From positions 1 through 33,318 of the IMG/VR virus record IMGVR_UViG_3300034272_002264: 33,318 nt of DNA; one strand, given 5' to 3'. Below are positions 1 to 33,318 of this stretch, in pieces (the first letter of the stretch is position 1; each line of letters starts with the position of its first letter). Under the pieces are notes generated by a model. The model did not search any database, had not been told where the DNA came from, and was given only the letters and a program-made list of their open reading frames with translations. Source of the DNA: a virus. The position numbers were made by a program, and so were the translations under genes.

Positions 1-684
1 AAGGAAATACCAGCTCGTATTGTTGCTCCAGAGAATATCACTGGAGATATAGCCGAACAATCACAAGATACCTGTCCTCATTGTGGAGGACCTGTTTATG
101 ATCGTATGCTAGCAGAAAAACAAGACGCCTGTTATTACAAAGTCAAGAGTCGATACAAAGTTTGGCCCAGTGCCTATGCCAGCGGAGCATTGGTGCAGTG
201 TAGGAAACGGGGGGCCAAAAACTGGGGCAAGAGCAAGACAAATGAAGCTGCCCCATGGCTCGGGCAGGGAGATGAGCCGCTGCCCACCAAACTCTATCAT
301 GTCACACGCACACGAAACCGTTTGAGCATTCGCCAGAGAGGACTTGTTCCCAAAACCAAAGAGCACAAGAGAGTGTTCCGCAAGCCAGGTGTATTTGGCT
401 TTGAAACATTTGAACAAGCTGAAGACTGGGCTTACTATTGGAGTCAAGATGATCGTGAGAGCATGGATATTTGGGAAATAGACGTTGAAGATACAAGTGA
501 TCTCACTCCAGACTCAGCATGGGATATTCAGCAAGATTACGATGCATGGGTAATCTACAAGCCAATTCCTGCAGCCAATGTGAGGCTGAAATTTACGCAA
601 CGCTGGCCAGAACCTCGGGGAAAGCCTTTTACAACGGTGAAAAAAATCCGCAACCTTGAAGAAGATCCTAATGAAACTGAATGA
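1..684 (+). CDS. C-terminal part of a virion-type protein with a zinc-knuckle, a YKVWPSAYASG module and an ART-like domain
   Basis: The reading frame is open from base 1, so the start lies upstream and 227 residues are visible. A CPHCGG motif comes first and probably binds zinc. It is followed by the KxRYKVWPSAYASGALVxCRK module (DUF5872-like), which I know from many phage proteins. The rest (from about base 280) has a YHVT....IRQRGLVP pattern, then GVFGF, an alpha-helical AEDWAYY segment and a strand-rich tail. This order resembles the ADP-ribosyltransferase/KptA fold, as in T4 Alt-type proteins, but I cannot see a full catalytic triad. The stop overlaps the start of the next gene, so the two are probably co-translated. 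An internal ATG at 106 is unlikely to be the start because the zinc motif lies before it. Function inferred: an internal or head-associated protein. Confidence 0.7.
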   Translation, partial: KEIPARIVAPENITGDIAEQSQDTCPHCGGPVYDRMLAEKQDACYYKVKSRYKVWPSAYASGALVQCRKRGAKNWGKSKTNEAAPWLGQGDEPLPTKLYHVTRTRNRLSIRQRGLVPKTKEHKRVFRKPGVFGFETFEQAEDWAYYWSQDDRESMDIWEIDVEDTSDLTPDSAWDIQQDYDAWVIYKPIPAANVRLKFTQRWPEPRGKPFTTVKKIRNLEEDPNETE

Positions 685-1783
685 CCTACTGAACAAGCCT
701 ACCAGTAGCGTAGCTGAGCTGGCTAAAAAATACAAAGTGTCGCCAGCTGTTGTGGACCAGCAGCTAGCACAAGGCATTAAAGTAGAAATGGAGCACACTA
801 AGTTGCGCAGTGTGGCACGAGAAATAGCCTTGGACCATTTGGGTGAGGACCTCCATTACTATGAGAAGTTGAGCAAGATTGAAAAAATCAAAGTTCAAGA
901 ACATCAACTAGTTGAACTGTTTGACTTGAACAAGCCACCACAAGGAGTACAAGGTCCCAATCTAAGATTTTCGCAGGGAAGGGTAGCATATTACGGTTTT
1001 GCAGTTGACGATAAAAAATATTTTGTTGAGTTTCATAACTTTCCTGAGCAAGATGTAGAGATAGTTTTTGGTGATGAGCATGGTAACGTTGGATTGACGC
1101 ACACAGGAAATGCCACCAAAGTTTTTTGGTCAGTTGCACAATGTCTAGTTGATTATTTGGAAAGGCATCCCAGTGTGCAAAAGATCTACTTCACATCGCA
1201 TTCTGATGAGCCCAGTCGATTGAGACTGTACCACTCACTGAGTAACCGGTTGGCTCAACAGTTGGGATGGCATGCCAGCAGCAAAAAGGGTCGGAAAGAT
1301 GTTGAATATTACGTTACCAAAGATCTATTGCGCTCACTTGATGAAAACTCACTCCTAGTAGAGCTGTTTGACTTGAGCAACGTGCCCGAAGGTGTGAGGC
1401 CTCCTGTATATGATTCTCAAGAAGGGGGTAATGACTACTATGTGTTTCGGGTTGATCAGAAAAGGTATACGTGTGTATTCGCTGACCTTGGAGATCAAAC
1501 TTACGATTTCAAATTCCGAGACCCAGAGAAAAGAACAAGTATAACAGGTGCAGGAGATGCTGCCAAAGTATTTTGGGGTGTAGCTAAAACTATTGACATG
1601 TTTGTGAAATCACACAAGGTCAACATGCTCAAGTTCGGCGCTAGCGAGCCTAGCAGGCAAAAGCTTTACACTGTACTTAGTAAAAGGCTGGCAGAAACAC
1701 TGGGTTGGAAAAGAGAAATAGTTAAACATCCTAGTGACCCTGCTACATACTTTAGGCTCCGCAACCCCAACTATCAATCTTAA
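671..1783 (+). CDS. Alt-like internal virion protein with two repeat modules and a DUF5661-like segment
   Basis: The ATG at 671 is preferred over an in-frame TTG at 656 because it has AAGAAGA just upstream and gives the N-terminus MKLNDLLNK, shared with the next two genes. The protein is 370 residues. Residues ~15-75 (KYKVSPAVVDQQLAQGIKVE, EHT, ALDHLGE) match the DUF5661 pattern found in phages. Two copies of a ~130-residue module follow (bases ~905-1320 and ~1345-1770). Each has a hydrophobic strand pair around a YFVEF-like core, VFW.VA, then SR..LY..LS.RLA..LGW. The same module occurs twice in the 946-residue protein downstream and resembles the N-terminal region of T4 Alt as I remember it. 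The gene overlaps the upstream gene by 14 bases. Role inferred: a protein packed into the head and possibly injected. No enzyme motif is seen. Confidence 0.7.
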   Translation: MKLNDLLNKPTSSVAELAKKYKVSPAVVDQQLAQGIKVEMEHTKLRSVAREIALDHLGEDLHYYEKLSKIEKIKVQEHQLVELFDLNKPPQGVQGPNLRFSQGRVAYYGFAVDDKKYFVEFHNFPEQDVEIVFGDEHGNVGLTHTGNATKVFWSVAQCLVDYLERHPSVQKIYFTSHSDEPSRLRLYHSLSNRLAQQLGWHASSKKGRKDVEYYVTKDLLRSLDENSLLVELFDLSNVPEGVRPPVYDSQEGGNDYYVFRVDQKRYTCVFADLGDQTYDFKFRDPEKRTSITGAGDAAKVFWGVAKTIDMFVKSHKVNMLKFGASEPSRQKLYTVLSKRLAETLGWKREIVKHPSDPATYFRLRNPNYQS

Positions 1784-1786
1784 ATA
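1779..1786 (+). promoter_or_regulatory. T4-type late promoter-like box
   Basis: CTTAAATA matches the T4 late consensus TATAAATA at 6 of 8 positions. It spans the stop of the upstream gene and lies 27 bases before the ATG at 1814. The match is short and the region AT-rich, so this is only a candidate. Confidence 0.3.
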
Positions 1787-1813
1787 CAAACGTATTAATA
1801 CCGGGTGGTTGGC

Positions 1814-2287
1814 ATGAAGCTGCAAGATCTACTACAAGAAAACACCAGTTTCAATAACTGGACACGTTTTACTGACGCCAGTCTTGAAGCTGACTTTCAG
1901 GAATACAAACAAAAAGAACAGCGTAAATGGAAACAACGAGCTGAGTTGATACAAGCCCGCTGGCCCTTGTTTCAAGACATACAAGAGTTTCGACAAGCCT
2001 TGAGCTCAGCCCCTGTTGTAGATGTTGACAGCTTGAGATCAGTGCAAAACCTCACTAAAAATCGCAGTATTGCGGACATCAAAGACATGGTCAGCAGCTA
2101 TGCATGGCCTCGAGATGTAGCTAGAATACAACAGGGTTACCAAGAAAACCACAAAATGCCTCTGCCCATTATTATAAAAGGGCAACAGGGCATGTGGATC
2201 ATGGCAGGCAACACACGTCAAAGTGTGGCTAGAGTCCTGGGAATCACACCTCGCGCACTGTTAGTGGATGTAAGTGACAGGCCCTAG
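1814..2287 (+). CDS. Small internal virion protein with ParB/sulfiredoxin-like domain
   Basis: The start at ATG 1814 gives MKLQDLLQENTSF, the same leader type as its two neighbours; a GTG at 1805 would add three residues ahead of it. The protein is 157 residues. The C-terminal half reads PLPIIIKG, a short hairpin, AGNTRQSVARVLG and a final strand ALLVDV. This is the order of the ParB/Srx-like fold (strand, G-N-x-R, helix, strand). The segment before it is charged and helical. No Cys of a sulfiredoxin is present, so redox activity is unlikely. LQE at residues 7-9 would be a good prohead-protease cleavage site of the T4 gp21 type. Function unknown; packaging in the head is inferred from the leader and neighbours. 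Confidence 0.65.
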   Translation: MKLQDLLQENTSFNNWTRFTDASLEADFQEYKQKEQRKWKQRAELIQARWPLFQDIQEFRQALSSAPVVDVDSLRSVQNLTKNRSIADIKDMVSSYAWPRDVARIQQGYQENHKMPLPIIIKGQQGMWIMAGNTRQSVARVLGITPRALLVDVSDRP

Positions 2288-2292
2288 CTGGC

Positions 2293-2300
2293 AATAAATA
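2293..2300 (+). promoter_or_regulatory. T4-type late promoter-like box
   Basis: AATAAATA matches TATAAATA at 7 of 8 positions and sits 29 bases before the start of the 946-residue gene, in a 41-base gap between virion-type genes. A second similar string, TATAAATG, lies at 2313-2320 but is too close to the ATG to be the main one. Confidence 0.45.
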
Positions 2301-2328
2301 TCTCAGGACTTTTATAAATGAGACTGAA

Positions 2329-5169
2329 ATGAAGTTGTGGGATTTTCTACAAGAAGTAAAAATAGACAACAAGCAGGGTATTGGGGAAGTTCCTGACAAC
2401 AACAATGTTGATTATCTAGGATTGCGAGTGCTCATGCGCCCCAGTGTGTTTTTGGGACTTGCATCAACATTGTACCGAGAACAAGCTTCAAGCGTGGACT
2501 ATATCAAACAACAGTTGGCCCAAGGACGGGGCATAGCCAGCCCTTGGTTGGTAATTGATATTCCTCAAGCTTGGGGGCAAAACAACCTTGATGCGCCAGC
2601 CCGAGTCGTCAGTCATGAAGGCCGCAACAGAATGTATGCAGTGCTGGAAACAGAGGGTGACGAGCCCATTGAGACCCATTTGTTTTTCTCAGGTGGGTTG
2701 CGCAACAGGCACATCAAGCCCAACTGGATTGAGAACATGAATAAGAGTTTGGTGCCACAACGCAGCAATCAGAGAGTTCCTGGGCCATTTTTCCAAACTT
2801 TGAATCAGCAGCCCAATACCTTATCTGAAGAAACCGCTGAGCAAAGAGCCACATATAGAGCTAGCTGGCGAGGTAGATTGGGTGAATATGATCCCAACTT
2901 CTTTGACGTGGAAGAAGACTCATTGGAAGATGAAAAAGGTCAAGTGATCGCAGTCAAAGACGTTCTACGTCCCAAGAGAAATTTGAATTCAAAATTGAGC
3001 TTTGAACCCAATCCTCAACTTGTGTATAGAGGCATGAGCAATGCTGAATTTGAAAACATCAAAAAAACAGGGGTAATCAAAAGCAAAGGTGATTACAATT
3101 TACAAGGACAAGAGGGCCTAACCTACTTTACCACTCGTCCCGAAACAGCTGACAGCTATGCTCACAGTTTTGCACCTTGGAGTCAAAAAGCCAACTGGGA
3201 CAAACCAGCTTGGGTGATTGCTGTGCCCAAACCAGACCCATCCCAAATTGTTCATGTACCAGGCACTGGCTCTCACGAAGTTGGAGTAAAAGGTGTTATA
3301 AATGCTGATCAAATAAAAGAGATATACCGCGGAAAAGTTGTGGAGTACGATCCTGGTGTCCCCAACCAAGTAGCCCCCTCTGCATGGTTGCATTGGGAAA
3401 AAGTTCCTGTTAAAATAGTTGTTACAGAACGCAACGGTGCACCTGGCACCCTAAAAGCAAAAATAAGTAAACGATATGGTGGCAGTGTTACTTGTGCAAA
3501 AGCCAAAAAGTTAAAATCCCGTAAAACATCTACAGCCCTAGACAAACGACAAGCCAACTGGTTTCTCAACATGCAGGACTGCAATGAAAGCCAGGGGGTC
3601 CAACCTATAACTGAACTTGTGTCACTGCCTAAAACACCTGTTGAATGGAAACAACAACAGTTTAACTTTGGTAGGAGATATCTAACAGCCTTTGAGCTTG
3701 ATAATCATCTTGTTGAAATACGTATGGATCAAGATCGCAGTCATTATGCTTTACAAAACGCCATGTTACTTGACCCTATACAAATAAATCCCCAAGCTCA
3801 CGGCTACACTATTTTGTTTATGGTTGATGATGAAATAATAAAAACTGGACTACTTGGTCAAAAAAGTTCCACGCTGTTGGCACAAACTTTTGGTAGAATA
3901 CTGCAATGGTTGAAAACGCACAAATGGGATTATATAATATTCACTGGAGCCCGAGGCAGCAGAAACAAACTATACGGCATGATTAGTCGACAGCTTGCTA
4001 GAGAGTTTGGAGCAAAACTGCATTTTGATTTTGACACCAGTGACTTTGTGGTTTACAAACCATCAACATTTGCACAAAAACTTGTGCGCGAAGCACTAAC
4101 TTGGCAGTTACCCAGCAACAACTGGACTGTTCAATCAAAGTATGATCGCGATATCACATATAAGTTTGCTGTGGACGGTGAAAAATATTTCATGGAAATC
4201 GTGAACATTCCCGAACCCAACAACCGTGGCATTTATGACATTGAGTTTTTCCATGAAGAACATGGCATGGATATAACAGGATTAGGTGTCAGTCATGCAA
4301 TGAAAGTTTTCAGTGCTGTCAAACAGCTGGCCCGTGACGCTCAAGGACGTTTAACTGACTTGCCGATCAATGCTTGGTTTTTCAGTGGTCGTGGAGCAAG
4401 CCGACAAAAACTTTATTTACGGTTGGCACAGCAACTAGCTGAAGAAATGGGTTGGAAGCTTACTACTACTCGGGCACTCATGCCCTTGCAGGGTGACAGC
4501 AACATGCAGGGCTATTTGATATACAGTCCCAAAATTGAAAATCGCATATTGAATCCCAAACTTAGGGACATACAAGAAGCCGAATCCGCAGGATCAGCAC
4601 TGACAATATTTGATATTGATAGCACGCTTATGAAAACGTCTGCCGCTGTATATGTAGTCAACACTCAAGGTAAACGAGCCAAACTCACAGCTCAAGATTT
4701 CAATAGTTATCAACTGAAACCCGGAGAATATTTTGATTTTCAGGAGTTTGAAGACAGCGATTTGTTTCACGACACAAGTGAACCCATAGCACAAATATGG
4801 CGCACTGCACAAAACACCTTGGCCAATACCGGGCGCCGACCAGGAAGTCGAGTTGTAATAATCACCGCACGTGGACCATTCAACAACACAGAAAAGTTTT
4901 TGAAGACATTTGAAAAACACGGTTTGGACATGACCAAAGTGCGGGTGTTTACTGTGGGTGGTGCTAGAAACAAAAAACCACTTATCCGGCAGTTATTGCA
5001 ACAACACAACTATACGGAAACACGTATCTTTGATGATCATCTAGGAAATCTGCGAGACTTTTTAAGTCTGCACCCGGAGTTTCCCCAGGTAACTTTTAAA
5101 GCTTTTGCAGTGGGCGCAGCAGGTAATGTTGGTCAACCTGTTGTCATACAAGGAACAACCGATGAGTAA
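2329..5169 (+). CDS. Large multidomain Alt-like virion protein: ParB-like, ART-like, two repeat modules, HAD phosphatase domain
   Basis: The 946-residue protein begins MKLWDFLQE, the shared leader. Visible domains in order are as follows. Residues 40-130 hold a SHEGRNRMYAVLE motif, ParB-like. Residues 231-340 (LVYRGMSN, KKTGVI, GLTYFTTRPETADSYA) look like an ADP-ribosyltransferase fold. Residues 366-415 hold a basic APGTLKAKISKRYGG module known from phage proteins. Residues ~435-580 and ~590-735 are two copies of the module also found twice in the gene at 671. Residues 757-930 are a HAD phosphatase with FDIDST (D762, D764), ITAR, a KKP lysine and FDD (D902, D903), the complete motif set. ITE (429), VRE (588) and IQE (750) fall exactly between modules and could be prohead-protease sites. 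The gene overlaps the next by 8 bases. Inferred role: a packaged polyprotein delivering several enzymes to the cell. Confidence 0.75.
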   Translation: MKLWDFLQEVKIDNKQGIGEVPDNNNVDYLGLRVLMRPSVFLGLASTLYREQASSVDYIKQQLAQGRGIASPWLVIDIPQAWGQNNLDAPARVVSHEGRNRMYAVLETEGDEPIETHLFFSGGLRNRHIKPNWIENMNKSLVPQRSNQRVPGPFFQTLNQQPNTLSEETAEQRATYRASWRGRLGEYDPNFFDVEEDSLEDEKGQVIAVKDVLRPKRNLNSKLSFEPNPQLVYRGMSNAEFENIKKTGVIKSKGDYNLQGQEGLTYFTTRPETADSYAHSFAPWSQKANWDKPAWVIAVPKPDPSQIVHVPGTGSHEVGVKGVINADQIKEIYRGKVVEYDPGVPNQVAPSAWLHWEKVPVKIVVTERNGAPGTLKAKISKRYGGSVTCAKAKKLKSRKTSTALDKRQANWFLNMQDCNESQGVQPITELVSLPKTPVEWKQQQFNFGRRYLTAFELDNHLVEIRMDQDRSHYALQNAMLLDPIQINPQAHGYTILFMVDDEIIKTGLLGQKSSTLLAQTFGRILQWLKTHKWDYIIFTGARGSRNKLYGMISRQLAREFGAKLHFDFDTSDFVVYKPSTFAQKLVREALTWQLPSNNWTVQSKYDRDITYKFAVDGEKYFMEIVNIPEPNNRGIYDIEFFHEEHGMDITGLGVSHAMKVFSAVKQLARDAQGRLTDLPINAWFFSGRGASRQKLYLRLAQQLAEEMGWKLTTTRALMPLQGDSNMQGYLIYSPKIENRILNPKLRDIQEAESAGSALTIFDIDSTLMKTSAAVYVVNTQGKRAKLTAQDFNSYQLKPGEYFDFQEFEDSDLFHDTSEPIAQIWRTAQNTLANTGRRPGSRVVIITARGPFNNTEKFLKTFEKHGLDMTKVRVFTVGGARNKKPLIRQLLQQHNYTETRIFDDHLGNLRDFLSLHPEFPQVTFKAFAVGAAGNVGQPVVIQGTTDE

Positions 5170-6208
5170 CTTGACAGTGTTAGGTGCCAACAGCCTATAT
5201 GTGCGTGAACAAGGCGCCATGGCTTACAGCGATGATGGCGTTTTATACACCTCGACAACATACAGCTCTGATCCCGATCTTTATCACAGTTTAACTGGCG
5301 CTGTGAGTCGAGGCGGATTGATAATAGCAATAACCACTCGTGGAGATATTGCCGTGGGCACCAGTTTGCAAGACATGGGTCAAGGACCCAGCATTGGTGG
5401 CAATCAAGGATGGTTTCGTCCCACAAGCATCGCAACAGACAGCACAGACGTTTTGATTGCCGGTATGTATAAAAGCAACAGTCTTGTGGAAACTGGTACC
5501 ATCTACACAAATCAAGAAAACGACAGTTTGTTATATGCAGACTCGGGAAATATTTTAATAACCGACACCGTAAGTCCCGCGGACATTGTGGCATTCACAG
5601 GCACACAAGCTGTTATCTATTACCCTTTGTATCAGTTTGCCAGCAACAGCATTGTTTACAACATACAACATTATGTCAACGCCCCAGTGAACACAGGCAG
5701 TGAAAATGTTTGGGTAGCAACAGGTAGAATCAACAACACAGGTGCTATTTGGTATAGCAACAACCAAACCACATGGAACACTGTGACTTTACCGTCACAA
5801 TTTGCCCAACGCACAGTCTATACCAGCGCCATACGAGAAAACACTTGGTATTTTGGTGCCTGGGGCATCATACTCACAGCCAACAAGCTGGTTGGCCCTA
5901 CTTGGGAAGCAAGTCAAGAACTTGTGGTTGCTCAAGCACAGCCTGATATACGATGGATCTCAGTGAATCCCGACAACAACATGTTGGCTGTAAGTTCCGG
6001 AGCAATTTTCTACAGTGCTGATGGAACCAGTTGGGCAGGCTATCAAAAATCAGGGTATAGCTTTCAGGGTGCAGCGTGGTTTCAAAATGCCTGGCGTGTG
6101 GGATCTAGCAGCTTGCTGGCCAGCCAGGTCTTTTCGTCAAGTAATGGCCAAGACTGGTCCGGCTCTAGTGTGGCTGTTAGTGCTAGAGATATTGTTGTGT
6201 TGCCTTGA
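5162..6208 (+). CDS. Asp-box/BNR-type beta-propeller protein, probable virion or tail fibre component
   Basis: The start at ATG 5162 overlaps the upstream stop (ATGAGTAA), giving 348 residues. The protein is almost all beta strand, rich in S, T, N and W, with repeated Asp-box-like turns: YSDDGVLY near the N-terminus, then WYSNNQTTWN, FYSADGTSWAG and FSSSNGQDWSG. Such S-x-D-G-x-x-W turns mark sialidase-like propellers, but I see no sialidase catalytic Arg/Tyr pattern. It has no signal peptide or membrane segment. It ends the virion-type block, so a structural or host-binding role is likely. It could also be a tail-fibre-linked adhesin; the exact position in the particle cannot be told from sequence alone. 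Confidence 0.6.
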   Translation: MSNLTVLGANSLYVREQGAMAYSDDGVLYTSTTYSSDPDLYHSLTGAVSRGGLIIAITTRGDIAVGTSLQDMGQGPSIGGNQGWFRPTSIATDSTDVLIAGMYKSNSLVETGTIYTNQENDSLLYADSGNILITDTVSPADIVAFTGTQAVIYYPLYQFASNSIVYNIQHYVNAPVNTGSENVWVATGRINNTGAIWYSNNQTTWNTVTLPSQFAQRTVYTSAIRENTWYFGAWGIILTANKLVGPTWEASQELVVAQAQPDIRWISVNPDNNMLAVSSGAIFYSADGTSWAGYQKSGYSFQGAAWFQNAWRVGSSSLLASQVFSSSNGQDWSGSSVAVSARDIVVLP

Positions 6209-6257
6209 CAAATACAGCGTCATAGCACAAAGTTAGCACACACAAAGGAGATACAAC

Positions 6258-6533
6258 ATGTCACTGGGCGTAATGGACCCTGCAGATAAAGCACGGCTGA
6301 CCAATCTTGTTAATGAAGGCGTGCAAGTAATGAGCGACGTTCAAGCACTTAAAGAAAGTTTGAAGGAAACTGTTGACACTGTCAGTGAAGAAATGGACAT
6401 CAAAAAGAGTGTGCTGAATAAAGCCATTCGCATTGCTTGGAAAAACACACAAAATCGCAATGCCCTGGAAGACACACGTGAAGAACTTGATGAAGTTGAA
6501 CAGGTTCTCATGAACGCTGGCCTTAAACTATAA
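6258..6533 (+). CDS. dsbA: DsbA-like dsDNA-binding protein
   Basis: A 91-residue acidic, mostly helical protein with AAAGGAG upstream. The region KESLKETVDTVSEEMDIKK, followed by VLNKAIRIAWKNTQNR and a Glu-rich helix, matches the layout of T4 DsbA as I recall it (a helix ending in a DELGV-like stretch, then a helix with a Y/W-KxxxR pattern, then an EExxE..Y.. helix). T4 DsbA binds double-stranded DNA and modulates late transcription. Being just upstream of gene 43 fits a DNA-metabolism role. There is no strong promoter; a TTGACA at 6204 lacks a good -10 partner. Family assignment rests on pattern recognition only. Confidence 0.6.
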   Translation: MSLGVMDPADKARLTNLVNEGVQVMSDVQALKESLKETVDTVSEEMDIKKSVLNKAIRIAWKNTQNRNALEDTREELDEVEQVLMNAGLKL

Positions 6534-6557
6534 TCTAGAATCACAACGAGGTAGAGT

Positions 6558-9332
6558 ATGACTTATATTGATGGATATGTTGATAGAGAAAAGAACATTG
6601 TCCACATCGTGGAACGCACAGCTCAAGGCGTGAGAAACTTTGTAACATATCCCACTCAATATGCTGTGTATTGGCCTCAGCCTCAAGGCAAATACACAAG
6701 TATTTTTGGTGATCGACTGGCAAAGTTCCAAACATCAAGACATCAAGAGTTTCAACGTGAACTGCGCATGCTCAGTCGCGAGACTCTCTTGGAGAGTGAT
6801 ATTGATCCCATATTTAGGTGTCTGTATCAAAACTATCGTCAAAGCCCCACTCCCCAGTTACATGTGGGGTTCTTTGACATTGAAACTGACTTTGATCCCG
6901 ATCGTGGCTACAGCACACCTGAGGAAGCCTTTAATGAAATAACAGCAGTAAGTGTGTATCTTGCATGGATGCAACGATGCTTTACCTTGGTAGTTAAACC
7001 TCGCAGTTGGTCACAAGAGCAAGCACAAACTGTTGTTGAGCAGTTTCCTGACACCATGCTTTGCGATACTGAATCCGATCTATTGGATATTTTTCTACAG
7101 TTGATTGAAGATTGTGATATCATAAGCGGGTGGAACTCAACCACTTATGATATGCCCTACATCTATAAGCGAATTCTCTTAACTTTGGGAAAAGAACACA
7201 CACGTAGATTGTGCTTGTGGAATCGACAACCCACCAAACGCGAGTTTGAAGCTTATGGGAAGCGACAAGTCACATACGAAATTGTGGGCCGAGTGCATCT
7301 TGACTATCTTGATTTGTATCGCAAGCACACTTATCAAGAACTCCACAGCTACAAATTGGACTTTGTGGGCGAGCATGACACTGGTGATCGCAAGGTGCCA
7401 TATGAAGGCAGTTTGGACCAGCTTTATAATCGAGACTTTGGCAAGTTTATCGAATATAACCGACAAGACGTCATGCTGTTGGTCAAGATTGATCAAAAAC
7501 GTCGGCTTATTGAACTTTGCAACAATCTAGCTCATGAAAACTGTGTGCTGTTGGCTACAACACGTGGCAGTGTCAAGCTTATTGACCAAGCAATTGTAAA
7601 CGAAGCTTGGGACAACAACTTGATTGTTCCCAATCGTCCTCAACATGCAGATGATCGTGATGATGACGTAGTAGCTGAAGACGATGACGACGACGATTTT
7701 GAGCAACAGGACTTGGGTATTGTGGGTGCGTATGTTGCTGATCCCGTGCAGGGCATGCATGAATGGATTGGTGGCGTGGACATCAACAGTCTATATCCCA
7801 GCACTATTCGCGCGCTGAACATGAGTCCCGAGACGATTGTGGGTCACATTAGACCCGAGCAAACGCAAGCTTTGATTAAAAAGCGCATGACACAAGAAAA
7901 GAGAACATTTGCTGAATCTTGGCAAGGCATGTTTGGCACCTTGGAGTTTCAGGAAGTTCAAAAACGCAGTGATATTCCCTTGATTGTGGATTTCACTGAG
8001 GGTGGCAACTTGACAGTCACAGCTGGTGAGCTTGCACAACTGGTATATAATGGCAATCGTGGTTGGATTTTGAGTGCTAATGGAACTATTTTTGCCCAAA
8101 GCAAAACCGGAATTATTCCGCAGCTATTAGACAAATGGTATTCCGACAGGAAAAAACTTCAAGCCGAAATGAGAAAATATGCCAAAATGGCAGATGAAGA
8201 ATCAGATATTTCTCAAAAAGATGAATATCAAAGGCTTACAGGATTTTATGACCAGCGCCAGTTGATCCAAAAAATCAAATTAAATAGCCTGTACGGGAGT
8301 TTGTCAAACGCCGGAAGTAGATTTTTTGATGAGCGAGTAGCGCAAAGTGTTACGCTAACTGGTCGCTGTATTGTTAAACACATGGGTAGCAAAATCAATG
8401 AGATAATAACTGGTGATTACAACCATAAAGGACCGGCGCTTATTTATTCTGATACCGACAGCCAATATTTCTCAGCGTATCCTGTAATGAAAGATCTTCC
8501 TGAGTTTCAAGACTTTGCTTGGACAAAAGAAGCCGTTGTGGATCTTTATGATAAAATTGCTGATGTAACCAATGCTAGCTTTCCAGAGTTTATGAATCAA
8601 GCATTCAACTGCCCGGAAAAGAATGGTGCTATTATCCGTGCAGGTCGTGAACTTTGTGCTGAGCGTGGTATTTTTATCAAGAAAAAACGCTATGCAGTTT
8701 TGATTTTTGACAAAGAAGGCAAGCGCAAAGACACAGATGGCAAACCCGGTGAAATTAAAGCCATGGGGCTGGACCTCAAGCGCAGTGATACGCCTCGTGT
8801 AGTTCAAGAGTTTCTCATGAGCGTGCTTACACAAGTGTTGACTGGCAAAAATCAACAACAAGTGATCGACAACATATTTGAGTTCCGAAAAGAGTTCTCT
8901 AGCTGGCCCGGCTGGATAAAAGGCACTCCAAAAAGAGTTAACAAACTCAGTCATTATCAACAAGCCAAAACTACAAATGAAACTTGGAGTTTGACTGATA
9001 AAACCAAAAAGACCAACTTGCCAGGGCATGTGCGAGCTAGTTTGAATTGGAACAAGCTGCTGAATCTGTATAACGATCATGGCAGTGTGAAAATTCAAGA
9101 CGGCAGTAAAATCATTGTGTGTAAACTTCGCGATAATTCTTTGAACATGACCAGCATTGCCTATCCCATTGATCAAGATCATCTCCCTGACTGGTTCAAA
9201 CAACTGCCGTGGGATCACGCCGAAATGGAAACTGCACTAATAGACAAGAAGATTAAAAATCTCTTGGGAGTTTTGGACTGGGATCTTGACAGCAGTCGTA
9301 AAAAATCATCGGCAGGCAGTTTGTTTTTCTAA
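6558..9332 (+). CDS. 43: Family B DNA polymerase, T4 gp43 type
   Basis: Replicative DNA polymerase with 3'-5' proofreading, 924 residues (T4 gp43 is about 898). Exonuclease motifs are FFDIETD (D107, E109), WNSTTYDMPYI (~192-202) and YNRQDVMLL (~298-306). Polymerase motif A is VDINSLYPSTI (~407-417), motif B is KIKLNSLYGS (~572-581) and motif C is YSDTDS (~630-635); KKKRYA follows. Between the exonuclease and motif A there is an unusual run of aspartates (residues ~365-385). The C-terminus ends AGSLFF, a short hydrophobic tail like the clamp-binding tail of T4 gp43. A GAGGTAGAG ribosome-binding site precedes the start. The gp45-like clamp gene follows directly, so polymerase and clamp are made together. 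All catalytic residues expected for the family are present. Confidence 0.97.
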   Translation: MTYIDGYVDREKNIVHIVERTAQGVRNFVTYPTQYAVYWPQPQGKYTSIFGDRLAKFQTSRHQEFQRELRMLSRETLLESDIDPIFRCLYQNYRQSPTPQLHVGFFDIETDFDPDRGYSTPEEAFNEITAVSVYLAWMQRCFTLVVKPRSWSQEQAQTVVEQFPDTMLCDTESDLLDIFLQLIEDCDIISGWNSTTYDMPYIYKRILLTLGKEHTRRLCLWNRQPTKREFEAYGKRQVTYEIVGRVHLDYLDLYRKHTYQELHSYKLDFVGEHDTGDRKVPYEGSLDQLYNRDFGKFIEYNRQDVMLLVKIDQKRRLIELCNNLAHENCVLLATTRGSVKLIDQAIVNEAWDNNLIVPNRPQHADDRDDDVVAEDDDDDDFEQQDLGIVGAYVADPVQGMHEWIGGVDINSLYPSTIRALNMSPETIVGHIRPEQTQALIKKRMTQEKRTFAESWQGMFGTLEFQEVQKRSDIPLIVDFTEGGNLTVTAGELAQLVYNGNRGWILSANGTIFAQSKTGIIPQLLDKWYSDRKKLQAEMRKYAKMADEESDISQKDEYQRLTGFYDQRQLIQKIKLNSLYGSLSNAGSRFFDERVAQSVTLTGRCIVKHMGSKINEIITGDYNHKGPALIYSDTDSQYFSAYPVMKDLPEFQDFAWTKEAVVDLYDKIADVTNASFPEFMNQAFNCPEKNGAIIRAGRELCAERGIFIKKKRYAVLIFDKEGKRKDTDGKPGEIKAMGLDLKRSDTPRVVQEFLMSVLTQVLTGKNQQQVIDNIFEFRKEFSSWPGWIKGTPKRVNKLSHYQQAKTTNETWSLTDKTKKTNLPGHVRASLNWNKLLNLYNDHGSVKIQDGSKIIVCKLRDNSLNMTSIAYPIDQDHLPDWFKQLPWDHAEMETALIDKKIKNLLGVLDWDLDSSRKKSSAGSLFF

Positions 9333-9343
9333 AGCTGCTTGCT

Positions 9344-9372
9344 TTGCACACCTAGAACAGTTACTATATAAT
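9344..9372 (+). promoter_or_regulatory. Sigma70-like promoter for the clamp gene
   Basis: TTGCAC at 9344-9349 and a perfect TATAAT at 9367-9372 are 17 bases apart in the gap between gene 43 and the clamp gene. The -10 is 18 bases before the ATG, with AAGGAA between. Confidence 0.55.
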
Positions 9373-9389
9373 CCAACAAGGAAATATTC

Positions 9390-10133
9390 ATGACACTGAA
9401 AGACATCTTTAAAGAAATCAACACATACGTAGCTAATACTGGTATGTTTGAAAAGATCAAGATCAATGTTGACAACAATATTGTCAGCGTGGAAGCTTTT
9501 GAGAAAGAGCGGGGTTTGGTAAAAGGCAAGTTCACCAAAGCAGTTACTGAAATCGCAGGAAGTTTTGGGCTTAAAAATCTCAACATGCTGAACATCATTA
9601 CAAATGATCCCGAATACTTGGCTTCCGAAAGCACTATTACAGTTAATACTGAAAGTCGCGATGGGCAAACTTATCTTGCCAGTTTGACTTATGTGAACAA
9701 AAGTCAAACTGAGATTTACTATCGCTTTATGTCCTCGGACCTGCTGCCCAAAAATACTCAAGTTCGTGAGCCACAGTATGAAGTCACAGTGAATCCTGCA
9801 CGCAGCAGCATTCAACAGTTTATTTGGGCAGGTAATGGTCTCAGCAGTGTGGAGCAATACTTTAATCCACAGATACGTGATCGCCAACTACGGTTTTGCA
9901 TTGGTGAAGACGGCGCACAAACCAGCCGTGGCGGTGTGGTGTTTGCACAAAACATTGATGCCAAAATGCAATGTGATTTTCATTGGAAAGTCAGCGACAT
10001 TCAAACTGTGCTCAAGCTAAATGATTCTGCTGATTGCGAAGTGGCTATTAGTGGAGCAGTGGGTGCTATTCAGATCAAGTTCCAAACTGGTCAAGCACAG
10101 TGGCAGTATGTGTTTCCCGGTAAAGTAAAATAA
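9390..10133 (+). CDS. 45: Sliding clamp, gp45-like DNA polymerase processivity factor
   Basis: 247 residues, near the usual 228 of T4 gp45. The sequence is alternating beta strand and short helix as in clamps. The stretch GSFGLKNLNMLNIITND, followed by strands with STITV, parallels the T4 gp45 block where a DLNGFLG-like helix is followed by SLVNDD. A late strand GAIQIKF near the C-terminus parallels the AAVKFEG strand of T4 gp45. It sits directly after the polymerase gene, with its own promoter-like element and AAGGAAATATTCATG at the start. Sequence similarity within clamps is low, so the call depends on both pattern and position. It would encircle DNA as a trimer and tether gp43, and in T4 it also activates late transcription. 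Confidence 0.7.
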   Translation: MTLKDIFKEINTYVANTGMFEKIKINVDNNIVSVEAFEKERGLVKGKFTKAVTEIAGSFGLKNLNMLNIITNDPEYLASESTITVNTESRDGQTYLASLTYVNKSQTEIYYRFMSSDLLPKNTQVREPQYEVTVNPARSSIQQFIWAGNGLSSVEQYFNPQIRDRQLRFCIGEDGAQTSRGGVVFAQNIDAKMQCDFHWKVSDIQTVLKLNDSADCEVAISGAVGAIQIKFQTGQAQWQYVFPGKVK

Positions 10134-10144
10134 GCTAATCTCCG

Positions 10145-10175
10145 TGCAGTGCTAAATAACAAGCACTGCATTTTT
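10145..10175 (+). terminator. Rho-independent terminator after the clamp gene
   Basis: A perfect 9-bp stem (TGCAGTGCT / AGCACTGCA, 10145-10153 and 10162-10170) with an 8-base loop is followed by five T. It ends four bases before the ATG of the plcP-like gene. The loop and adjoining base contain CTAAATA, which also resembles a late promoter box. Confidence 0.75.
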
Positions 10176-10178
10176 CAC

Positions 10179-10949
10179 ATGAAACCCAGTTATAGAACTA
10201 TTTTTGTTAGTGATTTGCATTTAGGCGCTGGTGAAAGCCAAGCCCAAGTCTTTGCAGATTTTTTAAAGAACCATGATTGCGACAATCTCTACATGGTTGG
10301 AGACATGATCGATGGTTGGAAGCTGCAAAGGCGCTGGTATTGGCCCCAAAGTCACAGCAATGCACTGCGTAAAGTTTTAACCAAAGCAAACAGAGGTTGT
10401 CGAGTAGTTTATATAACTGGGAACCATGATGAGTTTATAAGAAGCTTTTTACCAGATTTTGATAGTTTTGGTGCAATTGAAATCGTAAACCACACACTGT
10501 ATCAAGATTTACAAGGCCGGCAATGGTTTGTCACACATGGTGACATGTTTGATGCTGTTACTCGTCACTGGAAGTGGATAAGCAAGGTGGGAGATAGACT
10601 TTACACCATGCTTTTGGAGCTCAACAGGATTTTGGCTTGGGCGAGACGATTTTTCGGCTTGGGATATTGGAGTCTCAGTCAATATGCCAAACAAAACACC
10701 AAACAAGCAGTTAGTTTTATAGCAAAGTTTGAAGAACACCTAGCACGTCACGCACACACTCAAAGTTGTCACGGAATTATATGCGGTCATATTCATACTC
10801 CGGCAATCAAAAAAATACAAGATGTAACATACATGAACACAGGTGATTTTTGTGAAACATGTAGTGCATTAGTGGAAACTCATGAAGGTGTTTGGCAGTT
10901 GCTTCAGCTACAATCAGATAATACATGGAAAGTCATCCAGCAGTTATGA
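10179..10949 (+). CDS. plcP: PlcP-type calcineurin-like metallophosphoesterase (phospholipase C of lipid remodelling; LpxH-like fold)
   Basis: 256 residues. All metal-binding motifs of the calcineurin-like fold are present: SDLHLG (D12, H14), GDMIDGW (D42), GNHDE (N82, H83), THGD (H120) and GHIHTP (H204, H206). The stretches YWPQSHSNALRKVL, GYWSLSQYAK, AVSFIAKFEEHLA and YMNTGDFCETCSALVE match the bacterial group often named UDP-2,3-diacylglucosamine diphosphatase that includes PlcP. PlcP removes headgroups from phospholipids in phosphate-starved bacteria to yield diacylglycerol. The coupled GT4 gene next door supports PlcP over LpxH. ATG 10179 is preferred to a GTG at 10149, which lies inside the terminator stem. 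No clear Shine-Dalgarno is seen. The product is predicted to be a cytoplasmic protein acting at the inner membrane. Confidence 0.8.
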   Translation: MKPSYRTIFVSDLHLGAGESQAQVFADFLKNHDCDNLYMVGDMIDGWKLQRRWYWPQSHSNALRKVLTKANRGCRVVYITGNHDEFIRSFLPDFDSFGAIEIVNHTLYQDLQGRQWFVTHGDMFDAVTRHWKWISKVGDRLYTMLLELNRILAWARRFFGLGYWSLSQYAKQNTKQAVSFIAKFEEHLARHAHTQSCHGIICGHIHTPAIKKIQDVTYMNTGDFCETCSALVETHEGVWQLLQLQSDNTWKVIQQL

Positions 10950-11959
10950 AAATATGTATTGTAACAGACAGCTGGCAACAGATTAATGGTGTAAGCACTA
11001 CTTTAAAAAACACAGTAAACTGTTTGATAACCATGGGACATGAAGTTTTAGTTATTGAACCCAGTGTGTTTAAAACTTGCAAGTTTAAGTTTTATCCCGA
11101 CATTGATTTTTCCTGGAATATTTGGAAAGTAGGCAAATTAATTCAAGATTTCCAGCCTCATGCTATTCACATAGCAACAGAAGGACCCTTGGGTATTGCG
11201 GCTAGATGGTATTGCAAGGTTAACAAACGCCAAATACCACATAATACCAGTTATCATACCAACTTTCCGGAATATTTAAAGTTATCGTATGGCATCCCCT
11301 TGACTGTTAGCTATAAAGTACTGAAGTTATTTCACAAGTTCAGTTGCAGGGTTTTAGTTACTAACCATGATATGAAAACTCAACTGGATCAACGTGGGTT
11401 GAAAAATCTTGTAGTTTGGAGCCGAGGAGTAGATCTTTCCTTGTTTGCTCCTTACAGACGATCGCAACAAGTTCAAACAAATTTGGGACCTGGACCTCGG
11501 ATTCTGTGTGTGAGTCGAGCAAGCAAAGAAAAAAATCTTGATGCGTTTTGTCAGTTGTCTGTGCCGGGAACAAAAATACTTGTGGGCGATGGACCTGAGT
11601 TAGCACGCTTGCAAACACAGTATCCTGATGTAAAATATTTGGGTTGGAAAACCGGCGCTGATTTGGCTGAACTATATGCCAATGCAGATGTTTTTGTGTT
11701 CCCTAGTGTTACTGATACATTTGGTGTTGTGATGTTGGAAAGCATAAGCACAGGCACTCCGGTAGTTGCTTATAATGCCATAGGTCCACGGGAAGTAATA
11801 GAACAAGGCATTAACGGCATCATAAGCCAAGATTTAGCACAAGCTATTCCACAGGCTTTGCTTTTGGATCGCCTCACGGTGAGACAAAGCAGTCTAAAAT
11901 GGACGTGGAACAAATGCACAGAAGTTTTTTTGGAAAACTTAGTTGCAATAAAGACTTGA
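10946..11959 (+). CDS. agt: Agt-type GT4 glycosyltransferase (diacylglycerol glycosyltransferase candidate)
   Basis: Start at ATG 10946, overlapping the plcP-like stop as ATGA, so translation is coupled; an in-frame ATG at 10925 would only add residues inside the upstream gene. 337 residues with the GT-B order: N-terminal Rossmann MKICIVTDSW, NGVSTTL; HIATEGPLGIAARWY; NTSYHTNFPEYL; VWSRGVDLSLF; C-terminal donor site FPSVTDTFGVVMLES, where the first acidic residue of the EX7E motif is Asp. These blocks are those of bacterial lipid glycosyltransferases (SQD2/Agt-like, often labelled alpha-mannosyltransferase). With PlcP, Agt turns the freed diacylglycerol into glycolipid. It could instead act on surface polysaccharide. 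Start and domains are clear; the acceptor is inferred from the partner gene. Confidence 0.75.
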   Translation: MKICIVTDSWQQINGVSTTLKNTVNCLITMGHEVLVIEPSVFKTCKFKFYPDIDFSWNIWKVGKLIQDFQPHAIHIATEGPLGIAARWYCKVNKRQIPHNTSYHTNFPEYLKLSYGIPLTVSYKVLKLFHKFSCRVLVTNHDMKTQLDQRGLKNLVVWSRGVDLSLFAPYRRSQQVQTNLGPGPRILCVSRASKEKNLDAFCQLSVPGTKILVGDGPELARLQTQYPDVKYLGWKTGADLAELYANADVFVFPSVTDTFGVVMLESISTGTPVVAYNAIGPREVIEQGINGIISQDLAQAIPQALLLDRLTVRQSSLKWTWNKCTEVFLENLVAIKT

Positions 11960-11984
11960 AAAACTACAACAAGTCACATACAAT
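11956..11984 (+). promoter_or_regulatory. Sigma70-like promoter for the 7-deazaguanine operon
   Basis: TTGAAA (11956-11961) and TACAAT (11979-11984) are separated by 17 bases; each differs from consensus at one position. It overlaps the agt stop and precedes the first gene of the deazaguanine cluster by 31 bases. Confidence 0.55.
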
Positions 11985-12015
11985 AAAAATATAGTTTTAG
12001 TATAAAGGCAAAAAA

Positions 12016-12381
12016 ATGACAGATTGGGTCTGGGTAACATTTCAACGGGAAGGTATTCACAAATATCCCGCAGCACTTACCGATCCAGCCCTGGAGTCAG
12101 TGCGATTCCTAGGCTTTGAACATCGTCACATGTTTCATTTCCGAGTATGGATTGAAGTACATCACGACGATCGTGATCGAGAGTTTATCATGGAAAAGCG
12201 TTGGATGGAAGGTCTATATGGATCTGGTACACTGCAACTGGATTATCAAAGCTGTGAAATGATAGCCCGTGGACTGGCTGCACAGTTGCAACAGCGTTAT
12301 GCCGGTGAACATCGCAAGCTTATGATTGAAGTAAGCGAAGATGGTGAAAACGGCTGCTTGATGGAGTTTACAGCCGAATGA
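12016..12381 (+). CDS. Small T-fold-like protein, distant QueD relative (tentative)
   Basis: 121 residues with AAAGG upstream. I do not know a named family. Its layout follows QueD: HRHMFHFRVWIEV could match the QueD strand starting HGHSF, DREFIMEKRWMEGLY could match the DF..L helix, SCEMIARGLAAQLQQ could match the SEVLAKWIWDQ helix, and the final strand MIEVSEDGENG could match VKETCTAG. The QueD catalytic Cys is missing, so it is probably not an active carboxy-tetrahydropterin synthase. Its gene opens the deazaguanine operon and overlaps the glycosyltransferase by four bases (ATGA), which implies a related job. The QueD relation is inferred from motif order alone. Confidence 0.5.
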   Translation: MTDWVWVTFQREGIHKYPAALTDPALESVRFLGFEHRHMFHFRVWIEVHHDDRDREFIMEKRWMEGLYGSGTLQLDYQSCEMIARGLAAQLQQRYAGEHRKLMIEVSEDGENGCLMEFTAE

Positions 12382-13469
12382 CTGTAAACATTTGGATTTT
12401 CAGCTTAGAGCCTTTAGACAATCGTTACACTGCACAGTGGCATCATTGGGTGCCACGAACATTGACAGACATGGTTGGTCAGCAACAGCTGGATGTTCGT
12501 GTTCACCAAGTTGACGGCAAGCAAAACACTACAAAAACCACAGCTGGTGGCTTTTTAAACTTCGTAGATACCAACTTTTGGAAAAGCAGTCAGCTATGTG
12601 CTTTTTTGGACTTGCACAATCAAGGTCAAACAACACCTCATGATGTGTTTTTGTTCACCGATGCTTGGAATCCTGTGATTTTGCAACTGAGATACATAAG
12701 TGATCTCATGGGATACAACTGGCGCATGCACGGGTATTGGCATGCGGGGGCATACGACCCCACGGATATTTTGGGTGTTAAAATGAACAAGCCTTGGCCT
12801 TGGCATTTGGAACGTAGTTTATACTATGCCTGTGACAAGAACTGGTTTGCTACTGATTTTCACAGGCGCATGTTCTTAAACAATCTGGGAATCATGGCTA
12901 GAGATGAACATCGCAGCGGACTAAGCGGACAGCCTCATGATGCTATTATAGCTGCCATGAACAACCTGCCCGAGGTTGCCAACAAGGCTGGAGTTATTTG
13001 GCCGCATCGCTACAACAGTGACAAACAGCCCGAGATTGCAGAAAGTCTTGCCAGTAACATGACAGTGCCCTGGTTGCTGACACAAAAGCTCAACCTGGAC
13101 AAACAGGAATATTATCAAGTGTTAACACAACACCAAGTTTTGTTTTCCTGTAGCTTGCATGAAAATCTTGGCATCAGTGTCATGGAAGGTGTTCTGTGCG
13201 ATGTGATTCCAGTGTTACCACAGCGGTGCAGTTATCAGGAAATGTACTTGCCGGAGTTTCTCTATCCTGCCAAATGGACTGCAAACTGGGATCAGTTTTT
13301 GGCTCATCGCGAACAGCTAGAGGATTTTATCATGCATCGAATAAACAATCGGGAAAGATATCAATCAGCTATGAACAAGCAAAAGCAACTGCTGAAAGAT
13401 CGATATCTGCAAGCAAGCACCATGTATAATAGTTTGCTGCAAGATATTGTCACCACAGCCAAGATATAG
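12378..13469 (+). CDS. Glycosyltransferase resembling tRNA-queuosine mannosyltransferase (DUF3524/GTDC1 type)
   Basis: 363 residues. The C-terminal half carries VIWPHRYNSDKQPE (~206-219), then HENLGISVMEG (261-271) and LPEFLYP (291-297). In the GTDC1/QTMAN family I recall WPHRWEHDK, HEFFGVAMLEA and PEIFP.EYLY in the same order and spacing. These residues form the nucleotide-sugar site of GT-B enzymes. The N-terminal half lacks the family's usual start but has an aromatic-rich acceptor-like region (WHHWVP, HGYWHAGAYDP). It overlaps the upstream gene by four bases and lies 11 bases before the dpdA-like gene, so all three form one operon. The likely reaction is transfer of a sugar, perhaps to a 7-deazaguanine nucleotide or base. 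A generic GT4 role in surface glycosylation is the alternative. Confidence 0.65.
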   Translation: MTVNIWIFSLEPLDNRYTAQWHHWVPRTLTDMVGQQQLDVRVHQVDGKQNTTKTTAGGFLNFVDTNFWKSSQLCAFLDLHNQGQTTPHDVFLFTDAWNPVILQLRYISDLMGYNWRMHGYWHAGAYDPTDILGVKMNKPWPWHLERSLYYACDKNWFATDFHRRMFLNNLGIMARDEHRSGLSGQPHDAIIAAMNNLPEVANKAGVIWPHRYNSDKQPEIAESLASNMTVPWLLTQKLNLDKQEYYQVLTQHQVLFSCSLHENLGISVMEGVLCDVIPVLPQRCSYQEMYLPEFLYPAKWTANWDQFLAHREQLEDFIMHRINNRERYQSAMNKQKQLLKDRYLQASTMYNSLLQDIVTTAKI

Positions 13470-13480
13470 TAAACTCAATC

Positions 13481-15106
13481 ATGATACCTACCACATTTCA
13501 CCTAGCAAACGACGTAAATCCTCAGGCTAGAGATTTTGCTGTGAGGCAAAAAGACTATGCTGTGTTTTTGCCCAGCATTTCAGCTATCTATGTTCGTCAG
13601 GCCAGCGACTCCAACAGTCGCGTGCCACAAGCACTGCCCGGAGGACTGACAGATCTTGATTTTTTAAATCCCAAGACAAACTTGTTTTACTATCCCGCTG
13701 CCCTTTACAGCAGTGGGCATAGTGTATGGGACATAAATCAAAGCAATCAGCAAGAAAGCATGGTTCAGCAGCGAGATCGTTCCCGTACTGTAATTGTTGG
13801 TGACAGCGGTGGCTATCAAATCGCAACTGGCGTGTTAAAGTGGCCCTGGCAGAAAAAGGCACAGTGGACTGACAGCGATTGGACTAGAGAAAAAGACAAG
13901 ATCCGCTTGCAAATTCTTCGTTGGCTGGAGCACACCACTGACTACAGCATGGTGCTGGATGTGCCTACTGGCAGCTTGCTGAAGTTTGGTTACGATGAGT
14001 TTACTGGAGAGAATCTTCATCCCGGTGTAAAAAACTTTCGTGACTGTTTGACAAGCAGCTTGGAAAATCACGAGTTTTTCATAAAAAACCGTCGTGAAGG
14101 TGCAACCAAGTTCATGAACGTGTTGCAAGGACGTAATCAAGCGGAAGGTGACATTTGGTGGGATGCTGTTAAAGATCTGCCTTTTGAAACTTGGGCATTT
14201 TCCAATGTGCAAGCCAGCAACTTTGCCATCAATCTTAGACGTATTATTATCATGCGAGATCAAGGTTATCTTGAAGGGCGTGATTGGATACACTATCTAG
14301 GTAATGGAAAAATCAAAGCTGGTTGTGCGTTAACCACACTGCAACGTTGCATGCGCAAGTTGATTAACCCCAACGTGACATTGAGTTATGATGCAGCCAG
14401 TCCCTTTGTCATGGTAGCAAAAGGGCATCTGTATCACAGTTGGGTGTGCGATGATCGTGCCATGGCATTTAAAAGTGGAGCTATGCCTGATGACAAACAT
14501 CTAAAAGGCAGCAATCAGTTACTGGAAGCTTGGATAAAAAACCTCAATAAAAAATGGCCTCATAAACCCACTAGCATATCTCAAAAGCTGCCTGTTGGTG
14601 ATATTTGTGTAAAAGGTTATCAAGATCTCCAATACAAAAAAACAGCATTTACACCCAGTGAACTACAGCAGGACAAATACCTGTCAAGCTGGGAAGGCCG
14701 TAACGGTGAAAAGCACTGGTATAGTGCAGCTTATCGAGAATATCTTGACAATCAAAATCGCGGCCTTTGGCATGACGATGTTGAACGTGAATGGCCCGAG
14801 CATGAAAAATATCAAGTAAAATGGCCCAGCAGTTTGGATGGCATGAGTTATGTATTGGGCATGCATCACAATGTCGAGATGCATTTGGATGCTATTATAT
14901 CAGCATGTCATGACCAAGATCTTCCCCTAAGTCAAGCAACACAGTTGGTAACTCCTGATCTACTAGAGTTTGCTCATGGCTTGTGTGAAGAAATTCTAAC
15001 AAGTGAACGTCCCATGGACATAATCAATAAACATGCCAAAATGTTGGGTAGAATTACCGGCATGGATGCTGACAACAAAATACATTTGGACCTCAAGGAC
15101 ATATAA
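13481..15106 (+). CDS. dpdA: DpdA-like DNA 7-deazaguanine transglycosylase (TGT fold)
   Basis: 541 residues with the signatures of the queuine tRNA-ribosyltransferase barrel. These are VGDSGGYQIATG (108-116, the base-recognition Asp loop), VLDVPTG (D160), LQGRNQAEGD (215 on), HYLGNG (271-276) and LSYDAASPF (301-309), where D304 fits the catalytic nucleophile. DpdA enzymes swap guanine in DNA for a 7-deazaguanine; FolE, QueD and QueE genes nearby make the precursor. The extended C-terminal third (from ~330) has no clear motif. No tRNA-type Cys zinc cluster is visible, which suits the DNA-acting branch. The gene overlaps the next by one base (TAATG). No good Shine-Dalgarno is seen; translation probably continues from upstream. 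Confidence 0.8.
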   Translation: MIPTTFHLANDVNPQARDFAVRQKDYAVFLPSISAIYVRQASDSNSRVPQALPGGLTDLDFLNPKTNLFYYPAALYSSGHSVWDINQSNQQESMVQQRDRSRTVIVGDSGGYQIATGVLKWPWQKKAQWTDSDWTREKDKIRLQILRWLEHTTDYSMVLDVPTGSLLKFGYDEFTGENLHPGVKNFRDCLTSSLENHEFFIKNRREGATKFMNVLQGRNQAEGDIWWDAVKDLPFETWAFSNVQASNFAINLRRIIIMRDQGYLEGRDWIHYLGNGKIKAGCALTTLQRCMRKLINPNVTLSYDAASPFVMVAKGHLYHSWVCDDRAMAFKSGAMPDDKHLKGSNQLLEAWIKNLNKKWPHKPTSISQKLPVGDICVKGYQDLQYKKTAFTPSELQQDKYLSSWEGRNGEKHWYSAAYREYLDNQNRGLWHDDVEREWPEHEKYQVKWPSSLDGMSYVLGMHHNVEMHLDAIISACHDQDLPLSQATQLVTPDLLEFAHGLCEEILTSERPMDIINKHAKMLGRITGMDADNKIHLDLKDI

Positions 15107-15441
15107 TGAACATTCAAGAAAAGGCACTTAGTGCCGAAAAGTTTTTTGATGATTATCGACAAGCTCGTGACCAGCGCATGATGTTGCAGCGTGAGATGGA
15201 ATCCTTTCAAGCAAAGATACAACAAAGTTACCAGGACATTACGCGCATGGAGCATATAATCCAGCAATACATTAGCACAGGTCGAGATATAATGACTTGT
15301 ATTTTGGAATACGACGAGCAAAAAGCCCCTTCACTATCTAATGGGTTGGGATACGGTTATGTCACAACAACGGCTGACATAGGCATGGGCACAATTGATC
15401 TAAAAGGATACGACAAGATACCAGGTAGGATATTTAGATAG
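15106..15441 (+). CDS. Hypothetical coiled-coil protein
   Basis: 111 residues. The first ~70 form a heptad-rich, charged helix (KFFDDYRQARDQRMMLQREM and on), so a coiled coil is likely. The C-terminal part is short, glycine-rich (NGLGYGYVTTT) and ends in a basic tail. It begins on the last base of the dpdA-like gene, so it is co-translated and may be a partner or a structural unknown. I do not recognise a family. Confidence 0.6.
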   Translation: MNIQEKALSAEKFFDDYRQARDQRMMLQREMESFQAKIQQSYQDITRMEHIIQQYISTGRDIMTCILEYDEQKAPSLSNGLGYGYVTTTADIGMGTIDLKGYDKIPGRIFR

Positions 15442-15470
15442 TTGATATTTACAAAAACATATGCTAACAT
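15442..15470 (+). promoter_or_regulatory. Sigma70-like promoter before folE
   Basis: TTGATA (15442-15447) and TAACAT (15465-15470) are 17 bases apart. The stretch also repeats CATATGCTA twice. The folE GTG start follows 29 bases after the -10 with AAGAAGGA between. Confidence 0.5.
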
Positions 15471-15498
15471 ATGCTACTGACCAAGAAGGATAAGCAAA

Positions 15499-16167
15499 GT
15501 GCGTAAAAGTCAAGAAATTCGTCAGCGTTTGATTGATCAAGGGCGTAGCTTCAACTGCAATGACAACATAAGCGATTTAATTCAACATGGTGAAATGGAT
15601 CAGATTATGCAAGAAGTCACTGATAGTTTTCAGCAAGTTCTAGATAGTTTGGTTATTGACACTGAAAATGATCACAACACACAGGAAACTGCACGTCGTG
15701 TTGCCAAAATGTTTTGTACGGAAGTATTTGCCGGGCGTTATCAAGAAAAGCCTCGTGTAACTGCATTTCCCAATGTTACAAGTTATGATCAGCTTTATGT
15801 AACTGGCCCTATTACTATTCGCAGCACATGCGCCCATCATTTCCAAAACATTCATGGCAAGTGTTATATTGGCGTGTTTCCTGGTAAAAACGTCATTGGT
15901 CTCAGTAAGTTCAATCGTCTAGTTGACTGGCTGGCTAGCAGGCCCACTATCCAAGAAGAACTAACTGTGCAAATAGCTGACTTGATTGAACAGGAAACTC
16001 AAGCTGATGGTATCGCAGTCATGGTTCAAGCTGAACATCATTGCATGACCATGCGAGGAGTCAAGGAACATGAATCGGCAATGACAACAAGTATTATGAG
16101 AGGATGTTTTAGAGAAGATCCTCATCTCAAACAAGAATTTTTTAATGTGGTCAGTAAGATGCCCTAA
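15499..16167 (+). CDS. folE: GTP cyclohydrolase I
   Basis: Makes dihydroneopterin triphosphate from GTP, the first step to 7-deazaguanines (and folate). 222 residues, the usual bacterial length. Zinc ligands are visible: C111 and H114 in STCAHHF, and C182 in EHHCMTMRG. GLSKFNRLVDWLASRPTIQE and the HESAMTTSIMRG block are standard. The start is GTG at 15499 with AAGAAGGA nine bases upstream; no ATG fits. It has a promoter-like element upstream and is followed by queD. Nothing catalytic appears to be missing. In this context it feeds deazaguanine synthesis during infection. Confidence 0.97.
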   Translation: MRKSQEIRQRLIDQGRSFNCNDNISDLIQHGEMDQIMQEVTDSFQQVLDSLVIDTENDHNTQETARRVAKMFCTEVFAGRYQEKPRVTAFPNVTSYDQLYVTGPITIRSTCAHHFQNIHGKCYIGVFPGKNVIGLSKFNRLVDWLASRPTIQEELTVQIADLIEQETQADGIAVMVQAEHHCMTMRGVKEHESAMTTSIMRGCFREDPHLKQEFFNVVSKMP

Positions 16168-16184
16168 AGGCCAAGTGAAAAACT

Positions 16185-16192
16185 TGTAAATA
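16185..16192 (+). promoter_or_regulatory. Late promoter-like box in a hairpin loop before queD
   Basis: TGTAAATA partly matches the late consensus (6 of 8). It lies in the loop of a 6-bp stem (ACTTGT 16182-16187 / ACAAGT 16195-16200) in the 109-base gap after folE. The gap holds no gene; the queD start is at its end with AAAGGGA. Confidence 0.25.
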
Positions 16193-16276
16193 CCACAAGT
16201 GGACTATGACTGTATTCAACCCACTCTAAACATTCTGCGCAGTCATCAAACTCGCTCACAATAAAAGGGACAAGAG

Positions 16277-16756
16277 ATGGCAAAATTTATATCAACTAAA
16301 ACTTACAGGCAAATTGGTCCAGTAGCATATCGACAATGGCGGGCTGATAGTCACTGCAAGCTCCTCCATGGGTACTCACTGAGTTTCCATTTTGAATTTG
16401 AATGCGATACGTTAGATGCACGAAACTGGTGCATGGATTTCGGCGGGCTACGTCCATTAAAAGCTTTACTGGAGGAATGGTTCGATCATACGCTACTTTT
16501 GGCTACAGATGATCCTCAATATGCAGAAATTAAAAAACTAGGCGAACTTGGTCTTGCAAAAATAACTGAAGTTGGGCGCACTGGTTGTGAAGGAATAGCT
16601 GATTTCCTTTACAAGTATGTAAATGGTGTATTTCTGCCTAACTATGGTGTAGAAGAAGCAAAAAGAGTTTGGTGCAGTATGGTTCAAGTTCGTGAGACTG
16701 ATGCTAATATGGCCATGAGAGTGGGCCATCGAAACGATAACGAAGATCTTTTTTGA
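16277..16756 (+). CDS. queD: QueD-like 6-carboxytetrahydropterin synthase, variant metal site
   Basis: Would convert dihydroneopterin triphosphate to 6-carboxytetrahydropterin. 159 residues. C27 in SHCKLLHGY is the expected catalytic Cys, D70-H71 in FDHTLLL matches the catalytic pair, CMDFGGL is the DF motif, and VRETDAN carries the substrate-binding Glu. But the canonical zinc triad (H16, H31, H33 in E. coli) appears as Y18, H31 and Y33 here. H26 beside the Cys may replace one ligand. I recall alphaproteobacterial QueD-like proteins with the same RQWRADSHC..LHGY form, so this is a subfamily and not a decayed gene. AAAAGGGA precedes the start. The next gene begins 12 bases downstream. Confidence 0.85.
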   Translation: MAKFISTKTYRQIGPVAYRQWRADSHCKLLHGYSLSFHFEFECDTLDARNWCMDFGGLRPLKALLEEWFDHTLLLATDDPQYAEIKKLGELGLAKITEVGRTGCEGIADFLYKYVNGVFLPNYGVEEAKRVWCSMVQVRETDANMAMRVGHRNDNEDLF

Positions 16757-16768
16757 AGGTTGGGAATA

Positions 16769-16942
16769 ATGAAAACTTATCAAGCTCAAGTTATTGACCA
16801 AGACGGCAATCTTGCCTTGGTTTTCAGTTTGGAAATGATGCAAGAACTGGGTTGGAATCCTGGTGATGAGATTCAGTGGGAAATAACCGACACTCAAGTT
16901 ATTGTGAAAAAAGTTCATGAGCACAACAACCCTGACAACTAA
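16769..16942 (+). CDS. AbrB/MazE/SpoVT-type small DNA-binding protein
   Basis: 57 residues from ATG 16769, with GAAGG nine bases upstream; an in-frame TTG at 16760 is less likely. The pattern is a first strand, DGNLALVFSLEMMQELGW, NPGDEIQWEI and a final strand TQVIVKKV. This is the swapped-hairpin AbrB/SpoVT fold, with the P-GD turn typical of it. Such proteins bind DNA as dimers and serve as antitoxins or regulators; no toxin gene is adjacent. It may regulate the queD/queE region. A 9-bp hairpin starts inside its stop codon. Confidence 0.65.
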   Translation: MKTYQAQVIDQDGNLALVFSLEMMQELGWNPGDEIQWEITDTQVIVKKVHEHNNPDN

Positions 16943-17345
16943 CGGCAGTAATACTGCCGTTACTTTAAACAACACCTTGCTATCTACTGTTAACTGTGTT
17001 CAAAACTGGAAATACACATATAATATTTCCTATTCTGCCCCTAAAAATATTTTAGAGATAAACGATGCTCAAGGGCAGCCGATATTAAAGATAGATAACA
17101 CAGGTTCGGTGTCATGGCAAGGCAGTGCCAATCAATCTGCTCGCAGATTTGTAAACATGATTCAACATCAGATTGATAGTCAAGTAGTTGGCCCAGCAGC
17201 ACTGCAACGCAGTTACCTGCTGGGCATGGAAAAATGTTTGCAAATGTCACAACAGCTTGATCATGAACTTTTTTGTGCTAAGTTAAAAACAGAAATACAA
17301 TCACGAAGGCAAAAAGTCATGCTGCAAGAAATGTCTGGCAAATAG
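16917..17345 (+). CDS. Hypothetical protein
   Basis: 142 residues, overlapping the AbrB-like gene by 26 bases. The N-terminal ~50 residues are Ser/Thr/Asn-rich strands, the middle (ILEINDAQGQPILKID) is a strand-turn-strand, and the C-terminal half is helical (RFVNMIQHQID, LQMSQQLDHELF). No family is recognised. A strong hairpin (16941-16961) lies within its first codons, so translation from ATG 16917 may be controlled, or the true start may be further in. No good Shine-Dalgarno is visible. Confidence 0.5.
   Translation: MSTTTLTTNGSNTAVTLNNTLLSTVNCVQNWKYTYNISYSAPKNILEINDAQGQPILKIDNTGSVSWQGSANQSARRFVNMIQHQIDSQVVGPAALQRSYLLGMEKCLQMSQQLDHELFCAKLKTEIQSRRQKVMLQEMSGK
16941..16961 (+). other. Strong hairpin at the end of the AbrB-like gene
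   Basis: A perfect 9-bp stem (AACGGCAGT / ACTGCCGTT) with a 3-base loop begins in the stop codon of the AbrB-like gene. Only TTT follows after two bases, so it is a weak terminator at best. It could hide the start region of the overlapping gene or serve as an operator. Confidence 0.45.
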
Positions 17346-17347
17346 AC

Positions 17348-17378
17348 TTGTGATTAAATGTGACTTTTATAATATACT
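17348..17378 (+). promoter_or_regulatory. Promoter-like AT-rich element before the queE remnant
   Basis: A perfect TATAAT (17368-17373) overlaps TATACT (17373-17378). The best upstream box, TTGTGA (17348-17353), is 14 or 19 bases away, so the spacing is poor. It lies 27 bases before the old queE start and probably once drove queE. Confidence 0.4.
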
Positions 17379-17404
17379 AGTATTAACAACAACAGTGAGG
17401 CACT

Positions 17405-17473
17405 ATGTTTGGACGTAATTCTATTGTCGGCGAAAAATATTTCAAAGATGCAGAAAACAAGATTAGTTTTTAG
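17405..17473 (+). pseudogene. 5' remnant of queE cut off by the homing endonuclease insertion
   Basis: This 22-codon frame ([20 protein letters not shown], then SF and stop) keeps its own GTGAGG ribosome-binding site and upstream -10. It matches the first 20 residues of the complete queE that starts at 18477 ([20 protein letters not shown]) at 15 of 20 positions. It therefore looks like the original beginning of queE, separated from its body by about 1 kb of inserted DNA. The bases differ mostly at codon third positions. The remnant may still be translated as a short peptide. Confidence 0.8.
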
Positions 17474-17477
17474 ATCT

Positions 17478-17485
17478 CATAAATA
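17478..17485 (+). promoter_or_regulatory. Late promoter-like box before the homing endonuclease gene
   Basis: CATAAATA matches TATAAATA at 7 of 8 positions and lies 71 bases before the probable start of the GIY-YIG gene, directly before a stem-loop. T4 homing endonuclease genes often combine a late promoter with a leader hairpin. Confidence 0.4.
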
Positions 17486-17534
17486 AGCGTGGTCCGCGAG
17501 ATGTGGAAGTCTCTCCGACCACTCTAAACGCTTA
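17484..17534 (+). other. Stacked stem-loop in the leader of the homing endonuclease gene
   Basis: TAAGCG (17484-17489) pairs with CGCTTA (17529-17534) and TGGTC (17490-17494) with GACCA (17517-17521); GAGA (17498-17501) can pair with TCTC (17512-17515). The structure ends just before the GGGAG ribosome-binding site of the endonuclease gene. It may mark the insert's border or control its expression. Confidence 0.55.
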
Positions 17535-17548
17535 TGGGAGCATTCAGC

Positions 17549-18493
17549 ATGGTTATTTACAATCAATATCCGTCAGGATATTATGTGTACGCTTATATTC
17601 GCAATAAAACTACTAAAAATGGTCATGTAGGAAGTCCATATTATATTGGCAAAGGCAAAGGAGGTAGAGCGTGGAGACCCCATTTGCGGCAAAACGGACA
17701 AGATTTGTGTCCAAAAGATCCTCAGCATATAATCATTATGGCGTCTAACCTATCGGAGGTCGGTGCAGTTGCATTTGAAAGACGATATATTTCCTGGTAT
17801 GGACGAATAGATAAAAAGACAGGAATCTTAAGAAACCTTACAGATGGTGGCGATGGAATTGGAGGGTTTGTGCAATCCACTGCTTCTAACCAAAAGAGGA
17901 GGTTAACTCAATTAGGAATATCTAAACCAAAAATGATTGGTAAAGTAGTTGTATTTGATCAAAAAGATCAAATATCAAAACAAGTTGATTTAGTAGAATA
18001 TAATAACAATCCAAGTCGGTATATCACCAATACAAAAGGCAAAGTTCTTGCATATGATACTTTGGAAAAAATAAATGTGCTGATTGATAAAAATGTGTTT
18101 GACGGATTACGGTATGTAGGGCAAACAAAAAATCTTACAACTGTATTTGATACAATAACTCAAAAATATGTTCAAATCAATCGTAATCTTGCTAAAGAAA
18201 GCAGGTATCAAGGGCCATGCACTGGTAAGATAAATGTTATTAACAAAATAACAGGGGCTAGAACACAGATATTAAAATCTGATTTTGATACAGCAACGCA
18301 TATTAGCTTAGGAAATAAAAAGTATTACTTCAAAGCATTGAATATCAAAAAGAATAAAATCAAAAATATACACATTTATGAATGGGATATTTTGGATCAT
18401 ACTCATTACAACGTCATTGACGTTGACAAACTCCATACTTTAATACAAACTTACTTAACAGTCCATGGAGATGATGATGTTCGGAAAAAATGA
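17549..18493 (+). CDS. GIY-YIG homing endonuclease inserted in queE
   Basis: 314 residues from ATG 17549, chosen because GGGAG lies eight bases upstream; ATG 17534 has none. The N-terminal domain has YVYAYIR and [13 protein letters not shown] (the GIY and YIG strands plus the catalytic Arg), [10 protein letters not shown] (metal-binding Glu) and [10 protein letters not shown] (Asn). About four imperfect repeats of ~35 residues follow, each like GKVxxxD...K......F, which are probably DNA-binding modules as in free-standing T4 Seg-type enzymes. It makes a double-strand break in DNA lacking the gene and is copied in by repair. The gene is clearly more AT-rich than its neighbours, a sign of recent transfer. 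Its last codons overlap the new queE start by 17 bases. Confidence 0.9.
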
Positions 18494-19361
18494 AATTATT
18501 GGAGAGAAATATTTCAAGGATGCTGTAGACAAAATATTTGTTACTAGCGTATTTGGTGTGACACTGCAAGGCGAAGGCCCGTATCGCGGTGAGCCAGCAC
18601 TGTTTGTTCGCCTAGCTAAATGCAATCTTTCTTGTTCGTTTTGCGATACCTTCTTTGATGATGGCGATTGGATGACTGTATCTGATCTAGACACCAAGAT
18701 CAACAAAACCATCTCGGACTATTTCCGTGGTGATGTGCCATTGTGGGCTGACACTGTTTATGGTGGTCCAGGTAGCGATCCTGTCAAAAAGCGCGAAATG
18801 GTGCTGGTGCTTACTGGTGGCGAACCCATGCTGCAAAAGAACATTGTGCCTTTCCTGGAAGCTATGAACCGGCAGTTTGCCAAGACGCAGATTGAAAGCA
18901 ATGGTACTGTTGTTCAAAACATTCCCTCAGAAACTACACTAGTGGTAAGCCCCAAATGCAGTGAGAAGAATGGACAAGCTGTTAAGTATCTTGAGCCTCG
19001 AGCCGAAATGCTTGCACGAGCTGATTGTTTGAAGTTTGTGATGAGTGCTGATGCGGACAGCCCCTACAACAGTGTGCCAGACTGGGCACTGGCATGGCGT
19101 GCGCGAACTGGCAAGCCGGTGTTTGTGAGTCCCATGAACATCTACAACGAGCTGCCTCAAAAATCCAAACAACTGCGAGCTGAGAAGAATCAAATCTCCA
19201 TTGAAGAGCGCAGCACTGTTGACGAGGTCATCAGCTTTTGGCAGGAAGGCTTGCTGAACATGAAGGCCAATCAAACCAATCACGAGTATGCTGGCCGTTA
19301 CTGTGCCACACATGGATTGATTTTAAATTTGCAAATCCATCTCTTTGCTTCATTGGCCTGA
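18477..19361 (+). CDS. queE: 7-carboxy-7-deazaguanine synthase (radical SAM)
   Basis: Converts 6-carboxytetrahydropterin to 7-carboxy-7-deazaguanine. 294 residues from ATG 18477, with GGAG seven bases upstream; earlier in-frame ATGs (18465, 18471, 18474) lie too close to that site. C49, C53 and C56 in CNLSCSFC are the Cx3Cx2C iron-sulfur ligands. [11 protein letters not shown] and LTGGEPML are family motifs, and VSPK follows. About 20 residues precede the conserved core, and that extension is exactly the part duplicated at 17405. The first codons are carried on the inserted DNA and differ from the old copy. The rest of the gene has the base use of its neighbours. No active-site residue is missing, so the gene should work. 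Confidence 0.93.
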
Positions 19362-19379
19362 GATACATAAGGATCAAAA

Positions 19380-19940
19380 ATGAACAAACCTTTAATACCA
19401 TTTGGCTGGATGCCAGGGCATTGGGGCTTGCGTGGAATGACACGTGAGATTGCTCAAGCAGAATATGAACTTCAAGGCACCGCCTTGGAAAAAAAGCTGT
19501 TGGAAATTCGCCTAAGAGATAATCCCAAGTTAATGAAGCGTGGGCGGCTGGATTTACAGCTCAAGCATCAAGAAATCAGCAAGTATGATTATGACATTGC
19601 CTGTGCTGAACTTGAGTTTCAAGACAGTGAACTGACTATCAAAAAGTTGGATATTGATCTTGAACATGGCAAAATCACCAGTCCGCTTTTTGAAAGAAAA
19701 AAAGCCGATGCTCTAGGGCAACCTTGGGTTAGCATGCCGGTAATCAGTTGGGTGCCAGAAAACGCAGCACGCACTTATTTTGAGCTGGACTACAACGAAC
19801 ATTTTATAAAGTATTTGCAAGACAATGGGTATAGTGGCTCGGAAGATGAAATACTCAATCGGTGGCTGAATGATGTATGCACAGCAGTTGCTAGTGAATC
19901 ATTAGGTTTAGGACCGGACTTTGTTTCCAATGGTGCTTGA
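19380..19940 (+). CDS. Hypothetical protein with long charged helices
   Basis: 186 residues; AAGGATC precedes the start. The protein opens with a Pro/Gly/Trp-rich turn segment (PFGWMPGHWGLRG). Long charged helices follow (TREIAQAEYELQGTALEKK, then KRGRLDLQLKHQEISKYDYD) and the chain ends in a compact acidic domain. I have the impression of a conserved protein of T4-like phages, but I do not know a function. No membrane segment or enzyme motif is seen. It follows queE by 18 bases and may be co-transcribed. Confidence 0.6.
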   Translation: MNKPLIPFGWMPGHWGLRGMTREIAQAEYELQGTALEKKLLEIRLRDNPKLMKRGRLDLQLKHQEISKYDYDIACAELEFQDSELTIKKLDIDLEHGKITSPLFERKKADALGQPWVSMPVISWVPENAARTYFELDYNEHFIKYLQDNGYSGSEDEILNRWLNDVCTAVASESLGLGPDFVSNGA

Positions 19941-19970
19941 TTAGCATTCAAGGCTGCAATAGTATTGTGC

Positions 19971-20702
19971 ATGCACACTATTACCAAACAAGTAAGTGAC
20001 TTTTACAACAAATGGCCTTTTCCACAAGTAACAGACAAGTGGTTGCGCGAGCTGGAAAATATACAAGCGTGTTCACAGCCTAAATATAAGAATGCCCTAA
20101 GTGTAGGCTGTGGCACACTTCAACCGGCAGGCTTAATGAAAGAAAATTTAGCGGAAAACTATACATTTGTTGATATATCAGCAGCCAGTTTAGAAATAGC
20201 CAAAACTTTGGTGACGCAACCAGCTGTTTGGATATGTGATGATATTTTGTCAGCTAGTTTAATGGAAAAATACGATGTAATAATGTTTACAAATGTTTTA
20301 CATCACTTACCAAATCCTGAAAAAGTGTTAGTCAAGCTACGTTCAGTTGCAAGCAATGATTGTACGCTAATGATTTCAGTTTACAACGCTGAAAGCTGGT
20401 TGAGACAAAGTATAGAACCAATTATTGACTATACTAAACATTGTTTTGATTCACATCATGATGTGCTTGGTTATCTTAAAAGCTTTCCCCAAGACACCGC
20501 AGTGGGGACGTGGATGAGTTTGTATGAAAAAACCCCTGATCAAATACTTGATACATGGATGCATCCGTTTCATAAGTTGATTGATAACATTGAACTGGAT
20601 TTCATGCTACATGAAGCCGGTTGGCAACCATGCGCTCATGGGTTTTGCTCCGTGGGGACTCATAGGCATATCCATGCCCGGCCTATTTTGGAAACCACTT
20701 GA
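19971..20702 (+). CDS. Class I SAM-dependent methyltransferase
   Basis: 243 residues from ATG 19971; an upstream in-frame TTG at 19965 only adds two residues. Motif I is ALSVGCGTLQ (42-51), the acidic motif II is FVDISAASL, and motif IV/V is MFTNVLHHLPNPEKVLVKL. The FYNKWPFP N-terminus is typical of a group of small-molecule or tRNA methyltransferases. The substrate is not evident. Standing beside the deazaguanine genes it could methylate a modified base, but nothing in the sequence proves it. There is no clear Shine-Dalgarno. Confidence 0.75.
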   Translation: MHTITKQVSDFYNKWPFPQVTDKWLRELENIQACSQPKYKNALSVGCGTLQPAGLMKENLAENYTFVDISAASLEIAKTLVTQPAVWICDDILSASLMEKYDVIMFTNVLHHLPNPEKVLVKLRSVASNDCTLMISVYNAESWLRQSIEPIIDYTKHCFDSHHDVLGYLKSFPQDTAVGTWMSLYEKTPDQILDTWMHPFHKLIDNIELDFMLHEAGWQPCAHGFCSVGTHRHIHARPILETT

Positions 20703-20726
20703 CAATAAAAATGTATGTGCTATAAC
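20699..20726 (+). promoter_or_regulatory. Sigma70 promoter for RNase H
   Basis: A consensus TTGACA (20699-20704) and TATAAC (20721-20726) are 16 bases apart, overlapping the stop of the methyltransferase gene. The RNase H start follows 18 to 24 bases later. Strong match. Confidence 0.7.
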
Positions 20727-20744
20727 ACATCTATATTCAGGAGT

Positions 20745-21755
20745 ATGACGGTGACAAAACAAACATATGTGCTAATCGACACGCAGAATTTGTTTTTACG
20801 TGTAAGGCATGGCACTCGTGCCCCGGACGCCGATACCCAGTTCAATCTCGCACTGCATATTGTTTTCAACAGCATTAAAAAAGTTTGGCAACAGTTTGAT
20901 GCCAGTCATTTGATCTTTTGTCTGGAAGGTCGCTCCTGGCGCAAAGATATCTATCCAGTATATAAGGCCAATCGCAAGGTAGCAGCAGCAGCCAAATCTC
21001 CTGTAGAGCAAGCCGAGGACACTGCGTTCTTCCAAGTCATGGAAGAGTTTACAACATGGCTTCGCGAGCACACAAATGTCACACTGCTAAGGCATCCACA
21101 TGCTGAAGCTGATGACATGATTGCTCGTTGGGTGCATCTGCATCCCCATGACATGCATATTATCATCAGCAGTGATGGTGACTTTCAGCAGCTGGTGGCA
21201 GAACACTGTTGGATTTACAACGGTATTGCTGGACTGCTTTATACCCATACTGGCATTTATGATCGTGATGGCAAAATTGCCAAAAACAATCGTGGTGAAG
21301 AACTGGCAGTGCCTGATCCCGAATGGCTGCTTTTTGAAAAATGCATGCGGGGTGATGATGGTGACAATGTCATGAGTGCATATCCCGGCGTCCGCAAAAA
21401 GAAGCTCCTGGAAGCTTATGGTGATAGACACAATCGTGGTTACACATGGAACAATCTCATGTTGAGTAAATGGGTTGATCACAACGATCAAGAACATCGA
21501 GTTCGCGATGATTACGAGCGCAATCGACTGCTGATTGATCTAGATGCTCAGCCACAGGATCTCAAGGAAAAATGGGACGAAACTATTCGCACAAGCATTA
21601 TTCAACAGCCGCGAACACAAGTGGGCATCAAGCTCATGAGGTTTTGCAACACACATGGGCTAGTCAGGGTGGAAAAGTATCATCAGGAATATGCCCCGTG
21701 CTTTAGCAGCCTATATACAGGAAACTTGATTAAAGACCTTGCATGTAGTGAATAG
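20745..21755 (+). CDS. rnh: T4-type RNase H / FEN-like 5'-3' exonuclease
   Basis: Removes RNA primers and 5' flaps behind the lagging strand; T4 RNase H is 305 residues, this is 334-336. FEN-family acidic motifs are all visible: VLIDTQNLFL, WRKDIYPVYKANR, HAEADDMIARW, IISSDGDFQQL and MRGDDGDNVMSAYPG. The metal-binding Asp and Glu residues are intact. ATG 20745 lies only one base after AGGAG, so GTG 20751, seven bases from it, may be the real start. It has its own strong promoter. It works with the polymerase and clamp encoded upstream. Confidence 0.9.
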   Translation: MTVTKQTYVLIDTQNLFLRVRHGTRAPDADTQFNLALHIVFNSIKKVWQQFDASHLIFCLEGRSWRKDIYPVYKANRKVAAAAKSPVEQAEDTAFFQVMEEFTTWLREHTNVTLLRHPHAEADDMIARWVHLHPHDMHIIISSDGDFQQLVAEHCWIYNGIAGLLYTHTGIYDRDGKIAKNNRGEELAVPDPEWLLFEKCMRGDDGDNVMSAYPGVRKKKLLEAYGDRHNRGYTWNNLMLSKWVDHNDQEHRVRDDYERNRLLIDLDAQPQDLKEKWDETIRTSIIQQPRTQVGIKLMRFCNTHGLVRVEKYHQEYAPCFSSLYTGNLIKDLACSE

Positions 21756-21760
21756 CTATC

Positions 21761-21964
21761 ATGTTGGTTCAGGTTTCCAAAAGTCTTGGTCTATATGCCT
21801 GGCGTGTGGAAGTTGATGAATCAGCGAGCTGGGAGTTCCATGAAAAATGGAAGCAATGGTTAGCTGAGTATTTTTCCACCAGCGAGTATTTTGTAGCGGC
21901 GATCAATGTGGTTTATTTTAAAACTCGAGAAAATGCCATGTTTTTTTCTTTGACTTGGAACTAA
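21761..21964 (+). CDS. Hypothetical protein
   Basis: 67 residues, starting five bases after the RNase H stop, so it is probably translated with it. It is rich in Trp and aromatic residues (LYAWRVEVDE, WEFHEKWKQWL) with a helix then a strand pair. No family is recognised. Its stop overlaps the next start (TAATG). Confidence 0.55.
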   Translation: MLVQVSKSLGLYAWRVEVDESASWEFHEKWKQWLAEYFSTSEYFVAAINVVYFKTRENAMFFSLTWN

Positions 21965-22173
21965 TGAGCAAGCCCTGGAATCTCACGCCACCGTGGCCCC
22001 ACAACTGCGCTTTGCCTGACAGCGAGCGCTTGGTGCGGTATAATCTGGCTCCCCAAATACGCGACTGGTGTGAAACGCAAACACAAGGTCAGTATTGGTG
22101 GGAGCCAGGCAGTCCGAACATTTACTTTGAGTTCCCTCAAGATTGCATGATGTTTCAAATGCGCTGGCGTTGA
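21964..22173 (+). CDS. Hypothetical protein
   Basis: 69 residues from ATG 21964, overlapping the previous stop by one base. Many Pro and Trp (KPWNLTPPWP, YWWEPGSPNIYFEFP) suggest a small compact fold. No family is recognised. The promoter for the following gene overlaps its stop codon. Confidence 0.55.
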   Translation: MSKPWNLTPPWPHNCALPDSERLVRYNLAPQIRDWCETQTQGQYWWEPGSPNIYFEFPQDCMMFQMRWR

Positions 22174-22198
22174 CACATGCTGCGTGATACGCTAAGTT
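22170..22198 (+). promoter_or_regulatory. Sigma70-like promoter
   Basis: TTGACA (22170-22175) and TAAGTT (22193-22198) are 17 bases apart, and the next ATG is six bases after the -10. The transcript would begin at or very near the start codon, so it may be leaderless. Confidence 0.5.
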
Positions 22199-22204
22199 AG
22201 TGAT

Positions 22205-22678
22205 ATGAAAAACAAGCTGGTATTACATCCCCTAACTGACAACAGTTGGCTGGCATGGCAGGGTGACACACGGCGGGCCTTGGTCGTGCAAACGGCTGAT
22301 CATCTACTATGGGTCACCTTGCAGGGTTCACAACAGTTTCCCGATCAGCAACAACTGGAAACTCACTTGGGTGTGGAACTCTTGGTTGCAGAAGTAGAAG
22401 AAATTGTGGAGCCAGATCAAACTCAACAGCAAGTTCAAGGCTTGCCGGTCAAGCACTGGCCAGTGTTCAACACAGTTACAGAACCTGTCGTTACATATAC
22501 TAAATCCACTACCAGTGCTGTGCAATATGCAGCAGGATATTGGGCTTTTTTGTTTGCAGCAGGTTGGACAGGCAGTTGGTGCCCCAAGATACAAACACTT
22601 GCTGATTACCAACACATTGGACCTTTTTCCAGCAAGCTGGAAATGCAAACAGCCATAAACACCAAAAACCGAGAGTAG
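22205..22678 (+). CDS. Conserved phage-type hypothetical protein
   Basis: 157 residues. The first part is a strand-rich domain (KLVLHPLTDNSWLAWQG). The second part has GLPVKHWPVFN, YTKSTTSAVQYAAGYWAF, GWTGSWCPKIQTL and YQHIGPFSSKLEMQ. I have seen this second block in other T4-like phage proteins, always without function. It has a single Cys and no catalytic pattern. Probably leaderless, since its promoter lies just before the ATG. Confidence 0.6.
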   Translation: MKNKLVLHPLTDNSWLAWQGDTRRALVVQTADHLLWVTLQGSQQFPDQQQLETHLGVELLVAEVEEIVEPDQTQQQVQGLPVKHWPVFNTVTEPVVTYTKSTTSAVQYAAGYWAFLFAAGWTGSWCPKIQTLADYQHIGPFSSKLEMQTAINTKNRE

Positions 22679-22681
22679 CAC

Positions 22682-22909
22682 ATGGACATTCAACCTATTC
22701 GAGATTTCCAAAACAGCTATAAAGCCGCTCGTGATAGCAACAGTCGTGAAATCCGACTCAGTGTAAATCAAGCACAACGCCTACACGACAGCATCAGTGA
22801 GGTTCTAGCGGAAACAGTCAAGTTGCAGAACGATACCATTCTGCTGCAAAGTCAGCTGACTGATGCATTGAAAAATCCCAAAATGGATTGGAATGGAGGT
22901 AAGTTTTGA
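22682..22909 (+). CDS. Hypothetical coiled-coil protein
   Basis: 75 residues, starting three bases after the previous stop. The heptad pattern in SVNQAQRLHDSISEVLAET and the next helix with DTILLQSQL predict a coiled coil. Function unknown. The sequence for its last residues (GGKF) also holds the ribosome-binding site of the next gene. Confidence 0.55.
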   Translation: MDIQPIRDFQNSYKAARDSNSREIRLSVNQAQRLHDSISEVLAETVKLQNDTILLQSQLTDALKNPKMDWNGGKF

Positions 22910-23565
22910 ACCTTGTTTATCGCAAATGTGATAACAGCTTGATTTCTGACATGTTGCCGGGATTCTTGCATTTAGATCGCGGCAGTTGGGTAGCAGGCGG
23001 CGCTGCCAGATGCTTGTGGTTCTCCCAGGAATCACGTCTCATGAGCACAGCTAGTGATGGCTACAAGCAAGACATAGATGTGTTTTGTAAAACCCTTGAA
23101 CAGCAACAGGAGATCAAGGCATATGTGCAAAATCGGTATTTGTCATCAAAAAAACATTTTTACCTAGACGATCCCCAAATAGATTTTTTGAAATCTCCTG
23201 ATGTTTATACCTCCCATAATGCTACTACATTTAGGAACTGTAGGAAAACTCCCAATGAGTTTTACAGCTTGCAAATAATTAAACGCTGTCAGGAATCTCT
23301 TACTGAGCTTCTCGATAGTTTTGATTTTTACAACTGTCAGTTTGCCACAAATGGAATTTGGATGGTAGCCAGCAAGGCAGCTATTGCCAGTTGGGAAAAC
23401 AACACCATCATGGTAAACGAGCAATATCAGGGTGAAATAAAAATTGCCCGTATTTTAAAGTATTGCATTTATGGTTTAAATCCCACACGTGAGTTATGGC
23501 AAGATATCTTGAACAAAAGTCTAGCAACACGCACATCTGGATGGAATTATGACTACGCAGCTTGA
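22906..23565 (+). CDS. Pol-beta-type nucleotidyltransferase-like protein
   Basis: 219 residues. The start is TTG 22906, overlapping the previous stop, with GGAGG eight bases upstream; no ATG is near. WVAGGAARCLW (28-38) followed by DIDVF (D56, D58) is the GG...R plus DxD pattern of the nucleotidyltransferase fold (polyA polymerase, CCA-adding and toxin-type enzymes). A third acidic residue may lie in FDFYNCQFA. The substrate is unknown; similar phage proteins exist without known role. It could modify RNA ends, a nucleotide or a protein. The downstream gene overlaps by 17 bases. Confidence 0.65.
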   Translation: MNLVYRKCDNSLISDMLPGFLHLDRGSWVAGGAARCLWFSQESRLMSTASDGYKQDIDVFCKTLEQQQEIKAYVQNRYLSSKKHFYLDDPQIDFLKSPDVYTSHNATTFRNCRKTPNEFYSLQIIKRCQESLTELLDSFDFYNCQFATNGIWMVASKAAIASWENNTIMVNEQYQGEIKIARILKYCIYGLNPTRELWQDILNKSLATRTSGWNYDYAA

Positions 23566-23899
23566 CCAAGCTCGCATGCAAAGCTTGCTATGCGATTATG
23601 TAATATGCGTGCCCCGAGATAATGTTGCTTGTTTTGCAGGAGTAGCATTGCCCTACCAGGATTTGGGAATATTCCTGATTTGGGTGATATCCGGTGCAAA
23701 AGTTTATCAACAAGCCTATCTGCAACAAAATCGACATGAACTTTTAGCAGAACTTAATCCACAATGGGAAAACATCCGGGGTAGCGATTTGGTTTGGAAA
23801 ATCTATAAAACCATGGGTCAGAAAGTTCAAGCCATGAACGATCAACAGGTCTTAAATTTGTGCAACATGTTGTGGCCCGATGACCAACAACTTGCCTAA
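23549..23899 (+). CDS. Hypothetical protein
   Basis: 116 residues, overlapping both neighbours (17 and 20 bases), so it is made as part of one operon. A hydrophobic stretch LPYQDLGIFLIWVISGAKV is amphipathic and probably folds in a globular core and not as a membrane span. It has four Cys and no known motif. Not recognised. Confidence 0.55.
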   Translation: MTTQLDQARMQSLLCDYVICVPRDNVACFAGVALPYQDLGIFLIWVISGAKVYQQAYLQQNRHELLAELNPQWENIRGSDLVWKIYKTMGQKVQAMNDQQVLNLCNMLWPDDQQLA

Positions 23900-24290
23900 T
23901 CTCCCCCTGCACTGGGAATCAAAATTAGATTTTGTTCAGTGGTTAATGACTGAAAAGTCACTTGGCGAAGTTGCACATTTTCCATTGGATCATCGTCAAG
24001 CTCAGAATTTCCTGTTTGCTAATACACGTGAAGAAAAATGGCAACTAACGGCCGGCGGAACAGTGTGGATGGAGAGAAAATTTGCAAGTTGGAAGCTACA
24101 GTTTCCTCATGATTTATCAACCAATAACGTGCTACGCCTTGTAAAATGTTTCCCCAGCCAACCTTTTTATCTCACATGGGCGCGGAGTCAGCTTACAAGT
24201 GTTGATGTTTTTGATCCTCGTATCAACATGGAATGGCAACTGATGGATTATGATATCCATAAATGGTTGGATTTCCGAAAAACCAGTTGA
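23880..24290 (+). CDS. Hypothetical protein
   Basis: 136 residues, start ATG 23880 overlapping the previous gene by 20 bases. It is rich in Trp and aromatic residues (WKLQFPHDL, MEWQLMDYDIHKWLDF) and looks globular. No family is recognised. The promoter of the AAA+ gene overlaps its stop codon. Confidence 0.55.
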   Translation: MTNNLPNLPLHWESKLDFVQWLMTEKSLGEVAHFPLDHRQAQNFLFANTREEKWQLTAGGTVWMERKFASWKLQFPHDLSTNNVLRLVKCFPSQPFYLTWARSQLTSVDVFDPRINMEWQLMDYDIHKWLDFRKTS

Positions 24291-24315
24291 CGTGCCTAAA
24301 TCTTCATGCTATACA
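24287..24315 (+). promoter_or_regulatory. Sigma70-like promoter for the MoxR-type gene
   Basis: TTGACG (24287-24292) and TATACA (24310-24315) are 17 bases apart; each is one base off consensus. The ATG follows 37 bases after the -10. Confidence 0.6.
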
Positions 24316-24352
24316 GAGTATATTATCAACAAGCAAGGACAGAGATACTACA

Positions 24353-25558
24353 ATGGCTCGAGCAGCTACACGTAACAATCAAATGATTGAAACTATTTCC
24401 ATTACCCCCAACCGACTGCAACATGCAATCCGTCATTGCATTTCACGTCGTCGTCCATTAATGGTATGGGGTCCACCAGGTATTGGCAAAAGCGACATTG
24501 TGGCGTATGTTGCTCGTGAACTTGGTCGTCCACTTATTGATATTCGGCTACCACTGCTTGAGCCCACAGACATGCGTGGTATCCCCTATCTAGCAGAAGT
24601 CAAAGTTTACAACGAGCAAGGCGAACTGCTGCGCGATGAACTGGGTGTGCCAGTAACAGATCGTGAGTTCCGCTGGAGCCCTCCCAGCGATCTACCCACC
24701 GACAAGCTGAGCAATGCTCTGGTATTTTTTGATGAAATCTCTGCTGCCCCGCCCAGCGTGCAGGCTGCAACATATCAGATCATTCTCAACCGTCGTATTG
24801 GCAGCTATCAGCTTCCCGACAACGTGGTAATGGTAGCAGCTGGCAATCGTGTGCGTGACAAAGGTGTTGCCTACAACATGCCCACTCCGCTGGCCAATCG
24901 TTTCAGCCACGTAACACTGGAACCCAACATTGATGACTGGAAGGACTGGGCCATCCGTAACAAGATCCATCGCGATGTTGTGGGTTATCTTAGCTTTCAG
25001 CCTCAAGATCTCATGAACTTCAACCCCAGCAACGACAGCTATGCGTTTGCTACACCGCGTACTTGGTACTTTGTAAGCGATCTACTGCAAGAGCCCGACG
25101 GTCGTGATGCACAACTGGATGGTGAAACACTGAGTGATCTAGTGCGTGGAACTGTGGGTGATGCTGCTGGCACCAAGTTTCTCAGCTATCGACGCAGTGC
25201 AAGCACACTTCCCAATGCGCGAGACATTCTCGATGGTAAAGTCAAGTCGCTCAAGAACATCAGCCCAGATGTCATGCACGCTTTGGTGATTGCACTGTGT
25301 TACGAGCTGTTTGCCAGCAACGCTCGGGCTCGTGCAGCAGTAGCAAATGGTGGAAAAGATGCACTGAAAACTTGGCATACAAATGATGTTGACACTTTTT
25401 TCCGCTTCATGATGGACAACCTTCCTCCGGAAATGTGTGTGTTTGGCGGCAAGACACTGCTGAATAACGAAAATGGCATCCAAGTGCATGGCATGATGTT
25501 GAAAACTTGGGCAGAGTTTACTGATCGATTCCTGGAACTAATGCCCAGCCGCAACTGA
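24353..25558 (+). CDS. MoxR-type AAA+ ATPase
   Basis: 401 residues from ATG 24353; a longer frame from 24263 would cover the promoter. Walker A is GPPGIGKS (40-47), Walker B is LVFFDE (123-128), sensor 1 is AAGNR (N165), and an Arg finger region follows (MPTPLANRFSHV). The long insert after Walker A (residues ~66-115, LLEPTDMRGIPYLAEV) is typical of the MoxR/CbxX group. MoxR ATPases act with VWA-domain partners as chaperones that load metal or remodel complexes, and the gene after the terminator encodes such a partner. The target in phage infection is unknown. Confidence 0.85.
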   Translation: MARAATRNNQMIETISITPNRLQHAIRHCISRRRPLMVWGPPGIGKSDIVAYVARELGRPLIDIRLPLLEPTDMRGIPYLAEVKVYNEQGELLRDELGVPVTDREFRWSPPSDLPTDKLSNALVFFDEISAAPPSVQAATYQIILNRRIGSYQLPDNVVMVAAGNRVRDKGVAYNMPTPLANRFSHVTLEPNIDDWKDWAIRNKIHRDVVGYLSFQPQDLMNFNPSNDSYAFATPRTWYFVSDLLQEPDGRDAQLDGETLSDLVRGTVGDAAGTKFLSYRRSASTLPNARDILDGKVKSLKNISPDVMHALVIALCYELFASNARARAAVANGGKDALKTWHTNDVDTFFRFMMDNLPPEMCVFGGKTLLNNENGIQVHGMMLKTWAEFTDRFLELMPSRN

Positions 25559-25566
25559 CAAAAAAA

Positions 25567-25589
25567 GGGCGCCTAGTGCGCCCTTTTTT
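25567..25589 (+). terminator. Rho-independent terminator
   Basis: GGGCGC (25567-25572) and GCGCCC (25578-25583) form a 6-bp GC stem with a 5-base loop, preceded by A7 and followed by T6. It separates the ATPase gene from its VWA partner and would work on both strands. Confidence 0.9.
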
Positions 25590-25594
25590 ACCTA

Positions 25595-25622
25595 TTGACA
25601 AATGTCAGTTATGTTTTATCAT
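25595..25622 (+). promoter_or_regulatory. Sigma70 promoter for the VWA/metallopeptidase-like gene
   Basis: TTGACA (25595-25600) and TATCAT (25617-25622) are 16 bases apart, immediately downstream of the terminator. The ATG follows 24 bases after the -10 with GTGAGGA between. Confidence 0.7.
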
Positions 25623-25646
25623 TTAGCTTGAAATCGTGAGGATGTC

Positions 25647-26912
25647 ATGGACGACACAGAGAAGAAAATTACCAAAGCCAAAATCAAACTGTTTTTTGAA
25701 CATCCGTTTTTTGGCAATCTAACCATGGGCATGAAACTGCTGGACAGCACTGACAGTGGTTGGTGTCCCACAGCAGCAACTGATGGGCGCAACATCTACT
25801 ACAATCGTAACTTTTTTCAAAATCTAAATCCCAACGAAGTGATTTTCGTTCTTTGTCATGAGATTCTGCATGTGGCATTTGATCATCTTGGTCGCCGCAA
25901 TCATCGCGATCCGGGATATTGGAACATGGCAAATGATTATGTTATCAATGCCATGCTCATGAAGGAAAAAATTGGCACAATGCCCACCAAGCCAGTAGAG
26001 GATCCTGCTGCCAAAGCTCGTGGTGAAACCCATCAGCGTGTGGGGCTTTATGATGCTCGTTATGATGGTTGGTATAGCGAAAAGATCTATGAAGATCTAC
26101 AAAAGCGCAAAGTGGAAAAAAAGCTAACTCTGGATGTGCATCTTGAGCTTGGTGATGATGCCAAAAACGGACAGGGAAAAGACCAGCCAGGCACATCAGG
26201 TCCCGGCGTGGAAATCAGTGCAGAAGACCTGCGCAAGATTCGAGAAGAAATGCGTGGGCGAGTGATCACCGCAGCACAAAGCGCTCAAGCAGCTGGCAAA
26301 CTGCCTGCAAGCATTGCTCGTTTGGTGAACGAACTAACTGAGCCTGTGATTAACTGGCGTGAACTTCTAGCGCAAAATATTCAAAGCTGTCTAACTGACG
26401 ATTTCACTTTCCAACGTCCCAATCGCCGGCACATGTATAGCGGGGTATTTCTACCCTCTCTCAAGAAAGATGAAACTGTTGATGTAACAGTGGCTATCGA
26501 CATGAGTGGCAGTATCAGTGACAAAATGGCACAAGAGTTTCTCAGTGAAGTTTGGGGTATTGCCAACAGTTATGCTGATTTCCGTATCAGTGTTCTGTGT
26601 TTTGATACACAGGTTTACAATTTCCAAGTGTTTACTCCTGATACTGTTGATGATCTCTTGTCCTATGAGTGCAAGGGCGGCGGAGGAACAGATTTCATGG
26701 CATTTTGGAACTATTGGCGTGAAAACGACATTGAGCCCAAAAAAGCTGTGATTTTCACAGACGGCTATCCTGGGGGTGAATGGGGTCCTAGCAACTACGC
26801 TGATACACTTTGGATTATCACCGAGGGTAGGCATACCAAGATTGTCCCCCCGTTTGGGGAATACGCTTATTTTGAAGCACAACAAGGTGTTGTGGAAGTC
26901 GGCACCGTATAA
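25647..26912 (+). CDS. VWA-like/metallopeptidase-like protein (DUF2201 type), MoxR partner
   Basis: 421 residues. The N-terminal domain has VLCHEILHVAFDH (H71, E72, H75, H80), a zinc-metallopeptidase HExxH helix. The C-terminal domain (from ~275) has AIDMSGSIS, a MIDAS-type metal site, then GGGGTDF and FTDGYPGGEWG, as in the VWA-like DUF2201 proteins. A charged linker lies between (~165-235). In bacteria these are encoded beside MoxR-type ATPases, as here. Whether the HExxH site is active in phages is not known. It has its own promoter, so ATPase and partner can be made in different amounts. Assignment rests on visible motifs. Confidence 0.85.
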   Translation: MDDTEKKITKAKIKLFFEHPFFGNLTMGMKLLDSTDSGWCPTAATDGRNIYYNRNFFQNLNPNEVIFVLCHEILHVAFDHLGRRNHRDPGYWNMANDYVINAMLMKEKIGTMPTKPVEDPAAKARGETHQRVGLYDARYDGWYSEKIYEDLQKRKVEKKLTLDVHLELGDDAKNGQGKDQPGTSGPGVEISAEDLRKIREEMRGRVITAAQSAQAAGKLPASIARLVNELTEPVINWRELLAQNIQSCLTDDFTFQRPNRRHMYSGVFLPSLKKDETVDVTVAIDMSGSISDKMAQEFLSEVWGIANSYADFRISVLCFDTQVYNFQVFTPDTVDDLLSYECKGGGGTDFMAFWNYWRENDIEPKKAVIFTDGYPGGEWGPSNYADTLWIITEGRHTKIVPPFGEYAYFEAQQGVVEVGTV

Positions 26913-26923
26913 CGAGGAATAAC

Positions 26924-27193
26924 ATGTCAGCAGAATTTAATCATCAACTACAAGAACTCACTGTGCGCCTGTGCAGTGTGATTGCCGAAAAGCTTGCTTA
27001 TGTAAGCCAAAATCTCGAGGGCGCGGAACGACTGCGGGTAACTCGCATGATTGAAGATGACTTGCCCACTGTGGTAAGCAATACAATTGCAAAAACTCTC
27101 AGTCTCCACAGCGCCAAAGGTGTGGAATGGCTGGAACAGAATCTTGACAGCATGGCAGAAACTTATTGTAGGAAGTTCATGGGACGGGATTAG
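26924..27193 (+). CDS. Hypothetical helical protein
   Basis: 89 residues, 11 bases after the VWA-like gene, with GAGGAA upstream, so co-transcribed. It is almost all helix (QELTVRLCSVIAEKLAYVS, then RVTRMIEDDLPTVV). It has no known motif. It could be an accessory of the MoxR/VWA pair, but only position supports this. Confidence 0.6.
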   Translation: MSAEFNHQLQELTVRLCSVIAEKLAYVSQNLEGAERLRVTRMIEDDLPTVVSNTIAKTLSLHSAKGVEWLEQNLDSMAETYCRKFMGRD

Positions 27194-27197
27194 TTTT

Positions 27198-27569
27198 ATG
27201 ACATCATGCCCCTGGCAAAATGTTGTGTTCCGACCTTACGATGGTCTTTTGGAATCTGATCAACAGCTGGAGCATAAATCATACGATATCCCTGCTAGGC
27301 GGTTTTACATGATGACCCCTCGGGGACACGAAGGGCCAGTTTGGCAAGGCATGGAAGACAAGATTGCTCCTATTGCCGAAGTTTTAGCCATATTTGAATC
27401 AGGTAGTCCGGAAGACTGGGAACATCATTTATCTCATGCATATAGTCTATACATGAGTAATAGCAAGTCCCACAAGGCTAGTTGGGTTCGAGATGTTGAT
27501 CATGAGAATGTGGAAGTTTACAAGGCCTATAAAAACTGGCGCATGCTGAAAGCCATGTATCGACGTTAG
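27198..27569 (+). CDS. Hypothetical protein
   Basis: 123 residues from ATG 27198, four bases after the previous stop. An in-frame ATG at 27087 would overlap the upstream gene by 107 bases and is unlikely. The protein has a mixed fold with PARRFYMMTPRGHEG, then helices ending in KAYKNWRMLKAMYRR, a basic tail. No family is recognised. A long hairpin follows the gene. Confidence 0.55.
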   Translation: MTSCPWQNVVFRPYDGLLESDQQLEHKSYDIPARRFYMMTPRGHEGPVWQGMEDKIAPIAEVLAIFESGSPEDWEHHLSHAYSLYMSNSKSHKASWVRDVDHENVEVYKAYKNWRMLKAMYRR

Positions 27570-27577
27570 TTAATACC

Positions 27578-27626
27578 TATGCAAAAATGTATAGCTGGTT
27601 TGTTCTAGCTATACATTTCTTGCATA
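27578..27626 (+). terminator. Long hairpin, probable terminator or RNA-processing site
   Basis: A 19-bp stem with one bulged C: TATGCAA plus AAATGTATAGCT (27578-27596) pairs with AGCTATACATTT plus TTGCATA (27607-27626), with a 10-base loop. It lacks a pure T tail. Its length suits termination, RNase III cutting or 3'-end protection. Confidence 0.6.
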
Positions 27627-27647
27627 CCTAGCTCGTTTCATCAGCGT

Positions 27648-27675
27648 TTGATATCCTAGAAACATGTGTTAAATA
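27648..27675 (+). promoter_or_regulatory. Sigma70-like promoter
   Basis: TTGATA (27648-27653) and TAAATA (27670-27675) are 16 bases apart. The next gene starts 40 bases after the -10. Confidence 0.45.
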
Positions 27676-27715
27676 TGTTTTGTGTGCAGTGCAGCATAAA
27701 AAAAAGGAACTAAAG

Positions 27716-27886
27716 ATGATTGCAATTCTACGAGACTATCTTTCACTTATCTCTGTTAAAGACAAAATCAACAACCAGCTTACTGGAAATCGCGACGTGC
27801 ATGAATACTTCCGTGCGGAATACAAGCGCAATCCTGCTGCTGCGTTTGAATACTGGCAAAGCACTGGAAAGTTTAACTTTAACTGA
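27716..27886 (+). CDS. Small hypothetical protein
   Basis: 56 residues from ATG 27716, with AAAAAGGAA upstream. Upstream in-frame ATG 27680 would lie in the leader and has no Shine-Dalgarno. It is helical and basic (MIAILRDYLSLISVKDKI, then a FRAEYKRNPAAAFEYW segment). It stands alone between a promoter and a terminator, the pattern of phage early host-takeover genes. No function is known. Confidence 0.6.
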   Translation: MIAILRDYLSLISVKDKINNQLTGNRDVHEYFRAEYKRNPAAAFEYWQSTGKFNFN

Positions 27887-27893
27887 TAAAGAT

Positions 27894-27920
27894 CAACCCC
27901 TTAACTGGGGTTGTTTTTTT
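27894..27920 (+). terminator. Rho-independent terminator
   Basis: CAACCCC (27894-27900) and GGGGTTG (27907-27913) form a 7-bp stem with a 6-base loop, followed by T7. The last two T are shared with the next promoter's TTGACA. Confidence 0.92.
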
Positions 27921-27947
27921 GACAGTGCAGTCAACCTCCTGTAATAT
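27919..27947 (+). promoter_or_regulatory. Sigma70 promoter for mazG
   Basis: TTGACA (27919-27924) and TAATAT (27942-27947) are 17 bases apart; the -35 box begins within the terminator's T run. The mazG ATG is 18 bases after the -10 with AGGGAG between. Confidence 0.75.
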
Positions 27948-27965
27948 AGTCAGGGAGATAAAAAT

Positions 27966-28376
27966 ATGACAATAGATTTAAACCGTTATCAAGATTTCGT
28001 AGCTGCTGTTACCAGTGAGCCCAGTAACAACCTGCAGGCTCTTATTGCCCGATTGCAAGCTCTTGTTGTTGCAGAGCCTCGTTTCAATCCCAGCCTGTTG
28101 CTTACTGCGACTGTGGGCATGGCAAGTGAAGGTGGCGAAATGGCAGAAATCGTGAAAAAGGTAGTATGGCAGGGTAAACCCTGGAATGACGACGTGAAGT
28201 TTCACTTGCAGAGGGAATTAGGTGATGTAATTTGGTATTGGGTCAACGCCTGCCGGGCATTGAACATTGATCCCAATGAAGTTATTGCGGAAAATGTGCG
28301 CAAACTGGAAAACCGCTATCCTGGCGGAAGCTTTGATGTGCATTATAGCGAAAATCGGGAATCAGGGGATTTATAA
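27966..28376 (+). CDS. mazG: MazG-type nucleotide pyrophosphohydrolase
   Basis: 136 residues, single-domain MazG. The magnesium-binding motif is ASEGGEMAEIVKK (E55, E58) with ELGDVIWYW (E84, D87), the ExxE...ExxD pattern of the all-alpha NTP pyrophosphatases. It hydrolyses nucleoside triphosphates to monophosphates; phage MazG has been proposed to act on (p)ppGpp or on dGTP/dCTP to shift metabolism. It has its own strong early-type promoter. The next gene is an HD alarmone-hydrolase-like protein, which fits a joint role in nucleotide signalling. Confidence 0.9.
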   Translation: MTIDLNRYQDFVAAVTSEPSNNLQALIARLQALVVAEPRFNPSLLLTATVGMASEGGEMAEIVKKVVWQGKPWNDDVKFHLQRELGDVIWYWVNACRALNIDPNEVIAENVRKLENRYPGGSFDVHYSENRESGDL

Positions 28377-28405
28377 CCCCCTAGTTCCATCGGGCTACAA
28401 GCAGG

Positions 28406-28433
28406 TTGACAAATTTATCATAACCTATAGAGT
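28406..28433 (+). promoter_or_regulatory. Promoter-like element before the HD-domain gene
   Basis: A perfect TTGACA (28406-28411) is followed by TATAGA at 14 bases or TAGAGT (28428-28433) at 16 bases. The spacing is not ideal. The ATG at 28440 lies within a few bases of the expected transcript start. Confidence 0.4.
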
Positions 28434-28439
28434 CTCAGT

Positions 28440-28994
28440 ATGAACACATATGATGTTACTTTGACCGACCGTGCTCGTGCATTTGCATGGGGAGCCCACA
28501 GTGGTATTGGACAAGTCCGAAAGTATTCGGGCCAACCCTACGCTGTGCATTGTGCAGATGTAGTGCGGATCATGCTGGAGTTTTCAGAAACACCAGTTAC
28601 CAATGTGCAAATTGCCGCTGCATGGCTTCACGATGTAGTGGAAGACACACAAGTCAGCCTTGATACCGTTAGCTTGGAGTTTGGTACAGAAGTTGCACAA
28701 CTGGTAAGCGATTTGACTGATGTCAGTCGTCCCACAGATGGTAACCGTCGTGTTCGCAAGCAAATTGACCTGGAGCATTCAGCACAAGCTTGTGCTGCCA
28801 GTCAAACGGTCAAGCTAGCTGATCTCATCAGCAATGCCCCGTCAATCGTGGATCATGATCCAGGATTTGCCAGGGTTTGGCTGCGAGAAAAAGCTGCCTT
28901 GCTTGACGTGTTGGTCAAAGGCGATGCGGGCTTGATGAGACGAGCTCGGGCCGTGCTTGCAGAGTGCAAGCTCAAGTTAGAAAATCAAGGTTGA
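28440..28994 (+). CDS. HD-domain alarmone (p)ppGpp hydrolase-like protein (MESH1/RelA-SpoT hydrolase type)
   Basis: 184 residues. The RelA/SpoT hydrolase pattern is visible: AFAWGAHSGIGQVRKYSGQPY (H20, R27, K28) split by a turn, YAVHCADV (H37), AAAWLHDVVEDT (H64, D65, E68, D69) and VKLADLISN (D128). No synthetase domain is present. Small stand-alone proteins of this type degrade ppGpp, and some act on NADPH. Its gene follows mazG. The predicted effect is to remove the host stringent alarmone during infection. Other nucleotide substrates are possible. Confidence 0.8.
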   Translation: MNTYDVTLTDRARAFAWGAHSGIGQVRKYSGQPYAVHCADVVRIMLEFSETPVTNVQIAAAWLHDVVEDTQVSLDTVSLEFGTEVAQLVSDLTDVSRPTDGNRRVRKQIDLEHSAQACAASQTVKLADLISNAPSIVDHDPGFARVWLREKAALLDVLVKGDAGLMRRARAVLAECKLKLENQG

Positions 28995-29018
28995 CAAATC
29001 ACAAACTTCAGCTAAATT
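28991..29018 (+). promoter_or_regulatory. Sigma70 promoter
   Basis: TTGACA (28991-28996) and TAAATT (29013-29018) are 16 bases apart; the -35 overlaps the stop of the HD gene. The next ATG is 24 bases after the -10 with GGGAG between. Confidence 0.6.
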
Positions 29019-29042
29019 ACCTAGACAACCTGGGAGTGTAGC

Positions 29043-29228
29043 ATGAAACGCAAGATTATTTCAACCAAGGCTGCGCCCAAAGCACGTCGCAGGAGCATTG
29101 AGCTGTTTGCACATGACAGCCCATTCCGACCTCGCGTTGTGCCCAACGAGCGTGGATCTTACCGTCGTCAAGCCAAGCATCGCAAAAGCCATGCTTGGCT
29201 TGATTCTTCTATTCTCGCACATGCATAA
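29043..29228 (+). CDS. ArfA-like small basic protein (ribosome-rescue candidate)
   Basis: 61 residues, very basic. ELFAHDSPFRPRVV then GSYRRQAKH (residues 20-46) follows the core of E. coli ArfA, which I recall as ALLHDPLFRQRV, then GSYMRKGKH. ArfA recruits release factor 2 to ribosomes stalled on broken messages. The H-D, F-R-x-R-V and G-S-Y-x-R...K-H residues are all kept. ArfA's C-terminal hydrophobic tail is missing. Related short phage proteins exist with unknown function. The gene has its own promoter and overlaps the next gene by eight bases. Confidence 0.6.
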   Translation: MKRKIISTKAAPKARRRSIELFAHDSPFRPRVVPNERGSYRRQAKHRKSHAWLDSSILAHA

Positions 29229-29415
29229 AAAATATCGAAATCGTTGGATTGTTTGTTTCAATCGTGACTGTGAACGCAAGATTGTTCGCAGCTTTGTGCT
29301 GAAATACGATGCCCGACAGGCAGTTTTGCGTTACAAGCAGGTTGAGCCGCAGGGCAGTGCTTATATCGTGGACAGCCGCAACACCCAGGTTATGAAAACA
29401 CTGGGGCTCATGTAA
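29221..29415 (+). CDS. Small hypothetical basic protein
   Basis: 64 residues from ATG 29221, overlapping the upstream gene by eight bases; longer in-frame starts would lie fully inside that gene. The sequence is a string of strands (KYRNRWIVCFNRDCERK, FVLKYDARQAVLRYKQV). It has two Cys and no known motif. A 7-bp hairpin (29416-29432) follows the stop. Confidence 0.55.
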   Translation: MHKKYRNRWIVCFNRDCERKIVRSFVLKYDARQAVLRYKQVEPQGSAYIVDSRNTQVMKTLGLM

Positions 29416-29463
29416 TGTTGGTGGCACCAACAGCTTGCTGGAACTCCTAACACAATTTTTTGG

Positions 29464-29491
29464 TTGACAAACTTCGCAGACATGCTATCAT
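29464..29491 (+). promoter_or_regulatory. Sigma70 promoter
   Basis: TTGACA (29464-29469) and TATCAT (29486-29491) are 16 bases apart. The next ATG is 23 bases after the -10, with AAAGGAG between. Confidence 0.7.
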
Positions 29492-29514
29492 GCGCCTAGA
29501 TAAAGGAGCCCAGC

Positions 29515-29892
29515 ATGCAAGCTGACAGCGAGCGTCGTGTTATTGCTAGCAATTTCAGTCCCCACGCTGGCTGGGCTGTTCGAGATGTAGCCCAACGTAA
29601 CGCTGCTGCCCTTGCGGCTCACGGGGATTTTTTCCAAAATCCCCAGCACCAGCGTCGCGTTAACGCTGTGTTGCAAATTGTCAATCAATTTTTCACGGTT
29701 AAACGTGATGTTTATGTGAATCACAGGACCGGGCAAGGGCGCCCGTTTACAGTTGTCAAGGTCAGCGGGCCTGCGTGGCCGCGCATGAGCGCAGCTCGTG
29801 TAACAGAAAGTTACCGTCAGCCCCTGCAAGAGCTGGAAGTTGAGATTGTTTTCAGCAAGGCAACCAACAGCTATCTCTACCGCATCTATTGA
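29515..29892 (+). CDS. Hypothetical protein
   Basis: 125 residues with a strong AAAGGAG. The N-terminal half is helical (WAVRDVAQRNAAALAAHGD), the C-terminal half is strands (KRDVYVNHRTGQGRPFTVV) ending in Tyr-rich LYRIY. No family is recognised. Single-gene unit with its own promoter, as expected for early genes. Confidence 0.6.
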   Translation: MQADSERRVIASNFSPHAGWAVRDVAQRNAAALAAHGDFFQNPQHQRRVNAVLQIVNQFFTVKRDVYVNHRTGQGRPFTVVKVSGPAWPRMSAARVTESYRQPLQELEVEIVFSKATNSYLYRIY

Positions 29893-29893
29893 T

Positions 29894-29940
29894 ATCAATA
29901 GGTTAGCAAAGGCTCCTAGTCCAACAAAATCAATAGGTTA
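29894..29940 (+). repeat. 12-bp direct repeat in an intergenic stretch
   Basis: ATCAATAGGTTA occurs at 29894-29905 and 29929-29940 in the 191-base gap between two small genes. The rest of the gap holds a short GGGAT/ATCCC stem (near 29978-29990) and a T7 run, perhaps a weak terminator, and then the next promoter. No gene is seen. Confidence 0.6.
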
Positions 29941-30026
29941 AGGTCAAAAAGCCTCTGTCGTGCGGTTCAAGGGCTTGGGATGCTATCCCTGTAGCTGAAT
30001 TTTTTTGGACACGCTGTATTTTTTGG

Positions 30027-30054
30027 TTGACAGAGCCTGCAAACGTGCTATAAT
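30027..30054 (+). promoter_or_regulatory. Sigma70 promoter, consensus
   Basis: TTGACA (30027-30032) and TATAAT (30049-30054), both perfect, are 16 bases apart. Its spacer end and -10 (TGCAAACGTGCTATAATGC) recur with one change at 30440-30467. Confidence 0.85.
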
Positions 30055-30083
30055 GCCCACATAGACAACAAGGAACACCACCC

Positions 30084-30224
30084 ATGCGAGTTTTTTGTGT
30101 TAATGCTGTGACCTATGCGGATGCGCTGCACCGGGTTGTGGTTCTCAATGGTCCGCTCACCAGCAACTACAGTGTGAGCCTACTGAACAATGGCCGCTGG
30201 CTGATCACATACGGACGGGAATAA
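30084..30224 (+). CDS. Small hypothetical protein (46 residues)
   Basis: ATG 30084 lies 29 bases after a consensus -10, with AAGGAA between. The protein reads as a strand-rich mini-domain (MRVFCVNAVTYADALHRVV at the start, WLITYGRE at the end). No family is recognised. The good promoter, ribosome-binding site and tight spacing to the next gene support it being real. Confidence 0.6.
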   Translation: MRVFCVNAVTYADALHRVVVLNGPLTSNYSVSLLNNGRWLITYGRE

Positions 30225-30227
30225 AGC

Positions 30228-30443
30228 ATGGCCCGCTATCACCTGTTCAAGGGCACTCGAGGGTATGATGGGCATGCCTATAGAGGGCCCAGCAGTGGCG
30301 GCGAGGTGGCAGAAGCCTCCACACTGGAGGAGGCCCAGGCTTGGCGCACTCGGCTGATGCAGGCCAACCCGGGTGTAGGCTGGGGTATCCACGACACTGA
30401 GCGAGGCGAAAATGTTCCTTTCAACCCAGAAAAAAGTGGTTGA
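30228..30443 (+). CDS. Small hypothetical protein
   Basis: 71 residues, three bases after the previous stop, probably co-translated. It has a Gly-rich start (FKGTRGYDGHAYRGPSSGG) then a helix (TLEEAQAWRTRLMQ). No known motif. The promoter of the next gene overlaps its stop. Confidence 0.55.
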   Translation: MARYHLFKGTRGYDGHAYRGPSSGGEVAEASTLEEAQAWRTRLMQANPGVGWGIHDTERGENVPFNPEKSG

Positions 30444-30467
30444 CACCCTCTGCAAACGTGCTATAGT
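30440..30467 (+). promoter_or_regulatory. Sigma70 promoter
   Basis: TTGACA (30440-30445) and TATAGT (30462-30467) are 16 bases apart. It shares TGCAAACGTGCTATA with the promoter at 30027. The next ATG is 29 bases after the -10. Confidence 0.75.
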
Positions 30468-30496
30468 GCAGGGGTAGACAGCGGAGACAGTGTGCG

Positions 30497-30784
30497 ATGC
30501 GGCTGACCCGAGAGATTGACGAGCTGTATCCCAACGTGCCGGACCACTTTCTTGAGCTTTATTTTCGAAGCTGGAGCGGCTACGAAGAGTATGGGCACAT
30601 GGCGATTGTGCAGCACACTGACACCAATCAGCTGTACGTTCAGCGTTGGAACTACAGTGTGATGGCCGAGGACAACACCATGCAGTGGGATCCTTGGGAG
30701 GTAACGGAACCAGAGGCCATCCAGGAAATGCTGGAGTGGGACCAAGAGCTTGACGAGCACGACGCTGGTTTCCAGGGTTGGTGA
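30497..30784 (+). CDS. Hypothetical acidic protein
   Basis: 95 residues, strongly acidic, with many Trp and Tyr (LELYFRSWSGYEEYG, MQWDPWEVTEPEA). The C-terminal helix (EMLEWDQELDEHD) is very acidic and might mimic nucleic acid, as some phage inhibitors do, but this is only a thought. No family is recognised. It has its own promoter. Confidence 0.6.
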   Translation: MRLTREIDELYPNVPDHFLELYFRSWSGYEEYGHMAIVQHTDTNQLYVQRWNYSVMAEDNTMQWDPWEVTEPEAIQEMLEWDQELDEHDAGFQGW

Positions 30785-30787
30785 CGG

Positions 30788-30816
30788 TTGACTTGAATAC
30801 CAGATTGGGTTATAAG
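30788..30816 (+). promoter_or_regulatory. Sigma70-like promoter
   Basis: TTGACT (30788-30793) and TATAAG (30811-30816) are 17 bases apart, each one base off consensus, just after a stop codon. The tiny membrane-protein gene follows. Confidence 0.6.
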
Positions 30817-30848
30817 ATGACAGTGAACAAGGAAGACAGGACCAGGAC

Positions 30849-30932
30849 ATGAACTTCTATCTTTGGCTAGGATTCTTTTGCCTTTGGCTCGGGGGTATTT
30901 TCATCGGCATTGGCATTGGCCTTAGTATGTAA
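30849..30932 (+). CDS. Tiny membrane protein (27 residues)
   Basis: The frame from ATG 30849 encodes one hydrophobic helix (FYLWLGFFCLWLGGIFIGI) with glycine spacing like GxxxG, ending in GIGLSM. It lies 32 bases after a good -10, with AAGGAAGACAGG upstream. It would sit in the inner membrane, perhaps as an oligomer. Its small size keeps confidence moderate. Confidence 0.55.
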   Translation: MNFYLWLGFFCLWLGGIFIGIGIGLSM

Positions 30933-30954
30933 AAGCAGTTTGGGATCGGATCAC

Positions 30955-30982
30955 TAGATAAAATCTTCAACCCTGCTATAAT
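30955..30982 (+). promoter_or_regulatory. Sigma70-like promoter
   Basis: A perfect TATAAT (30977-30982) with a weak TAGATA (30955-30960) 16 bases upstream. GCTATAATGCCCACAT is identical to the sequence at the 30049 -10 box. Confidence 0.55.
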
Positions 30983-31015
30983 GCCCACATGAACAGAAAA
31001 GTTCGGAGCACTGAG

Positions 31016-31420
31016 ATGAGCACCACCAAAGAAACTGCTGCTCAGCGTCGCAAGCGTGAGCGTGAAGAACTCAACCGCGCTCAGCAGGAGCGTGAGCAGA
31101 AGTTTGAGGCGGAGAAATCAACTCGTCTCCTGCATGCACTAGCTCGTGCTCATGATCTGAAGATAGATGCGCAAATGTTTTACCGCTATGACAATGTGCT
31201 CTACTACGACTTCGACTTCAGCAGGATCGGTCTACCCAACATCTTGGACACGTTTTGCGACACAGTGGCTGAACTCAGCGAGTGGATGATGGACAGCATC
31301 GAGAACCAGCTCAAGCTTGTTGAAGAATCTCGTGATCGTAGCAAGCGGTTGGCAAATCTCAAGAAAGAAGTGCTGGCTCGCCTCACTGATGAGGAACGTG
31401 AGGCGCTGGGACTGAACTAA
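31016..31420 (+). CDS. Hypothetical charged coiled-coil protein
   Basis: 134 residues from ATG 31016, with CGGAG eight bases upstream; ATG 30989 would leave almost no leader. The N-terminal ~45 residues are highly charged helix (AAQRRKREREELNRAQQE), then a mixed region with YYDFDFSRIG, then a long helix ending in LTDEEREALG. Its last residues recur in the 35-residue gene at 31735. No family is recognised. Confidence 0.6.
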   Translation: MSTTKETAAQRRKREREELNRAQQEREQKFEAEKSTRLLHALARAHDLKIDAQMFYRYDNVLYYDFDFSRIGLPNILDTFCDTVAELSEWMMDSIENQLKLVEESRDRSKRLANLKKEVLARLTDEEREALGLN

Positions 31421-31438
31421 ACACAAAGGAACAAGAAC

Positions 31439-31642
31439 ATGGACGCAAAAACCCTTAACGAATATTTTCGAGCACCTGGGCTAGCCACCTCAGCCACAAC
31501 CATGGAGGTGAGTCAGTTTCTTGCCGAGTTCAACAGCATGCTGGTGATCTACCGAGAGGCACTCGGAGAACCTGTAGGCTACAGTGTGGAAAGTTACATG
31601 GAAAAGGTGGATTGGTATCTCAAGAACGGAGACTGGGGCTGA
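31439..31642 (+). CDS. Small hypothetical protein
   Basis: 67 residues, 18 bases after the previous stop with AAAGGAA upstream. Helical (TLNEYFRAPGL, VSQFLAEFNSMLVIYREAL) with an aromatic C-terminus. No family is recognised. Confidence 0.55.
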   Translation: MDAKTLNEYFRAPGLATSATTMEVSQFLAEFNSMLVIYREALGEPVGYSVESYMEKVDWYLKNGDWG

Positions 31643-31665
31643 CCTGAACACAACGGAAACTAGCG

Positions 31666-31722
31666 ATGAGCATTCTGAATTCTGCACTGAAAGCAACGTG
31701 GAAGAGTTTTTCACTAACCTAG
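31666..31722 (+). CDS. Possible tiny peptide (18 residues)
   Basis: ATG 31666 opens MSILNSALKATWKSFSLT, with ACGGAAAC upstream. It fills the gap between two small genes. It may be a leader peptide or chance; support is weak. Confidence 0.25.
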   Translation: MSILNSALKATWKSFSLT

Positions 31723-31734
31723 GAATGTAGACCT

Positions 31735-31842
31735 ATGAAAAACTATATGATCCGGGATGATCAGGTGCTGGTGGGCGATTTTGATCATGAAGGCTACTGG
31801 CGTGAAGTTCGCGACGAGGAACGTGAGGCACTAGGCGTTTGA
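31735..31842 (+). CDS. Small hypothetical protein (35 residues)
   Basis: ATG 31735 gives a strand hairpin (NYMIRDDQVLVGDFDHEG) and a C-terminal VRDEEREALGV that repeats the end of the 134-residue protein upstream (DEEREALG). AGGAA lies 8 to 12 bases upstream. It may be a partial duplication product. Confidence 0.45.
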   Translation: MKNYMIRDDQVLVGDFDHEGYWREVRDEEREALGV

Positions 31843-31892
31843 TTGCCGGTTGACGGGTGTTCAAAACCTGCCGTCCAGACTGCGTAAATCTC

Positions 31893-31921
31893 TTGACAAC
31901 ATACTTAAACAGTGCTAGTGT
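31893..31921 (+). promoter_or_regulatory. Sigma70-like promoter
   Basis: TTGACA (31893-31898) and TAGTGT (31916-31921) are 17 bases apart. The next ATG is 27 bases after the -10, with AAAGGAA between. Confidence 0.55.
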
Positions 31922-31948
31922 AGGCACATAACACAAAGGAATATCAAG

Positions 31949-32146
31949 ATGTTCAATACCGATCACATGTGGACTGACCTGGCTCAAAACGGTCGCACCA
32001 ATGTTGAGGTGCTGTCGCCCACTGGCAATGAGCTTCGTGAGCAGCTTCAGATGGAAGCTGATGCTGAAGGTGTTCGCCTGCGCATGGACCTCAAGCCCAA
32101 CAAGATGGGCAGCTACACTGCCTATGTGTATCTGCGCAAGAACTGA
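31949..32146 (+). CDS. Small hypothetical protein
   Basis: 65 residues. A strand NVEVLSPTG, a helix LREQLQMEADAEGV, and two strands (RLRMDLKP, YTAYVYLRKN) give a small alpha/beta fold. No family is recognised. It has its own promoter and a good AAAGGAA. Confidence 0.6.
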   Translation: MFNTDHMWTDLAQNGRTNVEVLSPTGNELREQLQMEADAEGVRLRMDLKPNKMGSYTAYVYLRKN

Positions 32147-32179
32147 CACCAAATACCTTCCTAGATCAAAGGGCAGGCC

Positions 32180-32335
32180 ATGGGTATGATGAGAAACTTT
32201 CTCCTAGTGCTGTTTGCCATTGTTTTTGTGGTCAACTTTACCCTGTTTGGGGCATGCGTGCTGAGTGGTGACACTGGCAGCATGGCCTGCTGGCTGATCT
32301 CCGACCGTGTGGAAGTTGGCATTCGGCAGCGATAG
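32180..32335 (+). CDS. Small membrane protein (51 residues)
   Basis: The frame from ATG 32180 (other ATGs at 32186 and 32189) begins with two to four residues, then Arg-Asn and a hydrophobic helix FLLVLFAIVFVVNFTLFG. After it come two Cys (FGAC and MACW) and a short basic tail. One membrane span is predicted; the Cys may form a disulfide outside the cytoplasm. FGAC is a poor lipobox. Function unknown. AAAGGGCAGG lies upstream. Confidence 0.55.
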   Translation: MGMMRNFLLVLFAIVFVVNFTLFGACVLSGDTGSMACWLISDRVEVGIRQR

Positions 32336-32346
32336 GGATATACACA

Positions 32347-32988
32347 GTGAACACAGTCCAAGATTATCATGGCAGTCCTGGCGAAAACATCCAGAAAAGT
32401 GCCCGAGAGTGTATTCTGCTCAGTGCAGCTCGAGGTTGCACGGTGCGCTTGAACTTCAATGAGATCCAGCTGCTGATTGACGGTAGCATGAGTGTTGAGC
32501 AAGTGCTAGAGGCATATGACCAAGCTTGGGCAGATCGTTCTGCTAGGTATTGGGCCAGCCAAGAAGGACAGCAGGCTCTTCAGGAACTGGAAGATATCAA
32601 AGCTAGTCATCAAAGCCGACATGACAAGCTCATGGCTGAACTGTGGGACGTGGCAAGTGACGAGAGCAAGCTGATGGATTGGCTCTACGATTTCAGCGAC
32701 GCTGCTGACCATGTGGGAGTAGAGGGCAAAGACTTTCAGCGAGTCAGCAGTGTGCTCGAGCTGCACGGGTATGTGGAAAATGACTGTGTGGGCTGGGTCA
32801 AGTGCCAGTTTGAAAATCCCAGAATCATGGCTCGCTATATTGTAGGGCAGGCTCTCAACTGCATGAGGGGCATGAACATGGGACCTCATCCCATGACACA
32901 AAGCTTTGTGGACAAATACCATGCGCTGAAAAACTCGTCAACAGCAGATACGGCGCTGCTAAAAATAGAGACTGGGAATGGAGAATAA
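32347..32988 (+). CDS. Hypothetical protein, phage-conserved type
   Basis: 213 residues, GTG start at 32347 with AGGGATA upstream. The N-terminal part (GSPGENIQKSARECILLS, VRLNFNEIQLLIDG, VEQVLEAYDQAW) is a layout I have seen in other phage hypotheticals. A charged helical middle follows, and the C-terminal part is a separate globular section. No enzyme motif is visible. Confidence 0.6.
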   Translation: MNTVQDYHGSPGENIQKSARECILLSAARGCTVRLNFNEIQLLIDGSMSVEQVLEAYDQAWADRSARYWASQEGQQALQELEDIKASHQSRHDKLMAELWDVASDESKLMDWLYDFSDAADHVGVEGKDFQRVSSVLELHGYVENDCVGWVKCQFENPRIMARYIVGQALNCMRGMNMGPHPMTQSFVDKYHALKNSSTADTALLKIETGNGE

Positions 32989-32989
32989 C

Positions 32990-33202
32990 ATGAGCAAGCT
33001 GGTTCCCGTTGCCCGACACAATCCCACTGTGTTTGTTCGTAGTGATCTTGTGGCGAGTATGGAGATTGTGGACTATGACTCACATGCAGAACTGAGGATT
33101 TTTCTCACCCTTGGCACATGTGTAAGTGAGCGGTTTAACTCTGTCTCTGGGGCTTCTGAAGCCGCGGTGCGCATCTGCAATGTGTGCAATGAGGCCAAGT
33201 GA
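32990..33202 (+). CDS. Small hypothetical protein
   Basis: 70 residues from ATG 32990, with GGAG seven bases upstream; ATG 32978 overlaps the previous gene and that site. Mixed strands (PTVFVRSDLVASMEIVDY, LRIFLTLGTCV) end in CNVCNEAK, a Cys pair that might bind metal. Not recognised. Its stop overlaps the next start. Confidence 0.55.
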   Translation: MSKLVPVARHNPTVFVRSDLVASMEIVDYDSHAELRIFLTLGTCVSERFNSVSGASEAAVRICNVCNEAK

Positions 33203-33318
33203 TGACTCCTTTTGAACCATCCACTGAATGGACAGTGGTCTCACCAGGTGTGATTGAGCTGCCTACTACTGGTATCACAATCCTACTCATGTCCAACTGG
33301 AGCACAGCTCATCGCTAT
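33202..33318 (+). CDS. N-terminal part of a hypothetical protein, cut by the window end
   Basis: ATG 33202 overlaps the previous stop (TGATG). 39 codons are open to the last base. The sequence begins MTPFEPSTEWTVVSPGVIEL and continues with a hydrophobic ITILLMSNW stretch. Too short to classify. Confidence 0.5.
   Translation, partial: MTPFEPSTEWTVVSPGVIELPTTGITILLMSNWSTAHRY

Follow-up and report, generated by a model that had tools for sequence, protein, structure and literature searches.

A GIY-YIG endonuclease gene and a divergent replacement gene end as a probable homing unit in the 5′ end of phage queE

Introduction

Homing endonucleases are thought to persist in coding genes mainly by way of introns or inteins, or else to lie harmlessly between genes. 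A third route, in which the cut-off end of a gene is replaced by a linked divergent allele, has been described for one yeast gene (PMC7282813). In these WHO elements of Torulaspora and Lachancea yeasts, the endonuclease gene sits between the complete target gene and a leftover end fragment, homing replaces the gene end next to the endonuclease, and a linked resistant allele has been proposed (PMC7282813). Target alleles are 99% identical on one side of the breakpoint and 85% on the other (PMC7282813). The WHO proteins derive from inteins and carry zinc fingers; their target is the 3′ end of FBA1, they operate during meiosis, and their cleavage was shown in vivo (PMC7282813). The seg genes of T4-like phages, situated between intact genes, encode free-standing GIY-YIG enzymes that home without an intron and have distant cut sites (PMC2988022). 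Endonuclease genes have also inserted inside phage genes, as with mobE in nrdA of phage Aeh1 and mobA in gene 60 of T4, where the gene was split into two pieces that are both in use (PMC2988022). In a literature search of partial coverage, we found no phage example of gene-end-replacing homing.

Here we analyze a locus in IMG/VR virus record IMGVR_UViG_3300034272_002264, positions 1 to 33,318; this whole stretch of 33,318 bases is referred to as the window, and loci compared with it are given L numbers. On the window a 5′ fragment of queE is followed by a hairpin, a GIY-YIG gene and then a complete queE whose 5′ end is different, so that, as in WHO elements, the endonuclease lies between an end fragment and a complete target gene. 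In our judgement the endonuclease and the replacement gene end probably form one homing unit, which enters a protein gene without an intron or intein. The locus fits best as a phage counterpart to gene-end-replacing homing, with a second and possibly a third gene affected in the same way.

Results

Two queE beginnings flank an endonuclease gene

The window genes at 15499-19361 include folE, queD and queE of the preQ0 (7-deazaguanine) pathway, which in phages leads to a DNA modification that guards against restriction (PMC6884629). No DNA match to the region was found in named phages. The features of the locus are as follows.

16917..17345, + strand: 142-aa gene, the syntenic anchor, also upstream of queE in L013, L171, L082 and L083
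17346..17404, + strand: original queE leader, with a TATAAT-like box and a ribosome-binding site; its final bases are those of the leader of the uninterrupted queE of L013
17405..17473, + strand: copy 1, read as the left-behind old queE 5′ end; a 22-codon ORF with queE homology to 17461 (codon 19)
17462..17533, + strand: left junction and 5′ region of the endonuclease gene, with the NATAAATA box (17478-17485) and the hairpin
17489-17494 paired with 17517-17522, + strand: endonuclease-leader hairpin, kept before related GIY-YIG genes with compensatory changes
17534..18493, + strand: GIY-YIG homing endonuclease gene, a 319-codon ORF whose start is probably 17549 and whose final 17 nt overlap queE; nuclease domain at about residues 6-120, putative DNA-binding region at residues 165-308
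18467..18470, + strand: queE ribosome-binding site GGAG within the endonuclease gene end, read directly
18477..18563, + strand: copy 2, the apparent replacement queE 5′ end (codons 1-29), closest to L004
18564..19361, + strand: queE core, 97% identical to L003, beginning right at the breakpoint

The initial annotation had described a 22-codon queE beginning at 17405-17473 that ends in a stop, followed by an AT-rich endonuclease gene and by a second start at 18477 that leads into the full enzyme. All three were found: the homology of copy 1 reaches codon 19 (AAG, ending at 17461), the endonuclease gene has a GC content of 33.7% (46.6% for queE and 44.2% for the window), and the complete queE runs from 18477 to 19361 with its own start and its own ribosome-binding site. 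Copies 1 and 2 match at 15 of 20 residues, as had been noted (tblastx E 2e-7), and at 41 of their first 57 nucleotide positions. They do differ at codon third bases as had been claimed; the difference extends to the protein, with 5 of the 20 residues changed.

Endonuclease-free relatives have a single queE 5′ end

A search with QueE gave 80 viral loci. Of the type-A queE loci, 74 lack the endonuclease and have a complete 5′ end, and each of these has a single queE beginning; two 5′ ends occurred only in three near-identical endonuclease-carrying phages, namely the window, L001 and L002. It had been predicted from the window that queE would run unbroken from one start into the core in relatives that lack the insert, and this is seen in L013, where the leader AACAACAGTGAGGCACTATGTTTGGACGTAAT is common with the window and the start leads directly into the core. 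Both 5′ copies in an endonuclease-free relative would have counted against the same proposal, and such a relative was found at 0 of the 74 loci. The counterpart of copy 1 is the 5′ end of L005, which is alike at 53 of 57 nucleotides and at 19 of 19 residues. Because L013 has the same leader and L005 the same first 19 residues, we take copy 1 on sequence comparison to be the old queE 5′ end, still in its original place behind its original leader. The recipient of the window event is matched only in parts, by L005 in these codons, by L013 in the leader and by L003 in the core. The arrangement is identical in L001 and L002, which are contigs from two other metagenomes, and an assembly error was ruled out on this ground. 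Together with the lack of a two-ended relative among the endonuclease-free loci, these identical contigs argue that the layout is more than chance or misassembly.

Short remnants and exchanges of queE were also seen elsewhere. At L089:4949-4990, a short remnant of a type-A queE start (MFGKND...) precedes a different, type-B queE, and is a scar of queE replacement. L003 is near-identical to L006 upstream of queE and 99.6% identical to it downstream, but its entire queE (L003:430-1500) has been exchanged and now combines a window-type core with a 5′ end of a third kind.

The new 5′ end belongs to another allele and ends at a mosaic breakpoint

Copy 2 is closest to the 5′ end of L004, a locus without the endonuclease, with which it agrees at 75 of 87 nucleotides, including an extra codon: it reads GVT-LQGEG where L003, L005, L006 and L013 have xT-LQGEG and is one codon longer. 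The window and L003 are 65.5% identical over codons 1-29 and 97% identical from codon 30 on, and the step in identity falls just before an 11-residue stretch common to the QueE relatives compared. A similar step separates L004 from L005 (64% in the 5′ end, 89% after). Among 266 windows along the gene, the 5′ end ranked second lowest in identity for the window and L003, and fifth lowest for L004 and L005. The initial annotation had the insert carry a recoded replacement for the piece it cut off. The replacement stands, but recoding for a purpose was dropped, since nearly the same end occurs in the endonuclease-free L004 (75/87 nt); to judge from this match, the replacement seems to be a natural allele of the ordinary kind that came from another lineage. 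Replacement-like alleles without the endonuclease occur in L004 and L260, and therefore 5′ ends also move without the endonuclease. It is plausible that the replacement end resists the linked enzyme, and the extra codon close to the breakpoint makes an appealing candidate determinant of such resistance.

A further mosaic was noted at the start of folE, where the window (15513-15777) and L001 show about 50 clustered differences in phages that are otherwise nearly identical; this cluster is a separate recombination block.

The inserted gene encodes a GIY-YIG enzyme behind a conserved leader hairpin

Translation of the endonuclease more likely starts at the in-frame ATG at 17549, whose methionine is the first conserved residue. 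In an alignment of five relatives, Y12, Y14, Y32-I33-G34, R40, E77 and N96 are invariant, and a profile of the five relatives matched the solved GIY-YIG domain proteins 9u75/9u7u (E 6e-6). On the strength of the aligned motif and the profile, we assign the window endonuclease to the GIY-YIG type. The Pfam GIY-YIG cut-off was not reached, as the window protein gave no hit and its L171 homologue scored 14 bits vs 22.6; the Pfam model is insensitive for this clade, and the miss therefore lowers the formal call only. Confidence in the predicted models was low (pLDDT 34 for the full-length protein, 68 for the domain), and they had no Foldseek match. The N-terminal part of the endonuclease is common in large phages, the endonuclease is absent from the bacterial and archaeal genomes searched, and in named phages only relatives of the nuclease domain were found.

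A NATAAATA-like box, a hairpin and a ribosome-binding site precede, in this order, the endonuclease genes of the window, L171, L086 and L078 (box and covarying hairpin at window 17478-17522, L171:4475-4520 and L086:6840-6890 on the minus strand). The outer helix stays paired through two-sided changes in five of its six pairs; two of the four leader sequences fold no better than shuffled ones. In T4, a late promoter within such a hairpin delays translation of the endonuclease (PMC2988022), and by analogy a T4-like control by late promoter and translation is possible for the window hairpin.

At L086:5661-6824 (minus strand), a 387-residue GIY-YIG gene with tandem CPHC zinc-finger-like repeats has the same nuclease domain as the window enzyme and a different DNA-binding part, and it adjoins a homologue of a 541-residue gene. 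On the window, that gene (13481-15106) lies beside folE, queD and queE and encodes a DSGGFQ-like motif. The 541-residue protein had no Pfam, PHROGs or NCBIfam match, and by its motif it is a candidate DNA-modifying transglycosylase, DpdA2-like.

Relatives carry the endonuclease directly upstream of queE

The C-terminal region of the endonuclease, which includes the putative DNA-binding part, was found in only four lineages (the window, L171, L082 and L083). In all four it shares the orientation of the queE that it precedes and occupies the same place in the genome, either 0-31 nt upstream of queE or overlapping it, and two types of queE are involved. L171 carries an intact homologue, 58% identical over its length, directly before a queE of a different type, with no queE 5′ fragment beside the endonuclease; L082 and L083 retain only decayed C-terminal pieces in the same place. 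The type of donor that the initial annotation had imagined, with the endonuclease directly upstream of queE, thus exists in intact form in L171 and in decayed form in L082 and L083. Between the window and L171 endonucleases, a dN of 0.35 vs a dS of about 4.0, the latter saturated, indicates selection on the endonuclease protein, in which amino-acid changes are strongly limited.

L001 shows zero differences from the window over 17030-18571 and 27 in the 798-nt core, and L002 shows zero differences over 16531-18926 and 11 in that core. Both difference-free stretches span the fragment, the endonuclease and the replacement end, and the divergence lies to their right. This pattern would fit a recent spread of the unit into related phages, as read from three sequences of one lineage.

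The layout recurs at a second and perhaps a third gene

We compared upstream with downstream sequence for 55 unique endonucleases of the clade, of which 54 were tested, and found three duplicated gene ends. In 318 mismatched control pairs, hits at E<=1e-4 occurred only between endonuclease domains or homologous loci.

The second duplicated end (system 2) belongs to a 129-residue gene whose upstream neighbour has RCC1-like and tail-protein matches. The order of fragment, endonuclease and full gene is present in L249, L250, L254, L256, L258 and L263 (for example, L249:4122-5053 and L250:4925-5976), at least six contigs that come from different metagenomes. The fragment has 15 codons (MTHYVQVLNGEVKQV and variants), the complete gene lies at least 11 nt past the endonuclease, and the enzyme has a DNA-binding part that differs from that of the queE-linked one. 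Close endonuclease-free relatives, with cores 96-98% identical, were available for five loci, and in all five pairs the 5′ end of the relative was 95-98% identical to the fragment and 67-73% identical to the new end. The junction is the codon 15/16 boundary in all six loci. L255, the nearest relative of L256, was rejected as an endonuclease-free phage with the new end, since the last part of the endonuclease gene is present on it and makes it a truncated positive. Between L249 and L250, the fragment, endonuclease and new end are 95-98% alike, whereas the cores are 80% alike, and therefore the unit moved whole across gene backgrounds with its breakpoint at codon 15/16. Across system 2 the fragment varies in step with the endonuclease (Spearman 0.94, exact Mantel p 0.006) and not with the core (Spearman 0.26, p 0.21), a departure from the simplest form of the WHO model. 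Instead of being the recipient's own old end, the fragment may move together with the element, or it may mirror target specificity, each enzyme entering only genes whose 5′ allele it recognises; both readings leave the core of the homing explanation intact.

In system 3 (L217:1436-2328; also L215, L205 and L216), a complete glutaredoxin gene is followed by a GIY-YIG gene, and the last codons of the L217 endonuclease resemble the glutaredoxin 3′ end. An empty glutaredoxin site is present at L202:178-405. Judged by this resemblance, L217 is no more than suggestive of a 3′ version in reverse order. None of ten related GIY-YIG genes in named phages lay beside a duplicated gene end, and we therefore regard most of the family as ordinary.

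Discussion

Comparison of sequences shows a left-behind fragment, a replacement end, a mosaic breakpoint, empty-site relatives, a donor-type relative and recurrence at a second gene. The overall reading of the initial annotation, that an endonuclease split queE and brought a new 5′ end, draws its support from the empty sites and the donor type; the recurrence at other genes and the parallel to the yeast WHO mechanism go beyond that reading. From here we infer cleavage, a cut site, resistance and a role for the fragment as a homology arm. During co-infection, the enzyme would cut a sensitive queE in its 5′ region, at some point from codon 19 to codon 29, and the donor phage would serve as template for repair. 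Pairing on the right side would involve the conserved queE core, and on the left side the donor's queE 5′ fragment and the leader upstream of the endonuclease. The repaired phage would acquire the endonuclease and the donor version of queE codons 1-29, and the recipient's old 5′ end would stay upstream as a short fragment, which could act as the left homology arm in the next round. With its start presumably coupled to the 3′ end of the endonuclease gene, queE would stay complete, and splicing would therefore be unnecessary. The new 5′ end differs in sequence and has one more codon close to the breakpoint; the enzyme probably no longer recognises it. The three queE copies come from one lineage, and at queE itself repeated homing may at most be supposed. 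One may also speculate that 7-deazaguanine in DNA might affect cutting.

Ordinary recombination could have produced such a locus if queE is often swapped, with the endonuclease a passive neighbour and the duplicated 5′ end functionless debris. Exchange of queE without the endonuclease does occur, as in the window-type core of L003 within an L006-type genome; L089 holds the remnant of one queE start before a different queE, and L004 has a replacement-type 5′ end without an endonuclease. We nevertheless consider this account unlikely, since the same order of fragment, endonuclease and full gene recurs at an unrelated gene with an enzyme that has a different DNA-binding part, the layout perhaps appears in reversed orientation at a third gene, the mismatched control pairs matched solely in endonuclease domains or homologous loci, and in L249 and L250 the unit moves whole into different cores.

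Less probable still is that the gene is a free-standing intergenic one of the T4 seg type, that the fragment arose by one illegitimate insertion and that the true target lies elsewhere. Here the insertion and the breakpoint are inside the 5′ end of the target gene, at the same codon boundary in 6/6 loci of system 2, and the putative DNA-binding region always adjoins a queE. These points weigh against what such a view has in its favour, namely that the endonuclease gene is simply intergenic in L171 and the decayed copies, that the ten related named-phage genes are without duplicated gene ends and that T4 free-standing enzymes often cut hundreds of base pairs off (PMC2988022). Interrupted phage genes with endonucleases are often split by introns (PMC10448857), and the insert holds a stable hairpin, so a self-splicing intron or a translational bypass element that joins copy 1 to the core at the level of RNA or protein could be imagined. 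We find this scarcely credible and rejected it: there was no Rfam match to a group I or group II intron core around the endonuclease, in the window or in L171, L250 and L254, the downstream queE is whole and has a start and a ribosome-binding site to itself, and the hairpin belongs to the leader of the endonuclease gene.

Under the favored interpretation, homing with replacement of the gene end, the phage loci resemble WHO elements in that the fragment matches the end of endonuclease-free alleles and the replacement is foreign (L005 and L013 vs L004 for queE; five of five pairs in system 2), and in that the replaced end and the rest of the gene have discordant histories in both systems. Unlike in WHO elements, the phage enzyme is an unrelated protein of the GIY-YIG type, the 5′ end is the one replaced (possibly the 3′ end in L217) and cleavage is presumed. 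As the protein is GIY-YIG and not an intein-derived zinc-finger protein, the locus may work like a WHO element but is none. With the T4 seg genes it shares the nuclease type, the lack of an intron, a place near conserved genes, a late-promoter-like box with a leader hairpin, and apparent co-conversion of neighbouring sequence. It differs from them in lying inside the 5′ end of its presumed target, in leaving a fragment there and in bringing a replacement end. It differs from mobE and mobA in that the cut-off piece of queE is replaced and QueE remains a single chain. HomeR, a man-made, Cas9-based home-and-rescue drive for insects, reportedly supplies the nuclease's target gene with a re-coded working part. 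The phage locus, a natural case in which resistance is presumed, likewise pairs a nuclease with a functional version of the gene end that it would destroy.

We lean towards a general phage class in which one GIY-YIG clade with changeable DNA-binding parts carries, for each target, a divergent replacement of its 5′ or 3′ end. If this holds, natural home-and-rescue elements enter protein-coding genes without an intron or intein and leave mosaic gene ends. The phage case, with an unrelated nuclease and at two, perhaps three, genes, would mean that this route evolved more than once. Its components, a 200-residue enzyme and a 15-codon target end, would make small synthetic test systems for a natural drive, and gene-end replacement would explain the abrupt changes in identity at gene starts in these phages.
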